Made by a program: the position numbers and the translations under genes. From NCBI GenBank assembly GCA_018828585.1, contig JAHJVW010000089.1, positions 1 to 64,000 on the forward strand: 64,000 nt of DNA, written 5' to 3'. Each line of letters begins with the position of its first letter. The first letter of the stretch is position 1. Of the stretch, positions 1 to 64,000 are shown in pieces. Source of the stretch: Bacteroidota bacterium (GTDB lineage Bacteria > Bacteroidota > Bacteroidia > Sphingobacteriales > Sphingobacteriaceae). The notes below the pieces were generated by a model that did not search any database, was not told the DNA's origin, and saw nothing but the letters and a program-made list of their open reading frames with translations.

Positions 1-52
1 TTGTACAGCATTTTAGATAATTTCGGTAAATTAAAAAATCTCTAAAATCAAC

Positions 53-607
53 ATGTCCAAATTAAAGCAACTAAGAGAAAAACAAAACCTCACTCAAGAA
101 GAATTATCTGAGAAATCTACTGTTTCGGTAAGGACCATTCAACGAATTGAAGCAGGAAAAGATCCGAAGGGATATACGCTTCGGGTTTTGGCAGAAACTT
201 TAGGTGTGCTAGAAAAAGAGTTAACCCATCAACCTCTAGAAGTTGAAGAAAAAGAAGATAACGAAGAACCTATTCCAATTAACTATTCTAAAATTAAGTT
301 GATTAATCTTTCGTCTCTACCCTTTGTCGTGGTTCCTCTTTTGAACATTTTGGTGCCCTTGCTATTAATGTTCACTATGAAGTTGAAGAATCCCATTACT
401 AAACAAATTATCTCTTTACAAATCATGTGGACCATCATCGCTCCTATTATTTTTATGTTGGGAATCTTCTTGAAACTTGGACGTAGCTTTACGTTGATCT
501 TAATCATCTGCTTGTTACTTTCTAATATCTACCTCATTTTAAGAAATGCAGTAGCAATAGACCAGAAGAAAAAGCTCCATTACAAATTGAATTTCAGTAT
601 GATATAA
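53..607 (+). CDS. XRE-family HTH regulator with membrane tail
   Basis: 184 residues. Residues 1-57 form a Cro/C1-type helix-turn-helix (LTQEELSEKSTVSVRTIQRIE), followed by an acidic linker (about 60-75). Three hydrophobic segments lie at about 88-110, 118-143 and 145-165. The fold suggests a DNA-binding domain tethered to the inner membrane; small HTH proteins with such tails occur in Bacteroidota, but I know no ligand or target. It is the first gene in the window, 86 bases before the serine hydrolase, so a regulatory link is possible but unproven. The start is the only ATG that keeps the whole HTH. Confidence 0.8.
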   Translation: MSKLKQLREKQNLTQEELSEKSTVSVRTIQRIEAGKDPKGYTLRVLAETLGVLEKELTHQPLEVEEKEDNEEPIPINYSKIKLINLSSLPFVVVPLLNILVPLLLMFTMKLKNPITKQIISLQIMWTIIAPIIFMLGIFLKLGRSFTLILIICLLLSNIYLILRNAVAIDQKKKLHYKLNFSMI

Positions 608-693
608 AGCTGACGTGAATTTGTCGGGTTATTGACGGGGAGATTTTAAAGTAAAAATTAATTTGCTTTTGATCTTTGTAAAAAAAATAATCA

Positions 694-2181
694 ATGACAA
701 AGCGTACCCTATTCAGCCTCCTCTTCATCTTCACTTTAGTAATCGAAAGTCAGGCACAAGTTGACAAAAATTCTGACCTCTATAAAACCATTCTTTCAAA
801 AGACAGTCTCCTTTTTAATGTTGGTTTTAACACTTGCGACATTCCGCAGTTTGAAAATTTGTTGAGTGAAAAATTCGAGTTCTTCCACGATAAAGACGGT
901 ATTTCCGACAAAACAAAATTTCTAGCTGATTTCCGTAATGGTTTGTGCAAAAATCCAAGCGAATACCAAGCCAGAAGAGAATTGATACCCGGAAGTACAA
1001 AAATATTTGCATTATATAAAAGTGGAAAACTATATGGAGCCATTCAAGAAGGTGTGCATCAGTTTTTTGAGAAACAAACAGGTAAACCTGAAAAATTCGG
1101 TAGTTCTGCAAAGTTCACTCACGTTTGGTTGTTAGAAAATGATGAATGGAAACTCTTCAAATCTTTGAGTTTCGAACATGTGGAAGAGCAAATATCTTCT
1201 TCAACAGCTTCCATTTTTGATGATGACATCGCTATCGGACAATGGATAAAAGAAAATAAAGTTCCAACACTTGGTATCGGCATCATTGAAAACGGAAAGC
1301 TTCGACAATTAAAAGTTTTTGGAGAAATTACCAAAGGTGTTGCCGCACCTTACAATACTATTTTTAATGTGGCTTCTTTAACAAAACCGGTAACAGCAAT
1401 GGTTGCTTTAAAATTAGTGAGTTTAGGTCAATGGAATTTAGACGAACCTCTTTATAAATATTGGACCGATCCTGATATTGCCAACGATCCAAGAAATAAA
1501 AAACTGACGACCAGGCTCATTTTGAGCCATCAAACAGGCTTCCCTAATTGGCGATATATGAATAAGGATAAAAAACTGAGCTTCCAATTCGATCCCGGAA
1601 CTAAGTATCAATATTCTGGTGAAGGATTAGAATATTTGAGGAAAGCTTTAGAAAGGAAGTTTAAGAAATCATTAACAGAATTAGCCAGCGAACTCATTTT
1701 TAAACCTTTGAAAATGCAGGATACCAAATTTGTATTTGACCATATAGATACTTCAAGATTGGCGCTTCCTTATTATAAAGATGGAAATACATATCCTACT
1801 GTAAAAAGCACAACTCCAAATGGAGCCGACGATTTAATGACCACTATTGAAGATTATGGGAAGTTTTTAGTGAGCGTAATGGATAGTGATGGTCTCAGCA
1901 AACAAGTATTCAATGAAATGATTACTAATCAGGTGGCTAGCATTAGAGGGAAGCACTTTGGTTTAGGGTTCGAAAAATATGATTTAGGTAATGGAGAATA
2001 CGCTTTGTCGCATGGTGGCTCAGATAAAGGCGTTCAAACTATCGTATTTATTTTCCCAAAAACTAAGCAGGGACTTTTGATTTTTACCAATTCTGATACC
2101 GGAACAAGCGTTTATGAAAAAATCATCACTCATTATTTAGGTGAAAAAGGACAGAAGATAGTTGATATCGAAACGAAATAA
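694..2181 (+). CDS. Secreted serine hydrolase (beta-lactamase class C family) with N-terminal NTF2-like domain
   Basis: 495 residues. A signal peptide ends near AQ (residue 22). Residues about 30-165 look like a DUF4440/SnoaL-type NTF2 fold. Residues about 175-485 are a class C beta-lactamase/penicillin-binding-like hydrolase: SLTK gives the catalytic Ser228 and Lys231, YSG at 307-309 stands for the YxN motif, and HGG near residue 440 replaces KTG. Such proteins are usually esterases or peptidases of the periplasm rather than true beta-lactamases. The substrate cannot be told from the sequence. A near-consensus -7 box (GATCTTTG) lies about 20 bases before the ATG. Confidence 0.87.
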   Translation: MTKRTLFSLLFIFTLVIESQAQVDKNSDLYKTILSKDSLLFNVGFNTCDIPQFENLLSEKFEFFHDKDGISDKTKFLADFRNGLCKNPSEYQARRELIPGSTKIFALYKSGKLYGAIQEGVHQFFEKQTGKPEKFGSSAKFTHVWLLENDEWKLFKSLSFEHVEEQISSSTASIFDDDIAIGQWIKENKVPTLGIGIIENGKLRQLKVFGEITKGVAAPYNTIFNVASLTKPVTAMVALKLVSLGQWNLDEPLYKYWTDPDIANDPRNKKLTTRLILSHQTGFPNWRYMNKDKKLSFQFDPGTKYQYSGEGLEYLRKALERKFKKSLTELASELIFKPLKMQDTKFVFDHIDTSRLALPYYKDGNTYPTVKSTTPNGADDLMTTIEDYGKFLVSVMDSDGLSKQVFNEMITNQVASIRGKHFGLGFEKYDLGNGEYALSHGGSDKGVQTIVFIFPKTKQGLLIFTNSDTGTSVYEKIITHYLGEKGQKIVDIETK

Positions 2182-2253
2182 ACACTTTAATTTATGTCGT
2201 AATTTCCCCTATATTATACGTTTTTACCCCTTATTTATCTTTTAATTAAATTC

Positions 2254-2261
2254 TATTTTTG
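2254..2261 (+). promoter_or_regulatory. Putative -7 box TATTTTTG for the VOC gene
   Basis: An exact match to the Bacteroidota sigma-A -7 element TAnnTTTG lies 48 bases before the ATG at 2310. No clear -33 TTTG stands at the expected distance, so the assignment rests on one box. Confidence 0.4.
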
Positions 2262-2309
2262 ATTATAGATAATTAAACATCATTTTTAAAAATAAAAACC
2301 AATTAAATT

Positions 2310-2747
2310 ATGGCACTTATAAACCCTTACATCAACTTTAACGGTAATGCCGAGGAAGCATTCAATTTTTACAAATCAGTATTTGGCGGAGAATTCGCAA
2401 CAATTATGCGTTTCAAAGACATGCCAACACCTGGGTTTGAGGTTTCAGAAGCTGAAGCCAACAAAATTATGCACATTGCTTTGCCTATTGGCAATAATGT
2501 TTTGATGGCCAATGATATCCCCGAGTTTATGGGTAAGGTAAATGAAAATGAAAACAGGTCTAAGATATCTGTAAGTGCAGAGAGTCGTGAAGAAGCGGAT
2601 CAATTGTTTAACGGACTTTCAGCAGGTGGAAGTATAGAAATGCCTATTCAGGATAGTCCTTGGGGTTCTTATTTTGGGATGTTTAGAGACAAATACGGTA
2701 TTGAATGGATGATTGATTTTGATCCAAAATACAAAGGAAAAGTATAA
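2310..2747 (+). CDS. VOC-family (PhnB/glyoxalase-like) protein
   Basis: 145 residues. The opening INPYINFNGNAEEAFNFYKSVFGG and the closing WGSYFGMFRDKYGIEWMIDF region are the hallmark of the PhnB-like, DUF1428/3-demethylubiquinone-like branch of the vicinal oxygen chelate superfamily. These soluble proteins form a metal-binding beta-alpha-beta fold. Most PhnB-like members have no proven reaction. It stands alone, with its own -7 box and a hairpin downstream that mainly serves the opposite strand. Confidence 0.85.
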   Translation: MALINPYINFNGNAEEAFNFYKSVFGGEFATIMRFKDMPTPGFEVSEAEANKIMHIALPIGNNVLMANDIPEFMGKVNENENRSKISVSAESREEADQLFNGLSAGGSIEMPIQDSPWGSYFGMFRDKYGIEWMIDFDPKYKGKV

Positions 2748-2787
2748 ATATTTATAAAGGATTTTATATCCACTTAAAAATCTTAAT

Positions 2788-2819
2788 CAAAAAAAAAGCC
2801 TGTTCAAAAGAACGGGCTT
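2788..2819 (-). terminator. Intrinsic terminator of the alcohol dehydrogenase gene
   Basis: AAGCCTGTTC at 2796-2805 pairs with GAACGGGCTT at 2810-2819 (one G-T pair) around an AAAA loop. On the minus strand it is followed by a run of nine T. The plus-strand side lacks a T run, so it mainly stops the dehydrogenase transcript. Confidence 0.8.
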
Positions 2820-2844
2820 CTCAAGATTTGTCAATCTTAATCGT

Positions 2845-3882
2845 CTAACTAGTTAATATTACCTTCAAGGCTTTTTCTTTAGCTGCGTTCCCAAAGACTT
2901 CGTAAGCATCTATAATCTCATCTAATTTAAAATGATGCGTAATCAGGTTTTTTGGTTCTAACTTACCCGATTGTACAGTTTTAAAAAGTAATGGGGTAGT
3001 AGAAGTATCTACCAAACGGGTAGTAATGGTTACATTTTTTGACCATAAATCTTCCATATGCAAGGTTACGCTTTTACCGTGTACACCAATGTTAGCCAAG
3101 TGACCGCCAGCGCCAATAATTTTTTCACACAATTCAAATGTTGCTGGAATACCTACAGCCTCAATGGCTACATCTACTCCTTTTTTATCAGTCAGTTTCA
3201 TGATTTCGTCAACCGCATTTACTTGAGCTGTATTGATGGTCTGTGTGGCTCCAAATGTTTTTGATAAAGCTAAACGGTTATCATCCATATCAATCATGAT
3301 GATTTCTGAAGGGCTATAAAACTGAGCGGTTAATAAGGCCGCCATTCCAATAGGTCCAGCACCTACAATCGCTATTACATCGCCAGGTTTTACTTGTCCG
3401 TTTAAAACGCCACATTCATAACCTGTTGGTAAAATGTCGCTCAGCATCACCAAAGCTTCTTCATCGGCACCAGCCGGAATTGGGTATAAACTATTATCGG
3501 CATAAGGAATACGTACATATTCCGCTTGAGTGCCATCTATCAAATTTCCTAAAATCCAGCCACCATCAACGCAGTGCGAATACATGGCTTTCTTGCAATA
3601 TTCACATTTACCACATGACGTGATACAAGAAATTATCACATGATCTCCTTTTTTATAATTACTGACAGAAGCGCCAACTTCCTCTACTATTCCTACTCCT
3701 TCATGCCCTATAATTCTGCCATCCGTCACGTCTGGAAGGTCGCCCTTCATGATGTGCAAATCTGTTCCGCAAATTGTAGTCTTTAAAATTTTAACTATTG
3801 CATCTGTTGATTTATTGATAACTGGTTTAGGTACTTCTTCCCATGCTTTCTTTCCGGGTCCGTGATAAACTAATGCTTTCAT
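2845..3882 (-). CDS. Zinc-dependent alcohol dehydrogenase (MDR family)
   Basis: 345 residues, the usual length for the medium-chain zinc dehydrogenases. Catalytic zinc ligands are Cys38 and His60-Glu61; structural zinc ligands are Cys90, Cys93, Cys96 and Cys104. The cofactor motif VGAGPIG sits near residue 175 and an acidic residue follows the second strand (MIDMDD), which favours NAD over NADP. It would oxidise or reduce short alcohols/aldehydes in the cytoplasm; the exact substrate is unknown. It lies downstream of hemN on the same strand, 130 bases away, so it may be part of the same low-oxygen gene block, but with its own promoter. Confidence 0.88.
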   Translation of the reverse strand: MKALVYHGPGKKAWEEVPKPVINKSTDAIVKILKTTICGTDLHIMKGDLPDVTDGRIIGHEGVGIVEEVGASVSNYKKGDHVIISCITSCGKCEYCKKAMYSHCVDGGWILGNLIDGTQAEYVRIPYADNSLYPIPAGADEEALVMLSDILPTGYECGVLNGQVKPGDVIAIVGAGPIGMAALLTAQFYSPSEIIMIDMDDNRLALSKTFGATQTINTAQVNAVDEIMKLTDKKGVDVAIEAVGIPATFELCEKIIGAGGHLANIGVHGKSVTLHMEDLWSKNVTITTRLVDTSTTPLLFKTVQSGKLEPKNLITHHFKLDEIIDAYEVFGNAAKEKALKVILTS

Positions 3883-3986
3883 TTTATTGATTGTTTAATT
3901 TGATTCAATGTAGGTTAAAATCATATCACACAAAATGAGTACAGACACTAAAAAAAAATGATACTACCCCTTATGCATCATCATAC

Positions 3987-4006
3987 TTAGATTTCTAAAA
4001 ATCTAA
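3987..4006. promoter_or_regulatory. Palindrome TTAGATTT-N4-AAATCTAA
   Basis: A perfect 8+8 inverted repeat lies just after the hemN stop and about 105 bases upstream of the dehydrogenase start. It has no T run, so it is a poor terminator and could be an operator. The half-site resembles the TTAGATT half-sites of the palindrome before the mntR-like gene and near the XRE gene at 30.7 kb, but the spacing differs. Confidence 0.35.
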
Positions 4007-4012
4007 TTGAAA

Positions 4013-5374
4013 TTAAGCCATACTAAACAATTGCTCTTTAGGTTTCTCTTCGTGTAGTCTTGCATCAAAAGCTGAGCAGATATTTCTTAAAAACCGTTTT
4101 CCTTTTGGAGTAACTTTTAATTTATGATCAGTTTTGATAATTAAACCATCTTTTTCAAATTCATATAAACGGTGAAGGCTCTTTTTAAACTCGTGATGCA
4201 TCAAGTCTAACCTGTCCCAAGTTGTTTCTCCATGACACATGATTTTTAGGATATGTTTCCTCAAAATCAAATCACTTTCATTGAGTAAATGTCCCTTAAA
4301 AACAGGCAATTCTCCAGCATCAATCAGCTCTAAATATTCTTCTACTTTTTTTACATTTTGGGCAAAAGCTGTCCAGCTGTCACTGATAGATGAAACTCCT
4401 AAACCAATCATCAACTGCGTATATTGATGGGTATAACCCATAAAATTTCGGTGTAATTTTCTATCTTCTTGAGACTTGTATAAACTATCGCTTGGCAAAG
4501 CAAAATGATCCATCCCAATTTCCTGATATCCCGCTGCTATTAAGACACTCCTACCTAACTCATACAATTGTTGTTTTAATTCGTAATTGGGTAAATCCAA
4601 TTCGGTAAACATCCTTTGCCCTGGTTTAATCCATGGCACATGAGCATAATTATAGAAAGCGATACGATCGGGATTTAATAATTTTACTTTATCCAATGTA
4701 TCTAATAAGCCAGCTATATTTTGAAGTGGTAAGCCATAAATCAAATCATAATTAATGGATGTATATCCCAAATTACGGGCATTCTCTGTCACCTCTTTTA
4801 CCTCTTCAAAAGTTTGATGACGGTTGATAATCTGCTGAACTTTAGGATCAAAATCCTGAATTCCTAAGCTCAAACGTCTAAACCCTAATTCATATAAGGT
4901 TTCTAAATGCGCTTGGGTTGTATTAGCCGGATGAGCCTCGAAACTAAACTCTGCTTCGGGATGGATTTCACATCCTGATAAGATATTTGTAATTAATGAT
5001 TTTAAATTTTCTGGAGTAAAAAAGGTAGGTGTTCCACCTCCAAGGTGCAATTCTTTGATGATGGGTTTTTCGTGAAATAAATCCTCATACATCATCCATT
5101 CTTTTTCAATGGCTTTAATATAGGGCTCTTCTACCCCATGATTTTTTGTGATACGAGTATTGCATCCACAATAAGTACACAAACTCTCGCAATAGGGCAA
5201 GTGAATGTATATGCTAATGCCACTCTTTTGGTTACTTTGATTAAATGCCTGTTTAACTTCCTTTATCCATAAGGTTTTATTAAAGCTGTTGTTATCCCAA
5301 AAAGGAACTGTTGGGTAGCTGGTATATCTGGGAACTGGTACATTATATTTTTTGATGAGCGCAGAATTTTCCAT
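4013..5374 (-). CDS. hemN: Oxygen-independent coproporphyrinogen III oxidase
   Basis: 453 residues, as in E. coli HemN. A radical-SAM enzyme of cytoplasmic heme synthesis, it decarboxylates coproporphyrinogen III to protoporphyrinogen IX without oxygen. Cys62, Cys66 and Cys69 ligate the 4Fe-4S cluster and Cys71 completes the HemN-type CxxxCxxCxC motif. GGGTP (about 112-116) is the SAM glycine motif, and the N-terminal YNVPVPRYTSYP is the HemN signature that sets it apart from HemW. It follows the half-LDH gene by 30 bases and is probably co-transcribed with it from a promoter carrying an FNR-like site. Confidence 0.95.
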   Translation of the reverse strand: MENSALIKKYNVPVPRYTSYPTVPFWDNNSFNKTLWIKEVKQAFNQSNQKSGISIYIHLPYCESLCTYCGCNTRITKNHGVEEPYIKAIEKEWMMYEDLFHEKPIIKELHLGGGTPTFFTPENLKSLITNILSGCEIHPEAEFSFEAHPANTTQAHLETLYELGFRRLSLGIQDFDPKVQQIINRHQTFEEVKEVTENARNLGYTSINYDLIYGLPLQNIAGLLDTLDKVKLLNPDRIAFYNYAHVPWIKPGQRMFTELDLPNYELKQQLYELGRSVLIAAGYQEIGMDHFALPSDSLYKSQEDRKLHRNFMGYTHQYTQLMIGLGVSSISDSWTAFAQNVKKVEEYLELIDAGELPVFKGHLLNESDLILRKHILKIMCHGETTWDRLDLMHHEFKKSLHRLYEFEKDGLIIKTDHKLKVTPKGKRFLRNICSAFDARLHEEKPKEQLFSMA

Positions 5375-5404
5375 AGCATTCTTTATAAAAAATTAATCAT
5401 TTGA

Positions 5405-5809
5405 TTATTTTGATCGACAAGCATTTGCACAAACACAAGCTTTTCCGGCGCACTTATTTGCCTGCCAATTATCTAAATTTTTAATGGTTTGCATTGCGAT
5501 TTCTTGTGGACTTTCGTTGGATACGTTGGCCAGTTTAATACCTAAGATGCTGGCTTGTACTTTATCTATATGATCAGTGTCGTTTGAGCGATTGGTGATG
5601 TATTTTACATTTAGATTTTTAAGCTCATTAATTACATTTGCCGACAAATCGTCATTAACCGTAACAATTACAGCGTCTTTTCCTTCGGCAAACTGTACTG
5701 TTTGCAGATTTAAGGCATTAGATATTAAAGTAATATCATGCTTTTTTTGGTTTGCCTTGGCTATGAACTCTTTCTCAAATGACTGAGTGCTATAAACAAC
5801 TGCTTTCAT
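5405..5809 (-). CDS. Half-length D-lactate-dehydrogenase-like protein with cysteine tail
   Basis: 134 residues. Residues 1-113 follow the N-terminal catalytic/substrate domain of LdhA-type D-2-hydroxyacid dehydrogenases: MKxxVYST opening, VNDD near residue 50, LKxLxVKYI, then LGIKLANVxxxSPxxIA. The protein stops exactly where the NAD-binding Rossmann domain should begin. It ends instead in a short tail with four cysteines at 120, 125, 127 and 131. It therefore cannot be a dehydrogenase by itself. The tail may bind a metal or Fe-S cluster or form disulfides. It is first in the operon with hemN, behind a candidate FNR-type site. Function unknown. Confidence 0.8.
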   Translation of the reverse strand: MKAVVYSTQSFEKEFIAKANQKKHDITLISNALNLQTVQFAEGKDAVIVTVNDDLSANVINELKNLNVKYITNRSNDTDHIDKVQASILGIKLANVSNESPQEIAMQTIKNLDNWQANKCAGKACVCANACRSK

Positions 5810-5839
5810 CGTATTAGGTTAAAAAGAAAAATAATAATT

Positions 5840-5847
5840 CAAAGTTA
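5840..5847 (-). promoter_or_regulatory. Putative -7 box TAACTTTG of the half-LDH/hemN operon
   Basis: Read on the minus strand, an exact TAnnTTTG match lies about 30 bases before the ATG at 5809. No TTTG or TTG stands 19-21 bases upstream of it, as expected for a promoter that needs an activator. Confidence 0.5.
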
Positions 5848-5891
5848 TTGAACAGCGTTGCTTTTATTAATGAGGGCGGTCAGTCTGAAAA

Positions 5892-5905
5892 ATGATTCTT
5901 ATCAA
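5892..5905. promoter_or_regulatory. FNR/CRP-type binding site (ATGAT-TCTT-ATCAA)
   Basis: Nine of ten consensus positions match TTGAT-N4-ATCAA. The site is embedded in a larger imperfect palindrome (TCTGAAAAA arms, 5884-5915). Its centre is about 65 bases upstream of the start inferred from the -7 box at 5840-5847, close to the class I activator position. The REC-CRP regulator encoded next door has the FNR-type recognition helix expected to read this half-site. Confidence 0.55.
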
Positions 5906-5940
5906 TTTTTCAGAAATGAGTTTTACAGCAAGGAGGTTAC

Positions 5941-6003
5941 TGTCACATTGAGCGGAGTCGAAATGTGCATTAATTAGAGACTTCAACTCCGCTCAGTCTG
6001 ACA
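5941..6003. repeat. Long REP-like inverted repeat
   Basis: Two 24-base arms (5941-5964 and 5980-6003), each containing TGAGCGGAGT, are inverted copies matching at 20 of 24 positions around a 15-base loop. No T run follows on either strand beyond what belongs to the neighbouring terminator. From memory, TGAGCGGAGTCGAA palindromes are scattered between genes in many Bacteroidota genomes; only this copy is seen here. Confidence 0.65.
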
Positions 6004-6034
6004 AAAAAAATGGCTTGTGAAAACACAAACCATT
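6003..6034 (-). terminator. Intrinsic terminator of the kinase/regulator operon
   Basis: On the minus strand AATGGTTTGTG and CACAAGCCATT pair (one mismatch) around TTTT and are followed by eight T. It lies 32 bases after the stop of the REC-CRP gene and separates that transcript from the half-LDH/hemN operon. Confidence 0.75.
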
Positions 6035-6065
6035 AAATAATAATTGATTATTAAGAAGCTGAAAA

Positions 6066-7112
6066 TTAGTTTTTCATTTTGGAAAGCTTTTCCTCATTAA
6101 TGAGCTGAATTTCGCTTCCCTTCTTTTCGATCAGTTTTTCTTCTTTAAAATCGCTGAGGGTTCGGCTTACTGTTTCGGTCGCCATTCCTGCCATGGCGGC
6201 AAGATCCTCTCTGGAAATTTTGAAATTGGATTTTTTATTAATTTCTTTTATTCGAATTAATGTTTCGGCTAATCTTTTCCTTACTGAGTGATAAGCCAGT
6301 TGAACCAATTGCTCGTCTTTAGTTTGTAAACTGGCAGACAATAATTGGATAAACTGCATGGCATGTGCTGGATACTTGTTCAAGATTTCATCAACCTGAT
6401 CTTTATGGAGCATGCAAATGCTGCTATCTTCCATTGCTTCAGCATTTTCGGTATGTACTCGACCAATTAATGCATCATGAATACCGAAGTACTCATCGGT
6501 TTGGTAAATTTCGGTTAAAAAATCCCTTCCATCTTCGCTTTGCTTACTGATTTTAATTTTACCGCTTAAAACTAAGTAAATGCCTTGCGTGGCATCCCCG
6601 TCGTAATAAATAATTTGTCCCTTTTTTACATTACGAATTTTCTTAAGTTCAACTAAGTCTTTTAAAGCATTAACTCCATCGTCTTTATTTCCAAAATCTG
6701 CTAATTGTTTAAGTCCTTTGGTATAAAAATCCTTTTGTTTATTCTTTTTATTCAGGCGGCTTTCTACAGCGTTTAATAATTCTATATCATCAAAAGGTTT
6801 GGTCAAGTAGTCATCCGCTCCCATTTCCATTCCTTTGCGCATATCTGCTCTTTCGGCCTTTGCTGTTAAAAATATAAAAGGGATAACAGCCGTATCCGGA
6901 TTTTTCTCTAGAAGATAGAGTACCCCGTAGCCATCCAATTCGGGCATCATGATATCACAAATGATTAAGGATGGTATTTCCTTTTGCGCCATTTCAACTC
7001 CAAATTTCCCATTACTGGCAACCATTACCTGATAGCCAGCTAAATCAAGAATTTCAGCGGTACTTTCTCTAATATCTTCGTTATCTTCAATAATTAAGAT
7101 TTTATCTTTCAT
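6066..7112 (-). CDS. REC-CRP/FNR fusion response regulator
   Basis: 348 residues. Residues 1-122 are a receiver domain with acidic pocket Glu9-Asp10, phospho-acceptor Asp53 (CDIMMPELDG) and conserved Lys in LTKPF. Residues about 150-260 are a cyclic-nucleotide-binding-like beta-roll, and about 275-340 a CRP-type winged helix. The recognition helix ATETVSRTL keeps the E-x-x-S-R pattern by which FNR reads TTGAT. FNR's own cysteine cluster is absent, so oxygen sensing must come from elsewhere, most likely phosphorylation by the kinase whose stop is two bases upstream. In effect it joins FixJ-like and FixK-like functions in one chain. Confidence 0.9.
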   Translation of the reverse strand: MKDKILIIEDNEDIRESTAEILDLAGYQVMVASNGKFGVEMAQKEIPSLIICDIMMPELDGYGVLYLLEKNPDTAVIPFIFLTAKAERADMRKGMEMGADDYLTKPFDDIELLNAVESRLNKKNKQKDFYTKGLKQLADFGNKDDGVNALKDLVELKKIRNVKKGQIIYYDGDATQGIYLVLSGKIKISKQSEDGRDFLTEIYQTDEYFGIHDALIGRVHTENAEAMEDSSICMLHKDQVDEILNKYPAHAMQFIQLLSASLQTKDEQLVQLAYHSVRKRLAETLIRIKEINKKSNFKISREDLAAMAGMATETVSRTLSDFKEEKLIEKKGSEIQLINEEKLSKMKN

Positions 7113-7114
7113 GT

Positions 7115-8299
7115 TTACAGTTTGAAAATCAATATAAATTTAGTGCCTTTATTTTCTGCACTTTCAAATTCAACCTCACCATTTAGTAGCTTCACATATC
7201 GGTCTACAATGTTAAGTCCCAAACCTGTCCCTGGTATATTCCCTGTGTTATGTGCTCTAAAAAATGCTTGAAAAAGATGCTTTTGCTCACTTAAAGGTAT
7301 TCCTATCCCATTGTCAGAAATGGTGATGAAACATTGTTCATCGGTAATCTCGGTATTAAATTCGATAAAGGTGTTCTCGCCTGAATATTTAATGGCATTC
7401 GAGATCAAATTGATAATGGAGTTTTTTAATAATCCAGCATCGGTATTAAACATACTATTTATACCGGTATGCTGATAAATGATATTTTGATTTTGCTTTG
7501 CCACCATTTGCATCTCCTCGGCAATTTCTTCGGCAAATTTAACCAAATGAATAGGACCAAATTGAGGTTCTATAATTCCAGTTTCTAATCTTTCTAGAGA
7601 AAGGAAATCGTTTAGGATGGTTGTTAAATTTCCTATGGCAATTTTAATCTTATTGACATGCTTACCTATATTAGGATTGTGATATTCTATAGAATACTTA
7701 TCAATTAAAGATACAGAAAGCTGTATAGAACTTAAAGGTGTCCGAAACTCATGTGATGCCATGGAAACAAAACGACTTTTTAATTGATTCAACTCCTTTT
7801 CTTTTTCCAGTGAAACGCTTACTTCTTCTTTAGCTTTTTGTAATTCTGATACGAGTGATTGAAGTCTTTCAGTACGGTCTTCGACTAACTGTTCCAATTT
7901 ATTGGTATATTCAATCAATTGGTCTTCGGCATTTTTTTCGCGAGTTAAGTCGTGGATGAATCCATTATATATAATCCTTCCTTCATATTGTACTTCGCTT
8001 ACCGCTAAACGGAATGGAAAAAGAGAACCATTCTTTTTCTTTCCTTTTACTTCTCTTCCCTTACCTATAATGTGTGGATCTCGTGTTTCTTGGTATCTAG
8101 AGATATACTGATCATGCTGTGAACGGTCAGGTTCGGGCATCAACATAGAAATATTTTCACCAATAACTTCTCTTTGCTGATATCCAAAAAGCCTACATCC
8201 CGAAGGATTGATGGATTCTATTATGCCTTTATCATCAATGGTAATGATTCCATCTATCGCGTTCTCTATAATAGCAGTTAAAAGTGCTGAATCATTCAT
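7115..8299 (-). CDS. FixL-like PAS sensor histidine kinase (probable heme oxygen sensor)
   Basis: 394 residues, no membrane segment. Residues 1-120 are a PAS domain close to FixL. By alignment to Bradyrhizobium FixL, His62 stands for proximal heme ligand His200, and Tyr65, Arg68, His76, Ile77 and Arg82 for Tyr203, Arg206, His214, Ile215 and Arg220. A coiled coil follows (about 122-175). The HisKA domain has phospho-acceptor His183 (ASHEFRTPL), and the C-terminal HATPase_c domain shows DNGIGI and GTGLGL boxes. It is first in a two-gene operon with the REC-CRP regulator and diverges from the yceI block. Heme binding is inferred from residues only. Confidence 0.9.
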   Translation of the reverse strand: MNDSALLTAIIENAIDGIITIDDKGIIESINPSGCRLFGYQQREVIGENISMLMPEPDRSQHDQYISRYQETRDPHIIGKGREVKGKKKNGSLFPFRLAVSEVQYEGRIIYNGFIHDLTREKNAEDQLIEYTNKLEQLVEDRTERLQSLVSELQKAKEEVSVSLEKEKELNQLKSRFVSMASHEFRTPLSSIQLSVSLIDKYSIEYHNPNIGKHVNKIKIAIGNLTTILNDFLSLERLETGIIEPQFGPIHLVKFAEEIAEEMQMVAKQNQNIIYQHTGINSMFNTDAGLLKNSIINLISNAIKYSGENTFIEFNTEITDEQCFITISDNGIGIPLSEQKHLFQAFFRAHNTGNIPGTGLGLNIVDRYVKLLNGEVEFESAENKGTKFILIFKL

Positions 8300-8452
8300 A
8301 GCCCTAATTTATCTTAATTAATCCTATTTAACACAATAATAAACGATGCTTTAGCTAATCAATCTAAAATTGTCACTTTCTGATTATAAAATTAATGCAT
8401 AGCGTCACTTTTTTAATTGTCTGCTATCATTTCTCACCGCTTGAATGCCCCC

Positions 8453-8460
8453 TACTTTTG
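8453..8460 (+). promoter_or_regulatory. Putative -7 box TACTTTTG of the yceI gene
   Basis: An exact TAnnTTTG match 37 bases before the ATG at 8498. The 198-base region between the kinase and this gene also holds two imperfect direct repeats beginning GTCACTTT (8372 and 8404); their role is unknown. Confidence 0.4.
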
Positions 8461-8497
8461 ACGGTATAAATAAAACCCTATTAAAAAATTTAAAAAA

Positions 8498-9121
8498 ATG
8501 AAAACTTTACAATATCCTACAATATCCTCTTCACAAATTAAAAGAGGTTTATTTGTTATCATCTTTTTTGCACTGGTTTTAATTACACTTAACCTAAGTG
8601 CTCAAACTACAAGCTATCAATCAATCCCAGCAACATCTAGTGTAAAGGTAAGTGGTTCATCTAATCTACATGACTGGACAATGGAAAACAACCATTTATC
8701 AGCTGGCGTAGCATTTACATTTAAGGATGGCAAATTGAATGATATGACGGCCTTGAATCTTACTTTGAAAGTGAAAGAATTGAAAAGTGATGAGGATTTA
8801 TTAAACAGTAGAGCTTATAAAGCAATGGATGCTGATAAATACAGCACCATTAATTTCAAGCTAAGTTCTGCATCCGCAACTCCATTATCAAACGGACATT
8901 ATACCATCAAAGCTTACGGAAAACTTCAAATAGCTGGGGTCACTAAGGATGTGATTTTATATGCTGATGCAGTTCAGAATTCAGATAAAACCATCAATTG
9001 TGCGGGCTCTGAAAAATTAAAAATGAGCGATTACGGTATCAAACCTCCATCATTCATGTTTGGTGCCCTAAAAGTAGAAGATCAAGTAACCATCAATTTC
9101 AATATCAAATTTAAAAACTAA
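8498..9121 (+). CDS. YceI-family periplasmic protein
   Basis: 207 residues. A hydrophobic signal (about 18-33) ends at LSAQ. The mature part is a YceI lipocalin-like barrel: the VSGSSNLHDWTME opening is typical of Bacteroidota members, and the closing VEDQVTINFNIKFK is the last strand. YceI folds carry long isoprenoids such as quinones or polyprenols in known structures. It is followed after 32 bases by an outer-membrane barrel gene and then by a second YceI-like gene, so the three likely act together in the envelope. Confidence 0.88.
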   Translation: MKTLQYPTISSSQIKRGLFVIIFFALVLITLNLSAQTTSYQSIPATSSVKVSGSSNLHDWTMENNHLSAGVAFTFKDGKLNDMTALNLTLKVKELKSDEDLLNSRAYKAMDADKYSTINFKLSSASATPLSNGHYTIKAYGKLQIAGVTKDVILYADAVQNSDKTINCAGSEKLKMSDYGIKPPSFMFGALKVEDQVTINFNIKFKN

Positions 9122-9153
9122 AATCAAACCTATTATCATTAAAAAATAACATC

Positions 9154-10488
9154 ATGAAAACAATTATTAAAACCATTATTAGAAATTCAGCTATTGCTGG
9201 TTTATTAATCAGTCCTTTAATCTCTCTTGGCCAAGATACTACCAGAGTAGAAGATGGCGTGAAAACAAGAATTTCAAATTTGCGACCTTACGATCAATCA
9301 GGTATCAATGTATTTGAGGCACCAAAGGAAATGAATGCTCCATTTGATGGATTGAAAGTTAGATTTGGTGCAGGTTTCACTCAATCTTTCCAAAACCTAA
9401 AACACGAGAACACTTCAACAGTTCCGGCGAATGCTTTATATAAAATGACTCCTGGCTTTAACACTGCCAATGCCAATTTATATATGGATGTTCAATTAGC
9501 TGATGGTATCCGCTTAAACTTAACCAGCTACTTATCTAGTCGTCACCATAACGAAACTTGGGTAAAAGGTGGTTATATCCAATTTGACAAACTTCCCTTT
9601 AAAGGAGCAATGTGGGATATGATTATGAGCATGGCTACTGTCAAAATCGGACACATGGAAATTAATTATGGAGATCAACATTTCAGACGTTCTGATGGTG
9701 GTGGTACCATTTACAATCCATTTGTAGAAAATTACATCATGGATGAATTTGCAACAGAAATTGGAGGAGAAGTGTATTTACACTTAAATAGCTTAACAGG
9801 AATGATAGGTGTCTCTAATGGTATGATTAAAGGAAATATTGCTGAACTTACACCAACCGCACAAGATGCAAATATTCATAAATCACCTTCTTTCTATTTT
9901 AAAGGAGCTTTTGACAAACAATTAAACTCTGATTTAAGATTACGTCTAGCTGCATCTTATTATACCAATAACAGCTCAGGCGGTAATACTTTATTTGGTG
10001 GTGACCGTACTGGTTCTAATTACTTTTTAGTAATGGAACCAACAACAGCATCAACTTCTGCGAATGCGTTTTCAGGACGTTTTAACCCTGGTTTCTCTAA
10101 AGAAATTCATACTGCACAATTAAATGCATTTGCGAAAGTACACGGCTTTGAATTGTTTGGAACTTATGAATTTGGTAAAGGAAGAGGAAATAAAGAAGTG
10201 GCTAACAGGGATGCTAATCAGTTTGCTTTAGAAGGTGTGTATCGCTTTGGAAATAGTGAAAACCTATTTATAGGCGCTAGATACAATACAGTAACTGCTC
10301 GTTTAGCTGGAATGACTAGCGACGTATCTATTAATAGAACTTCATTATCTGCAGGTTGGTTCTTAACACATAATGTTTTATTGAAAGCAGAATATACCGA
10401 TCAAAAATACAATGATTTCTTAAGCAGTGACATCAGAAATGGTGGTAAGTTTCACGGATATGTGGTACAAGCTGTAGTAGGATTTTAA
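9154..10488 (+). CDS. Outer-membrane beta-barrel (porin-like) protein
   Basis: 444 residues with a signal peptide (cut near LGQ, about residue 27). The body alternates polar and hydrophobic residues in many predicted strands and ends in a C-terminal Phe (VVQAVVGF), the usual outer-membrane insertion signal. It resembles phosphate-selective porin O/P-type barrels of Bacteroidota in style, but I cannot name a substrate. It sits between two YceI-like genes and is followed by a strong hairpin terminator at 10512-10543. Confidence 0.75.
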   Translation: MKTIIKTIIRNSAIAGLLISPLISLGQDTTRVEDGVKTRISNLRPYDQSGINVFEAPKEMNAPFDGLKVRFGAGFTQSFQNLKHENTSTVPANALYKMTPGFNTANANLYMDVQLADGIRLNLTSYLSSRHHNETWVKGGYIQFDKLPFKGAMWDMIMSMATVKIGHMEINYGDQHFRRSDGGGTIYNPFVENYIMDEFATEIGGEVYLHLNSLTGMIGVSNGMIKGNIAELTPTAQDANIHKSPSFYFKGAFDKQLNSDLRLRLAASYYTNNSSGGNTLFGGDRTGSNYFLVMEPTTASTSANAFSGRFNPGFSKEIHTAQLNAFAKVHGFELFGTYEFGKGRGNKEVANRDANQFALEGVYRFGNSENLFIGARYNTVTARLAGMTSDVSINRTSLSAGWFLTHNVLLKAEYTDQKYNDFLSSDIRNGGKFHGYVVQAVVGF

Positions 10489-10511
10489 GCGCTCTACATT
10501 TTTAAATTGAG

Positions 10512-10543
10512 AAGTCAGGTTGTATAAACAACCTGACTTTTTT
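10512..10543 (+). terminator. Intrinsic terminator after the porin-like gene
   Basis: AAGTCAGGTTGT (10512-10523) and ACAACCTGACTT (10528-10539) form a perfect 12-base stem with an ATAA loop, followed by T. The second yceI-like gene starts 16 bases later, so this hairpin probably limits how much of the transcript reads into it. Confidence 0.9.
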
Positions 10544-10558
10544 AACAAACCAGAAATC

Positions 10559-11173
10559 ATGTTTGGCAAAAAGATTCTTTTACTAGCAGCTGTTTTCATT
10601 CTCGATTCAGGATTTACTCCTCAATCGCATCAAGAAATTCCTAGTTCTAAAACTATGTTAGTGAATAAATCAGGGTCGTTAATAGTAAGAGGCAGTACTA
10701 ATGTTAATACATTCGATTGTATAGTCATCAATTATTGCAAGCCTGATACCATTGTATTTCACCCAAGCCATTCAAAAACCCAGACTATTGATTTAAGTGG
10801 TGATATTTTAATAGACATTCAAAGTTTTGATTGCCACAACAGTATGATGACCGCTGAGCTTCGTAAAATTTTAAAGGCTAAAGAATACCCGCATCTAAAG
10901 ATTCACTTTGTGAGTCTTGCTAAATGCCCCACATTTAACAACCAAAAAGAGCATATAAAAGGAGTCGTTTTTATTGAGTTGGCAAAAGTGAAGAAACGAT
11001 TTGATATAGATTTTGATTTCTACAAAGATGAAAATCAGAATATGCACATGCTTGGTTCCCGAGATGTAAATTTCTCTGATTTCAATATCACACCTCCTAC
11101 TAAATTAGGTGGAATGATAAAAACCAGAGATAAATTAGGTATTGAGTTTCATTTACAACTTAAAGAAATCTAG
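10559..11173 (+). CDS. Second YceI-like secreted protein
   Basis: 204 residues from the ATG at 10559; an upstream TTG start would begin inside the terminator stem and is rejected. The N-terminus is a signal peptide (FGKKILLLAAVFILDSGF). The rest follows YceI topology more loosely: GSTNVNTFDC replaces GSSNLHDW, then an internal AELRKILKAKEYPHLKI helix-strand unit and a final DKLGIEFHLQL strand. Four cysteines in the mature part are unusual for the family. Its stop codon interlocks with that of the cytochrome b561 gene on the other strand (CTAG, 11170-11173). Confidence 0.75.
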   Translation: MFGKKILLLAAVFILDSGFTPQSHQEIPSSKTMLVNKSGSLIVRGSTNVNTFDCIVINYCKPDTIVFHPSHSKTQTIDLSGDILIDIQSFDCHNSMMTAELRKILKAKEYPHLKIHFVSLAKCPTFNNQKEHIKGVVFIELAKVKKRFDIDFDFYKDENQNMHMLGSRDVNFSDFNITPPTKLGGMIKTRDKLGIEFHLQLKEI

Positions 11174-11814
11174 TCTCCTCCATTGATCATGTCAGAAGTA
11201 ATTCCCTTTTGATCTTTGCGCTCGGCCAAATAAACTCCCATTAAATGAGCTGCAATAAAAGCCAGTATCAGATACATCGAAAAGCCATGAACTTCTTTAA
11301 CGTTATGACTTATCGTTTTAGGTATACCTAAGTCGTTTTTAAATACCAATGTCAAACCAGTAGAAACCATCACCAGTAGTAAGAGATAAAAAACTGCATA
11401 CACCAATTTTACTCCAAATTTCTTTTGTGCTTTAAACCGATGTTCTTTAGTTTCTTTATAATGCTGATAAGTAACTTTTAAAATACGAATGAATTTCTGA
11501 TCGGCTAATTGGAAGAATTCTAATACTAACCTGAAAACTAATAAAGCGGTTAAAGCATATCCAAAATAAATATGAATATCCCAAACTCTATCCTCTTGTT
11601 GATGAATGACTGATTGGATTTGAGCGGCATCTAAACTTACATTCTTGGTGTTCTCTTGATAAGCTTGTACCGCTCCTCTTCTATCGTTTAAAGTAGAGTT
11701 GATTAAAACTGTGGTTAATAAACCTGTAATCACTAAAGTATTTAGCCAGTGCCACAGACGTAAAGCCGAAGAATATTTTCGCTTTTCTTGTTTTGATTGA
11801 GGATTCGTTTCCAT
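11170..11814 (-). CDS. Cytochrome b561-type membrane protein
   Basis: 214 residues with four hydrophobic helices and the histidines of b-type heme ligation: RLWHWLN in helix 1, HIYFGYAL in helix 2, and HGFSMYLILAFIAAHLMGVY in the last helix. This is the pattern of the cytochrome b561/Ni-Fe hydrogenase b-subunit family, which passes electrons between quinones and periplasmic partners. In E. coli a cytochrome b561 (yceJ) is the direct neighbour of yceI, so the same partnership probably recurs here, though convergently. Confidence 0.85.
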   Translation of the reverse strand: METNPQSKQEKRKYSSALRLWHWLNTLVITGLLTTVLINSTLNDRRGAVQAYQENTKNVSLDAAQIQSVIHQQEDRVWDIHIYFGYALTALLVFRLVLEFFQLADQKFIRILKVTYQHYKETKEHRFKAQKKFGVKLVYAVFYLLLLVMVSTGLTLVFKNDLGIPKTISHNVKEVHGFSMYLILAFIAAHLMGVYLAERKDQKGITSDMINGGD

Positions 11815-11898
11815 TTCTAAACAATATTAATTAAAATATTGATTGAAATTGGCAAAATCATTGAAATTTTGATGATGATTTTAAATGATATAATGGTT

Positions 11899-12306
11899 TT
11901 AAGGATTCATTTTAGCAAATAAGACCCCTGCAATAATAGCTTGAAATAAACCATATACTAACCAACTTAAAACCATTGTGGCTGTAACATCTAATGCAGA
12001 AAAGGTAATCCACATCACCGGAATTAAGGATACAATGGCGTAAACAAACCCAAACTCTATTCCACGGATAATAAACCCTCCGGCAAACATTCCTTTAAAG
12101 CGTTCCCAAAACCATGCTAATGCCATACTGAGGACGAAAGCATGCATATAAAATAAGATATCGCGGCTTCCATCAGAATTAAATAATGGGTTGTTATAAC
12201 TAGCAAAAAGGCTTGGAAAGAATTTAATGGCTAGAAACAAAGAACCATAACCCAAAATTGATAAGATAAACCCTGCGGTTAATCCAGAAGTCAATACTCT
12301 TTTCAT
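11899..12306 (-). CDS. Small integral membrane protein
   Basis: 135 residues with four predicted membrane helices (about 8-29, 50-68, 80-100, 108-130). I do not recognise the family. It lies 84 bases upstream of the cytochrome b561 gene on the same strand and may be co-transcribed with it, so a role in the same membrane redox module is possible. No catalytic motif is visible. Confidence 0.7.
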   Translation of the reverse strand: MKRVLTSGLTAGFILSILGYGSLFLAIKFFPSLFASYNNPLFNSDGSRDILFYMHAFVLSMALAWFWERFKGMFAGGFIIRGIEFGFVYAIVSLIPVMWITFSALDVTATMVLSWLVYGLFQAIIAGVLFAKMNP

Positions 12307-12494
12307 TTATACTGATTTTACTTATAAATTGAATGTTTCTCTTTAAAACACTTTAAAAATCGATGAAAAAAGCGATAACAAAAATGATGGTGGTCATTTA
12401 TTAAGATAATTTATTGGAATGCTTGCTTTTCATTAGATTAATTGATTAAAAGATGAGCTTATTTTTAAACTTAAAATAACAGTAGCAATTTGAA

Positions 12495-12562
12495 AAATAG
12501 CCCTGATGGAAGCGGCAGCCCCCAATTTTTTATTGGGACTATAGCGGACAGCAGGAACAAGC
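12495..12562. repeat. Structured intergenic element, copy A
   Basis: Core GATGGAAGCGGCAGCC, then a hairpin CCCAAT (12521-12526) with ATTGGG (12532-12537), then CTATAGCGGACAGCAGG. Copy B at 43539-43612 has the same flanks in the same order around a different, perfectly paired stem. The stem changes while pairing is kept and the flanks are conserved, as in a folded RNA or a REP-type DNA element. Confidence 0.55.
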
Positions 12563-12570
12563 ATTAATAA

Positions 12571-12592
12571 TTGTAGCAACCTTGCGCTACAA
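12571..12592. repeat. Short inverted repeat TTGTAGC-N8-GCTACAA
   Basis: A perfect 7+7 inverted repeat follows eight bases after element A. It has no T run and lies between divergent genes, so it is not an ordinary terminator. Confidence 0.45.
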
Positions 12593-12726
12593 ATTTCTGT
12601 ATAACTAATAAATTAACAGTCTCGATAAATTTATATGACATGAAATTAATCTTATTTAGATTTTATTGTTAATTTTAATGTGCTTCAAAATATTTTAAAC
12701 TAGTTTTATAGCATTTAACTATCCCT

Positions 12727-13476
12727 ATGAAAAAAGCAACTGCTATTTATCTTCTTTTAATGGCCTCATGTTTTACATTGATTCTTTACGGATTATTTTA
12801 TGTAAATGCCTACAGTGGTATCAGCGATAATTTTAAAATTAGTGAAAGCAAATACGACTTTTTAGCAAGTTCTGGCTCGCTAATAGATTTTTTAAAAGAT
12901 GCAGAAAATAGTCAGCGTGGTTACATTATTACTGGTGACGAAAAATATTTGGAGTCTTATAAAAACGCAACTTACCGTTTTAAACAAGAGAAAACACGGT
13001 TTAATCAATTAATCAATCGTTACGATATTTATAAAGGTAATGAGGTTGATTTTGGGAAAATTGACTACTTAATGAATAAGAAAATAGCGGAAATGGATCA
13101 AACCATTTTGCTGCAAAAAGCAAATAATAATAAGGCTGCAATAGCTTTTATTAAAAGTGATGCTGGAATGAAAATGATGAAGGAAATCAGCGGATTATTC
13201 CAGAAACTAACCATCAATCAGAAGTTTAAAGAGGTAAAAGCTAAGCAAGATATCTATGCCTACAGAAGGCAGTTTAAAATTTTAACTATATCTACTGGCA
13301 TTTTTACTTTTATTTCTTTGGTAATCATTGGTATCCTATTCTTTTTAAATCAAAAAGAAAAACGTTTAAATAAAGACCAAACAAATGAAGATTCATTAGT
13401 TAAAAGTATTGAAAGCGAGTTAAAATTGCCAATGAAAACACCTGCTGATAAAAGCGATTTCATTCCAAGTGTTTAA
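12727..13476 (+). CDS. Orphan CHASE3-type sensor protein
   Basis: 249 residues. A first membrane helix (about 5-27) and a second (about 183-206) bracket a periplasmic helical domain of CHASE3 type, with the family signature DAENSQRGYIITGDEKYLESY. CHASE3 domains normally feed a histidine kinase, cyclase or methyl-accepting module, but here only about 40 polar residues follow the second helix and no output domain exists. It may act through a partner protein. Its TAA shares the palindrome TTAA (13473-13476) with the stop codon of the convergent helicase gene. Confidence 0.75.
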   Translation: MKKATAIYLLLMASCFTLILYGLFYVNAYSGISDNFKISESKYDFLASSGSLIDFLKDAENSQRGYIITGDEKYLESYKNATYRFKQEKTRFNQLINRYDIYKGNEVDFGKIDYLMNKKIAEMDQTILLQKANNNKAAIAFIKSDAGMKMMKEISGLFQKLTINQKFKEVKAKQDIYAYRRQFKILTISTGIFTFISLVIIGILFFLNQKEKRLNKDQTNEDSLVKSIESELKLPMKTPADKSDFIPSV

Positions 13477-14870
13477 GCTGGAAAAAACTGCTTATCAAAA
13501 TTCACATAAAACAATTCTTTTCTTGCTCGGGTACTTGCGGTGTATAACCATCTAAGCAATTCTATATTCAACATTTCTTCAGTCAAATAACCTTGATCAA
13601 TAAATACAGCTTCCCATTGCCCACCTTGTGCTTTATGACAAGTTACAGCGTACGAAAATTTGATTTGTAAAGCATTAAAGTAAGGATTAGTTTTAAGTTC
13701 TTCCATTTTTAAGCGTTTGTTAGCCAAATGCTCATAATCTTTCATCACTTCTTCAAAAAGTACTTTTTGCCTTTCGTAAGGCAGGTTTGATGATTCTACA
13801 TAAAGCGTATCTAGCATCACTTTACAGTCTAAAGGCTCCTGATCAATATCTTCAAAAAGTACCTGAACATCTGCAAATCTGAAACCATACATTTCGTGAA
13901 TATTTTTCACCCGCACAATTTTACCGATGTCTCCGTTGGCGATAAATCCACCTTTCTCCTCGCCTAGCCAAAAATAATTGTTTTTGACCACCATAATTAA
14001 GTCGCCTCCCGTTAACTCATCTTCACGCCATAAAATTTGGTTTCTGATATTCTGATTGTACATGTTAGCGCTTTTGTTAGAACGGCAAATCACCAAAGTA
14101 CTTTCCATTCCGTACTTATCGTAAGCATAGTTCAAACCTTCAATGATTTTATCGCCCATCATCCGATAAACGTCTTTAAAACCTTTAGTCGTGATGGTTG
14201 GAAAACTTGAATCTTCTGTCCGGATGAGTTCCCTAATTCCTGTAGCATTAAACAATATTCCTGATTCTTTTTGTTGACGTACTACTTCTGTTAATTCAGT
14301 TTGTAAAACTTGTAAACCAAACTTTTCTATTTTTGGAGCTTGTAGAGCTGGACTATCATCCGCACCCACTGGTGGAAGTTGAGCTGTGTCTCCAATAAAA
14401 ATGATGCGGTTATTTTTATGATTATAAACATACTCAATGACATCGTTCAATAAACTACTTCCACTATAATCTGATAAATCATCCGCAATCATAGATGCTT
14501 CATCAATAATGAAAATAGTATCCTGATGCTGATTTGGAGCTAAGCTAAAATGCATATCAGGTGAAAAAGCCGATTTCTTCCTATAGATTTTTCGATGAAT
14601 GGTGAACGCAGATTTCCCTGCATAAGTGCCCAAAACTTTTGCTGCCCTACCTGTTGGCGCTAATAAAATGCTCCTTATCTTGTATTGAGGCAATAATTTT
14701 ATCAGCGTACTCATGATGGTTGTCTTTCCAGTACCTGCATAACCTTTGAGTATAAAACATGATTGTTCTTCTTGTAGCTTTATAAACTGCTCTAATTTTT
14801 GAAATAACAACGATTGCTGTTGATTAGGTTGATGTGGAAATAATTTAGCGAGATCCTGAGCGATGGTCAT
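13473..14870 (-). CDS. RecD-like ATP-dependent DNA helicase (superfamily 1)
   Basis: 465 residues. Walker A GYAGTGKT (43-50), Walker B-type IFIIDEASM, and a C-terminal UvrD-like module (VTCHKAQGGQWEAVFID, then YTASTRARKEL). This is the AAA_30/UvrD_C_2 layout of short RecD-like helicases. It lacks the N-terminal region of RecD2 and no RecB or RecC genes are near, so it probably works alone in DNA repair or recombination. Its start diverges from DUF3822 with only 59 bases between. Confidence 0.88.
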   Translation of the reverse strand: MTIAQDLAKLFPHQPNQQQSLLFQKLEQFIKLQEEQSCFILKGYAGTGKTTIMSTLIKLLPQYKIRSILLAPTGRAAKVLGTYAGKSAFTIHRKIYRKKSAFSPDMHFSLAPNQHQDTIFIIDEASMIADDLSDYSGSSLLNDVIEYVYNHKNNRIIFIGDTAQLPPVGADDSPALQAPKIEKFGLQVLQTELTEVVRQQKESGILFNATGIRELIRTEDSSFPTITTKGFKDVYRMMGDKIIEGLNYAYDKYGMESTLVICRSNKSANMYNQNIRNQILWREDELTGGDLIMVVKNNYFWLGEEKGGFIANGDIGKIVRVKNIHEMYGFRFADVQVLFEDIDQEPLDCKVMLDTLYVESSNLPYERQKVLFEEVMKDYEHLANKRLKMEELKTNPYFNALQIKFSYAVTCHKAQGGQWEAVFIDQGYLTEEMLNIELLRWLYTASTRARKELFYVNFDKQFFPA

Positions 14871-14915
14871 TCGTTCAAATTTCGTGAAAAATCTAAACGC
14901 TTTCGGATAAATTTT

Positions 14916-14923
14916 TACTTTTG
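14916..14923 (+). promoter_or_regulatory. Putative -7 box TACTTTTG six bases before an ATG
   Basis: An exact TAnnTTTG box ends at 14923 and the ATG follows at 14930. Transcription would begin at or within a base or two of the start codon, giving a leaderless mRNA. Confidence 0.45.
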
Positions 14924-14929
14924 TTTAGC

Positions 14930-15745
14930 ATGACAGATAAACTACATCTAAGCGTACCTGATTTTGAACCCGCCGAAGCCAAAGACTTTGAATTATGTAT
15001 CGAAATTGGCAATAATTATTTTCAATATGGTGTAATTTCTTTAATTGATCATGCAGTAAAAGTTGTTTCGGCAAAAGCGTCCATCATATTTAATGAGATT
15101 GAAAATTCATTACTACAAACTCATTTTGCTAAAACTAAACTCAGTTTATTTACTCAAAAATTCACCTTTATTCCTTCAGAGATTTTTAAGGCTGAAGATT
15201 TAATGGTTTACAGTAAATACATTCAGCCTGATGACACCATGACTGTCCTTTTTTCGACCATAGAGAAAGTTGGAATAACGGTTGTTTATGCTGTACCAAA
15301 AATCACTTTAGATAAAGTGAGCAAATATTTTCCTGATGCTAAAATTTATCCGCATTTATTCCCTTTTTTAAAAGGTGTAGATAATGGCTTCAGCCAGATT
15401 GATTTTCCTCTATTGTTTGTGAATTTTAAACCTGGATTTATAGAAATTGCGGTTTATCATCATCAAAAATTTCAATTCTATAATACTTTTGAATATCAAA
15501 ATGATGATGAATTGATTTACTTTATTCTTTTAGCTATTCAACAGAATAAGTTGAAGATAGCAGGAACTACTATTAAGATTAGTGGTAATGTGTCAGCTAA
15601 AAGCACTTCATTCGAAAGGATTTCAGCACAATTTCCAAGAACAGAAATTACAGATCAAGACAGTCTTCCACTTACCTATAGTAATTTAGGACAACCAGTA
15701 ATGCCACGTTTTTTCTCCTTATTCAGTTTGCATTTATGCGAATAG
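14930..15745 (+). CDS. DUF3822 family protein
   Basis: 271 residues from the ATG at 14930; a TTG nine bases earlier overlaps the promoter and is rejected. DUF3822 proteins are specific to Bacteroidota and are regularly found directly upstream of rsmD and coaD, as here; they have an actin-like/ASKHA feel but no proven function. The last ten bases overlap rsmD, so the two are surely co-transcribed. No signal peptide or membrane helix. Confidence 0.85.
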   Translation: MTDKLHLSVPDFEPAEAKDFELCIEIGNNYFQYGVISLIDHAVKVVSAKASIIFNEIENSLLQTHFAKTKLSLFTQKFTFIPSEIFKAEDLMVYSKYIQPDDTMTVLFSTIEKVGITVVYAVPKITLDKVSKYFPDAKIYPHLFPFLKGVDNGFSQIDFPLLFVNFKPGFIEIAVYHHQKFQFYNTFEYQNDDELIYFILLAIQQNKLKIAGTTIKISGNVSAKSTSFERISAQFPRTEITDQDSLPLTYSNLGQPVMPRFFSLFSLHLCE

Positions 15746-16269
15746 TTGGCGGAAGATTAAAAGGACTTCGGTTTTATCCACCCAAAAACCTTCCGGTAAG
15801 GCCAACTACTGATTTAGCCAAAGAAGCTTTGTTTAACATCTTGCAAAATCTTTACGATTTAGACACACTAGAAATTCTTGATTTATTTTGTGGAACTGGA
15901 AACATCAGTTTAGAATTTGCATCTAGAGGTGCAGAAAAAATTATTTCAGTCGATAAAAATTTTGGCTGTTATCAATATTTGAAGAAAACCGCCGAGGAGC
16001 AACAATTAACTCAGATAAAAGCTATAAAAGCTGATGTCTTTAAATTCTTGAAGCAGGAAACTGATCAATTTGATTTGATATTTGCTGACCCTCCATACGA
16101 TTTAAGTAGAATTCCTGAAATTCCACAACTTGTTTTCGAAAGAAAATTATTGACTAAAAACGGAATGTTAATTGTTGAGCATCAAAGTATGCAGAATTTA
16201 TCCAATCATCCAAATTTTAAAGAAACCAGGAAATATGGCTATTCGTCTTTCAGTTTCTTTGAAAATTAA
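15736..16269 (+). CDS. rsmD: 16S rRNA (guanine(966)-N(2))-methyltransferase
   Basis: 177 residues. Class I SAM-dependent fold: LDLFCGTGNISLE (about 49-60) binds SAM, and DPPY at 118-121 is the N2/N6-methyltransferase catalytic motif. The N-terminus MRIVGGRLKGLR and the VRPTTDLAKEALFNIL segment are RsmD signatures. RsmD methylates G966 of 16S rRNA during 30S assembly. It overlaps DUF3822 and precedes coaD by 16 bases, the same order as in many relatives. Confidence 0.93.
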   Translation: MRIVGGRLKGLRFYPPKNLPVRPTTDLAKEALFNILQNLYDLDTLEILDLFCGTGNISLEFASRGAEKIISVDKNFGCYQYLKKTAEEQQLTQIKAIKADVFKFLKQETDQFDLIFADPPYDLSRIPEIPQLVFERKLLTKNGMLIVEHQSMQNLSNHPNFKETRKYGYSSFSFFEN

Positions 16270-16285
16270 AGCTTAATTTTAAACT

Positions 16286-16753
16286 ATGAAAACAGCACTT
16301 TTTCCAGGCTCCTTCGACCCCATTACAAAGGCTCATGTAGACATTCTAAAACGTTCGATGCCGCTTTTTGATAAGATTTATGTGGGGATTGGCGTGAACA
16401 GTACTAAGCAATCTCTTTTAAGTGTTGAGAAAAGACTAGAAATGATCAGTGCTGTTTTTGAAGGAGAAAGTAAATTGGAGATGGTAACCTATGAAGGCTT
16501 AACTGTTGATTTTTGCAAGAAAATTGGCGCTTCTTACATGATTAGAGGGATTAGAACAGTTTCGGATTTTGAATATGAAAAGGCCATTGCACAAATGAAT
16601 CACGCTTTAATTCCTGAAATAGAATCTATTTTTATTTTGAGTAAACCAGGCTATTCATCCATAAGCTCTACCATTGTTAGAGATATCTTACGATATAATG
16701 GAGATGTGAGTCAGTTTGTTCCTCCGGCAGCGCTGCCTTTTTTGAAGCCTTAA
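16286..16753 (+). CDS. coaD: Phosphopantetheine adenylyltransferase
   Basis: 155 residues, the family length. PGSFDPITKAH (7-17) is the nucleotidyltransferase TxGH-type motif, MIRGIR (about 88-93) binds phosphopantetheine and YSSISSTIVRD is the ATP-binding ISSTxxR motif. It makes dephospho-CoA from 4'-phosphopantetheine and ATP in the cytoplasm, the penultimate step of CoA synthesis. Last gene of the DUF3822-rsmD-coaD operon; it converges on the NUDIX gene with one base between the stops. Confidence 0.95.
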   Translation: MKTALFPGSFDPITKAHVDILKRSMPLFDKIYVGIGVNSTKQSLLSVEKRLEMISAVFEGESKLEMVTYEGLTVDFCKKIGASYMIRGIRTVSDFEYEKAIAQMNHALIPEIESIFILSKPGYSSISSTIVRDILRYNGDVSQFVPPAALPFLKP

Positions 16754-16754
16754 G

Positions 16755-17354
16755 TTATACCTCTAAAACATCTAAAATATTAGCATAGGTATTAGATTTT
16801 ATGATACTCCAATCTTTCTTGGCAAACCATTTCACTTCCGTAATTCCCTCTTCCGTTTGTGGAATTAACTTTTGATTTCCTTTAGCTTCCATATGATACC
16901 AATGCGAAACCTTAAGAACGGGCTTCTTCTTAATTTCATAAACGTGATAGGTTTTAATCAACTTTTTACCTAGTTTCTTAATCTTTATACCACATTCTTC
17001 TTCAACCTCTCTAACTGCAGCGTCTTTTTTCTTTTCTTTAGGCTCTAACTTTCCTTTTGGCAAATCCCATCGCCCATTTCTTTTGATAAAAAGATATTTG
17101 CCATCCTCGTTTTCTACAAAACCCCCAGCGGCTTCAATTACTTTTATTTTATTCTTAATACTTTTAAATGTTGCTTTAGCGTCTTTACAAAGCAAAAAAA
17201 ACTTTGACTTAGGATTATTAGCTATGGCTTGATAAAACTTTTCAAAATCAAAATCCTGACTATCAATTTGTTGATAATCCACCGCGTCAGAAGGAATAGA
17301 ATTAACTACAAATAGGGATTTTTCGTTGATATAAATATTGTATTTTTGAGCCAT
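16755..17354 (-). CDS. NUDIX hydrolase
   Basis: 199 residues from the ATG at 17354 (MAQKYNIYI); a longer frame running into pyrE begins with sequence antisense to that gene and is rejected. The NUDIX box fits GX5EX7REUXEEXGU completely (GKLEPKE...REVEEECGI). A distinct N-terminal domain of about 65 residues precedes it, as in Bacteroidota relatives. Substrate unknown; such enzymes cleave nucleoside-diphosphate-X compounds. Its start codon overlaps that of pyrE by two bases on the opposite strand. Confidence 0.88.
   Translation of the reverse strand: MAQKYNIYINEKSLFVVNSIPSDAVDYQQIDSQDFDFEKFYQAIANNPKSKFFLLCKDAKATFKSIKNKIKVIEAAGGFVENEDGKYLFIKRNGRWDLPKGKLEPKEKKKDAAVREVEEECGIKIKKLGKKLIKTYHVYEIKKKPVLKVSHWYHMEAKGNQKLIPQTEEGITEVKWFAKKDWSIIKSNTYANILDVLEV
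17341..17348 (+). promoter_or_regulatory. Putative -7 box TATTTTTG of pyrE
   Basis: An exact TAnnTTTG match ends four bases before the pyrE ATG at 17353, inside the first codons of the NUDIX gene. It predicts a leaderless pyrE mRNA. A seven-of-eight box (CACTTTTG, minus strand 17368-17361) stands in the mirror position for the NUDIX gene. Confidence 0.5.
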
Positions 17355-18015
17355 GTACAACAAAAGTGAGATTGAACAGAAAATTGCTGAATTTTTGTTG
17401 CAAATTAAAGCAATTAAATTACAACCTGCTAATCCTTTTACATGGGCTTCAGGCTGGAAGTCTCCCATTTATTGTGATAACAGAATTACGCTCTCCCACC
17501 CTACTATTAGAACTTACATCAGACAAAAACTTTCTGAATTAATTCAAGAGGAATATGGATCGGTGAGTGTAATCGCTGGTGTTGCAACCGCGGGGATTCC
17601 ACAAGGCGCTTTAGTAGCCCAAGAGTTAGGTTTACCATTTATTTATGTGCGTTCTAAAGCTAAAGAACATGGCACTCAAAGTTTGATTGAAGGAGAAATT
17701 AATCCTGGTCAAAGAGTAGTGATTATCGAAGATTTGATTTCTACTGGCAAAAGTAGTTTACAAGCTGTAAATGCTTTACGCGATGCTGGTTACGAAGTTG
17801 CTGGATTAGTAGCTATTTTTTCTTACGGATTCGAATTAGCTCAAGACAATTTTACTGAAGCAAAATGTAGATTCTCTACACTTTCAAACTATCCTGCTTT
17901 AATAGATTATGCTGCAGAGCATCAATTTATCGCTAAAGCGGATGTTGAATTGCTAAATGAATGGAGAAGAAACCCATCAGAATGGGGACAACAAATTGAA
18001 AAAAGTACACCTTAA
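17353..18015 (+). CDS. pyrE: Orotate phosphoribosyltransferase
   Basis: 220 residues. The WASGWKSPIYCDNR segment (about 31-44) and the PRPP-binding loop VVIIEDLISTGKSS (about 118-131) identify the enzyme, which joins orotate to PRPP to make OMP in pyrimidine synthesis. The start MYNKSEIEQK fits relatives and shares the palindrome CATG with the NUDIX start. It is followed after three bases by an SRPBCC protein, and that by a membrane protein, so the three form an operon. Confidence 0.95.
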   Translation: MYNKSEIEQKIAEFLLQIKAIKLQPANPFTWASGWKSPIYCDNRITLSHPTIRTYIRQKLSELIQEEYGSVSVIAGVATAGIPQGALVAQELGLPFIYVRSKAKEHGTQSLIEGEINPGQRVVIIEDLISTGKSSLQAVNALRDAGYEVAGLVAIFSYGFELAQDNFTEAKCRFSTLSNYPALIDYAAEHQFIAKADVELLNEWRRNPSEWGQQIEKSTP

Positions 18016-18018
18016 TTT

Positions 18019-18414
18019 ATGACCATTTTTGAAAGTAGCGTAAACATTGCGCAACCTGTTGATAAAGTTTTTGGGTTTTTAAATGATTTAAACAACCATC
18101 AACAATTAATGCCAGAGAATATTTACAATTGGAGCAGCACTGCTGACGAAGCCAGATTCACCATCCAAAACATGGCTAAATTGGCTTTAAAGGTTTCTTC
18201 AAGGATAGAAAATCAAGAAATTAATATTATACCAGCAGAAGAAGCTCCATTTGCTATCGAAATGAAATGGAGTACTGAAAAAGCTGGTGATGAAACTACA
18301 GCCAAATTAGTGGTTTCCGCAGAGTTGAATATGATGATGAAAATGTTGGCTAGTGGCCCATTGCAAAAACTAGTAGATCATCAAACAACTGCACTATTGA
18401 AAGCGATGGCTTAA
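18019..18414 (+). CDS. SRPBCC-family (START/polyketide-cyclase-like) protein
   Basis: 131 residues with the Bet v1/SRPBCC pattern: a first strand FESSVNIAQPVDKVFGFLNDLNNHQQLMPE and a long C-terminal helix (LQKLVDHQTTALLKAMA). These helix-grip proteins bind hydrophobic ligands in a cavity; the ligand is unknown here. It directly follows pyrE by three bases and abuts the next membrane gene with no gap. Confidence 0.8.
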   Translation: MTIFESSVNIAQPVDKVFGFLNDLNNHQQLMPENIYNWSSTADEARFTIQNMAKLALKVSSRIENQEINIIPAEEAPFAIEMKWSTEKAGDETTAKLVVSAELNMMMKMLASGPLQKLVDHQTTALLKAMA

Positions 18415-18828
18415 ATGAAATGGGGATTAAGATTTTTAGGATGTTGTGATATCTTAACTTTCTTCATCTTCATCATTCCCAAGACACAATTCTTTATACA
18501 AACATTCGAATACCAAAACTTCTCAATGGCTCAAAAGGCCTCCGCATTATGGGAAGTTTTGGTATTACTTTTTTTCCTATCATCCGGGACACTTCTGATT
18601 TTAAATAAAAAATCAGGCCTTTTATTCAGTTTTATACTCATTCCTTTTAGAGTAGCTTTTCTTTATTTCAGTTTTGATTTTATCAGTTACCTTTTATATC
18701 ATCTTGGATATCAAACTTTAGTTTCGAGCGCACCTTTTCAAAGTTATTGGTTTTGGTTTTTACTGATTACTGAAGTTTTGAGATATACTTATTCTCTTTT
18801 CGTTTATTATAGACTATCTAAAGATTAA
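18415..18828 (+). CDS. Hypothetical integral membrane protein
   Basis: 137 residues with four hydrophobic helices (about 8-24, 45-62, 66-88, 105-128). I do not recognise the family. It begins at the base after the SRPBCC stop codon, so translation of the two is probably coupled. No charged catalytic motif is visible. Confidence 0.65.
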   Translation: MKWGLRFLGCCDILTFFIFIIPKTQFFIQTFEYQNFSMAQKASALWEVLVLLFFLSSGTLLILNKKSGLLFSFILIPFRVAFLYFSFDFISYLLYHLGYQTLVSSAPFQSYWFWFLLITEVLRYTYSLFVYYRLSKD

Positions 18829-18935
18829 AATCGGAAATTTTATCAGATAAATTTAATCTTAACAGCCAAAAAGTCGCTTTAAATCAACCAAATAAGCCAT
18901 TTTTTCCGTTTTACTTAAAATCAAATCTATGGTTC

Positions 18936-18943
18936 TATTTTTG
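18936..18943 (+). promoter_or_regulatory. Putative -7 box TATTTTTG of clpB
   Basis: An exact TAnnTTTG match 26 bases before the ATG at 18970. The -33 position has only TTAC, so the promoter may be weak or activated. No CIRCE-type (HrcA) palindrome is seen. Confidence 0.4.
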
Positions 18944-18969
18944 AGTCAAATGCTTTGAGGAACAACATT

Positions 18970-21576
18970 ATGAACTTTAACAATTTCACAATAAAAGCAC
19001 AAGAAGCAGTACAAAAAGCTTCAGAAATCACATCAGGATTTCAACAACAAGCCATTGAAAATGCACACATTTTGAAAGGCTTAATAGCTGTTGATGAAAA
19101 CGTTGTTGGCTATATTTTAAAAAAGCTAAACGTTAACATCAATCGGTTAAATGAATCATTAGACGAGCAAATTAACGGCTTCCCAAAAGTGAGCGGAAGC
19201 AACGTTTATTTATCCAACTCCGCCAATAACGCTTTGCAAAAAGCCCAATCCTATTTAAAGGAATTTAAAGACGAATTTGTCTCTGTAGAACATCTTCTTT
19301 TAGGGATTTTAGCCTCTGGAGATAAAACGGCTGCCCTTTTAAAGGATCAAGGTGTAAATGAGAAAGATTTAAAAAAGGCGATTAAAGATTTACGTGGCGA
19401 CGCAAAAGTAACGGACCAAAACGCAGAAGCTACTTATCAGGCTTTAGGTAAATACGCCCGAAACTTAAATGAATATGCCGAATCAGGAAAATTAGATCCT
19501 GTAATTGGTCGTGATGAAGAGATACGTAGAGTTATTCAGATTTTATCAAGAAGGACCAAAAACAATCCAATTTTAATTGGCGAACCTGGCGTTGGTAAAA
19601 CTGCCATTGCTGAAGGTATTGCGTTTAGGATTATCAAAGGTGATGTTCCTGAAAACTTAAAGAGTAAAGTGGTTTACTCTCTAGATATGGGGGCATTAAT
19701 AGCAGGCGCTAAATATAAGGGAGAGTTTGAGGAACGTTTAAAAGCCGTCATCAAAGAGGTGACTGAGAGTGATGGAGAAACCATTCTTTTCATCGATGAG
19801 ATTCACACTTTAGTTGGAGCAGGTGGTGGTGAAGGTGCCATGGATGCAGCGAATATTTTAAAACCTGCACTAGCTAGAGGTGAATTAAGAGCTATTGGAG
19901 CAACTACTTTAAACGAGTATCAGAAATATTTAGAAAAAGACAAGGCTTTGGAACGTCGTTTCCAAAAGGTGATGGTGGGTGAACCTGATACACAAGACGC
20001 AATTTCTATCCTTCGTGGATTAAAAGAACGCTATGAAACTCACCACAAAGTACGGATCAAAGATGAAGCGATTATTTCTGCTGTTGAGCTTTCTCAGCGT
20101 TACATTTCTGATCGTTTCTTGCCAGATAAAGCCATTGATTTAATGGATGAAGCCGCTTCTAAACTAAGAATGGAAATGGACTCAGTTCCGGAAGTAGTAG
20201 ATGAGTTGGATAGAAAAATCATGCAGTTAGAGATTGAGCGTGAGGCGATCAAACGAGAAAAAGACGATAAAAAAGTAACCGATTTATCTAAAGAAATTGC
20301 TGATTTAAGTGCCGAAAGAGATGAATTAAAAGCTAAATGGCAAGGTGAAAAAGATTTGGTAGATGCTGTAAACACTAAAATTGAGCATATTGAGGATTTA
20401 AAATTAGAAGCAGAACAAGCTGAAAGAGCTGGTGATTATGGTAAAGTAGCCGAAATACGTTATGGTCGTATCAAGGAGACTCAAGAAGAAGTTGACCGCT
20501 TAAAAGTTGAATTAGAAAGTAAAACTAGTGATAGCAGAATGCTGAAAGAGGAAGTTACTTCTGATGATATCGCTGGTGTTGTTGCCCGTTGGACAGGTAT
20601 TCCAGTAACTAAATTAATTGCAAGCGAACGCGAAAAGCTTTTGCATTTAGAAGATGAGTTACATAAACGTGTTGCTGGACAATCCGAAGCTATAGAGGCT
20701 TTAGCTGATGCCATACGTAGATCAAGAGCAGGTTTAAGCGATCAAAGAAAGCCAATTGGTTCATTTATTTTCTTAGGAACAACTGGTGTTGGTAAAACAG
20801 AGTTAGCCAAAGCTTTAGCTGAGTTTTTATTTAATGATGAACACAGCATGGTAAGGATTGATATGAGTGAGTATCAGGAACGTCATTCTGTTTCCAGATT
20901 AATTGGTGCGCCTCCAGGATATGTGGGTTATGATGAAGGTGGACAATTAACCGAAGCGGTAAGAAGAAAACCTTATTCAGTTATTTTGTTAGATGAGATT
21001 GAAAAAGCTCATCCTGATGTATTCAATATCCTTTTACAGGTTTTGGATGACGGAAGACTAACTGACAATAAAGGAAGAATGGTGAATTTTAAAAACACCA
21101 TCATCATTATGACTTCCAATATTGGCTCTCATTTGATTCAGGAAAACTTTAGCACTTTGGTGGATAAAAATAGAGATGAATTAATTGCTAAAACTAAAAA
21201 CGAGGTTTTTGAATTATTGAAACAATCTATTCGTCCGGAGTTTTTGAACAGGATTGATGAAATCATCATGTTTACTCCATTAAACAGAGAAGAAATTAGA
21301 GACATCGTAAACTTACAGTTTGTAGGTGTTCAAAAATCTTTAGCCGAAATGGGAATTACTATAGAAGCATCTAATGAAGCTTTAGATTGGTTAGCTGAAT
21401 TAGGTTATGATCCTCAGTTTGGTGCAAGACCTTTAAAAAGAGTTGTTCAAAAAAGAATTTTAAACGAGTTATCTAAGCAAATTTTGGCTGGTAAGGTAGA
21501 TCGTGATAGCAAAATTAAACTAGATGTTTTTGACCATCAGTTTGTGTTTATGAATGCTGAGCCTGAAAAGGTTTAA
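18970..21576 (+). CDS. clpB: ATP-dependent disaggregase ClpB
   Basis: 868 residues from the ATG at 18970 ([17 protein letters not shown]); a TTG start 15 bases earlier is less likely. Order: Clp N-domain (1-145), first AAA+ ring with GEPGVGKT near residue 208, the coiled-coil M domain (about 410-525) that binds DnaK, and second AAA+ ring with GTTGVGKT near residue 607. It has no IGF/L loop for ClpP, which fits a disaggregase rather than a protease partner. It rescues heat-aggregated proteins with DnaK/DnaJ/GrpE. Confidence 0.96.
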
Positions 21577-21623
21577 AATAAACTGATGTATTAAAATGAT
21601 TTAATATTTACAAAATCACAAGC

Positions 21624-21660
21624 ATAAAAAAAGGAAGCTAATTAGCCTCCTTTTTTTTTT
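21624..21660. terminator. Bidirectional terminator between clpB and the RND operon
   Basis: GGAAGCTA (21633-21640) pairs with TAGCCTCC (21643-21650, one mismatch), with seven A before and ten T after. It can end both the clpB transcript and the converging efflux operon. Confidence 0.85.
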
Positions 21661-21676
21661 TAGATATATTCTAATC

Positions 21677-24600
21677 TTAGTGATGTGTTTCGGGTATAAT
21701 AACTTCTTTATGAGCTAAACGGGCTTTTACTTTAGCCCTGATTAAATACATAGAAGGAACCACAATTAAAGTTAAGAATGTGGCAAAACTTAAACCGAAA
21801 ATCATCGTCCATGATAAAGGTCCCCAGAAAGCTACGTTATCTCCACCAAAATAAATATGAGGATTTCCTGTAGTTAATAAAGTTGCAAAATCCAGGTTCA
21901 AACCTACAGCTAAGGGAACTAAGCCTAGCATTGTAGCTGTCGCTGTTAATAAAACTGGAGTCATCCTGGTTCTACCAGCTTCTAAAATTGCTTCATAAGG
22001 GCTCATTCCCTGATCAATCATTAAGTCGGCAAATTCAACTAATAAAATACCGTTTCTTACTACAATCCCCGCAAGGGCCACAATACCAATACCCATCATA
22101 ACGATTGACATTTCCATATGGAAAATGGTAATTCCAAGTAATACTCCAATAATACTAAAGAGAATCTCACTCAAAATAATAATTGGTTTACCTATAGAGT
22201 TAAACTGTATTACTAGAATAATCAAAATCAATAAGAAAGATATTGCTAAAGCTAAACCTAAGAAATTTGCAGTTTCAGCTTGTTCTTCTTGAGCTCCTCC
22301 TATTTTAATAACAACACCATCTGGTGCTTTAAAATCATTAATTGCACTTTGAATATTAGCATTAACTTCATTAGGATTGAAATCTTCTAAAACGTTAGAG
22401 GAAAGTATAATGATTCTTTTTTGTTGCTTACGCTTGATACCACCATAGGTGTTTACATAATCAATCTTAGCAAATGAAGATATTGGAACCTGCCTAATTA
22501 TACCGCCCATTCCCATGTCTCTGAAAGTGATTTTCATGTTTCTTAGCGCTTCTAAGCTATTCCTTTGATCTTCTTGTGCTCTTACATTAATCTCATAATC
22601 ATCATCTAAATCTCTAAATTTCGAAACTTCTTGACCATATAAAGCAGTTCTTAAATCCATGGCAATTTGTCCAGAATAAATTCCTTCTCTATTGGCTCTT
22701 TCTCTGTCGATGTCAAAAATCACCTCGGGCTTATTGTTTTGAAAATCAGATTTTAACTCTTCAATTCCACCAATATCTTTTGAAACCAAATAGTTTTTAA
22801 GTCTAATTGATGTGGTTACCAAAGAATCCAAATTATCACCAGTGATTTCAACACTAATTGGCTTTGCAGTTGGTGGACCAGATTGTTCTTGAGTAACAGA
22901 AATTTCAGCTCCAGGAATACCTTTAATGGCATTTCTAATTGCAGTTAAATATGCTGTTGAAGGTTTTCCTGTACGCTCACCAAACTCTTTGAAAGCAACA
23001 GTAACCTTACTTTTATTTGGATAATTACCTTGATCCTCTTCTTGTGGATCTGTAACACCTACTGTAACGTTAGAGATAATAGAGGATACATTTTGACTTC
23101 CTAAGCTATCAACAACTGCGGTAACTTTCTTTTCGATTTTCTTGGTGACTTCGTTGGTATAGGCTTGGTCTGTCCCTACCGGTAATGAAGTATATACATA
23201 TACAAAGTTAGGGTCGGATGACGGGAAAAACACAAACTTAGGAGGAATAACACTAGTTAATACAAACGAGAATATCAACAATCCGAATGTACTTCCTAAA
23301 ATGATATAAGGACGATGTAATGCCCATTCCAAAAATCTTCCATACTTCTTCTGAACTTTTGGCCATGTTTTTCTTTGGAATTTTCTGATAGATTTTTCCA
23401 AGAAAAAGTGCTGTAAAAGATAGAAAAGAACAATAACAACTATAAAATTACCAAAAGCAATACTTACCCAACCAGGTATCGCTAAGCCATAAAATAATAC
23501 AGCTGCAATTCCTAAGTACATTAAGGTTTTCTTTACTCCTTTATCGAAAGATGGTTTGTAAACTTCATTTTCATCATGAGATTCCATAAAATCAACAGCA
23601 AAAACTGGATTGATAATATAGGCTACAACCAATGAAGCTAATAAAGTAATGATTAACGTGATGGGTAAGAAAAACATAAATTCTCCAATAATTCCTGGCC
23701 AAAAAGCCAAAGGAACAAATGGAGCAAGGGTAGTCATGGTCCCAGAGAAAACTGGCAAGAAGACCTCGCCTGCAGCCATTTTAGCGGCATGTTTGATATC
23801 TACTTTTCCATTATCAAAAATACGGTGTGTATTCTCTATTACTACAATGGCATCATCAACCACAATACCCAATGCGAGTAAGAACGAGAATAACACAATC
23901 ATGTTCATCGTAAAACCAATGGTTGGCATGATTAAGAAAGCCACACACATAGATAATGGAACAGAAAGTGCCACAAATAATGCATTCTTAATTCCCATGA
24001 AGAACATTAGAATCAGCGTCACAAGAATAAATCCAATAACTATGGTGTTAATTAAATCATGAAGCGTTACCCTTGTTTTGTCTGATTGATCGCCGGTTGT
24101 TACGATGTCTAGCCCTTTTGGGAATTGCTTGGCTTTCATTTCGGTAACAATCTCACGGATTTTATCAGAAGCTTCGATCAAATTTTGACCTGAACGTTTT
24201 TTAACATTTAAGGTAATTACATTCTTACCATATAGTCTGGCGTAAGATTCTTGCTCTTTAAACCCATCCACTACGTTGGCAAAATCTCTTAAATAAACAG
24301 CAGATCCTGTGGGTGTTTTGATAATTGTATTCGCAATTTCTTGTGCAGATTTATACTCTTTTTTGATATTTAAAGTTCTTCTTACACCATCCATTGGAAC
24401 TGTACCACCAGAAGCTGAAATATTTTCATTTCCAATAGCTTGTTTGATATCATTGAAAGAAATTTGGGCCGCAGCCATTTTATTCAAATCAACATTGATT
24501 TGAATTTCAGGATCTAAAGCACCAACTATATCAATACCCGAAATTTCAGGTAGAGATTCTATCCTATCTTTTAAATCATCAGCATATTTCTTCAGCGTTT

Positions 24601-25072
24601 TCAAATCATAATCACCCGAAATATTTAGATACATGATAGGTAAATCAGATAAGTTAATATCTAATATATTTGGATCGTTAGGCAAGTTATTAGGCAAATC
24701 TTGCTTTGCTTTGTCTACCGCGTCTTTTATCCTTTGTTTAGCAACTTTAATATCAACATTCGCATTAAACTCAGCTGTGATAAAAGAGAAATCCTGATAA
24801 GAATTTGATGTTACTTTCTTCAAGCCTTGTGCAGATTTGATTTCCTTTTCCAATTGTTTGGTTACCAAGTTCTCCATATTTGCAGGGGAAGTTCCTGGGT
24901 ATATGGTGGTCACAAATATCTTAGGAATAGAAATTTCAGGGAAATTCTCTTTTGGCAGCGAATTGTAGGTAAAGTATCCAGCAATTAATAAAATTGCAGT
25001 TAATACATATACAGCTGTTCTATTTTCAACCGCCCAACTGGAAGGTTTAAATTCTTTGTCTAAATCTTTCAT
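21677..25072 (-). CDS. RND efflux transporter permease (AcrB/HAE1-like)
   Basis: 1131 residues. Twelve-helix RND plan: an N-terminal helix (about 17-35), two large periplasmic loops, and helix clusters at about 340-600 and 930-1110. The proton-relay acidic pair is visible as LALGIVVDDAIVVIEN. It would drive export of drugs, lipids or metals with the proton gradient through the adaptor and TolC proteins encoded upstream. The substrate is not readable from sequence. Last gene of the tetR-tolC-adaptor-permease operon, 18 bases after the adaptor. Confidence 0.93.
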   Translation of the reverse strand: MKDLDKEFKPSSWAVENRTAVYVLTAILLIAGYFTYNSLPKENFPEISIPKIFVTTIYPGTSPANMENLVTKQLEKEIKSAQGLKKVTSNSYQDFSFITAEFNANVDIKVAKQRIKDAVDKAKQDLPNNLPNDPNILDINLSDLPIMYLNISGDYDLKTLKKYADDLKDRIESLPEISGIDIVGALDPEIQINVDLNKMAAAQISFNDIKQAIGNENISASGGTVPMDGVRRTLNIKKEYKSAQEIANTIIKTPTGSAVYLRDFANVVDGFKEQESYARLYGKNVITLNVKKRSGQNLIEASDKIREIVTEMKAKQFPKGLDIVTTGDQSDKTRVTLHDLINTIVIGFILVTLILMFFMGIKNALFVALSVPLSMCVAFLIMPTIGFTMNMIVLFSFLLALGIVVDDAIVVIENTHRIFDNGKVDIKHAAKMAAGEVFLPVFSGTMTTLAPFVPLAFWPGIIGEFMFFLPITLIITLLASLVVAYIINPVFAVDFMESHDENEVYKPSFDKGVKKTLMYLGIAAVLFYGLAIPGWVSIAFGNFIVVIVLFYLLQHFFLEKSIRKFQRKTWPKVQKKYGRFLEWALHRPYIILGSTFGLLIFSFVLTSVIPPKFVFFPSSDPNFVYVYTSLPVGTDQAYTNEVTKKIEKKVTAVVDSLGSQNVSSIISNVTVGVTDPQEEDQGNYPNKSKVTVAFKEFGERTGKPSTAYLTAIRNAIKGIPGAEISVTQEQSGPPTAKPISVEITGDNLDSLVTTSIRLKNYLVSKDIGGIEELKSDFQNNKPEVIFDIDRERANREGIYSGQIAMDLRTALYGQEVSKFRDLDDDYEINVRAQEDQRNSLEALRNMKITFRDMGMGGIIRQVPISSFAKIDYVNTYGGIKRKQQKRIIILSSNVLEDFNPNEVNANIQSAINDFKAPDGVVIKIGGAQEEQAETANFLGLALAISFLLILIILVIQFNSIGKPIIILSEILFSIIGVLLGITIFHMEMSIVMMGIGIVALAGIVVRNGILLVEFADLMIDQGMSPYEAILEAGRTRMTPVLLTATATMLGLVPLAVGLNLDFATLLTTGNPHIYFGGDNVAFWGPLSWTMIFGLSFATFLTLIVVPSMYLIRAKVKARLAHKEVIIPETHH

Positions 25073-25090
25073 TTATAATAATTTAAATGA

Positions 25091-26173
25091 TTATAATTTT
25101 ACAGTATCACCTTCACTTAATCCGTTTAACCCGTAGATGATTACTTGATCACCCGCACTTATTCCACTTAAAATTTCTGCGTTTCCATTGTAAATATTTC
25201 CTACTTTAACCTCAACTTTTTTTGCTTTTCCGTTTACAACTAGCATCAAATAATCTCCTTTTTCTGATTTTTGAATAGCTTTAATTGGTACTGTAGTCGC
25301 TTTTGAATTTGTATAATCCACAATCTTTAAAATAGAAATCATATTAGGTCTTAAGTTACTTCTACTAGGAAGTTTCACCTCAACATTAAAACTTCTGCTC
25401 ATTTGATCAATGGTTTTAGAAGCGAATGAAATTTTTGTTTTGATAGAATCTTGAGCATCAGGCAACACTACTAAAACTTCATCTCCCTGATTAATTCTTC
25501 CAGCATAAGTTTCTGAGACCATGGCCTTAGCTTTTAAATCAGCTGAATTAACTACCCTGATTCCTGGAATGCCCGGTTGTACTGCTTGGCCAACTTTATA
25601 ATCTAACTGATCTACAGTACCAGAAATTGGTGCTTTAATTTTGTACATAGAGGCTTGTTGCTTTAATGCTGCCATTTGCTTTTCTAAACTCTCTTTCTGC
25701 GTTTTTGCATTTAGGAATTGAACTTCAGTGCCGATTTTTTGATCCCAAAGATTCTTTTGACGGCTATAAAGATTACTAGCCAAATCTAAATTAGCTTGTA
25801 ATTGTGCAATGTTTTGGCGCAATACTGCATCATCAATTTGTGCAAGTACTTGACCTTTAGAAACACGTTGTCCAATATTTACAAAAACATGAGTAATTAC
25901 TCCCATTGCTTGAGGACTTACCTGTACGCTTTGCTCGGCATCTACCTTCCCTTGTATTTCTATATAATTCTTAAATTCAGAAGACGTTACAGTATAAACG
26001 TTAACGTCCTTTGCTGTTACTTCCTTTTTATCTCCAATTTCGGCTTCGAGTTTTGCAATCTTAGTACTCAAATCTGCTTGATCCTTTTTAAGTTTAACTA
26101 ACTCAGCCTTTTTATCTTTACTTCCGCAAGCTGCTAAAAACAATACAACTGATACGATTAATATTTTTTTCAT
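25091..26173 (-). CDS. RND periplasmic adaptor lipoprotein (HlyD/AcrA-like)
   Basis: 360 residues. Lipobox LAAC puts the lipidated Cys at residue 16, so the protein is anchored on the periplasmic face. A helical hairpin (about 20-60 and 105-160) is flanked by the split biotinyl-lipoyl domain (GVITHVFVNIGQRVSKGQVLAQID and its second half with APISGTV), then beta-barrel and membrane-proximal domains. It links permease and TolC channel. Operon neighbours 27 bases upstream and 18 bases downstream. Confidence 0.93.
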   Translation of the reverse strand: MKKILIVSVVLFLAACGSKDKKAELVKLKKDQADLSTKIAKLEAEIGDKKEVTAKDVNVYTVTSSEFKNYIEIQGKVDAEQSVQVSPQAMGVITHVFVNIGQRVSKGQVLAQIDDAVLRQNIAQLQANLDLASNLYSRQKNLWDQKIGTEVQFLNAKTQKESLEKQMAALKQQASMYKIKAPISGTVDQLDYKVGQAVQPGIPGIRVVNSADLKAKAMVSETYAGRINQGDEVLVVLPDAQDSIKTKISFASKTIDQMSRSFNVEVKLPSRSNLRPNMISILKIVDYTNSKATTVPIKAIQKSEKGDYLMLVVNGKAKKVEVKVGNIYNGNAEILSGISAGDQVIIYGLNGLSEGDTVKL

Positions 26174-26200
26174 GATTTTATTATATGATAAGGTTTTCTA

Positions 26201-27544
26201 CTATTTAATAAGTCCGGTTGCTCGTTCTGTGTCTACTTTGCTAATCAAAGCATCATATAGAGCGTTTATATAGTTATTTTGTGATTCTTTTAAAGAAGTT
26301 TGCGCTTGTGTAACTTCTAATGATGACCCTACGCCTTGCTCATATTTAATTTTGGAAACTCGTAAAACTTCATTTGCTAAGTCCAAGTTACGCTGTTGAT
26401 TTTCTAAAGAAGTTAAGCTATTGGTATATTGAGTAATGCTATTTTTGATATCAAAATTGATGGAATTTTTAGCTTGAAATAAATCATTTTGAGATTTTCT
26501 AACTGTAAATTCTGCTTGTTTGATTTTATTTGAACGTTGAAACCCACTAAAAATAGGGACGTTAAGTTGTAAACCAATCAAAGTTGTTGGAAAGCTTCTT
26601 TTATATAAATCTGAGAATGAATTGTTTTGATATTGTAGAGATGTGCTACCGAAAGCGGATAAACTTGGTAGATATTCTGACTTGTATCGCTTTAAATCTA
26701 ATTCATTCAATTTAACCTGAGTTTCTGAAAGTGCGTATTCTATTCTTTTACGATAAGAAGTGGAATCCATCACTAAAGACATTTTATCTAATTTTACGTC
26801 GTTAATTGATCCACTTAAATTTAATTGATAATCCACAGGCATTCCCATCTGAAATTTAAGCATCGTATTGCCTAACTCTAATGATCTTAAGATATTCTGC
26901 TTTTCAGTAACCAAATTATTATAGATTACCGAAAGTCTATCTGCATCAATTTTTTCTGCAAAACCATTTTTGTATAAGGCATTGGTTTGTTTCAATTGAT
27001 CTTGTAGTTGCGCAATATTTGCATCTAAAAGTTCTATTTGTTTATCATTAACTAAAACCATATAAAAAGCTTTAGTAACAGCTACATTGGTTTCAATCTT
27101 AGAACGACTATAGGCTCTTTGAGATAATTCCTTATAAGTTTTTGAAGCTTGTAGACCTACAATGTAGCTTCCATTAAAAATCAATTGATTCACTGCAAGA
27201 CCTAAACTCGAGTTATATTTTACTCCAAATTGGACAGACTGATACTCCCCTGGTTTACCTCCAAAAAATTCAGCTGGAATTAAAGAAGTTGGTACTTTTA
27301 AAAAATCTTTCAAATCTGCAGAACCACTAATCTGTGGTAATCCAATTCCAATAGTTTCCTTCACTTTAGCATTAGCAATTTTTTGATCTAAAGTGGCATT
27401 TAATAAACTTGTTTGATGCTCGTAAGCATAATTTATACACTCTTCCAGATTAAAATTGTGAGTTTTAGCCGTATCTGTTTGAGCCATTAAACTTCCAAAT
27501 GTTAAACTTAAAAAAGCTGTGAAAAGCAATTTTGTAATTTTCAT
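26201..27544 (-). CDS. TolC-family outer-membrane efflux channel
   Basis: 447 residues with a signal peptide cut near LMAQ (22). Two repeats of long helices and short strands, the TolC fold, with the family's late motif (LRVSKIKYEQGVGSSLEVTQAQTSL). Three copies form the outer-membrane exit duct of the RND pump. It starts one base after the regulator's stop, so the four genes form one transcript. Confidence 0.93.
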   Translation of the reverse strand: MKITKLLFTAFLSLTFGSLMAQTDTAKTHNFNLEECINYAYEHQTSLLNATLDQKIANAKVKETIGIGLPQISGSADLKDFLKVPTSLIPAEFFGGKPGEYQSVQFGVKYNSSLGLAVNQLIFNGSYIVGLQASKTYKELSQRAYSRSKIETNVAVTKAFYMVLVNDKQIELLDANIAQLQDQLKQTNALYKNGFAEKIDADRLSVIYNNLVTEKQNILRSLELGNTMLKFQMGMPVDYQLNLSGSINDVKLDKMSLVMDSTSYRKRIEYALSETQVKLNELDLKRYKSEYLPSLSAFGSTSLQYQNNSFSDLYKRSFPTTLIGLQLNVPIFSGFQRSNKIKQAEFTVRKSQNDLFQAKNSINFDIKNSITQYTNSLTSLENQQRNLDLANEVLRVSKIKYEQGVGSSLEVTQAQTSLKESQNNYINALYDALISKVDTERATGLIK

Positions 27545-27545
27545 T

Positions 27546-28163
27546 TTATGATTTGATTAATTTTTTTGTATAATTATTTATTAAAACTTGGCCGCTCAAT
27601 GTGCTAATGCCATATAAAAAACTATTAGTCAATTCTTGTAAAACATCGTACATACTAAATTTTCCACTTCTTACTAAGTCAGATTGGAAAACCCAATTAA
27701 TTTGAGCCACCCTTGCATGTGCTAAAATTTCAGTATTGATATCAGCCCTAAAAAGATTTTCTTTTATCCCTCGTTCTAAACCTGCTTTCACAGTATTGTA
27801 AATATGAGTCTCATGAAAATCCATCATCATTTTATAAGCTTTGTTATGATATTTTTCCAAATCATAAAAAACAATTGGATTAATTCCTGATAGCATCTCT
27901 TTCACAAACTCCATCATCAAGAAAATCTCTTCTATAGCATTTTTAGAATTTCCTGTACACTCCTCCATTTGACATTCATCTTTTCTGAGCATCATAGAAA
28001 GGAGATTATAAACTAACTCATCCTTATCCTTAAAGTTGGCATATATGGTCTTTTTAGACATCCCTAAATGCTTAGCAATATCATCCATAGTCACACTCCG
28101 CATTCCAAACTTCATAAAAAGTTTCTCTGCCTCCACTAAGATATGTTCTTCCGTATTTTCCAT
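27546..28163 (-). CDS. TetR/AcrR-family repressor of the efflux operon
   Basis: 205 residues. The N-terminal helix-turn-helix (about 24-45, MDDIAKHLGMSKKTIYANF) is the TetR type, followed by an all-helical ligand/dimer domain. As the first gene of the efflux operon it most likely represses its own promoter, which carries a wide inverted repeat over the -33/-7 region (28190-28219). The inducer is unknown but may be a pump substrate. Confidence 0.9.
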   Translation of the reverse strand: MENTEEHILVEAEKLFMKFGMRSVTMDDIAKHLGMSKKTIYANFKDKDELVYNLLSMMLRKDECQMEECTGNSKNAIEEIFLMMEFVKEMLSGINPIVFYDLEKYHNKAYKMMMDFHETHIYNTVKAGLERGIKENLFRADINTEILAHARVAQINWVFQSDLVRSGKFSMYDVLQELTNSFLYGISTLSGQVLINNYTKKLIKS

Positions 28164-28181
28164 TATTTCCTAAATCGCATA

Positions 28182-28212
28182 CAAAACTATGGAAACTTTT
28201 ATCATTTCCAAA
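28182..28212 (-). promoter_or_regulatory. Promoter of the tetR-efflux operon
   Basis: On the minus strand TTTG (28212-28209), 19 bases, then TAGTTTTG (28189-28182): a full match to the Bacteroidota TTTG-N19-21-TAnnTTTG promoter. The -7 box ends 18 bases before the ATG at 28163. Confidence 0.7.
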
Positions 28213-28219
28213 GTTTCCA
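28190..28219. promoter_or_regulatory. Candidate TetR operator TGGAAACTTT-N10-AAAGTTTCCA
   Basis: A perfect 10+10 inverted repeat with 10-base spacer. It covers the -33 box and the whole spacer and abuts the -7 box of the operon promoter, the expected place for autorepression by the adjacent TetR-type protein. Confidence 0.65.
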
Positions 28220-28336
28220 AAATTAATTTTGTGTTAAATGATTATCATGATGATATTTTGACAAATGACTATAAATACAAAAGCAAATTCATTAAACTCA
28301 TCCATTTTTGTAATTTGCGCCTCAAATCAAAACAAC

Positions 28337-29680
28337 ATGAATTTTTCCTCTCTAAATGCCATTTCTCCAATAGACGGACGCTACCACCAACAAACGAAAA
28401 ATTTAGGTGCATACTTTTCTGAGGCGGCACTAATAACCTATAGGATTTTTGTTGAGGTTGAATATTTTATAGCACTTTGCGAATTACCGTTACCCGCTTT
28501 AAAAAACTTTAATAAAGATTATTACGAGGCTATTAGAAAGATTGTAAGTACCATTTCTGATGAAGATTTATTAGAAGTAAAAGAAATTGAAAAGACTACA
28601 AATCATGATGTAAAAGCAGTTGAATATTTCTTAAAAAATAAGTTTGATCAATTAGGTTTAGGTGCGTACAAAGAGTACATCCATTTTGGTTTAACTTCTC
28701 AAGACATTAATAATACTGCAATTCCTTATTCATTTAAATCAGGGATGATGTTAGTCTATTATCCTCAATTACAAGAATTAGTAAATGTTTTGGAAACGCT
28801 TGCCAAAGAATGGAGGCATATCCCCATGTTAGCACATACGCATGGTCAACCTGCATCTCCTACCAGATTAGGTAAAGAAATTATGGTTTTTGTAGAAAGG
28901 CTCGAGAATCAAATTGATCTTTTGAAAACAATCCCTTATGGAGCGAAGTTTGGTGGTGCAACAGGTAATTTTAATGCCCATCATGTTGCTTTTCCATTAG
29001 TAAATTGGAAAAATTTTGGAAATCATTTTGTTGATGATATTTTGAAATTAAAAAGAGCACAAAACACCACTCAAATCGATCACTATGATTATTTAGCCGC
29101 CCAATTTGATGGCTTAAAAAGGATTAATAATATCATTCTAGATTTAGACCGTGATTTTTGGACTTATATTTCTATGAACTACTTTAAACAAAGGATTAAA
29201 GAGGGAGAAGTAGGTTCTTCAGCTATGCCACATAAAGTTAATCCAATAGATTTTGAAAACTCTGAGGGAAATATCGGAATTGCAAATGCACTTTTCGAAC
29301 ATTTGGCAGCTAAGTTACCAGTTAGCAGGTTACAAAGAGACTTGACAGATTCAACCGTTTTAAGAAATATAGGCGTACCAGTTGCGCACACAGTGATTGC
29401 TATTAAATCTACCATTAAAGGATTAAATAAACTTTTATTGAATCAGAAAGAGATTCAGCAAGATTTAGAAGATAATTGGGCAGTAGTGGCAGAGGCTATT
29501 CAAACTGTATTAAGGCGAGAAAACTATCCTAATCCATACGAAGCTTTGAAAGCTTTAACCAGAACCAATCATAAAATAGATGGTAAATTGATAGCAGAAT
29601 TTGTTTCTAATCTAGACATTAGTGAAGAAATTAAAAAGGAACTTTTAAATATCACCCCACACAATTATACTGGAATCTAA
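28337..29680 (+). CDS. purB: Adenylosuccinate lyase
   Basis: 447 residues from the ATG at 28337 (MNFSSLNAISPIDGRY); an upstream ATG at 28265 would add 24 unrelated residues. The fumarase/aspartase signature GSSAMPHKVNPIDFEN carries the flexible catalytic loop, and TSQDINNTAIP and THGQPASPT hold further active-site residues. It performs two fumarate-releasing steps of purine synthesis. Monocistronic, divergent from the efflux operon. Confidence 0.95.
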   Translation: MNFSSLNAISPIDGRYHQQTKNLGAYFSEAALITYRIFVEVEYFIALCELPLPALKNFNKDYYEAIRKIVSTISDEDLLEVKEIEKTTNHDVKAVEYFLKNKFDQLGLGAYKEYIHFGLTSQDINNTAIPYSFKSGMMLVYYPQLQELVNVLETLAKEWRHIPMLAHTHGQPASPTRLGKEIMVFVERLENQIDLLKTIPYGAKFGGATGNFNAHHVAFPLVNWKNFGNHFVDDILKLKRAQNTTQIDHYDYLAAQFDGLKRINNIILDLDRDFWTYISMNYFKQRIKEGEVGSSAMPHKVNPIDFENSEGNIGIANALFEHLAAKLPVSRLQRDLTDSTVLRNIGVPVAHTVIAIKSTIKGLNKLLLNQKEIQQDLEDNWAVVAEAIQTVLRRENYPNPYEALKALTRTNHKIDGKLIAEFVSNLDISEEIKKELLNITPHNYTGI

Positions 29681-29763
29681 AAGTCATCGAGAGGTAAAAA
29701 CAAGAAGCTCATCCTTTCTTTCGATTTTAAGATGAGTACTTTTGATTAATAAATAAATTGATT

Positions 29764-30315
29764 ATGAATATCACAGTATATACAGAGTCTACTCCTAATC
29801 CAGCTACAATGAAATTCATTGTAAATAAGTTGTTGATTAATGGAAGTGTAGATTACGCTACAAAGAAAAGTGCTGAAAGCTCGAAATTCGCTACTGAACT
29901 TTATAAATTTAATTTTGTCACTGGTGTTTTTTTTGCAAGCAACTTTGTAACAGTGACTAAAACAGAAGATGCAGTTTGGTCTGACATTGAACCTATTTTA
30001 AAAGAATTTGTTAAAGGTGCAGTTGAATCAGATTATTCGGTACAAGAAAATACTTCAGATGAGGAAGTTAATTTTACAGGTACGGAAACTGAAATCAAAA
30101 TTCAACAGATCTTAAATGATTACGTAAGACCTGCTGTTGAACAAGATGGTGGTGCAATTAGTTATAAGTCGTTTGAAGATGGAATTGTAACAGTAGAGCT
30201 TAGAGGATCATGCAGTGGCTGCCCTTCATCAACTATTACATTAAAATCAGGTATTCAAAGCTTGTTACAAAGAATGATTCCTGAAGTAAAAGAAGTTGTT
30301 TCCGAAGCTTTGTAG
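29764..30315 (+). CDS. Nfu-type iron-sulfur scaffold/carrier protein
   Basis: 183 residues from ATG 29764; a TTG two codons earlier is rejected. Residues 1-90 are the Nfu N domain (YTESTPNPATMKFIVN), and residues about 105-180 the NifU C-terminal domain with CSGC, whose two cysteines hold a 4Fe-4S cluster at a dimer interface. It hands clusters to apo-proteins and complements the iscSUA genes 7 kb away. Monocistronic with a strong terminator after it. Confidence 0.92.
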   Translation: MNITVYTESTPNPATMKFIVNKLLINGSVDYATKKSAESSKFATELYKFNFVTGVFFASNFVTVTKTEDAVWSDIEPILKEFVKGAVESDYSVQENTSDEEVNFTGTETEIKIQQILNDYVRPAVEQDGGAISYKSFEDGIVTVELRGSCSGCPSSTITLKSGIQSLLQRMIPEVKEVVSEAL

Positions 30316-30340
30316 AAAAGAAGTCAATAAATAGCAAAAA

Positions 30341-30370
30341 TAAAAAAGCCTCAATGATGAGGCTTTTTTA
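30341..30370. terminator. Bidirectional terminator
   Basis: GCCTCA (30348-30353) and TGAGGC (30358-30363) form a perfect stem around ATGA with A and T runs on the two sides. It ends both the nfu-type gene and the converging XRE gene. Confidence 0.9.
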
Positions 30371-30372
30371 TT

Positions 30373-30714
30373 TTAAACGAAACTTTTAACGTTTCTGATT
30401 TCTTCGTAAAGTTCAATTACTTTTTTCTGTAAATCAATAACTTCAACTTCTCGTTCTTGCAACTTCTTTGTTGCTACTTCTAAATCCGAAGCATTTTTAA
30501 TTTCCTGCTCGGGATCATTATAAGTTAACAACTGTACAATAGTCATATCAAATAAAGCAGAGATTTGCTCTAATCTTGATAGATTGATATCTGTAATGCC
30601 TGTTTCTATTTTAGAGAAAGCAGGGATTGAGATATCTAGTTGCTTTGCAACATCTTCCTGACTCCAACCTTTCTGGTGTCTAAGGAGTCTAATTTTTTTT
30701 CCTAATAACTTCAT
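30373..30714 (-). CDS. XRE-family HTH regulator
   Basis: 113 residues. Residues 1-65 are a Cro/C1-type helix-turn-helix (GWSQEDVAKQLDISIPAFSKIE). Residues about 75-110 form a predicted coiled coil (VATKKLQEREVEVIDLQKKVIELYEEI), which suggests dimerisation. Single gene with its own promoter region, which contains two phased TTAATCTAA repeats. Targets unknown. Confidence 0.85.
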   Translation of the reverse strand: MKLLGKKIRLLRHQKGWSQEDVAKQLDISIPAFSKIETGITDINLSRLEQISALFDMTIVQLLTYNDPEQEIKNASDLEVATKKLQEREVEVIDLQKKVIELYEEIRNVKSFV

Positions 30715-30752
30715 TTTTCAACCTTTACTAAATTTCCAAAACCAATTAAACT

Positions 30753-30772
30753 TTAATCTAAAGTTAATCTAA
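30753..30772. promoter_or_regulatory. Two TTAATCTAA direct repeats, 11-base period
   Basis: TTAATCTAA at 30753-30761 and again at 30764-30772. They lie between a minus-strand TAATTTTG box (30782-30775) and the XRE start, so a bound protein would sit just downstream of the likely transcription start. Confidence 0.4.
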
Positions 30773-30792
30773 GACAAAATTATAGAAAAATA

Positions 30793-32157
30793 TTATTTTG
30801 AAAGTAACAATTGTGTAAATTCAACTAAATTAATACCTCCAAAATTTCCAGAACTCATCATTAACAGATTAATATTATCAAATTGAAACGTTTGCAAATA
30901 ACTTTTTATTTTTTCGGGATGATTAAAAAATTTTAAATCTTTCCTTTTAAACGCTTCTATGACTTTTCTTTCCGAAAAAGGCTTCATCTTCTTTTGAAGA
31001 AAAGTCTTCTCATCTATAAATATTATAGCAAAATCTGCGCCATTCATTGTATGGGCATACTCTAGTAAAAATTCCTCATTTAAACTGCTAAACGTATGTA
31101 ATTCTATACAAGCAATTAATTTTCGATCAGGAAACTGTTCTTTAACTGCATCAATTGTCGCCTTTAGTTTGGATGGAGAATGGGCAAAATCTTTAAAAAA
31201 AGTAGCAGACTTGCTTTCACCTAATTTCTCTAAACGTCTTGCGGCCCCTTTAAAACTTTTAATAGCTCCATAAAAATCAATAGAAGAAATTTCTAAATCC
31301 TCACAAACCAAACGAGCGGCATTTAAATTCATTAAATTATGTTTTCCAAAAATATTGAGCTCGAAACTACCAAATGAGGTCATCAATTGTGTTTTACCAT
31401 CGCTTATTTCAAAATCTGGAATACCATAAGGTAGTAGTTCAATATTTGATTTAATTTGATGGGCATCAACTAATGTTTTTAAAACTTCATCTTCTTGGCA
31501 ATAAATTAATTTTCCATCAGCTTGAATGGTATCAATAAACAAATTAAATTGTTTCTGATAAAGCTCGAAAGTTGGAAAAACGTTGATGTGATCCCAAGCA
31601 ATGCCACTTATCACTGCTGTATTAGCTTTGTATAAATGAAATTTAGGACGTTTATCAATTGGTGAAGCTAAATACTCATCTCCTTCAATAACAATTACTG
31701 GTGCATCAGAAATTCGAACCATGTTATCAAATCCTTCAATTTGAGCACCTACCAAATAATCAAAATCCCTTTTATAAAAGTTAAGCACATGTAATATCAT
31801 TGACGTAATAGTTGTTTTTCCATGACTTCCGCCGATGACTACACGCTTTTTATTCTTTGACTGCTCATAAATATATTCTGGATAAGAATAAATTGGAATT
31901 TTTAATTCTTGAGCTTTTGTGAGTTCAGGATTATCTATTCGGGCATGCATTCCTAAAATTATTGCATCAATTTCACTGGTGATATTCTCAGGATTCCATC
32001 CCTCTTCTTCTGGTAAAATTTGATAATTTCTTAATCTGGTTTTAGAAGGTTCGTAAATTACATCATCAGAACCTGTAACGTTAAAACCTTTAAGATGCAA
32101 GGCGATTGCTAAGTTGTGCATAGCAGCACCACCAATAGCGATAAAATGAACTCTCAA
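30793..32157 (-). CDS. mpl: UDP-N-acetylmuramate:peptide ligase (Mpl-type Mur ligase)
   Basis: 454 residues. Starts with the Rossmann-type HFIAIGGAAMHNLAIAL of MurC/Mpl; ATP loop GGSHGKTT near residue 113; central HINVFPTFELYQKQF and C-terminal ligase domain (FKDFAHSPSKLKATI). The opening IAIGGAAM rather than MurC's IGIGGxGM favours Mpl, which reattaches recycled murein tripeptide to UDP-MurNAc. Last gene of the five-gene operon that starts at 35618. Confidence 0.88.
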   Translation of the reverse strand: MRVHFIAIGGAAMHNLAIALHLKGFNVTGSDDVIYEPSKTRLRNYQILPEEEGWNPENITSEIDAIILGMHARIDNPELTKAQELKIPIYSYPEYIYEQSKNKKRVVIGGSHGKTTITSMILHVLNFYKRDFDYLVGAQIEGFDNMVRISDAPVIVIEGDEYLASPIDKRPKFHLYKANTAVISGIAWDHINVFPTFELYQKQFNLFIDTIQADGKLIYCQEDEVLKTLVDAHQIKSNIELLPYGIPDFEISDGKTQLMTSFGSFELNIFGKHNLMNLNAARLVCEDLEISSIDFYGAIKSFKGAARRLEKLGESKSATFFKDFAHSPSKLKATIDAVKEQFPDRKLIACIELHTFSSLNEEFLLEYAHTMNGADFAIIFIDEKTFLQKKMKPFSERKVIEAFKRKDLKFFNHPEKIKSYLQTFQFDNINLLMMSSGNFGGINLVEFTQLLLSK

Positions 32158-32161
32158 ATTT

Positions 32162-32833
32162 TTAATTTATTTTTACTATTTCTTGCCAAATCAAATCAGC
32201 AATAGCTTTCATTCCTTTATTTCCAGGATGAGATCCTACAGCGGGATTATTAAATAATCCCCATGCAGTAAACTCTTCTTTATCCAAATGACTTAGGGAA
32301 ACATATGACGCTCCTTCAGAATTTGCGCTTTTCTTTATGATGTCCTCAACTTCAGGACTTCTCCAAAAATTAGAAACACAAATTACTTTTAATGATGGAT
32401 TATTATTTTGAAAATATTTAATCAAATCCTTATAATGAGCGGAAAAATCATTAATCTCGATTTTATTAACATTTACATTCTCACCAATTCTAAGTATCAG
32501 AAGATTTGGTTTAAACTGTTTCAAAGAATCAATATTATTCAAACTATATTTTTCATACTCATTCTCGAACTGAGAGAAATTAATATATTTTAAATTTACT
32601 TCTGGGTTTTCAATCTTAAATTTTCTAGTTAAAATATGTACATAATCACTATCTTGTACACTAGCCGCCATTCCCCAATTATTTTTCCAACCAAGACTTT
32701 CATCGGCTTTATGAAATGTAATACTATTCCCCAAAATTAAAACTCTATTAAAAGTCATCTTTGAAGGTTCTTTGGCTTTCTTACAAGAGGTAATTATAAC
32801 AAACAGAAAAAATATAAAATACAGACTCTTCAT
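32162..32833 (-). CDS. SGNH/GDSL-family lipoprotein hydrolase
   Basis: 223 residues. Signal peptide with lipobox TSC, lipidated Cys at 17. LILGNSITFH (about 32-41) is the SGNH block I with the nucleophile Ser in GNSI; RIGENVN resembles block III; the GSHPGNKGM region near residue 205 supplies the late histidine. An envelope-bound esterase or acetyl hydrolase; substrate unknown. Its first base overlaps the last of prmA, so the two are translationally coupled. Confidence 0.82.
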   Translation of the reverse strand: MKSLYFIFFLFVIITSCKKAKEPSKMTFNRVLILGNSITFHKADESLGWKNNWGMAASVQDSDYVHILTRKFKIENPEVNLKYINFSQFENEYEKYSLNNIDSLKQFKPNLLILRIGENVNVNKIEINDFSAHYKDLIKYFQNNNPSLKVICVSNFWRSPEVEDIIKKSANSEGASYVSLSHLDKEEFTAWGLFNNPAVGSHPGNKGMKAIADLIWQEIVKIN

Positions 32834-33669
32834 TATTTCACAAATTTAGCAGCAACCCAATTATCTTTTTTCTTATGATTGATATATTTTAAGCCATATT
32901 TTCGAGCTTCTTCATTCATAATTTCTAAGTCAGGATCTTCATAAAAACCACTAAAGAAAATCAAACCATCAGTCTTTAATACTTTAGCATAACTTTCCAT
33001 TTGATCTATCAGAATATTACGGTTGATATTTGCTAGAATAACATCATATTGATCATTAGGGATAGCTTCTTTTGAACCACAAAGTGCTTTAATATTTTTG
33101 ATATGATTCAGTTGTGAATTCTCTATTGTACTATCAAAACAAACCTCATCATGATCAATCGCAACTAAATCCTTTGCCCCTAATTTACTAGCTAAAATAG
33201 CCAAGATTCCTGTCCCGCAACCCATATCCAAAATCTTCTTATCAGTTACATCAGTTTCTAAAAGATATTCCATTATCATAGCCGTAGTTTGGTGATGACC
33301 CGTTCCGAAAGCCATTTTTGGATCAATGACAATTTCGTATTTAAAGGTTGGTTTTTCCGGATGAAAATTTGCCCTTACGTATACCTGATCTTTAATCTCT
33401 ATAGGCGAAAAGTTACTTTCCCATACCTCGTTCCAATTTTTTTGTGGAATGAGATTGACTTCATAGGAAAAGCTAAAAAAGCTACGATATTCACTCAATT
33501 TAGCATCTAATTCCTCTTGATTGAATTTAACCGATGCTATGTAAGCCTTAAAACCAAAATCAGTTTCTTCAAAAGTATCGAAACCAATTTCACCCAGAGT
33601 GCTGATTAGTAAATCCTGATGAAAATCTTCCTCAGTGATAAGAGTAAAAACTAGCTCAATGTAATTCAT
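32833..33669 (-). CDS. prmA: Ribosomal protein L11 methyltransferase
   Basis: 278 residues. N-terminal substrate domain (1-105) then SAM domain with LDMGCGTGILAILASKLGA (about 148-166) and the NINRN motif (about 215-219) in place of the DPPY-type loop, as in PrmA. It trimethylates L11. Located between tpiA (3 bases) and the SGNH gene (1-base overlap). Confidence 0.92.
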   Translation of the reverse strand: MNYIELVFTLITEEDFHQDLLISTLGEIGFDTFEETDFGFKAYIASVKFNQEELDAKLSEYRSFFSFSYEVNLIPQKNWNEVWESNFSPIEIKDQVYVRANFHPEKPTFKYEIVIDPKMAFGTGHHQTTAMIMEYLLETDVTDKKILDMGCGTGILAILASKLGAKDLVAIDHDEVCFDSTIENSQLNHIKNIKALCGSKEAIPNDQYDVILANINRNILIDQMESYAKVLKTDGLIFFSGFYEDPDLEIMNEEARKYGLKYINHKKKDNWVAAKFVK

Positions 33670-33672
33670 AAA

Positions 33673-34440
33673 TTAGGAATTAAACACTTTAGCGATGTCT
33701 ACAAAATCTCTTGATTTTAAAGATGCTCCACCAATTAAACCGCCATCAATATCTGGCTGACTAAATAATTCATCTGCATTTTTTGGATTACAACTTCCAC
33801 CGTATAAAATAGTTGTATCATCAGCCACAGCTTGGCTATATTTAATTGCAATTTCTTTTCTTATAAAAGCATGGATTTCTTGTGCCTGATCAGAAGATGC
33901 AGTAACACCGGTACCAATAGCCCAAACTGGCTCATAAGCAATCACCAATTTAGAGAATTCAGCAGCTGATAAGTGGAATGTGCCTTCAACTAGTTGAGAT
34001 TTAACTATATTAAAATATTGACCACTTTCTCTTTCTGTTAAAGTCTCACCAATACAAAAAATTGGTTTCAATCCATGTTTTAAAGTAATGTCGGTTTTCT
34101 TAGCCAAAAGTTCATTTGTTTCACCAAAATACTGTCTTCTTTCCGAATGGCCTAAAATTACGTATTCAACATCTAATGATTTTAGCATGGATGCAGAAAT
34201 CTCACCTGTATAAGCTCCAGATTCTTCCTGATGAACATTTTGTGCTCCTACACTCACTTGCGAATGACCTTTTCCCAAAGCAGTTAAACTATGCAAATGA
34301 ACAAAAGGTGCACATACAACCACTTGCTGATTACCCATCACCTCGTCTTTTACCATATTGAGTACTTCAGAAAACAAGCTCATTCCCTCAGTATAATTTT
34401 TGTTCATTTTCCAGTTTCCTGCTACAATCTTCTTTCTCAT
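33673..34440 (-). CDS. tpiA: Triose-phosphate isomerase
   Basis: 255 residues. GNWKMNK holds Asn11 and Lys13; ILGHSERR has the catalytic His; AYEPVWAIGTG has the catalytic Glu and starts the flexible loop; the ending YGGSCNPKNADELF and GGLIGGASL bind phosphate. Interconverts glyceraldehyde-3-phosphate and dihydroxyacetone phosphate in glycolysis. Five bases after the GlmU-like gene and three before prmA. Confidence 0.96.
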   Translation of the reverse strand: MRKKIVAGNWKMNKNYTEGMSLFSEVLNMVKDEVMGNQQVVVCAPFVHLHSLTALGKGHSQVSVGAQNVHQEESGAYTGEISASMLKSLDVEYVILGHSERRQYFGETNELLAKKTDITLKHGLKPIFCIGETLTERESGQYFNIVKSQLVEGTFHLSAAEFSKLVIAYEPVWAIGTGVTASSDQAQEIHAFIRKEIAIKYSQAVADDTTILYGGSCNPKNADELFSQPDIDGGLIGGASLKSRDFVDIAKVFNS

Positions 34441-34445
34441 AATTT

Positions 34446-35618
34446 CTAAAATCTTCTGTATTTATCGGTTTGGTTGAATATTTCTATTAATATCTCCTTC
34501 TCGGTATCATCAAATACTGTATTTCTTCTTTCAAATACTTTTTGAGTAGTCTCAAACATTTTGTTTAGTGCATATACTTCAAAACCATGAGCACCACCCC
34601 AAGCAAAATCAGCTATAAAGTTTCTTGGAAATCCAGAACCAAAAACATTTGCACTTACGCCTACCACAGTCCCTGTGTTAAACATCGTATTAATTCCACA
34701 TTTAGCATGATCAGCCATAATTAAGCCACAAAATTGCAATCCAGTTTTTCTAAATTTCTCTGATTGATAATCCCAAAGTTTTACTTCTGCATAATTATTC
34801 TTTAGATTAGAGTTATTAGAATCGGCGCCTATATTACACCATTCGCCTAAAACTGAATTCCCCAAATAACCTTCATGTCCTTTGGAAGAGTTACCGTAGA
34901 TAACTGCATTGTTTATTTCACCACCAACCCTTGAATTAGGCCCAATTGTAGTTGCTCCATAAATTTTAGAACCCATTTTAATTTGAGAATCATTGCAAAG
35001 TGCTAAGGCACCTCTAATATGAGTACCTTCCCATACCTGAGAATTTTTACCCAAATAAATTGGGCCGTTATGCGTATTAAAACTACAACATTCTGCATAA
35101 ACCTCTTCTTCTACAAAAATGTCATCCCCTATAATAGTGTTTGTTTTACTAAGCTTCGCTGATGTTCTGCCTTTTGTAAGTAATTTAAAGTCGGCTCGTA
35201 TTTCTCTATCGTTAAACTTGAATAAATCTTCAGGATAAATTACCTGGTTAATTTCACCATTAAAGTCTATGTACTTAAAATTTTCAAAATCTTCTGCTTT
35301 TTGAGATTGTTTAGATTTTGCAGCTAAGTAGATATGATCCTTTAATAAGGCTTCTCCATCTTTTAGTCCCTTAATTGCAGTTAATATTTCTAATGAAGGA
35401 CAAACTGATCCGTTTATAAAAAGATTATCATCAGAGAATTGATAAGGAAATTTTTTTTGAAGGTATCCAGCGGTTAAATAGGATATATTTCCATCAAAAT
35501 GCTTTAACCATTTTTCTGAAATTTTTAAAATACCTATCCTGAGATCAGCTACAGGACGAGTAAAAGTTAGCGGGAAAAGTGATTCCCGGGATTGATCATC
35601 AAAAAAAATGATTGTCAT
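34446..35618 (-). CDS. GlmU-like sugar nucleotidyltransferase family protein
   Basis: 390 residues from ATG 35618 (MTIIFFDDQSRESLFPL); a TTG five codons earlier is rejected. The N-terminal half is a reduced nucleotidyltransferase-like domain with LTFTRPVADLRIGIL, and the C-terminal half (about 185-345) is a left-handed beta-helix of hexapeptide repeats. The usual GlmU GGxGTRM pyrophosphorylase loop is absent, so enzyme activity is doubtful. This GlmU-like family is frequent in Bacteroidota next to tpiA. First gene of the tpiA-prmA-SGNH-mpl operon. Confidence 0.85.
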   Translation of the reverse strand: MTIIFFDDQSRESLFPLTFTRPVADLRIGILKISEKWLKHFDGNISYLTAGYLQKKFPYQFSDDNLFINGSVCPSLEILTAIKGLKDGEALLKDHIYLAAKSKQSQKAEDFENFKYIDFNGEINQVIYPEDLFKFNDREIRADFKLLTKGRTSAKLSKTNTIIGDDIFVEEEVYAECCSFNTHNGPIYLGKNSQVWEGTHIRGALALCNDSQIKMGSKIYGATTIGPNSRVGGEINNAVIYGNSSKGHEGYLGNSVLGEWCNIGADSNNSNLKNNYAEVKLWDYQSEKFRKTGLQFCGLIMADHAKCGINTMFNTGTVVGVSANVFGSGFPRNFIADFAWGGAHGFEVYALNKMFETTQKVFERRNTVFDDTEKEILIEIFNQTDKYRRF

Positions 35619-35635
35619 GCTACAAAAAAACAAAA

Positions 35636-35663
35636 AAAGTCCCGACTAACAAGCCAGGACTTT
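35636..35663 (-). terminator. Terminator of rpmE2
   Basis: AAAGTCC (35636-35642) pairs with GGACTTT (35657-35663); on the minus strand the stem is followed by a T-rich run. It lies 24 bases after the L31 stop codon and overlaps the start region of the GlmU-like operon's leader. Confidence 0.75.
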
Positions 35664-35686
35664 CAAATATTATCAATAAATCGAAA

Positions 35687-35935
35687 TTATTTTTTTGCGT
35701 AACGCGTTTTAAATTTGTCAATACGACCTGCTGTATCTACTAACTTCATCTTACCCGTATAAAAAGGGTGAGATGTGTGAGAAATTTCCAATTTTACCAA
35801 TGGATACTCATTTCCGTCTTCCCACTTAACCGTTTCGTTTGTAGTGATACAAGACTTAGTCATAAAAGCATATTCGTTAGACATGTCTTTGAAAACTACT
35901 AATCTATAATTCGATGGATGCAAATCTTTTTTCAT
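35687..35935 (-). CDS. rpmE2: 50S ribosomal protein L31 type B
   Basis: 82 residues from the ATG at 35935 ([15 protein letters not shown]); the longer frame upstream overlaps the promoter. The zinc-binding CxxC pairs of type A L31 are missing and the [20 protein letters not shown] ending is typical, so this is the zinc-free type B. It is the expected main L31 of Bacteroidota. A consensus promoter and a hairpin terminator make it a single-gene unit. Confidence 0.93.
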
Positions 35936-35972
35936 GTTATTCTTTCCTTTCAGTCCCAAATTTTGAGAAGTG

Positions 35973-36004
35973 CAAATATGAGTAAAAAAATAAATTAATA
36001 CAAA
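35973..36004 (-). promoter_or_regulatory. Promoter of rpmE2 (TTTG-N20-CATATTTG)
   Basis: On the minus strand TTTG (36004-36001), 20 bases, CATATTTG (35980-35973): -33 and -7 boxes with ideal spacing and one mismatch. The leader of about 30 bases contains AAAGGAAAG close to the ATG. Confidence 0.6.
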
Positions 36005-36123
36005 CAAATCTGATTTTATTTGATAATTGTTTAATCGATTGTATTGATAATTTCATTATCTAATTGATTTTCTGATTTTTCTAATAAAGGCCTTTAATCC
36101 TTATGGAATTAATGATTATCAAT

Positions 36124-36522
36124 TTAAATATCCTGACATAGTTCCACCAAAACGCCATTTGCTGATTTAGGATGCATAAAACAAATTAACTTATTATCTG
36201 CTCCCACCTTTGGTTTATCATTTAATAAAATGAAACCTTCATTGGTTAAACGCTGCATTTCAGCATAAATATCCTCCACATGAAATGCGATGTGATGAAT
36301 ACCTTCCCCTCTCTTTTCTATGAATTTCGCAATTGCACTTCCTTGATTCAAAGAAGCTAAAAGCTCAATTTTAGAATCTCCTATCTTAAAAAATTCTGTT
36401 ATTACTTGTTCACTTTTAACTTCTTCTTTTTTATAACTACTGACGCCAAGCAATTTGCTGTAAATTTCTGAAGCCATTTGTAAATCCTTAACTGCAATCC
36501 CTATATGTTCAATCTTATTCAT
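36124..36522 (-). CDS. mce: Methylmalonyl-CoA epimerase
   Basis: 132 residues (133 if the ATG at 36525 is used). Starts MNKIEHIGIAVKDLQ and has the vicinal-oxygen-chelate metal ligands His in IEHIG, Gln/His in GIHHIAFHVEDI and Glu in VLVELCQ. It interconverts D- and L-methylmalonyl-CoA in propionate/succinate metabolism. The mutase genes are not in the window. Divergent from iscS. Confidence 0.88.
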   Translation of the reverse strand: MNKIEHIGIAVKDLQMASEIYSKLLGVSSYKKEEVKSEQVITEFFKIGDSKIELLASLNQGSAIAKFIEKRGEGIHHIAFHVEDIYAEMQRLTNEGFILLNDKPKVGADNKLICFMHPKSANGVLVELCQDI

Positions 36523-36603
36523 CATACTCAAAATTGCATTTTAATGACCAATAAACCTATACCTTAATAGATATATTCTATGAGTGCTGCAAAACATTTT
36601 TTG

Positions 36604-36611
36604 TATATTTG
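36604..36611 (+). promoter_or_regulatory. Putative -7 box TATATTTG of iscS
   Basis: An exact TAnnTTTG match 29 bases before the iscS ATG at 36641. No clear -33 box and no recognisable IscR-type site were seen. Confidence 0.45.
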
Positions 36612-36640
36612 TACTTATAATTAAAACAATTCTAAATAAG

Positions 36641-37855
36641 ATGTTAAAAACTCCAATATACTTAGATAATAACGCAACCACACCCATGGACCCTAGAGTC
36701 TTAGAGGCAATGTTGCCTTATTTCACAGAAAAATTCGGAAACGCAGCAAGTAGAAATCACCCATTTGGTTGGGCAGCAGAAGAAGGTGTTGATTACGCCC
36801 GTGAGCAAGTAGCTAAATTAATTGGTGCATCAGAAAAAGAAATTATTTTCACTTCCGGAGCAACTGAATCTGATAATTTAGCTTTAAAAGGCGTGTATGA
36901 AATGTATAAGGAAAAAGGCAATCACATCATTACCTTAACTACAGAGCATAAAGCAGTGTTAGACGCTTGTAAGCATTTAGAAAAATTAGGTGCAAATATT
37001 ACTTATCTCGATGTTGAGTCTGACGGATTAGTAGACTTAAATAAGTTAGAAGCTGCAATGACTGATCAAACCATTTTGGTAGCTATCATGTATGCAAATA
37101 ATGAAATTGGTGTTATTCAACCCGTAAAAGAAATTTCAGCTATTGCTCACAAGCATGGGGCTTTATATTTCACAGACGCCGTTCAAGCTGTAGGTAAAAT
37201 ACCAGTCAACGTTGATGCAGATGGAATTGATTTATTGGCACTTTCTGCTCATAAAATGTATGGACCAAAAGGAGTTGGTGCATTATATGTAAGAAGAAAA
37301 AATCCAAGAGTAAAGGTGACTTCACAAATGGATGGTGGCGGCCACGAACGTGGAATGCGTTCTGGAACTTTAAATGTTACTGGAATTGTTGGTTTAGGTA
37401 AGGCTTGTGAGCTTTGCTACAATGAGATGGAAGAAGAAGCTAAGAGATTATCCGCCTTGAGAGACAAATTAGAAAGTAACTTAACTGTTTTAGAAGAATC
37501 CTATGTAAATGGAAATAGATCACATAGATTACCGCATACAGCAAATATATCTTTCAAGTATGTAGAAGGTGAAGGATTAATGATGTCCATGAAAGATATG
37601 GCCGTTTCTTCAGGATCTGCTTGTACTTCAGCATCTTTAGAACCATCTTATGTTTTAAAGAGTTTAGGTTTGTCTGATGATTTAGCGCATTCATCTATTC
37701 GTTTCGGACTGGGCAGATTCTCCACAGAAGAAGAAGTTGATTTTGCGATTGAAAAAACTAAACAAGCGGTTAATCATCTAAGAGAACTTTCTCCTTTATG
37801 GGAAATGTTTAAAGAAGGAATCGATTTAGATTCTATTGAGTGGGCAGAACATTAA
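36641..37855 (+). CDS. iscS: Cysteine desulfurase IscS
   Basis: 404 residues from ATG 36641 ([18 protein letters not shown]); the upstream frame holds the promoter. PLP lysine in [10 protein letters not shown] and mobile-loop catalytic Cys in [17 protein letters not shown] (IscS/group I type). It removes sulfur from cysteine for Fe-S assembly and tRNA thiolation. It is followed by iscU and iscA; iscR, hscBA and fdx are absent from the cluster. Confidence 0.95.
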
Positions 37856-37865
37856 ATCGATTACA

Positions 37866-37895
37866 CAATTTGTCAATTTGAAAATTTGACAATTG
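37866..37895. repeat. Imperfect palindrome between iscS and iscU
   Basis: CAATTTGTCAA and TTGACAATTG face each other with a one-base bulge; related TTCAAATTGAC and TTCAAATTAAC words follow at 37935-37960. The 117-base gap is unusually long for genes of one operon. It may be an RNA hairpin that tunes iscU or simply AT-rich repeat. Confidence 0.35.
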
Positions 37896-37972
37896 AATAA
37901 AATCGTTTATAAATTAAATTTAAAAGTCATTTTCAAATTGACTAATATTCAAATTAACTAATTAATAAAGAC

Positions 37973-38386
37973 ATGGCATATTCAGATAAAGTAATTGATC
38001 ATTACAGTAATCCAAGAAACGTTGGAACACTTGATAAATCAAAGAAAAGTGTTGGAACAGGTTTAGTTGGTGCACCAGAGTGTGGTGACGTAATGCGTTT
38101 GCAAATCGAAGTAGATGAAAACAATGTAATCACTGATGCTAAATTCAAAACTTTTGGATGTGGATCGGCAATTGCTTCTTCATCTTTGGCAACAGAATGG
38201 TTAAAAGGAAAATCTATTGATGATGCTTTAACTATTGACAATATGGATATTGTCGAAGAGTTAGCATTGCCTCCAGTAAAAATCCATTGTTCTGTTTTAG
38301 CAGAAGACGCAATTAAATCTGCAATCAACGACTACCGTGTAAAAAACGGAATGGAAGCAATTGTATTAGAAAAAACACATCATTAA
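37973..38386 (+). CDS. iscU: Iron-sulfur scaffold IscU
   Basis: 137 residues with the three cluster cysteines at 37 (PECGD), 63 (GCGSAIASSS) and 106 (HCSVLAED) and the PPVKIHC segment that in other species contacts HscA. Clusters are built on it with sulfur from IscS. Length and motifs are those of IscU rather than SufU. Confidence 0.95.
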   Translation: MAYSDKVIDHYSNPRNVGTLDKSKKSVGTGLVGAPECGDVMRLQIEVDENNVITDAKFKTFGCGSAIASSSLATEWLKGKSIDDALTIDNMDIVEELALPPVKIHCSVLAEDAIKSAINDYRVKNGMEAIVLEKTHH

Positions 38387-38466
38387 CTGTATTGCGATAT
38401 TAGTATTTCGTAATGCGATAAGCATTTGACGCTGTACCCAATACGCAAATCTCAATACTTAAGAAA

Positions 38467-38793
38467 ATGGTAACAATAACAGATAAAGCAAAAGATAAGA
38501 TAGAAGAGCTGATGAGAGATACAGGCTTAGATGAATCTTACTTCCTGCGTGTCTCCGTAAAAGGTGGCGGCTGCTCGGGCTTATCTTATAATATGGATTT
38601 CGATAATGAAACCCAAAAAGGCGATCAGGATTTCGAAGATAAAGGATTGAAAATTGTCCTCGATATGAAATCTTTCCTTTACTTAGCCGGCACAGAGCTA
38701 GATTTTTCTGATGGTTTGAATGGCAAAGGTTTTAATTTTATTAATCCAAATGCTTCAAGAACTTGCGGATGTGGAGAAAGTTTCTCCGTTTAA
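38467..38793 (+). CDS. iscA: HesB/IscA-type iron-sulfur carrier
   Basis: 108 residues with the three conserved cysteines at 36 (GGGCSGLSY) and 100 and 102 (TCGCGESF). A-type carrier that passes clusters from IscU to targets. Third gene of the isc unit, 80 bases after iscU and ended by a perfect terminator. Confidence 0.93.
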   Translation: MVTITDKAKDKIEELMRDTGLDESYFLRVSVKGGGCSGLSYNMDFDNETQKGDQDFEDKGLKIVLDMKSFLYLAGTELDFSDGLNGKGFNFINPNASRTCGCGESFSV

Positions 38794-38815
38794 TAACATC
38801 TGTAAAATTTTTATG

Positions 38816-38846
38816 AAGGGTATCTGAAATCAGATACCCTTTTTGT
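38816..38846 (+). terminator. Terminator of the isc genes
   Basis: AAGGGTATCTG (38816-38826) and CAGATACCCTT (38831-38841) pair perfectly around AAAT and are followed by TTTTT. Confidence 0.92.
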
Positions 38847-38909
38847 ATTTTTAAAAATAAACCTATTATTGTTTTAATAACCAAAATAAACAAACGCTAA
38901 TCTTAAAGC

Positions 38910-40823
38910 ATGGAGTTAATTGATAAAAACACTACTATTCCTCAATTACTGAGAAATGTTGTTAAAAATATACATTCTGAAAACGACACTTTCTTAATCA
39001 GAAAAGTTAAAGATAAATGGGAAGAAACCAGTTTTAAAGATACTTTGGCTTTCGCCGATGCTATTTCTTCTTATTTTTTAGAGATTGGAATTAAGAAAGG
39101 TGATCGTTTGGGTTTTATCCTAGAAAATTGCCCAGAATATGTTTATTATGATCAAGCTTTACAACAGATTGGAGCAATCAACACATCTATTTACCCAACG
39201 CTTTCCGAAAATGAAATAGAATATATCTTAAATGATTCCGGTGTCAAAACCATTTTAGTAGGAAGTCCTTTCTTATTAAAGAAAATTATTAAAATAGCTG
39301 ATCAATGTCCCGCGTTAATTAGAATTATCCCTGTTTTTGATGACTTTGAAAAAATTACAGAAAAGATAGACTTAAATACCGGTATTGTTAGTTTAAATCG
39401 AATTATAGAAGAAGGGAAATTAAAGTTATCAGAGTATCAAAAAACCATTGATCAGAGAAGAATCGAAGTTATTCCTTCAGATATCTCTGCATTAATCTAT
39501 ACCTCCGGAACTACTGGCACACCAAAAGGTGTGATGTTGACGCATTCAAATTTTGTTGAAAATGTTAAAGTTTGCTTAGAGCAAATTCCAGTAATTGACG
39601 AGAATGAAACTTTCTTGTCCTTTTTACCTCTATCTCACGTTTTCGAACGAACCGCAACTTACCATGTTTGTTGTGCTAAAGGGTGCAAAATAGCTTTTGC
39701 ACAAAGTTTAGAGTTATTAGCCAAGAATATGGGTGAAGTAAAACCTACCGTAATGTCATGTGTTCCTCGTTTGTTAGAGAAAATTCATGATAAAGCAATT
39801 AAAGGAGGTACTTCCGCTGGTGGGACCAAAGCTAAAATATTTTTATGGGCTTTAGATACTGGTCAAAAACATCGAGAAATTAAAGAAGCTGGAAGATCGC
39901 CTGGATTATTAATTTCCGTTAAACATGCTATTGCAGAGAAATTAGTTTTTAGTAAAATAAAAGAAAAAACTGGTGGAAGATTAAAATTTATGATTTCTGG
40001 CGGTGCCGCTTTACCTAAAAATGTAGGTGAGTTTTTCGGAAACTTGGGTATCAAAATTTTGGAAGGATTCGGATTAACTGAGACTTCTCCGGTGATGTCT
40101 GTAACTGAATATCATCGTCAGGTTTACGGCACCGTTGGCCGAGTGATCCCTGGAATCGAGATTGGAATTCAGGATGTCGAAACTAAAAATTTCATCTCTG
40201 TTCAAACACATGCTACTTTTAAAGAAGAATTTATTAGTGATGAAGGCGAAATTTGTGTTCGTGGGCATTGCGTAATGAAAGGATATTGGAATAAACCAGA
40301 AGAAACTGCTGAGGTAATTGATCAAAATGGCTGGTTTCATACAGGTGATATAGGTCGCTTTTACAAAGGAAATCTTCAAATTACGGATAGAATTAAGAAT
40401 ATGTTAGTGAATGCATACGGTAAAAATATTTATCCAACACCAGTTGAAAACACTTATCTTAAAAGTCCTAAAATTGAAGGCGTTTTCCTGATTGGAGATA
40501 AAAAGGAATATGTTACTGCCATTGTCACACCTAATAGGGAAACTATGCAGGAAATTTTCGGGTTAAAAGATTGTTTCTTTGATTTACCAGATACTTTTAT
40601 TGACGATGAGCAAATTGTGGATTGGATCAGTCAAGATATTAGAAAATTTTCTTCTGAATTGGCGAAATTTGAGCGAATTAAAAGCTTCATCATCAAAAGG
40701 AATCCGTTTACTATAGAGGAAGGAGATATCACCCCTACTATGAAACCTAAAAGAAAAGTAATTGAGAAAAAATATGCTCCAGCTATTGAAGAAATGTACT
40801 TGGGTATGTTAGAAACTGAATAA
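38910..40823 (+). CDS. Long-chain fatty acid-CoA ligase (AMP-binding)
   Basis: 637 residues, the size of the FAA1/FadD15-type long-chain acyl-CoA synthetases. P-loop YTSGTTGTPKGVMLTH (about 193-208), later motifs GFGLTETSPV and GWFHTGDIG, and the C-terminal domain catalytic lysine region TPTMKPKRKVIEKKY. It activates fatty acids with ATP and CoA. Likely cytoplasmic or membrane-attached. Single gene or the head of the short MFS-DUF480 run. Confidence 0.9.
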   Translation: MELIDKNTTIPQLLRNVVKNIHSENDTFLIRKVKDKWEETSFKDTLAFADAISSYFLEIGIKKGDRLGFILENCPEYVYYDQALQQIGAINTSIYPTLSENEIEYILNDSGVKTILVGSPFLLKKIIKIADQCPALIRIIPVFDDFEKITEKIDLNTGIVSLNRIIEEGKLKLSEYQKTIDQRRIEVIPSDISALIYTSGTTGTPKGVMLTHSNFVENVKVCLEQIPVIDENETFLSFLPLSHVFERTATYHVCCAKGCKIAFAQSLELLAKNMGEVKPTVMSCVPRLLEKIHDKAIKGGTSAGGTKAKIFLWALDTGQKHREIKEAGRSPGLLISVKHAIAEKLVFSKIKEKTGGRLKFMISGGAALPKNVGEFFGNLGIKILEGFGLTETSPVMSVTEYHRQVYGTVGRVIPGIEIGIQDVETKNFISVQTHATFKEEFISDEGEICVRGHCVMKGYWNKPEETAEVIDQNGWFHTGDIGRFYKGNLQITDRIKNMLVNAYGKNIYPTPVENTYLKSPKIEGVFLIGDKKEYVTAIVTPNRETMQEIFGLKDCFFDLPDTFIDDEQIVDWISQDIRKFSSELAKFERIKSFIIKRNPFTIEEGDITPTMKPKRKVIEKKYAPAIEEMYLGMLETE

Positions 40824-40880
40824 TTTTCATTTTTTAATAGAAATAGAATTCAAAAAGAGATATTTGCGCTTTAGTCTGCT

Positions 40881-42032
40881 ATGGAATCTTTTAATAAAAA
40901 ACGTATTTATCTTAAGGTTTTCTTTTTCTTGTCGGGATTTTTATTTGCTTCTTGGGCATCTAGAATACCTACCATTAAAGCATCTTTAAATTTAAACGAT
41001 GCTGAGTTAGGGTCCTTATTATTAGTCCTTCCTATTAGTTCATTATTAGGTCTTCCATTTTCTGGTATCCTAATTTCAAAATTTAACACTCGAACACCCA
41101 TGCTGGGTTCTATTGTTGTGCAAGCTGTCTCTTTAATTGGAATTGGTCTTGCAGGAAATATTTATGTGTTGGGAATTTCTCTATTTTTCTTTGCATTTGC
41201 CATGCGGATATCAAATATTGCAATCAATACGCAATCTGTTAATCTTCAAAAATCAATTACTAAACCAATAATTGGAAGTTTCCATGGTTTATGGAGTGTT
41301 GGTGGAATTTTTGGTACCGGCCTTACTTCTATTCTATTAGCTGAAGAAGTTTCCATCCATTTCCACCTTATTATGGTGGGAATTTTCAGTCTCTTGATGT
41401 CTTTTCTTTCATTCCCACACGTTCTAAAAAATGATAAAGCAACGTCGGGGAATAAAATAATTTTAGGCAAACCAGATCCATATATTCTTTGTTTAGGTCT
41501 GTTAGCTTTTTTTGCTGCCATATGCGAAGGCGGAATGTATGATTGGAGCGGCATTTACTTTAAAGAGGTTTTAAAAACACCCATATTTACTTATGGATAT
41601 TTAACATTTGTGATATTCATGTCCATATCTAGGTTTACTTCAGATTATATCATTGCGAAAATTGGATATGCGGCCAACTATCTTTTAAGCTCTGGATTAA
41701 TTATTTCAGGAATATTAATATCTATTGTTTTTCCTATATTTTGGGTAGCTATTATCGGCTTTGCAATGACTGGCATTGGAACGGCCTCTATGTTCCCAAT
41801 GACCTTAAGTTTAGCAGGCAAATCAGAAAAATACTCAGCAGGAATGGGTATTTCAATTGTTGCTACTTATTCCATATTTGGAATGTTAGTTGGACCTCCG
41901 TTAATCGGCTACATTTCTCATGCCTTTGATTTAAGAATTGCATTCATTTTATTTGCTTTCTCAGGGTTAATGATGAGCCCTATTTCTCAAATTTTATTTA
42001 AGTATCAAGCTAAAAAGAATGGAAGCAACTAA
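40881..42032 (+). CDS. MFS transporter
   Basis: 383 residues with about twelve hydrophobic helices. ASRIPTIKASLNLNDAELG near residue 25 and GFLFASWASRIP resemble the FucP-like/YbjJ group of the major facilitator family. Substrate unknown; YbjJ-like members are usually annotated as exporters or sugar-related. Its last 14 bases overlap the DUF480 gene. Confidence 0.83.
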   Translation: MESFNKKRIYLKVFFFLSGFLFASWASRIPTIKASLNLNDAELGSLLLVLPISSLLGLPFSGILISKFNTRTPMLGSIVVQAVSLIGIGLAGNIYVLGISLFFFAFAMRISNIAINTQSVNLQKSITKPIIGSFHGLWSVGGIFGTGLTSILLAEEVSIHFHLIMVGIFSLLMSFLSFPHVLKNDKATSGNKIILGKPDPYILCLGLLAFFAAICEGGMYDWSGIYFKEVLKTPIFTYGYLTFVIFMSISRFTSDYIIAKIGYAANYLLSSGLIISGILISIVFPIFWVAIIGFAMTGIGTASMFPMTLSLAGKSEKYSAGMGISIVATYSIFGMLVGPPLIGYISHAFDLRIAFILFAFSGLMMSPISQILFKYQAKKNGSN

Positions 42033-42669
42033 ATTACCATTATTGAGTACAGAAGAAATCAGAGTATTGGGATCTCTAATTGAAAAAAGTAGAACCACGC
42101 CTGATTATTATCCGATGACTTTGAATAGTTTAACAACTGCTTGCAATCAAAAAAGTTCAAGAAAGCCGATGGTTAATTATGATGAGGAAACTGTAGTCTT
42201 AACTTTAGATAGCTTAAAAAGGAAAGGCTTGATTTCTACTGCAACAGGCGGTGGAAGCAGAGTTGTTAAATACAAACACAATTTAGCTTTAGTATTTCCT
42301 TTAGTTCCAGCTCAATTAACAATTATTTGTTTGCTTTTACTAAGAGGTCCACAAACTTTAGGTGAATTGAATACCAATTCCGGACGCTTATATGAGTTTG
42401 AATCTTTAGAAAATGTGCAGCGGGTGGTTGATGAATTAATAAATTTCGAACCTTCATTTCTAATTCAGTTACCGAAAAGAACTGGTCAAAAGGAAGCCAG
42501 ATTTACGCATCTTTTAGCTGGTGAACCCAACATCAACGATGACGAAATGCCTGAAGAGCCAGCCAGAAAATCAGTATCAGAATTAGAGCTAAGAATAGCT
42601 ACTTTAGAAGAAAATTATGCTTTATTAAAAGCAGATTTAGACCATTTGATGAAAGAATTAATGGGCTAA
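42019..42669 (+). CDS. YceH/DUF480 (UPF0502) family protein
   Basis: 216 residues. Two winged-helix units: LSTEEIRVLGSLIEKSRTTPDYYPMTLNSL at the N-terminus is the family hallmark and the second follows at about 95-165; a C-terminal coiled coil (about 185-215) ends the protein. The fold suggests DNA binding, but the family has no firm function. Overlaps the MFS gene by 14 bases. Confidence 0.88.
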   Translation: MEATKLPLLSTEEIRVLGSLIEKSRTTPDYYPMTLNSLTTACNQKSSRKPMVNYDEETVVLTLDSLKRKGLISTATGGGSRVVKYKHNLALVFPLVPAQLTIICLLLLRGPQTLGELNTNSGRLYEFESLENVQRVVDELINFEPSFLIQLPKRTGQKEARFTHLLAGEPNINDDEMPEEPARKSVSELELRIATLEENYALLKADLDHLMKELMG

Positions 42670-42750
42670 AAAGCTATAAAACTTAAAATCCTTTTCCCTA
42701 AAAACACTTAATGTAAGATCTTAAACGTTAAAGTATTTTCTAATTAGTCT

Positions 42751-43494
42751 ATGCGCAAAAGTTTATTCCTTCTTTTTATATCTTCTATTGCTTTATCTTC
42801 CTGTTCATCAGTATATATGCCAAATGTACCCAACAGCCCTATGTTGAGTAAAAAAGGCGAAGTTCATGCATCAGGACATGTTTCTTTGAAAGGAAATGTA
42901 AATATGAACACCGCTTTTGCTGCATCAGACCATGTTGGTATACTTTTCAATGGTTCATTTATTAATCAGAAAAAAAATAAAAAGGACTTTAGACAAGATT
43001 TAGTCGAAGTTGGTGTAGGCTATTTCATCACCTTTGGAACAGATAAAAGCCGAATTTTGGAGTTTTATACGGGTTTAGGAAAAGGCAATACTGATCGGGT
43101 TTACAGAACTTTTAGCAATGATGGAACTTTCATATCTGATATTCAAACAGTGAAATTCAATAAGTTTTTTGTTCAGGCAAATTATAGTAATAAAGAAAGT
43201 AAATCATTAAAGCTTTTTGGCAAAGTATATCCTTTAAATTATGGAACAGTCATTAGAATAAGTCATATAAAGATGACGAGTTTTGAGCGTAATAATCTTA
43301 ACCAACCATTAGAGGATAATATTTTTATTGAACCGGTTTTTTTCACCCGATTAAAATTAAATCAGAATCTACAACTACAATATACCAGTGGCAGTAATTT
43401 TGGGTTAAAGAACAGAGATTTTTTAACGGCTGGAAATTCAGTTTTTACACTAGGTATTGTCTTAAATGTTGGTGGTTTGATGATGGATAAATAG
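42751..43494 (+). CDS. Hypothetical outer-membrane-like lipoprotein
   Basis: 247 residues. Lipobox LSSC gives a lipidated Cys at 18. The rest is rich in aromatic/glycine beta strands (GKGNTDRVYRTF, VGVGYFITFG) and ends in LGIVLNVGGLMMDK, like an eight-strand barrel with a lipid anchor. I do not recognise a named family. It stands alone before lysS. Confidence 0.65.
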   Translation: MRKSLFLLFISSIALSSCSSVYMPNVPNSPMLSKKGEVHASGHVSLKGNVNMNTAFAASDHVGILFNGSFINQKKNKKDFRQDLVEVGVGYFITFGTDKSRILEFYTGLGKGNTDRVYRTFSNDGTFISDIQTVKFNKFFVQANYSNKESKSLKLFGKVYPLNYGTVIRISHIKMTSFERNNLNQPLEDNIFIEPVFFTRLKLNQNLQLQYTSGSNFGLKNRDFLTAGNSVFTLGIVLNVGGLMMDK

Positions 43495-43538
43495 CTCTAT
43501 CTCAAACTTGATCAAAAAAAAGAATGTAGTAATAGCTG

Positions 43539-43612
43539 TGATGCGTTAGGGATTGAAATGGCATCCTTTATTCCTATTTTTCATAGGAATAAAGATATAA
43601 TGTAAAGCCCGC
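43539..43612. repeat. Structured intergenic element, copy B
   Basis: GGATTGAAATGGCATC leads into a perfect 12-base stem, CTTTATTCCTAT (43566-43577) and ATAGGAATAAAG (43583-43594), loop TTTTC, then ATATAATGTAAAGCCCG. Flank order and sequence match copy A at 12495-12562 while the stem differs. It lies between a lipoprotein gene and lysS. Confidence 0.6.
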
Positions 43613-43685
43613 TCGAACACCTAAATAAATTATCTTAAACAAATAATCTAAAATATTATTTCTTTAACAGGTGGATATAAAACCT

Positions 43686-43693
43686 TATTTTTG
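43686..43693 (+). promoter_or_regulatory. Putative -7 box TATTTTTG of lysS
   Basis: An exact TAnnTTTG match 19 bases before the ATG at 43713. Downstream of element B, so that element would not be in the lysS message. Confidence 0.45.
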
Positions 43694-43712
43694 CCCAAAT
43701 TTTTAGAATAGA

Positions 43713-45431
43713 ATGAGTGGACTTTCAGAACAAGAAATTCAAAGACGCGAGTCTTTAAACGAGTTAAGAAAATTAGGGATTAACCCCTATCCTGCCGAAG
43801 CATTTGATATCAATGCGAATGCAGCTGATATTTTAGCGAATTACGAAAAAGATAAAACGGCTTATAAAACGATCAGTTTAGCTGGAAGAATTATGACTCG
43901 TAGAATTATGGGAAATGCTTCTTTTGTTGAATTGCAGGACTCCACTGGACGTATTCAAGCTTATATACGCAGAGATGATGTTTGCCCAGATGAAGATAAA
44001 ACTTTGTACAATACGGTTTTTAAGAAACTATTGGATATTGGCGATTTTATAGGCGTAAAAGGTTATGTTTTTACCACACAAACTGGCGAAATTTCTATCC
44101 ATGTATCTGAATTTAAGGTGCTTTCTAAATCTTTGAAACCGCTTCCGATTGTGAAGCGTGATGAAGAGGGAAATATTTACGATGGTTTTACCGATCCTGA
44201 AATGAGATACCGAATGCGATATGTGGATTTAACGGTGAACCCAGAGTTTAAAGAAATATTTAAAATCCGCTCAAAAGTGATTAGCACCATGCGCAATTAC
44301 TTCGATGATCAAGGTTGGATGGAAGTAGAAACTCCTATTCTTCAATCTGTACATGGTGGTGCAGCAGCTCGTCCGTTCAATACTTACCACAACACATTAG
44401 ACATGCCGCTTTTCTTACGTATTGCCAATGAGCTGTACTTGAAAAGATTAATTGTGGCTGGTTTTGATGGTGTTTATGAGTTTGGAAAAATGTTCCGTAA
44501 CGAGGGAATGGACCGTACACATAATCCTGAGTTTACATCGATGGAAATCTATGTGGCCTATAAAGATTATATCTGGATGATGGCGATGGTGGAGGAATGT
44601 TTAGAGAAAGTGACGGTTGCTGTTCATGGAAAAACTACTGTAAAAGTGGGTGAGCATGAAATTGATTTTGCAGGACCGTATGAGAAATTATCTATGTATG
44701 ATTCTATTTTGAAATATACTGGTATAGATGTTTCTGCAATGGATGAAGCAGGTCTACGAGCTACTTGTAAAGAAATGGGCATCCAGGTAAATGATTCGAT
44801 GGGTAAAGGGAAATTAGTAGATGAGATTTTTAGCGAAAAAGTTGAAGAGCACCTAATTCAACCCACTTACATTACGGATTACCCAATTGAAATGACTCCT
44901 TTAGCTAAAAAACACCGTAGCAAAGAAGGTTTGGTTGAGCGATTTGAACTTTTTGTAAATGGAAAAGAGATTGCAAATGCTTATTCTGAATTGAACGATG
45001 CCATTGATCAAAAAGAGCGTTTTGAAGAGCAATCAAAATTAGCTGCTCGTGGAGATGATGAAGCCATGGCAATGGACGATGATTTCATCAGAGCTTTGGA
45101 GTACGGAATGCCCCCAACATCGGGTTTAGGAATTGGAATTGACCGTTTTGTGATGATGATGACTGGCCAACAGAGTATTCAGGAAGTGTTATTCTTCCCT
45201 CAAATGCGACCAGAAAAGAAAACTAAAGTTTATACGGATGATGATTTTATCGCCATGGGAATTCCTGCTGAATGGGTTCCAGTCATCAGAAAAATGGGCT
45301 TTAATACACCAGAAGAATTAAAAGCCACAAACCCAAATAAAGTATTTAATGATTTAGGTGGGATGCGTAAGAAAATGAAACTGGATATAACGATGCCTCA
45401 GAAAGAGGAAGTGATGAATTGGTTTAGTTAA
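43713..45431 (+). CDS. lysS: Lysyl-tRNA synthetase (class II) with C-terminal extension
   Basis: 572 residues against about 505 in E. coli. OB-fold anticodon domain (about 55-170), then class II catalytic core with motif 2 (FRNEGMDRTHNPEFTSME) and motif 3 (GLGIGIDRFVMMMTG). After the usual end (FFPQMRP, about residue 500) there are some 66 extra residues (YTDDDFIAMGIPAEWVPVIRK...), predicted to be helical. I recall long LysS forms in Bacteroidota. It charges tRNA-Lys. Confidence 0.95.
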   Translation: MSGLSEQEIQRRESLNELRKLGINPYPAEAFDINANAADILANYEKDKTAYKTISLAGRIMTRRIMGNASFVELQDSTGRIQAYIRRDDVCPDEDKTLYNTVFKKLLDIGDFIGVKGYVFTTQTGEISIHVSEFKVLSKSLKPLPIVKRDEEGNIYDGFTDPEMRYRMRYVDLTVNPEFKEIFKIRSKVISTMRNYFDDQGWMEVETPILQSVHGGAAARPFNTYHNTLDMPLFLRIANELYLKRLIVAGFDGVYEFGKMFRNEGMDRTHNPEFTSMEIYVAYKDYIWMMAMVEECLEKVTVAVHGKTTVKVGEHEIDFAGPYEKLSMYDSILKYTGIDVSAMDEAGLRATCKEMGIQVNDSMGKGKLVDEIFSEKVEEHLIQPTYITDYPIEMTPLAKKHRSKEGLVERFELFVNGKEIANAYSELNDAIDQKERFEEQSKLAARGDDEAMAMDDDFIRALEYGMPPTSGLGIGIDRFVMMMTGQQSIQEVLFFPQMRPEKKTKVYTDDDFIAMGIPAEWVPVIRKMGFNTPEELKATNPNKVFNDLGGMRKKMKLDITMPQKEEVMNWFS

Positions 45432-45461
45432 TAACTAATTCCCTAAACTTAATAAAAGCTT

Positions 45462-45497
45462 AAAGGCTGGTTAACATCTAATTGACCAGCCTTTTTT
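45462..45497 (+). terminator. Terminator of lysS
   Basis: AAAGGCTGGT (45462-45471) and ACCAGCCTTT (45485-45494) pair perfectly and end in a T run. Confidence 0.92.
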
Positions 45498-45564
45498 AAT
45501 TTAGTAATCGTCGAATAGTCTTGGTAAGATTATTGACATTAGAAAATTGAAATAAAAAAATGAA

Positions 45565-45774
45565 ATGAGAAACTCAGTTTTAGAAATTAACGATCAGGAG
45601 TATCTGATTAAATTAGACAAAAGCGAATTTGACCTTTCCTTTGTACAATCATTAGTAAAACGAATTCAAAGCGAAAAAACCTTCTTTAGCAGAATTTGGG
45701 AAGATGATGGTGATATCATCAGCAAAAGAAGTATTCAGGATGATGCTGGTGAAGATCATTTAAGCGAAAAATAA
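45565..45774 (+). CDS. Small hypothetical protein
   Basis: 69 residues, acidic and soluble, no recognised domain. Codon use is ordinary and it lies between two good terminators, which supports a genuine single-gene unit. An ATG five bases earlier (45560) opens only a two-codon frame (ATGAAATGA) whose stop overlaps the true ATG, a possible coupling arrangement. Confidence 0.6.
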   Translation: MRNSVLEINDQEYLIKLDKSEFDLSFVQSLVKRIQSEKTFFSRIWEDDGDIISKRSIQDDAGEDHLSEK

Positions 45775-45776
45775 AA

Positions 45777-45812
45777 AGGGAAGCATATTTAAATTATATA
45801 CTTCCTTTTTTT
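45777..45812. terminator. Bidirectional terminator
   Basis: GGAAG (45779-45783) pairs with CTTCC (45801-45805), with further imperfect ATAT pairing inside and A and T runs on the two sides. Serves the small gene and the converging membrane-TPR gene. Confidence 0.75.
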
Positions 45813-45844
45813 ACTATGGATTATTGAGCCAAAAGCCCAATTCA

Positions 45845-46405
45845 CTAATATTGTCTGTAACTACCTTTTCCGCCGCGTACTTGTTGTGATCTATCTAACA
45901 TACTCATTTGACCTTTCATCATTTTAATCTGCTCAGCCAATAGTTTATTTTTATCTGCTTTTTCTGCTTCTTTTAACAAGCGCTGTGCCTCTCTTTTATT
46001 TCTTTTCCCCATCTCCACTCCTGCTAAGCTTAAATTCGCTAAGGCAATATTATGATCCATCGTTAAACCAAAACTTAAAGCTTTTTTGAAAAACTTTTCA
46101 GATTTCATAGGAGATTTTCTGGATTCGAGAATTCCCAATAGTAGTTGATAATAACCCCACTGCCCTTTGTATAATTCCTTTTCGTAATTCTTAATTCCAG
46201 CTAAAGCGTCTTGGGCTTTTTCCATCTTCTCTTTTCGCAAATGCCACTGAGCCAATAACATTCTTTCGTTAAAAATGAAAGTAACGAATACGATTAGCGC
46301 TATAAAGATCAACAATATTCCCCATCCCCAAAAAGAGAAAACAATTAGGGTTACAGCAGCACCTAAAAACAAAGCAGCAATAATGATTCTTATAAAATTT
46401 GGCAT
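45845..46405 (-). CDS. Membrane-anchored TPR-like protein
   Basis: 186 residues. Two hydrophobic helices at about 6-45, then a cytoplasmic helical part that reads as three loose TPR units (AQWHLRKEKMEKAQDALAG, YYQLLLGILESRKSP, NIALANLSLAGVEMGKRNKREA). The C-terminus is basic and glycine-rich. Function unknown; such proteins usually hold partners together at the membrane. Confidence 0.7.
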   Translation of the reverse strand: MPNFIRIIIAALFLGAAVTLIVFSFWGWGILLIFIALIVFVTFIFNERMLLAQWHLRKEKMEKAQDALAGIKNYEKELYKGQWGYYQLLLGILESRKSPMKSEKFFKKALSFGLTMDHNIALANLSLAGVEMGKRNKREAQRLLKEAEKADKNKLLAEQIKMMKGQMSMLDRSQQVRGGKGSYRQY

Positions 46406-46486
46406 ATCGGCGTATTTATTGTATTATTTTAGTGGCTGCAAATATCCATTTATTTAAGCTTTAAATCAATAAATAGCGAGAAAAAT

Positions 46487-47161
46487 ATGTCTGTTAAACT
46501 TGAATCTTCGTGGTTAATACATTTAAATGATGAATTTGAGAAAGATTACATGAAATCGCTCAAGGAATTTCTAATGGAGGAAAAGAAAAAAGGTGAAATT
46601 GTTTATCCAAAAGGTGAAGATATCTTCAAAGCTTTTGAACTCACTCCATTTGGGGAAGTTAAAGTGGTCATCTTAGGTCAAGATCCTTATCATGGAGCAA
46701 ATCAGGCTCACGGGCTTTCATTTTCTGTTCAGAAAGGAGTTAAACAACCCCCTTCTTTACAAAATATTTTCAAGGAATTGGTTAGTGATATAGAAGGATT
46801 TAAAATCCCAAATGATGGAGACTTAAGTTCTTGGGCGAAACAAGGTGTCCTATTACTCAATGCTAGCTTAACGGTAAGTGCCGGAAAAGCTGGATCGCAT
46901 CAAAACCAAGGCTGGGAAATATTCACAGACGAAGTCATCAAAATATTATCAGAAAAAAAAGAAAATCTGATATTCATTTTATGGGGGAAGTTTGCGCAAG
47001 CAAAAGAAGAACTGATTGATTTAAATAAACATTGTGTTATAAAATCTCCACATCCTTCTCCGTTTTCTGCATATTCGGGATTTTTTGGCTCTAAACCTTT
47101 TTCAAAGACAAATGAGATTTTAAAGAAGCTAGGTAAAAAAGAAATCGATTGGCAAATTTAA
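46487..47161 (+). CDS. ung: Uracil-DNA glycosylase
   Basis: 224 residues. Family 1 motifs: GQDPYHG with the water-activating Asp66, the AHGLSFSV stack, and [13 protein letters not shown] with the catalytic His and the minor-groove loop. It removes uracil from DNA to start base excision repair. Its TAA is interlocked with the stop of the Lrp gene on the other strand (TTAA, 47158-47161). Confidence 0.95.
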
Positions 47162-47622
47162 TATTCCAAAGGAATTATAGGTTCCTTTTTGCTGGTACTC
47201 ATAATCATCATGGTATGAAAAGTTTTCACCACTGTAATTCGACTAATTTTTTGCATAATCAATTGTTCATAGGTTTTGATATCCTTCACGTAAGCTTTCA
47301 ATAAGAAATCACATTGCCCCGTAACATGATGACACTCGGTAATTTCCTTTATTTCTTTTATCTCGTCTAAAAACGTTTGAATGGTATCTTGCTGATGAAA
47401 ATCTAAGGAAACCTGAATAAAAGTTTTAATTCCTAAGCCTAATTTTTCTTCATCAACCAAAGCATGATAACTTTTAATATATCCCGAATTTTCTAACTTT
47501 CTAACACGCTCTAATGTAGGTGCAGGAGATAGACCAATATATTGCGAAAGTTGTAAATTAGTGATTCTACCATTTTCTTGCAGGATTTTTAAAATGTTAA
47601 AATCAATTTTATCGAGTTCCAT
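47158..47622 (-). CDS. Lrp/AsnC-family regulator
   Basis: 154 residues. N-terminal winged helix ([33 protein letters not shown]) and C-terminal AsnC/RAM domain (about 65-150) that binds amino acids and builds octamers. Such proteins control amino-acid genes; no target is obvious nearby. Divergent from the mntR-like gene with a 149-base gap that carries that gene's palindrome. Confidence 0.9.
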
Positions 47623-47720
47623 ATTTAGCTAATTATCCTACAAATTTATATTTATTCCGCACATACCAAATTAAATTTTAAAAATACAGTCATTAATTTT
47701 AATATATTCTTTAGCATTGT

Positions 47721-47740
47721 TTTTTAGATTAATCTAAAAA
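47721..47740. promoter_or_regulatory. Perfect 20-base palindrome, candidate DtxR/MntR box
   Basis: TTTTTAGATTAATCTAAAAA is a perfect inverted repeat. It ends seven bases before the TAGATTTG -7 box and covers the -33 position, ideal for repression by the DtxR-type protein it precedes. Its core TTAGATTAATCTAA resembles known DtxR-family sites in layout. Confidence 0.65.
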
Positions 47741-47746
47741 TAATGT

Positions 47747-47754
47747 TAGATTTG
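47747..47754 (+). promoter_or_regulatory. Putative -7 box TAGATTTG of the mntR-like gene
   Basis: An exact TAnnTTTG match 17 bases before the ATG at 47772, directly after the palindrome. Confidence 0.5.
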
Positions 47755-47771
47755 TATTAATAACTATTTTT

Positions 47772-48428
47772 ATGAATTTATCTTTTACTGAAGAGAATTA
47801 TTTAAAGGCAATTTTTCATTTAAACTATCCTGTAAATGAAAATGTGGGTACCAATGCCATATCAGAAGCTTTGAATACAAGGGCAGCTTCTGTAACCGAT
47901 ATGCTAAAAAAACTTGCTGAGAAAGAATTAATTAACTATGAAAAATACCAAGGTGTTTCTTTAACAGACTTTGGTCAAAAAAAGGCTATAACCATTGTTA
48001 GAAAACATAGACTTTGGGAAGTTTTTTTGGTTGATAAGCTGAATTTCAAATGGGATGAAGTACATGATATTGCCGAAGAACTAGAACATATTAATTCAGA
48101 AACCTTAATTAATAGACTGGAAGCATTTCTAGATTTTCCAAAAAGAGACCCTCATGGCGACCCTATTCCTGATAAAGATGGCGTCATTAGATCACAAGAG
48201 TTAATCCCTGTTTCTAAACTCAAAGTGGGCGATTCGGGTGTGATTAGTGGCGTTAGAGAACATTCGGCAGATTTTTTAAAATATTTAGAAAAAACAGGAT
48301 TAATCCTCGGCGAAACCTTAAGCATAGCAGAAATTGTAAAATTTGATAGTTCCGTAATGGTAAAAATAAAAAAAAACCAACAAATGATTAGCAGAGAAGT
48401 TGCCAAGAACTTATTGATTGCTTTATGA
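47772..48428 (+). CDS. DtxR/MntR-family metal-dependent repressor
   Basis: 218 residues. N-terminal winged helix (LSFTEENYLKAIFHL, RAASVTDMLKKLAEKELI), then the DtxR dimer/metal domain (about 65-140; KHRLWEVFLVDKLNFKWDEVHDIAEELEH holds the usual His/Glu ligands), and a C-terminal FeoA/SH3-like domain (about 150-218). Its stop overlaps the start of the Nramp gene by four bases (ATGA), so it surely controls that transporter, most likely in response to manganese or iron. Confidence 0.9.
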   Translation: MNLSFTEENYLKAIFHLNYPVNENVGTNAISEALNTRAASVTDMLKKLAEKELINYEKYQGVSLTDFGQKKAITIVRKHRLWEVFLVDKLNFKWDEVHDIAEELEHINSETLINRLEAFLDFPKRDPHGDPIPDKDGVIRSQELIPVSKLKVGDSGVISGVREHSADFLKYLEKTGLILGETLSIAEIVKFDSSVMVKIKKNQQMISREVAKNLLIAL

Positions 48429-50296
48429 ACCAAGATTTAAAAAATAGTTTAGGCGAAGTACATTCCTCAATTGATATCAACAAAAGAAAAGGTTGGAAAA
48501 GGATTTTTGCGTTCTTGGGTCCAGCTTATTTAGTGAGTGTGGGTTATATGGACCCAGGAAATTGGGCAACCGACATAGCAGGTGGTTCTCAGTTTGGCTA
48601 TAAACTAATTTGGGTTTTACTCATGTCTAACCTAATTGCCTTACTATTACAGTCTTTAAGTGCGAGATTAGGAATTGTTAGGGGACTAGATTTAGCCCAA
48701 GCATCTAAAAATGCCTATCCTAAATGGGCAAATTATCCTTTATGGATTTTAGCAGAAATTGCCATTGCGGCATGCGACTTAGCAGAAATTGTTGGTATGG
48801 CAATTGGTTTAAACCTTCTTTTTGGCTTACCGTTAATTTGGGGTGTAAGTATCACAGTTTTTGATACGCTACTTCTTTTACTATTAATGAAAAGGGGGAT
48901 GAAATCTATTGAAATATTTATCATCTCTTTGGTTTTTATTATTGGCATTTCCTTTTTTGTAGAAATGTTAATTGTTGAGCCTGTTTATGGCGATGTTTTA
49001 AAAGGGCTTATCCCTAGTAAATTAGATGGAAGTGCATTATATATTGCTATTGGAATTATTGGAGCAACGGTGATGCCGCATAATTTATATCTACACTCCT
49101 CTTTAGTTCAAACAAGAAAGTTCGATCAGTCTAATAAAGGAAAAAAAGAAGCTATAAAATTTAATTTTTTTGATACCACCATTGCTTTAAACTTAGCATT
49201 TTTTGTAAATGCTGCCATTCTAATTTTAGCTGCTGCTGCTTTTCATGTAAATGGCTTTTTTGGGGTTGCAGAAATAGAAGATGCTCATAAACTTTTATAT
49301 AATTTATTTGGTAATGCAGCTCCTACACTTTTTGCTATCGCATTGATTGCTGCCGGACAGAGTTCAACAATTACAGGAACTCTAGCTGGGCAGATTATTA
49401 TGGAAGGTCATTTAAATTTAAGAATCCAGCCTTGGCTAAGAAGACTAATTACTAGACTTTTAGCTATTATACCTGCATTGTGCACTATTATATTTTTCGG
49501 AGAAGGTAGTTTAGGAAGTTTATTGATTTTAAGTCAGGTAATTTTAAGTTTGCAGTTGGGTTTTGCTGTTATTCCATTGATTCATTTCAATTCTGATAAA
49601 AAGTTGATGGGACAATTTGCTATTAAACCTTGGGTAAAAGTTTTAGCTTGGATAAGTTCGGCAATAATCATTTATCTAAACATTACCTTAGTTATTGGCG
49701 AAATAAAAGGTTGGCTAGTAGGCGGAGGAAATCACTGGGCTATTTATTTTATTGTTATTCCATTGGTATTAGCATGTTTAGCTTTATTGATTTATGTTTT
49801 TGTTCATCCTTTGATTTCAAAATCCAAAGAAGATAAAAAATTGGTTCCTCATGGATCAGCGTCTAACTTTACAGAAGTAAAATCTATTTCTTACCACCAT
49901 ATTGGGATTACAACAGATTTCTCTAAAAATGATGAGAAAATTATTAGGAATGCCTTGATGCAAGGAGGCAAAGATGCCATTTACACATTTATACATGTTG
50001 TAGAAACCGCCGCGGCTCGTTACCACGGCAATAATACTTTAGATAAAGAAACCAAATTAGACGAAGAAAATTTAATTAAATACCAATTTGATTTACAAAA
50101 TTTAGGGTACAAAATAGCCTATAGAATAGGTTATGGAGACCCCGCAATCGCCATTAGCAAAATAGTAAAGGAAGAAAATTTAGATTTTTTAGTGATGGGT
50201 GCACACGGACATAAAGGATTTAAAGATTTGCTTTTAGGCACAACAGTAGATGCAGTTCGTCATAAAATTAAAATTCCGGTTTTGATAGTGAATTAG
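48425..50296 (+). CDS. mntH: Nramp (MntH-type) metal transporter fused to a UspA domain
   Basis: 623 residues, about 200 more than E. coli MntH. Residues 1-460 are an eleven-helix Nramp transporter with metal-site motif MDPGNWATD and the second site MPHNLYLHS. Residues about 480-623 are a universal-stress-protein domain with the ATP motif G-x2-G-x9-G-T (GAHGHKGFKDLLLGTT). The fusion suggests that nucleotide or energy state acts on metal uptake from the cytoplasmic side. Translationally coupled to its DtxR-type regulator. Confidence 0.92.
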   Translation: MNQDLKNSLGEVHSSIDINKRKGWKRIFAFLGPAYLVSVGYMDPGNWATDIAGGSQFGYKLIWVLLMSNLIALLLQSLSARLGIVRGLDLAQASKNAYPKWANYPLWILAEIAIAACDLAEIVGMAIGLNLLFGLPLIWGVSITVFDTLLLLLLMKRGMKSIEIFIISLVFIIGISFFVEMLIVEPVYGDVLKGLIPSKLDGSALYIAIGIIGATVMPHNLYLHSSLVQTRKFDQSNKGKKEAIKFNFFDTTIALNLAFFVNAAILILAAAAFHVNGFFGVAEIEDAHKLLYNLFGNAAPTLFAIALIAAGQSSTITGTLAGQIIMEGHLNLRIQPWLRRLITRLLAIIPALCTIIFFGEGSLGSLLILSQVILSLQLGFAVIPLIHFNSDKKLMGQFAIKPWVKVLAWISSAIIIYLNITLVIGEIKGWLVGGGNHWAIYFIVIPLVLACLALLIYVFVHPLISKSKEDKKLVPHGSASNFTEVKSISYHHIGITTDFSKNDEKIIRNALMQGGKDAIYTFIHVVETAAARYHGNNTLDKETKLDEENLIKYQFDLQNLGYKIAYRIGYGDPAIAISKIVKEENLDFLVMGAHGHKGFKDLLLGTTVDAVRHKIKIPVLIVN

Positions 50297-50405
50297 TTTT
50301 CTATCCAAATGTCCAAAAAAACGGTTCTTAATGCGAAAGTCTTAGTGTTAAATAGGAAGCAATTTATTTTTAGCATTAAATTTTCAATCATCAATCATTT
50401 AGGAT

Positions 50406-51230
50406 ATGAACAAAATACTATTTTTAATCATTTCACTGTTAAGTCCTCTTATGGGTTGCTGTCAGCTAAAAATAGACTCTTATAAAGCAAATTTCAATCT
50501 TTTTAATCCTACAAGTAAAAATTTAATGAGAGGGTTTGAAACCGATAGACCCGACATTACGGAAAGTGCTTATACTGTGGATGCAGGACATTTTCAGTTA
50601 GAAACGGATTTTTTTAAAACAGAAAAAACAAATTATAACGATTTTAAAGCTGTAGATAATTATTACAACTTCATTAATTTAAAGTTAGGTCTAACTAATA
50701 ATGTTGATATTCAATTTGTTATTTCTCCTTTGGTTACTTCAAATATTAAAACTAAAAATTCAGCATCAAACATCAGTAGTTTTGGAAATATAAGCTTAAG
50801 GATTAAGCGAAACTTATGGGGTAATGATGGAGGTAAATCTGCTTTGGCAATAATCCCATTTATTAACTTCCCAAAACAATCACAAAAATTAAATGGCGGA
50901 ATTATTTTACCACTTGCTATAACGCTGCCCAGTGGTTGGGGATTTGGAACCCAAATACAGACTGATTTTGTTGAAAATCAGAGTAAGGCTGGATATCACT
51001 TAAACTATTTATTATCCGCCACCACATCACATCAATTAATGAATAAAACTAATTTCTTTATAGAGAGTTATTTAACTCGAGAAACAGAGAAAAACCTATT
51101 TGAATACTTTTTAAATGGCGGTTTAATTTATGAAATTAGTCACAATCTAAAGTCAGATATTGGCTTCAATTATGGTCTTAAATCAATTTCATCCACAACA
51201 TACTTTATAGGTTTGTCTTTTAGATATTAA
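50406..51230 (+). CDS. MetA-pathway-like outer-membrane barrel protein
   Basis: 274 residues, signal peptide ends near GCCQ (20). FETDRPDITESAYTVDAGHFQLETDFF is the hallmark of the 'MetA-pathway of phenol degradation' transporter family, a beta-barrel group whose name reflects one old context and does not prove a role in phenol use. It ends in GLSFRY, an outer-membrane-type C-terminus. Four bases separate its stop from that of the converging peptidase. A weak TTTTTAGcaTTAAA word upstream recalls the mntR palindrome. Confidence 0.8.
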   Translation: MNKILFLIISLLSPLMGCCQLKIDSYKANFNLFNPTSKNLMRGFETDRPDITESAYTVDAGHFQLETDFFKTEKTNYNDFKAVDNYYNFINLKLGLTNNVDIQFVISPLVTSNIKTKNSASNISSFGNISLRIKRNLWGNDGGKSALAIIPFINFPKQSQKLNGGIILPLAITLPSGWGFGTQIQTDFVENQSKAGYHLNYLLSATTSHQLMNKTNFFIESYLTRETEKNLFEYFLNGGLIYEISHNLKSDIGFNYGLKSISSTTYFIGLSFRY

Positions 51231-51234
51231 GTAC

Positions 51235-52086
51235 TCATCTCAAATAAAATGAATCGCCATTAGTGAAAATACTAAAGTTTAAATCCTGAAACTTGATTAA
51301 ACCTTTGTCAGTGACGCTCAGATTAATTGGTTTAGACATTTTAATAACTTGCCCCTCACCTACCACTCTTATCCTATTTTGATGAACCACAATAGCTGTA
51401 GACTCATCAATCCCTATACAATCATAATTAGGATATACATTTAATGCGGAGATTAATCGATTATATCTACTCCTTTTTACAAAATGTTGATCTATAATTA
51501 CTGAATCTAAAAGTCCTAATCCATCCTTAAATTCGATGTTTTTATCAACGATTTTATTGAATGTTGAACTATAAGTAGAATCTCCTACCAGTTGATTTCC
51601 GGTAATCATATATTTACTCATTACAGCAGCCCCAGCACTTGTTCCTGCAATGGTGCTCCCATTTTTATACGCTCTTTTTATGGCATCAATTATTGGTGTG
51701 TTTTTCACAGCATCCATAAATCTATTTTGATCTCCACCTGGGATGTAAATAATTTTTGCCGTTCCAATAGAATCTAACCAAGTTGGATCATTTGGCCTTA
51801 AATTCTTGAAATTATGCACATCATTTGAGCATGCACCATTTAATTGCTGGGAAATACTTATAAATGCAGAATCAGGTATACTGGTTGCCATTGGTAAAAC
51901 CACAATAAAATCATTCCTTCGCATTTCTGCTGTTTTTACTAAATCATCAATTAACTCTGCTGACCGTTCTCCTCCTCCGATGATAAATAAATTTCCTTTT
52001 GGATAATTATTAAATTGCGCTCTGGCTGTAAAGCTCATGAAAAGCAAAATGTATATTAAACCTAGCTGTAAAGACTTTCTTATCAT
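51235..52086 (-). CDS. Secreted cyanophycinase-like S51 peptidase
   Basis: 283 residues. Signal peptide (cut near RAQ, 23). GGGERS near residue 37, IPGGDQNRF, nucleophile Ser in GTSAGAAVMS, and GIDESTAIVV with the Glu-type residue: the peptidase S51/cyanophycinase pattern. It should cut beta-aspartyl links, in cyanophycin or in isoaspartyl peptides, outside the inner membrane. No cyanophycin synthetase is in the window. Confidence 0.85.
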   Translation of the reverse strand: MIRKSLQLGLIYILLFMSFTARAQFNNYPKGNLFIIGGGERSAELIDDLVKTAEMRRNDFIVVLPMATSIPDSAFISISQQLNGACSNDVHNFKNLRPNDPTWLDSIGTAKIIYIPGGDQNRFMDAVKNTPIIDAIKRAYKNGSTIAGTSAGAAVMSKYMITGNQLVGDSTYSSTFNKIVDKNIEFKDGLGLLDSVIIDQHFVKRSRYNRLISALNVYPNYDCIGIDESTAIVVHQNRIRVVGEGQVIKMSKPINLSVTDKGLIKFQDLNFSIFTNGDSFYLR

Positions 52087-52223
52087 TTTAAAAAAATTAA
52101 CCTGTGTATGATCAAATATAGATATGTTGCAAAATATGGTGCCTAAATTTTTGAATTATTTTATTCAACTGATCTTTTAATAATTAATGCTCCCTTCAAT
52201 TTCGAGTTTAAAGCTTATTAAAA

Positions 52224-52245
52224 TTTTATCTTTGCAAAGATAAAA
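52224..52245. promoter_or_regulatory. Perfect 22-base palindrome over the smpB -7 box
   Basis: Centred between 52234 and 52235; the inner 16 bases are TATCTTTGCAAAGATA. The left half contains the exact -7 box TATCTTTG (52227-52234). The right half would be at or just after the transcription start, nine bases before the ATG. Confidence 0.6.
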
Positions 52246-52254
52246 GAGAAAGAG

Positions 52255-52704
52255 ATGGCATCAGATATAAATATTAGAAATAAAAAAGCAAGTTTTGAGT
52301 ATCATATTCTAGAGACTTTTGTTGCGGGAATTAAACTTTTGGGCACCGAAATAAAATCTATACGAGAAGCTAAAGCTAATATTAGCGATGCCTTCTGCAC
52401 TTTTATAAATGGTGAGTTATATGTTAGAAATCTTCATGTTTCTGAATATTCGCATGGTTCTTTCTATAACCATGAAGCGAAAAGAGATCGTAAATTGCTA
52501 CTCACAAAAAAAGAGTTAAAGAAATTATTAATTAAAAGTGAGGATAAAGGATTGACCATTGTTCCTTTAAAAATATTCATTAGTGATAGAGGGTTTGCTA
52601 AAATGGAAATTGCACTGGCTCAAGGAAAGAAAGCTTTTGATAAGAGAGATTCTATAAAAGAACGCGATGTAAAAAGAGAGATGGATGCAGCAATGAAAAG
52701 ATAG
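52255..52704 (+). CDS. smpB: SsrA-binding protein SmpB
   Basis: 149 residues. NKKASFEYHILETFVAGIKLLGTEIKSIREAKANISDAF is the SmpB opening, and the basic C-terminal tail (KKAFDKRDSIKERD) inserts into the decoding site. It brings tmRNA to stalled ribosomes. The ssrA gene is not in the window. Confidence 0.96.
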   Translation: MASDINIRNKKASFEYHILETFVAGIKLLGTEIKSIREAKANISDAFCTFINGELYVRNLHVSEYSHGSFYNHEAKRDRKLLLTKKELKKLLIKSEDKGLTIVPLKIFISDRGFAKMEIALAQGKKAFDKRDSIKERDVKREMDAAMKR

Positions 52705-52735
52705 TTATCTGAATAGTTTATTAGTTGAAACAGTG

Positions 52736-52760
52736 CTAACTAACTAACTAACTAACTAAC
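52736..52760. repeat. Tetranucleotide repeat (CTAA)6
   Basis: Six perfect CTAA copies between the converging smpB and pcm-type genes, flanked by a 7-base inverted repeat (TTAGTTG 52721-52727, CAACTAA 52765-52771). Confidence 0.85.
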
Positions 52761-52778
52761 CAGCCAACTAAATAAAAA

Positions 52779-53435
52779 CTACCAAGCCTGATCGCCCAAA
52801 AGTGGCACAAATCTGAACGTATCTAAAATAATTTTGTCGAAATCATTTTCGCTTACGCGAATAACCGTTACCATTTTCTGCTCTTTCTCGTCTCCTACTG
52901 GGATCACTAAAATCCCTCCTATTTTTAACTGTCTTAAAAGTATTTGAGGGACCAAAGGTGCGCCAGCGGTGACAATGATTTTATCGTAAGGTGCATACTC
53001 AGCAATTCCTTTAGAGCCATCACCTAAAAAAAATTCAGCTTTATAGCCAATATGAGGTAAAACCTGTATGGTGCGATCGTATAATTTTACTTGGCGCTCA
53101 ATAGTATAGACTTTTGCTCCTAACTCTAATAGTACACAAGTTTGATAACCGCAGCCCGTACCAATTTCGAGAACTTTATCTCCTTTTTTAATGTGAAGAA
53201 GTTCGCTTTGATAAGCAACAGTATAAGGGTTGGAGATCGTTTGTCCGGCACCAATAGGAAAAGCTTTATCCAAATAGGCTTGTACCCAAAAAGTTTCATC
53301 AAAAAAGTAATGTCTTTTAACTTTACCAATAGCTGCTAAAACTTTTTCATCGCTTATCCCTCTTTTCTTTAAGTCTTCAACAAGCTTTTTCCTAGCTCCT
53401 TTTTCGCGATAATTATCTACAAACTTATATGCCAT
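52779..53435 (-). CDS. pcm: Protein-L-isoaspartate O-methyltransferase
   Basis: 218 residues from ATG 53435 (MAYKFVDNYREKG). RHYFFDETFWVQAYLDKAFPIGAGQTISNPYTVA is the PCMT signature with the substrate loop; VLEIGTGCGYQTCVL binds SAM. It repairs isoaspartyl damage in aged proteins. Note the beta-aspartyl-type peptidase 700 bases away, which could act on related bonds outside the cytoplasm. Confidence 0.93.
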   Translation of the reverse strand: MAYKFVDNYREKGARKKLVEDLKKRGISDEKVLAAIGKVKRHYFFDETFWVQAYLDKAFPIGAGQTISNPYTVAYQSELLHIKKGDKVLEIGTGCGYQTCVLLELGAKVYTIERQVKLYDRTIQVLPHIGYKAEFFLGDGSKGIAEYAPYDKIIVTAGAPLVPQILLRQLKIGGILVIPVGDEKEQKMVTVIRVSENDFDKIILDTFRFVPLLGDQAW

Positions 53436-53714
53436 GCTCAGCAAAAATAGAATCTCAAACCGAAACTTAAGCTTCTTTATTAAGTTTAGGATTAATTAAT
53501 TTATTCTAAGCTGAAAATCAGCCTTTTTCTCTTTAATATTAAATAATATGGATTTTAATAGTTTATAAGTGACACAAAAAATATCAAGAAATAATTTGGT
53601 TCATTTTATATTGTTCATGCTAAACCATATTTACATCATTAAATTACAAAATTTAAATTTATAGAGTTTGTATTATTTTGCAGAGATGAAGAAAATAAGC
53701 TCTATTTTTATGAG

Positions 53715-54389
53715 ATGAAAATTACGTCCTTTATTATTTTCTTTTGTCTGCTATTTTCATTTTCTACCAAAGCACAATCTAGCTATGACTACTCTTTTGG
53801 TGTAAAATTATTGTCTGTCGAAGAATTTCCAAAAATATTAAACGAGGTAAAAGGGAAATCAAAATATTATTTAGAACCTAGTAAAGGATTTATCTTTAAA
53901 GCTAACGACAATCAAATTAGCTATAGATTTCAGGTTTATACTTATAATAATAAAGATTTTAGCTTTAAAAATGAGTGTGAAACTTGTGAAATTATAACCG
54001 GAAAGTATAAATCATTAGATATAAAATTTGGTTTCGAACGTAGTGTGATTTATAGCAAACTACAGCCTTTTTATGGCTTAGATTTAGGATTTAAAAAAGT
54101 AAATTTTGAGGGAACATCAAAGGATTCAAACAATAGTGACTTTCTATATAACGCCAACGTAGAAAAAAACGGAGCTTTAGTTTATCCTTTTGTAGGTTTA
54201 AAATTCAATATTATTCCTGTTTTAAGTTTAAGCATCGAATCTGGAATTGATTTTTATTATAGCGATGATAAGGAAGTGAAATCAGGTCAAAATAATAATC
54301 TTTATTCTTTAAATCATTACAGAAGATGGGAGTTCGCAACTAGGCCAATAGGTTTATTAAGTTTGCAATATAGTTTTGGCAGGAACTAG
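53715..54389 (+). CDS. Hypothetical outer-membrane barrel protein
   Basis: 224 residues with a signal peptide (cut near TKAQ, 21). Strands of alternating residues and a C-terminal LQYSFGRN suggest a small outer-membrane barrel. Two cysteines in NECETCEI could form a loop disulfide. No family recognised. Two bases separate its stop from the stop of priA. Confidence 0.65.
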   Translation: MKITSFIIFFCLLFSFSTKAQSSYDYSFGVKLLSVEEFPKILNEVKGKSKYYLEPSKGFIFKANDNQISYRFQVYTYNNKDFSFKNECETCEIITGKYKSLDIKFGFERSVIYSKLQPFYGLDLGFKKVNFEGTSKDSNNSDFLYNANVEKNGALVYPFVGLKFNIIPVLSLSIESGIDFYYSDDKEVKSGQNNNLYSLNHYRRWEFATRPIGLLSLQYSFGRN

Positions 54390-54391
54390 GT

Positions 54392-56872
54392 TTAATACGG
54401 ATCAACATCTACTTGAACAAATATTCCTTTATTTATTTTATCTGATTCAAAATCTGCTATTTTTTCTTTAATTAAACTCTTAATTTTTGTAACCGATTGG
54501 TTTTTCCAATCCATTTTAATGATGATAGTTTGGATATAATAATTTCTGATTCTTCCTATTAAAGGTGATTGAGGACCTAAAACCATCTCTCCTAAATGAT
54601 GTCTCAAAAGCTTCCCGAAATTATCAGCCATCAATAATAGCTTTCCTAAATCTTTGTGCTTTAAATCAATATGAATTATTTTGTGATAAGGAGGATATTT
54701 AAATTGTTTTCGTTCGATCATTTCTTCACGATACATGCCCTCATAATCATTATCCACAATCTGCTTAATAATTCTATGTTTTACGTCATAAGTTTGGATA
54801 ATTACTTTCCCTTGTTTACTTCTTCTACCTGCTCTTCCAGCTACTTGAGATAGCATCTGAAAACTTCTTTCATAAGCTCTAAAATCAGGAAATTGAATAA
54901 TACTATCAGCATTAATAATTCCAATTAAAGTGACATTATCAAAATCAAGACCTTTAGCTACCATTTGAGTGCCCACTAAAATATCAATCTTCTTATCTTC
55001 AAAATCATTTAAAATAATGGAATGTGCATTTTTATTTCTGGTGGTATCATAATCTAATCTTGCGATTTTCGCTTCTGGCAAAATCACTTTTAAATCATCC
55101 TCCACTTTTTCGGTACCTAAACCTTTGTATTCAATATGCTTAGAGCCACATGCTGGACATTCTGTAATATTTTCTTCTTTATAGCCACAATAATGACAGT
55201 GCAATTTCCCTGAAGCTTTATGGTAAGTCAAACTCACATCACAATTGATACATTTTGGAGTATTACCACAAGTTTTACAAATTAAAACGGGGACATAACC
55301 TCTTCTATTTTGAAAAAGTATCACTTGCTCTTTTTTGTCTAATTTCTCTTGAATCTGTTGAAGCAGTACACTTGTGAAATTCTCCTTTATTAACTTTCTG
55401 CTTCTTTCTTCCGAAATACTGATCACTTCAATATCAGGCATTTTCACTCCTCCATATCTGATTGTTAGCTTTACCAAACCATATTTACCATTTAAAGCAT
55501 TGTAGTAAGTCTCTAAAGCTGGCGTGGCTGACCCTAAAAGTAATTTGGCGTTAGTTAATGATCCTAAAACAATCGCAGCGTCACGGGCATTGTACCGAGG
55601 TGCAGGATCATATTGCTTAAAACTTGCCTCATGCTCTTCATCAACTATGATTAATCCCAAATCAGAAAAAGGAAGGAATATAGAAGACCTTGCTCCAAGA
55701 ACAATTTTAACTTCATTATTTAATACTTTCTGCCAAATTTCTGCCCTTTCATTATCATTAAACTTACTATGATAAACGATAATTTGATTACCAAAATAAA
55801 CCTGAAGTCTTTCAATCATTTGACCTGTTAACGCAATTTCTGGTAAAAGATAAAGCGCTTGCTGCCCTTTTTCTAAATATTCTTCAATGAGGCTAATGTA
55901 GATTTGGGTTTTACCCGATGAGGTGATGCCATGTAAAAGGGTTACGCTTTTATCAATAAAAGATTCTTTAATCTGTTTAAGTGCTTTTAATTGATGGTCG
56001 TTAAGTATAAAATCAGAAGGAATAGAATTATCACCTTCGGCAAAACGACTTATAACTTTATCCTTTTGAATAAATATATCCTTATCAATTAGCGCTTTAA
56101 CTATCCCACTGCTAACGCTTGCAGCTTCTAAAAGATCAGATTTTTTAATCTCTGTCTTTTCTTTCTTTAGTTTGAGGTAGGCTAACAAAGCATCTAATTG
56201 TTTCGGTGCTCTTTCTAAAATTTCAAAAAGTTGTTTAAGATTTTCCTTATCATCATAAAAATCATTTAACTGGATAATGGCAACTCTTTTAGGCTGATAT
56301 TTTTCACTGATCTCTTCAGAAATAAAAATAATTTTCTTTTCTAAAAGAGATTTTAATAGCGGGAAAACTGATTTTTGAGCTAAAATCTTAGTGATCTCAT
56401 TGATACTCAACTCGTGTCTGAGTTCTAACGCGTCAAGAATAAGAAACTCCTTATCATTTAATAGGTTTCTATCAAATTCATGTTCGAGGTTTAAGATTAT
56501 ACGCGTTTCACTTGCTAGTTTTAATGCTGATGGCAATGCCGCAGCCATCACCTCACCTAAAGTACAGAGGTAATAATCAGCAATCCAATGCCAAAATTTT
56601 ATTTGCGTTTCCGAAACTATCGGTTGATCATCTATAATATCCAATAGATATTTAGCTTCATATTTTTCAGGAGCTAGTTTAGAAACCTTATAGATGATTG
56701 CTGTATAAATTTTGCTTTTACCAAATTGTACAACCGCCCTTCGGTCCTGCTGGGCATAAGAATTAAGGTGGGCAGGCACTCGATAAGTATAAGTTTTAGG
56801 AATTGCTAAAGGCAATATGACCTCAACAAACAAAGTTTGATGATCTAACTCACCTATTTCAAAGTCTATCAT
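54392..56872 (-). CDS. priA: Primosomal replication restart helicase PriA
   Basis: 826 residues. N-terminal DNA-binding domain (1-110), winged helix, DEAD-type motor with LLHGITSSGKTQIY and IVDEEHEASFKQ, a two-zinc cysteine module (CKTCGN, CINC, CHYCGY, CPACGS at about 540-585) and C-terminal helicase lobe (VAGRAGRRSKQGKVIIQT). It reloads replication forks after repair. The start ATG directly abuts the DUF423 stop codon. Confidence 0.95.
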   Translation of the reverse strand: MIDFEIGELDHQTLFVEVILPLAIPKTYTYRVPAHLNSYAQQDRRAVVQFGKSKIYTAIIYKVSKLAPEKYEAKYLLDIIDDQPIVSETQIKFWHWIADYYLCTLGEVMAAALPSALKLASETRIILNLEHEFDRNLLNDKEFLILDALELRHELSINEITKILAQKSVFPLLKSLLEKKIIFISEEISEKYQPKRVAIIQLNDFYDDKENLKQLFEILERAPKQLDALLAYLKLKKEKTEIKKSDLLEAASVSSGIVKALIDKDIFIQKDKVISRFAEGDNSIPSDFILNDHQLKALKQIKESFIDKSVTLLHGITSSGKTQIYISLIEEYLEKGQQALYLLPEIALTGQMIERLQVYFGNQIIVYHSKFNDNERAEIWQKVLNNEVKIVLGARSSIFLPFSDLGLIIVDEEHEASFKQYDPAPRYNARDAAIVLGSLTNAKLLLGSATPALETYYNALNGKYGLVKLTIRYGGVKMPDIEVISISEERSRKLIKENFTSVLLQQIQEKLDKKEQVILFQNRRGYVPVLICKTCGNTPKCINCDVSLTYHKASGKLHCHYCGYKEENITECPACGSKHIEYKGLGTEKVEDDLKVILPEAKIARLDYDTTRNKNAHSIILNDFEDKKIDILVGTQMVAKGLDFDNVTLIGIINADSIIQFPDFRAYERSFQMLSQVAGRAGRRSKQGKVIIQTYDVKHRIIKQIVDNDYEGMYREEMIERKQFKYPPYHKIIHIDLKHKDLGKLLLMADNFGKLLRHHLGEMVLGPQSPLIGRIRNYYIQTIIIKMDWKNQSVTKIKSLIKEKIADFESDKINKGIFVQVDVDPY

Positions 56873-57259
56873 TTATTTATCTTTCACAGCAGCCAACAAC
56901 AAACTTAACCATCCTAAAATAAAAAATAAACCTCCCACCGGAGTGATAGGACCAAGAAAACTAACTGACTCCCAATGAAAAACATTTTTTAAAGCCATCA
57001 AATATAAAGAACCACTAAATAGTATGATTCCGGCTACAAAGCAGTAAGATGAAAAATTGATGATGTTATTTTTAAACCGGGCAAAAGTAGATAGAAACAA
57101 GAGTGCAAAAGTATGGTAAAAATGATATTGAACAGCAGTGTGCCAGATCTCCATCTCATCAGCTGTAAGAATCTTCTTTAAGCTATGTGCGCCAAAGGCA
57201 CCAAAAACTACGGCTAACATTCCGAAAATTGCGGCTGATATAATAATTCTTTTATTCAT
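56873..57259 (-). CDS. DUF423 family membrane protein
   Basis: 128 residues with four membrane helices and the family signature AVVFGAFGAHSLKK at the start and LYLMALKN and ITPVGGLFFILGWL later. DUF423 (YgdD-like) has no proven function. It is immediately upstream of priA with no gap, so it is co-transcribed. Confidence 0.9.
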   Translation of the reverse strand: MNKRIIISAAIFGMLAVVFGAFGAHSLKKILTADEMEIWHTAVQYHFYHTFALLFLSTFARFKNNIINFSSYCFVAGIILFSGSLYLMALKNVFHWESVSFLGPITPVGGLFFILGWLSLLLAAVKDK

Positions 57260-57328
57260 TTTTAAGGTCTCAAGGTTTCGCTAATTTAATAAAGATGAAT
57301 CCAATTTTCAGCCTTCAATTCAAAAATC

Positions 57329-57336
57329 TATTTTTG
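57329..57336 (+). promoter_or_regulatory. Putative -7 box TATTTTTG
   Basis: An exact TAnnTTTG match 20 bases before the ATG at 57357, for the two-gene envelope unit. Confidence 0.4.
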
Positions 57337-57356
57337 TTGCTAAGGATATTTTAAAA

Positions 57357-58988
57357 ATGAAGAAGATTATAGTGATCATAAGTTTACTTTTTTTAGGAAT
57401 AATTGCGGTTACTTGGCTTTACTTTAAAAGTATGTCAGGTGTAGAAGGATCCAAGGAAAGTGTATTTAAAGTAATTCCTGATAATGCTTCTCTAGTTTTT
57501 GAATATAAAAATGAAAACTCATTTTACGATATTTTTAAAGATTTTGGTCTTTTTAAAGACGTTTTAGGTAACCAAAGTATAGATCATTTAGGTGCATTAA
57601 AAAGAATATTTGTTGATGATAAATCAATATCTGGAGTGTTTAATAAAAGTGATTTGTTCTTTTCTATTCATCAAACAGGAAAAAGTAAGTCAAATATTTT
57701 AATAATTGCCCCTTTTGGTAAGGATGTGAATTTATCAGAATCGGAAATGATCGAGTTAATAAAGACGAAATATAAAATAATCAAAGATTCATCTGCTTCA
57801 GATCATTCCTATCAAATTGCTTTCAGTAATCAATCTAATTTCCACTTCTATATCCATCAAAAAACATTAATAGGAAGTTTTAACAAAAGCTTAGTTGAAG
57901 AAAGCAAAGCGAAATTAGCAAATGGGAAATCTGCTAACCAATTCAAGATAGATTTTACGAATCCAAGAAATAGAAATTCAATTGCCAATCTTTACATCAA
58001 TTTTGCTAAGCTCCCTAATTTTTTAAATAATTTCTCCTCCCGAAAAAATCCTGAAGAGACTTTTTCATTAAAATCTATTGATGCAACAGCTTCTTTAAAC
58101 ATCAATTATCAAAGTAATGCTTTTATGTTTAGTGGGATTACTGAAGTGAATCAAAAAGCCACTAACTATTTCAATCTATTCTTAAATCAACAGCCGGGTC
58201 AAAATACCTTACGAAATATTATTCCGAATGATGCTGCAGATTATTCTTTTTTTTATATCTCAGATTTTAAAAGGTTTAGAAAAGGTTTAGATGATTTATT
58301 TATCTTAAGAAAAGAATCAGAAAAACTAAAAACTCAGTTAGATAATATAAAAACAAAGCATTCTATAAATATTGATGAGGAATTATTACCCGTTTTAGCA
58401 AACGAGTTTGGTGTGGTGCAATTAGCCTCTGGCGATAAAATTGGAATTGTAAAAACAAACAATACCAACCGGTTATCCTTCTTATTATCCACTATCAGTT
58501 CTCCATCTGAAGATCAAATTAGGCACTTTGATGATTCATTTTTACTTTATTATTTCTTAGGCGATCCGTTCAAGTATTTTCGCAGACCTTATTATGCAAT
58601 TGTAGAAAACCATCTAATTGTTGCAAATAATAACAGTGCTTTAAAAAGATTTTTAAATAGTTATAAAAAGCAAGATTTCTTAATCAGAACGGATAAAAAC
58701 ATTGATTTTCAGCAATATTTATCAAATCAGGGGAATATATTTTATTTTATCCATAACAGCAATTCAAAGGCTATAATCAGTTCCTTTTTAAATTCTACTT
58801 CTTATACGGCTTTTAAAAGTGACGATTTTAAATGGAAAGATATTTATGGTTTGGCGATTCAATTTAGTGCAGATAAAGACAGATTCTTCACCAATTTATA
58901 TATGAGTAAAATACCTGACCAAGATAAGTTACTCCCAAAAGTTGATTCATTGATGATTGACTCTATTACGCAATCAAATAAAAAATAG
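57357..58988 (+). CDS. Hypothetical membrane-anchored protein (DUF3352-like)
   Basis: 543 residues. One N-terminal membrane helix (about 4-25), then a long periplasmic mixed alpha/beta part. The opening VIPDNASLVFEYKNENSFYDI and repeated FYIHQKTLIGSFNKS-type segments recall DUF3352-type proteins, but the match is by eye. Operon partner of the DUF5723 gene 31 bases downstream; both are expected in the envelope. Confidence 0.65.
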   Translation: MKKIIVIISLLFLGIIAVTWLYFKSMSGVEGSKESVFKVIPDNASLVFEYKNENSFYDIFKDFGLFKDVLGNQSIDHLGALKRIFVDDKSISGVFNKSDLFFSIHQTGKSKSNILIIAPFGKDVNLSESEMIELIKTKYKIIKDSSASDHSYQIAFSNQSNFHFYIHQKTLIGSFNKSLVEESKAKLANGKSANQFKIDFTNPRNRNSIANLYINFAKLPNFLNNFSSRKNPEETFSLKSIDATASLNINYQSNAFMFSGITEVNQKATNYFNLFLNQQPGQNTLRNIIPNDAADYSFFYISDFKRFRKGLDDLFILRKESEKLKTQLDNIKTKHSINIDEELLPVLANEFGVVQLASGDKIGIVKTNNTNRLSFLLSTISSPSEDQIRHFDDSFLLYYFLGDPFKYFRRPYYAIVENHLIVANNNSALKRFLNSYKKQDFLIRTDKNIDFQQYLSNQGNIFYFIHNSNSKAIISSFLNSTSYTAFKSDDFKWKDIYGLAIQFSADKDRFFTNLYMSKIPDQDKLLPKVDSLMIDSITQSNKK

Positions 58989-59019
58989 CATCTTCAAATT
59001 TTAAAGATTAAATTTAGGG

Positions 59020-60480
59020 ATGAAGAAAAGTTTATTTCTGTTCTTTATTATTTTGACGCCAATACTTTCTTGGGCGCAAAATATTTCACTAACTCACTCT
59101 GGTACTTTATACGATGCCTCAGAAAATCCTGTACAAAAAAGCTTCCAAGTAGACTTTAGTAGAAAATATCAAATCACCATACTCCCAGCCTTAAGCTCTT
59201 TCATTTATTTTAAAGGAGAAGGGGCAATTCCCTTTAAAAAATTATTATTTAATACAAGCTCAAGCAGAACAGACATTTCGAACATCATACTTGGAGATGC
59301 AAATTCAAATAAAATTAATTTGAACCTGAATTTATATTTGTTCAATTTCAGAATTTTTAAAAATGTAAAATATAATAAGGAATTAGGTTTTTCTCTTCAA
59401 CTCAAGGATGAGGCTTATGGAAACATTACAGACGAGACTTTTGTATTGTTAGATTCATATAGAAATTTTCCATCGTCATCTTATCAAAATATTCTAAACA
59501 ATAATGCGGAAAACCAATCTTACTGGCAATTAAGTGTGAATTATAGAGAAGATTATAATAATACATGGGCTTTTGGCGGAAGATTTAGTCTTTTAGATGG
59601 CATTACCTACAATAAAATTGATATTGAAACATCTAGTCTTCAAATTTACCGGAACAATACTTATGAAATACCTATTACAGGAAAGTATGTTTCAAGCTTT
59701 GGATTAGGTCGTTTTGAAAATAAAAATTTAATTCCTGATCTAAAAAATATGGGAGCGGCAGTAAGTTCTGGCGTTTCTTACACTTCTAGAAAAGGGACCT
59801 ATCTAACTTTAAATGTTAAAGATTTAGGATTTATACATTGGGCAAAACAAACCTCTTATTATAATTTTACTGATACCATTGAGGGTACCAATACAAACCA
59901 AGTACGCTCTAATTTTTTTAATGGATCTGGTAAGCCTACAGACATCAATGAAGTAAATAAAAGCTATAATTCTTTAATTGATACAAAAATAGATTTTGCC
60001 GCGTCTAAAAATTTCGAGTTTTATACACCTGTATTCTTATTGTCTAAAAGTGTTTTTAATCAGAATGGACAAATGGCTCTACTTAACAATTTTAGAAAAA
60101 ATGCTTTTGTATTTAGCTTTAATCCGATTTATGATTTTAGAACAAAATGGCGTCTTGGAAGCCAGCTACTCATTCAGTCTCCAAATACCGAGTTTTATGT
60201 AGGATCTGAATCAATTTTATCTTCTTACCAGTTAGCAAAAGGATTTATCAAAAATGACCCCAGCATCGGTGGTAGCCCAAAAGCTAACTTTTATATAGGA
60301 TTCAACGTAAAGTTTGGTAGAATGATGCAAACCATAGGTAATGCAGATGATCTCTTAAGCTTAAACGATAAAGAAACAGGATTTGTAGTGCGATTATCTA
60401 ATAAGGATAAAAGGGCCGCTCAAAAGAGCAACAAACAAATAGAAAATAGAAGAAAAAAGAACAATAAGCGAAATAATTAG
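59020..60480 (+). CDS. DUF5723-like outer-membrane protein
   Basis: 486 residues with signal peptide (cut near SWAQ, 20). Many beta strands, and a Bacteroidota-specific DUF5723-style core (FGRMMQTIGNADDLLSLNDKE near the end), followed by a strongly basic tail (KDKRAAQKSNKQIENRRKKNNKR). The basic tail is unusual for an outer-membrane protein. Its TAG overlaps the tsaB stop on the opposite strand. Confidence 0.7.
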   Translation: MKKSLFLFFIILTPILSWAQNISLTHSGTLYDASENPVQKSFQVDFSRKYQITILPALSSFIYFKGEGAIPFKKLLFNTSSSRTDISNIILGDANSNKINLNLNLYLFNFRIFKNVKYNKELGFSLQLKDEAYGNITDETFVLLDSYRNFPSSSYQNILNNNAENQSYWQLSVNYREDYNNTWAFGGRFSLLDGITYNKIDIETSSLQIYRNNTYEIPITGKYVSSFGLGRFENKNLIPDLKNMGAAVSSGVSYTSRKGTYLTLNVKDLGFIHWAKQTSYYNFTDTIEGTNTNQVRSNFFNGSGKPTDINEVNKSYNSLIDTKIDFAASKNFEFYTPVFLLSKSVFNQNGQMALLNNFRKNAFVFSFNPIYDFRTKWRLGSQLLIQSPNTEFYVGSESILSSYQLAKGFIKNDPSIGGSPKANFYIGFNVKFGRMMQTIGNADDLLSLNDKETGFVVRLSNKDKRAAQKSNKQIENRRKKNNKRNN

Positions 60481-61169
60481 TTCGATTTCTTTTTCCCTGC
60501 AATAAAATCTTTTAGATAAAAAGGCTCAAAATACGCTACATCTGCAAAATCTTTTTGAAGATATTTTTGATGAGCTATTGCTGATAAATATTTAGCTGAG
60601 TTTTCAAAATCATCAATCACTCTCGCGTTAAAATGAGTACCTAATGAAGATTCGCATTTTAAAGCACCATCCCCAAAGAAATAAACCACGTTACGATCTA
60701 AAATATCCTTAAAGCTGTTTTCATCAATAATTTCGGCTTTAGTTTCTAATAAAACTTCTGTTTTTGAATTATAAATAGCACAATAAACCTCCATCCTTTT
60801 GGCATCTATCATGGGACAAAACAAAGTATCAGGATTAACTGAGAAATGATTACTCACAAACCCTGACGACATCGCTTCTAAAGTGTTTATAGCAACCAAG
60901 GGAATATCTAAGGCATAACACAAGCCCTTTGCAGTAGAAACGCCAATTCTCAAGCCCGTATAAGAACCCGGACCCATACTAATTGCAATTGCATTTAAAT
61001 CCGAAAACTGGTAGTTATTTTTCTTCATCAATTTATCAATAAAAAGAGTGATCACTGATGCATGAATATTTCTTTCTGTACGTTCGATAAAATCTAAAAC
61101 AACTCCGTCCTTTGCTAAAGCGACAGAGCAAGTTTGAGTTGCCGTTTCAATTTGTAAAATTAGTGACAT
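60477..61169 (-). CDS. tsaB: tRNA N6-threonylcarbamoyladenosine biosynthesis protein TsaB
   Basis: 230 residues. ASKHA fold with LQIETATQTCSVAL at the start and GPGSYTGLRIGVSTAKGLCYAL (about 67-88), the TsaB signature. It pairs with TsaD and TsaE to make t6A at position 37 of ANN-decoding tRNAs. Downstream of yidD by 19 bases on the same strand. Confidence 0.93.
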   Translation of the reverse strand: MSLILQIETATQTCSVALAKDGVVLDFIERTERNIHASVITLFIDKLMKKNNYQFSDLNAIAISMGPGSYTGLRIGVSTAKGLCYALDIPLVAINTLEAMSSGFVSNHFSVNPDTLFCPMIDAKRMEVYCAIYNSKTEVLLETKAEIIDENSFKDILDRNVVYFFGDGALKCESSLGTHFNARVIDDFENSAKYLSAIAHQKYLQKDFADVAYFEPFYLKDFIAGKKKSN

Positions 61170-61188
61170 TGTACAATTTTAATAAAAA

Positions 61189-61422
61189 TTAAGGAACCGG
61201 ATCATAACCATGTTTATGACTCCATGGATGGCACCTTCCTAACCGTTTTAAGGTAAGCCCCCCCCCCTTAAAAGGACCATATTTCTTAATAGCCTCCACT
61301 CCGTATTGAGAACAAGTAGGGCTGAAACGGCATGATGCGCCAGTTAGAGGAGAAATTAAGTATTGATAAGCTTTAATTAAAATCAAAAATAATAATCCAA
61401 TAATATTTTTAATGATTTTCAT
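61189..61422 (-). CDS. yidD: Membrane protein insertion efficiency factor YidD
   Basis: 77 residues. [26 protein letters not shown] and RCHPW...YDPVP are the family marks. It helps YidC-type insertion of inner-membrane proteins. Its start overlaps rnpA by 14 bases. A run of ten G (plus strand C 61258-61267) encodes Gly-Gly-Gly in KGGGLTLKR, where relatives usually have a Trp or other large residue; a one-base change would break the frame. Confidence 0.93.
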
Positions 61423-61813
61423 GCTCTTCCAATTTTTTTAATAATAAACTAAAGGTCGCTAAAAGCTTCTTCTGGATAAAATCAAAATCGTGAATTTGAT
61501 TACCAACATAGTTTAAACTCAATAAAATTTTATGGTTTTGTAACTCAGGATAAAGATACTGTCCTTTGCTCATGCGGTAAGCTTCCTTAATTTTTCGTTT
61601 AATAGCGTTTCTTTCAACGCTAGACTTGAAGCGTTTTTTTGGAACCGCAGTTAATAACTGAACAGGAAAATCTTGATCCAAACTTGAAGAATGAATCCAT
61701 GTTACTCTAAATGGGTACAATAAAAAAGAAGAACCGCTATTAAAAAGCTCCTTAAGCAACTTTTTACTACATAACCGTTCTTCTTTTTGAAAACTATATA
61801 TTTTGGATGCCAT
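61409..61813 (-). CDS. rnpA: Ribonuclease P protein component
   Basis: 134 residues. Basic protein with the RNR-type motif ([18 protein letters not shown]). It binds RNase P RNA to mature tRNA 5' ends. Gene order rpmH-rnpA-yidD is the classic one. A hairpin (61814-61848) abuts its start codon. Confidence 0.92.
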
Positions 61814-61848
61814 TTACCGAGGGCTTAAACAGATTTAAACGTCGGTAA
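61814..61848 (-). promoter_or_regulatory. Nested hairpin abutting the rnpA start
   Basis: TTACCGA (61814-61820) pairs with TCGGTAA (61842-61848), with an inner TTAAA/TTTAA stem. On the minus strand the outer stem ends at the base before the rnpA ATG. A second inverted repeat TAATTATC-AAAT-GATAATTA (61846-61865) overlaps it and may form an alternative structure. Confidence 0.5.
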
Positions 61849-61876
61849 TTATCAAATGATAATTAAGCAAACAAAA

Positions 61877-62035
61877 TTATGCTTTGTGACGACGTTCGTC
61901 TGATACTGTTAATCTTTTTCTGCCTTTTGCTCTTCTAGAAGCTAAAACTCTTCTACCATTTGCGGTAGACATTCTTTCTCTGAAACCGTGTTTATTTCTT
62001 CTTTTTCTTTGAGAAGGCTGGAATGTTCTTTTCAT
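61877..62035 (-). CDS. rpmH: 50S ribosomal protein L34
   Basis: 52 residues: [22 protein letters not shown], then [30 protein letters not shown] at the C-terminus, the complete conserved L34. It is the first gene of the rpmH-rnpA-yidD cluster. No dnaA lies beside it, and I see no DnaA-box cluster, so this is not evidently oriC. Confidence 0.96.
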
Positions 62036-62118
62036 GATGCTGTATTATAAATCTCTGTTTTAAAACAAGAGTGCAAATATAGGCTTGTTTTTCTTTAATT
62101 GCAAAAATGAATCGAAAT

Positions 62119-62535
62119 TTATTTGGACTTTAATAAATCTCTTATTTCCGACAATAGAATTTCTTCTTTACTAGGTGCAGGAGGTACCGAAGGTGCAGCC
62201 TCTTCTTTACGTTTCATTTTATTTACAAACTTCACCAACAAAAACATAAAAAAGGCTACAATTATAAATTCTAAAGTTACCGTTAAGAATTCGCCATATT
62301 TTATTGCAACTTCGGCTACTTTCTCAGTTCCATCGGCTGCAATTTCAGCTGGTTTTAGTACATATCGCCAGTCAGAAAAATCTTTTCCTTTAATCATCCC
62401 CACCAAAGGCATTACCATGCCATTAATAAATGATGATGTTACTTTTATAAAGGCAGCACCCATTACAAAGCCTATCGCAATATCGGCAAGGTTACCTTTT
62501 AATGCAAAATCTTTAAATTCTTTAGCAAATCCCAT
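62119..62535 (-). CDS. mscL: Large-conductance mechanosensitive channel
   Basis: 138 residues. GFAKEFKDFALKGNLADIAIGFVMGAAFIKVTSSFINGMVMPLVG is the MscL amphipathic helix plus first membrane helix; a second helix (about 83-103) and charged C-terminal helix follow. It opens under membrane tension to release solutes in osmotic downshock. Confidence 0.95.
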   Translation of the reverse strand: MGFAKEFKDFALKGNLADIAIGFVMGAAFIKVTSSFINGMVMPLVGMIKGKDFSDWRYVLKPAEIAADGTEKVAEVAIKYGEFLTVTLEFIIVAFFMFLLVKFVNKMKRKEEAAPSVPPAPSKEEILLSEIRDLLKSK

Positions 62536-62654
62536 ATTTAAATTTTATTGATGAAAAACTAAATTAAAAAAATTAAATAAACGAAAAACTAATTGGACTA
62601 TTTATTTTTTTAATAATGGCTCAAAAAATCATACGACATTTTAATTCCTTTGAT

Positions 62655-62662
62655 TAACTTTG
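62655..62662 (+). promoter_or_regulatory. Putative -7 box TAACTTTG of rpoN
   Basis: An exact TAnnTTTG match 18 bases before the ATG at 62680. Confidence 0.45.
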
Positions 62663-62679
62663 AAAATACTTCAATATTT

Positions 62680-64000
62680 ATGCTTAAACAAAATCTTCAA
62701 CAAAAGCTTCTACAAAAATTATCACCACAACAGATACAATTCATCAAGTTACTTCAAGTTCCTACGGTATCTTTAGATAGCAGAATTAAGGAAGAGCTGG
62801 AGGAAAATCCTGCGCTAGAAGACACCAGTTTAGCAGACATGAATGAACCTGTAGAAGAGTATCCGGATAAAGATCCTGATGATTTTAAAGGTGAAGAAAG
62901 TGAAGAAAATTTTGATGAATTTAATGTAGATGATTACCTGCAAGATGACAACATCAATGACTACGGCAGCAAATACGACAGCAATGACGATGATGAAGAT
63001 AAAAAAGAACTCCCAATTGCTGTTAGTAACACCTTCTTTGAAAATCTACAGGCTCAACTAGATTTAGTGCCTTTAGATGATAAAGAGTACCTGATTGCCC
63101 AGCAAATAATTGGCAGTTTAGATGATGATGGATATTTGAGAAGACCTCTACCCTCTTTAATTGATGATTTAGCTTTCTCGCAAAATGTTCTTGCAGAAGA
63201 TGAAGAAGTTGAAGATTTATTAAAAGTTATACAAACTTTTGATCCTTCGGGTATTGGGGCGAGAGATTTACAAGAATGTCTACTTATCCAACTCAGAAAA
63301 AAAGATCAAAGTAATATCCTAATTGAAAAGGCAATACAAATTGTTGAAGATTACTTAGAAGAGTTTACCAAAAAGCATTATGATAAGCTGGAAAAGAGTT
63401 TGAATATTGATTCAGACGAATTGAAAGATATTGTTGGCGAAATTTTAAAATTAAACCCAAAACCTGGCGATTCGGGTGCATCTAATGTGAAACAGATGCA
63501 AGTTATTCCTGATTTTCATATCGCGAAGAATGATGGTGTTTTAATTTTAACATTAAACTCTAAAAATGCGCCAGAACTTAGGGTGAGTAAATCTTACCAA
63601 GAAATGTTCGAACATTATGATAAAACATCTGAAAAAGACAAAAAATTAAAAGAAGCAGTTCAGTTTGTGAAACAAAAGCTTGATTCGGCAAAATGGTTTA
63701 TTGATGCCATTAAACAACGTCAACAAACATTGTTGAAAACCATGAATGCCATTATGAATTATCAATATAATTTTTTCTTGTATGATGGGGATGAACGTCA
63801 TTTAAAACCCATGATTTTAAAAGATATCGCCGATAGAATTGGTATGGATATCTCCACAGTTTCTAGGGTAGCCAATTCAAAATATGTACAAACAGAGTTT
63901 GGAACTTACCTTCTAAAATCATTCTTTTCTGAAGCGATACAAACCGAAAGTGGTGAAGAAGTTTCTAATAAAGAGGTGAAGAAAATTTTGGAAGAATGTA
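62680..64000 (+). CDS. rpoN: RNA polymerase sigma-54 factor (5' part)
   Basis: The reading frame from ATG 62680 stays open to the end of the window, giving 440 residues of an expected 480-500. Residues 1-50 (MLKQNLQQKLLQKLSPQQIQFIKLLQVP) are the glutamine-rich activator-binding region I, followed by the very acidic region II (about 60-110). The core-binding domain and the start of the HTH (DIADRIGMDISTVSRV) follow. The RpoN box lies beyond the window. It would serve enhancer-dependent promoters. Confidence 0.95.
   Translation, partial: MLKQNLQQKLLQKLSPQQIQFIKLLQVPTVSLDSRIKEELEENPALEDTSLADMNEPVEEYPDKDPDDFKGEESEENFDEFNVDDYLQDDNINDYGSKYDSNDDDEDKKELPIAVSNTFFENLQAQLDLVPLDDKEYLIAQQIIGSLDDDGYLRRPLPSLIDDLAFSQNVLAEDEEVEDLLKVIQTFDPSGIGARDLQECLLIQLRKKDQSNILIEKAIQIVEDYLEEFTKKHYDKLEKSLNIDSDELKDIVGEILKLNPKPGDSGASNVKQMQVIPDFHIAKNDGVLILTLNSKNAPELRVSKSYQEMFEHYDKTSEKDKKLKEAVQFVKQKLDSAKWFIDAIKQRQQTLLKTMNAIMNYQYNFFLYDGDERHLKPMILKDIADRIGMDISTVSRVANSKYVQTEFGTYLLKSFFSEAIQTESGEEVSNKEVKKILEEC

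Follow-up and report, generated by a model that had tools for sequence, protein, structure and literature searches.

The locus studied here raises the question of whether a sensor kinase and an adjoining fused regulator could control the high-affinity oxidase of aerobic Bacteroidota, a control that appears to be undescribed in the literature searched. The window, the whole stretch of 64,000 nucleotides that was analysed, carries a sensor histidine kinase of 394 amino acids (7115-8299, minus strand) and, on the same strand, a response regulator of 348 amino acids that joins a receiver to a CRP-type module and is called REC-CRP below (6066-7112). The REC-CRP start lies 2 bases past the kinase stop. 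The minus-strand run continues with a 134-amino-acid dehydrogenase-lobe protein (5405-5809) and with hemN (4013-5374), which encodes an oxygen-independent coproporphyrinogen III oxidase (TIGR00538, 444.6 bits against a cut-off of 324.95). In public annotation, for example that of a candidate pair from Runella, such proteins go under the bare names "response regulator" and "PAS domain-containing sensor histidine kinase". In literature outside subscription journals, we found no earlier description of a REC-CRP/FixL-type pair, of FixL-like kinases in Bacteroidetes or of cbb3 control in Bacteroidota.

The kinase consists of a PAS domain (Pfam, residues 7-117), a HisKA dimerisation and phosphoacceptor domain (residues 174-241; 7577-7780) with the predicted phosphorylation site His183 in the motif SHEFRTP (7751-7753), and a HATPase_c domain (residues 287-393; 7121-7441), all encoded on the minus strand. 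Because the PAS domain starts at residue 7, there is no space for an N-terminal membrane segment. The best PDB match of this domain is Bradyrhizobium FixL (1dp6, E 9.5e-34), gap-free over 123 residues; on the evidence of this match, the alignment and a tree, we class residues 7-119 (7943-8281, minus strand) as a FixL-type PAS domain. Six FixL heme-pocket residues were originally predicted to be kept, and in the gap-free alignment His62 (8114-8116), Tyr65, Arg68, His76, Ile77 and Arg82 do fall on the FixL letters HxxYxxR...HI....R, all identical. The letters and their spacing were computed; we take the corresponding FixL residues to be His200, Tyr203, Arg206, His214, Ile215 and Arg220. The Arg82 column is that of FixL's oxygen-stabilising Arg, and L98 is in register with the distal-pocket Leu of FixL. 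One refinement is needed. In an alignment of 21 close kinases (58-82% overall identity), Arg68 and His76 vary, often to Asn or Lys, and His62, Tyr65, Ile77, Arg82 and the phosphoacceptor His183 are invariant. The invariance of the four pocket residues is hard to explain without a role for heme.

Several gases can bind heme-PAS pockets, and with Arg68 and His76 differing among relatives, the pocket alone does not fix the ligand. The pair might then operate as proposed below with NO or CO as the heme ligand, or with a heme that reads redox state. We consider this improbable, since the window kinase has the complete FixL pocket, Arg82 included, and the linked genes encode a high-affinity oxygen oxidase and oxygen-independent heme synthesis. 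Nor is any nitric-oxide or nitrite reductase conspicuous among the annotated neighbours.

The regulator comprises, again on the minus strand, a Response_reg domain (Pfam, residues 5-117, E 1.8e-27; 6762-7100), a cNMP_binding domain (residues 160-247; 6372-6635) and HTH_Crp_2 (residues 279-345; 6078-6278). Its receiver retains E9/D10, D53 (6954-6956), T83 and K105, a complete response-regulator site in the alignment, and the phospho-Asp, acidic residue and Lys are invariant in 24 relatives. With a cNMP-binding fold and a Crp-type HTH, found by Pfam and in agreement with the AlphaFold model, it belongs to the CRP/FNR superfamily. The recognition helix, MATETVSRTLSDF, bears the E-x-x-S-R of FNR, and E, S and R are kept in 23 of the 24 family members. 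In the model (mean pLDDT 83.8, pTM 0.41) the receiver is complete, and a helical linker joins it to a CRP beta-roll, a long helix of the dimer type and the HTH; the relative placement of the two halves is uncertain. Its fold matches, among those listed, are CRP and FNR chains only, and no solved full-length REC-CRP structure occurs among the sequence or fold matches listed.

CRP contacts cAMP through E72, R82, S83, T127 and S128, and the corresponding columns of REC-CRP hold I, H, T, K and D. FNR senses oxygen itself by a 4Fe-4S cluster on four cysteines. In the alignment with FNR, the N-terminal cysteine cluster is absent from REC-CRP, which has only two cysteines, C52 and C233, of which C233 alone stands at an FNR cysteine position. 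As neither the cAMP-contact residues nor the FNR cysteine cluster is present, the receiver is the sole recognisable input of the protein. Both features claimed for it at the outset, a receiver with Asp53 joined to a CRP/FNR module and the lack of FNR's iron-sulfur cysteines in that module, are borne out, with C233 aligned to one FNR cysteine.

We then considered distribution. Among 151 genomes of the host's order, 137 encode REC-CRP (E 1e-40 or better). The neighbourhoods that were fetched and 80 named loci usually show the kinase first, then REC-CRP, the dehydrogenase-like gene and hemN, and a kinase adjoins REC-CRP in 69 of the 80. In several genera a ccoI-like P-type ATPase, with HMA and ATPase-cat_bd domains, comes after the block. 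The named loci are from Bacteroidota; we take the few MAG records with another label (L147, L150) to be misbinned. Chance is excluded, since most genomes of the order have kept the two proteins in the same arrangement. The third gene of the window's block encodes a D-lactate-dehydrogenase-like N-terminal lobe with a four-cysteine tail. In many relatives the slot holds a short protein limited to the N-terminal lobe of such an enzyme. Its end resembles IKNLDxWxxxKCVGKACxCxxxC, a motif with four cysteines, and the protein may be a derivative that binds a metal or a cluster; some relatives have a full-length dehydrogenase-like enzyme there.

The cbb3 oxidase gene ccoN (TIGR00780) was found in 124 of the 151 genomes, and its distribution follows that of REC-CRP: 123 of the 137 genomes with the regulator have ccoN versus 1 of the 14 without (Fisher p 1.3e-10, seven unlisted negatives being derived by subtraction from the list). 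The two genes lie within 20 kb of each other in 82 of the 120 genomes with both genes listed. Fourteen genomes have REC-CRP without ccoN; in several of them all REC-CRP copies are of a more distant kind. The negative genomes of the comparison are spread over several genera, so that joint loss has probably occurred more than once. In the single exception with ccoN and no REC-CRP (G041), a 237-amino-acid FNR-like protein is encoded beside ccoI (L180:10469-11182, minus strand). Its N-terminus, MSKKHDDAFSCKNCEFRDNSVFCG, bears cysteines in SCKNC and aligns with FNR through C-x-x-C, and TGAT-N4-ATCA sites precede both ccoI and ccoNO. To judge from the sequences, this genome reads as a case of one oxygen input replaced by another at the same operators.

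We initially noticed TGAT-N4-ATCA in relatives, where it precedes the dehydrogenase-hemN unit. Across 64 loci centred on REC-CRP, this palindrome has two peaks, 26 in the kilobase ahead of the kinase and 28 in that after REC-CRP, compared with 1 to 9 elsewhere; palindromes with permuted letters and versions with a spacer of 3, 5 or 6 gave much weaker peaks or none. The kinase promoter contains it in 24 of 67 loci versus 0.56 expected from dinucleotide-preserving shuffles (largest 3), and the region just after REC-CRP in 14 of 80 versus 0.52 (largest 3). When promoters were compared by Fisher test with the remaining genes in their neighbourhoods, the kinase gave p 2.8e-6, and the third gene and the cco genes gave weak results, because neighbouring promoters carry the motif too. 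Shuffles and positional bins were used in its place.

The window has a candidate operator, TTGATAAGAATCAT, at 5892-5905 (minus strand), a place enriched in relatives; its centre precedes the next gene (start 5809) by about 90 bases. The exact palindrome core is absent from the window's own kinase promoter. In the cbb3 cluster on contig 75 of the host genome, GTGATATCCATCAC precedes ccoNO by 84 bases, GTGATATCCATCAT stands before the ccoI unit and a weaker GTGAGATGTTTCAC before ccoG. A search of the window for the classical FNR box TTGAT-N4-ATCAA gave 16 one-mismatch matches versus 8.9 expected and is of no use alone. Between REC-CRP and the next gene (5936-6005) lies an inverted repeat of the type GTCACATTGAGCGGAGTCGAAATG ... 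CTTCAACTCCGCTCAGTCTGACA, which resembles a dispersed palindromic element.

Counted genome-wide, TGAT-N4-ATCA did not serve as a regulon signature, its excess being equally high in genomes without REC-CRP. Other factors may therefore also read the palindrome, and only positional evidence is used here. The same independence of REC-CRP lends some weight to a different assignment, in which REC-CRP would chiefly control its own operon, leaving the cbb3 sites to another Crp-family protein or a global regulator. The host genome does encode one other Crp protein with E-x-x-S-R (L096, EVISR). We think this assignment unlikely, as ccoN without REC-CRP is seen in only 1 of 14 genomes, where a cysteine-bearing FNR-like gene adjoins.

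Taken together, our results make it probable that the pair forms a two-component system that responds to oxygen and directly induces the cbb3 oxidase and oxygen-independent heme synthesis. We infer the heme, oxygen as its ligand, the sign of the response, phosphotransfer, DNA binding and activation; ligand and sign would carry over from FixL by analogy. In the proposed mechanism, the cytosolic kinase would bind heme b via His62, and oxygen bound to the heme would hold the kinase off. When oxygen falls, the kinase would autophosphorylate on His183 and pass the phosphate to Asp53 of REC-CRP. The CRP module of the phosphorylated regulator would then bind TGAT-N4-ATCA palindromes and directly activate low-oxygen genes. 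The targets would be hemN, the genes for the cbb3 oxidase and its assembly and, in many relatives, also the operon of kinase and regulator. REC-CRP alone would do the job of both FixJ and FixK. The residues H62, H183 and D53 and the operators are concrete points for tests. That a FixL-type sensor acts directly on the FNR-like regulator was the core of the original prediction, and independent comparative findings support it: synteny with hemN and, in several genera, ccoI, co-occurrence and shared loss with ccoN, the positional palindrome, and the loss of both CRP/FNR effector sites.

The nearest comparison is the FixL-FixJ-FixK cascade of Rhizobiales and Caulobacterales, in which oxygen-bound heme holds the kinase FixL off (PMC4999443). 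In rhizobia FixJ carries the receiver, and FixK, the Crp-type protein, is made in a later step (PMC4999443, PMC7888657). The window pair would share a FixL-type heme-PAS kinase at the top, as far as its residues tell, and at the bottom a Crp/Fnr protein without an Fe-S cluster that would use an FNR-type palindrome, with cbb3 and hemN-type genes as likely targets. It differs in having the receiver fused to the Crp module, with neither the NarL-type intermediate FixJ nor a transcriptional step. Moreover, the window kinase is soluble and has a transmitter that matches HK853-type chains, the phylum is Bacteroidota, and no link to nitrogen fixation was seen. Neither protein reaches the curated families: the kinase scores 159.9 bits against the NCBIfam FixL equivalog (NF041777, cut-off 850) and REC-CRP 73.2 bits against that of FixK (NF050806, cut-off 300). 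The description of the locus as a compressed FixL-FixJ-FixK circuit is thus fair for the function and does not extend to family membership or to descent from FixLJ-FixK.

In Rhizobium, hFixL acts through FxkR, which induces FixK, so that there too an oxygen-responsive FixL-like kinase feeds a FixK-type regulator of fixNOQP (PMC7888657, PMC4999443). In the window, by contrast, the Crp-type protein itself bears the receiver. FNR and Anr resemble REC-CRP in their CRP-type fold, the E-S-R recognition residues and a similar operator, and an FNR-like protein stands beside cbb3 in G041; unlike FNR, the window protein lacks the N-terminal three of the four cysteines. The job, though not the parts, is also analogous to that of NmpRSTU of Myxococcus xanthus, a heme-dependent kinase system that governs the cbb3 oxidase and hemN at low oxygen through a protoglobin sensor, a phosphorelay and an NtrC-type regulator (PMC11841059). 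If our reading is right, about nine in ten of the genomes sampled from the order have a Bacteroidota counterpart of FixLJ-FixK, in which the two-tier cascade is cut to one phosphorylation step and the delay of making FixK is removed.

The partner kinase is not the same throughout the phylum. In the PAS tree, a branch with 100/100 support (midpoint root, few columns) separates the FixL group from the PAS domains of the other kinases. The FixL group comprises 48 rows, including 4 alphaproteobacterial and 1 gammaproteobacterial, and the PAS of the window kinase groups with the proteobacterial FixL-type domains. Most partner kinases from outside Sphingobacteriaceae and Flavobacterium have the other PAS type, about 30% identical, in which the His is usually kept and Arg82 is often Met. 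These kinases, and one FixL-type relative without the His, would fit a PAS domain that is no longer a heme oxygen sensor, the kinase reading some other signal, such as respiratory flux or redox, and still driving cbb3 through REC-CRP. For the window kinase we regard this as a shade less probable even than a different heme ligand, given the four invariant pocket residues among its close relatives. An oxygen-sensing heme PAS remains our preferred reading, and a constant REC-CRP output appears, from sequence, to be coupled to two sensor classes. A phylum-wide scheme, for which we see about an even chance, would combine REC-CRP and one operator with interchangeable sensors: the FixL-type heme PAS in Sphingobacteriaceae and some Flavobacterium, the other PAS class elsewhere, and an FNR-like cysteine-bearing protein beside cbb3 where REC-CRP is missing. 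Such a natural sensor-swap series would bear on how kinases exchange inputs yet keep an output.

Some relatives of the two proteins depart from this arrangement. Five loci (L052, L069, L070, L071 and L081) hold REC-CRP paralogues without an adjoining FixL-type kinase, one of them beside a universal stress protein gene. In Dyadobacter sp. CECT 9623, a kinase of the FixL-type group beside REC-CRP has Gln in place of the heme-ligand His (L125:4815-6008, plus strand), a naturally occurring loss of that ligand. The host genome encodes on contig 19 a 603-amino-acid kinase (L063:3352-5163, minus strand) with a transmitter 61% identical to that of the window kinase and a different sensor part. It is preceded by GTGATAAATATCAC and might feed the same REC-CRP.
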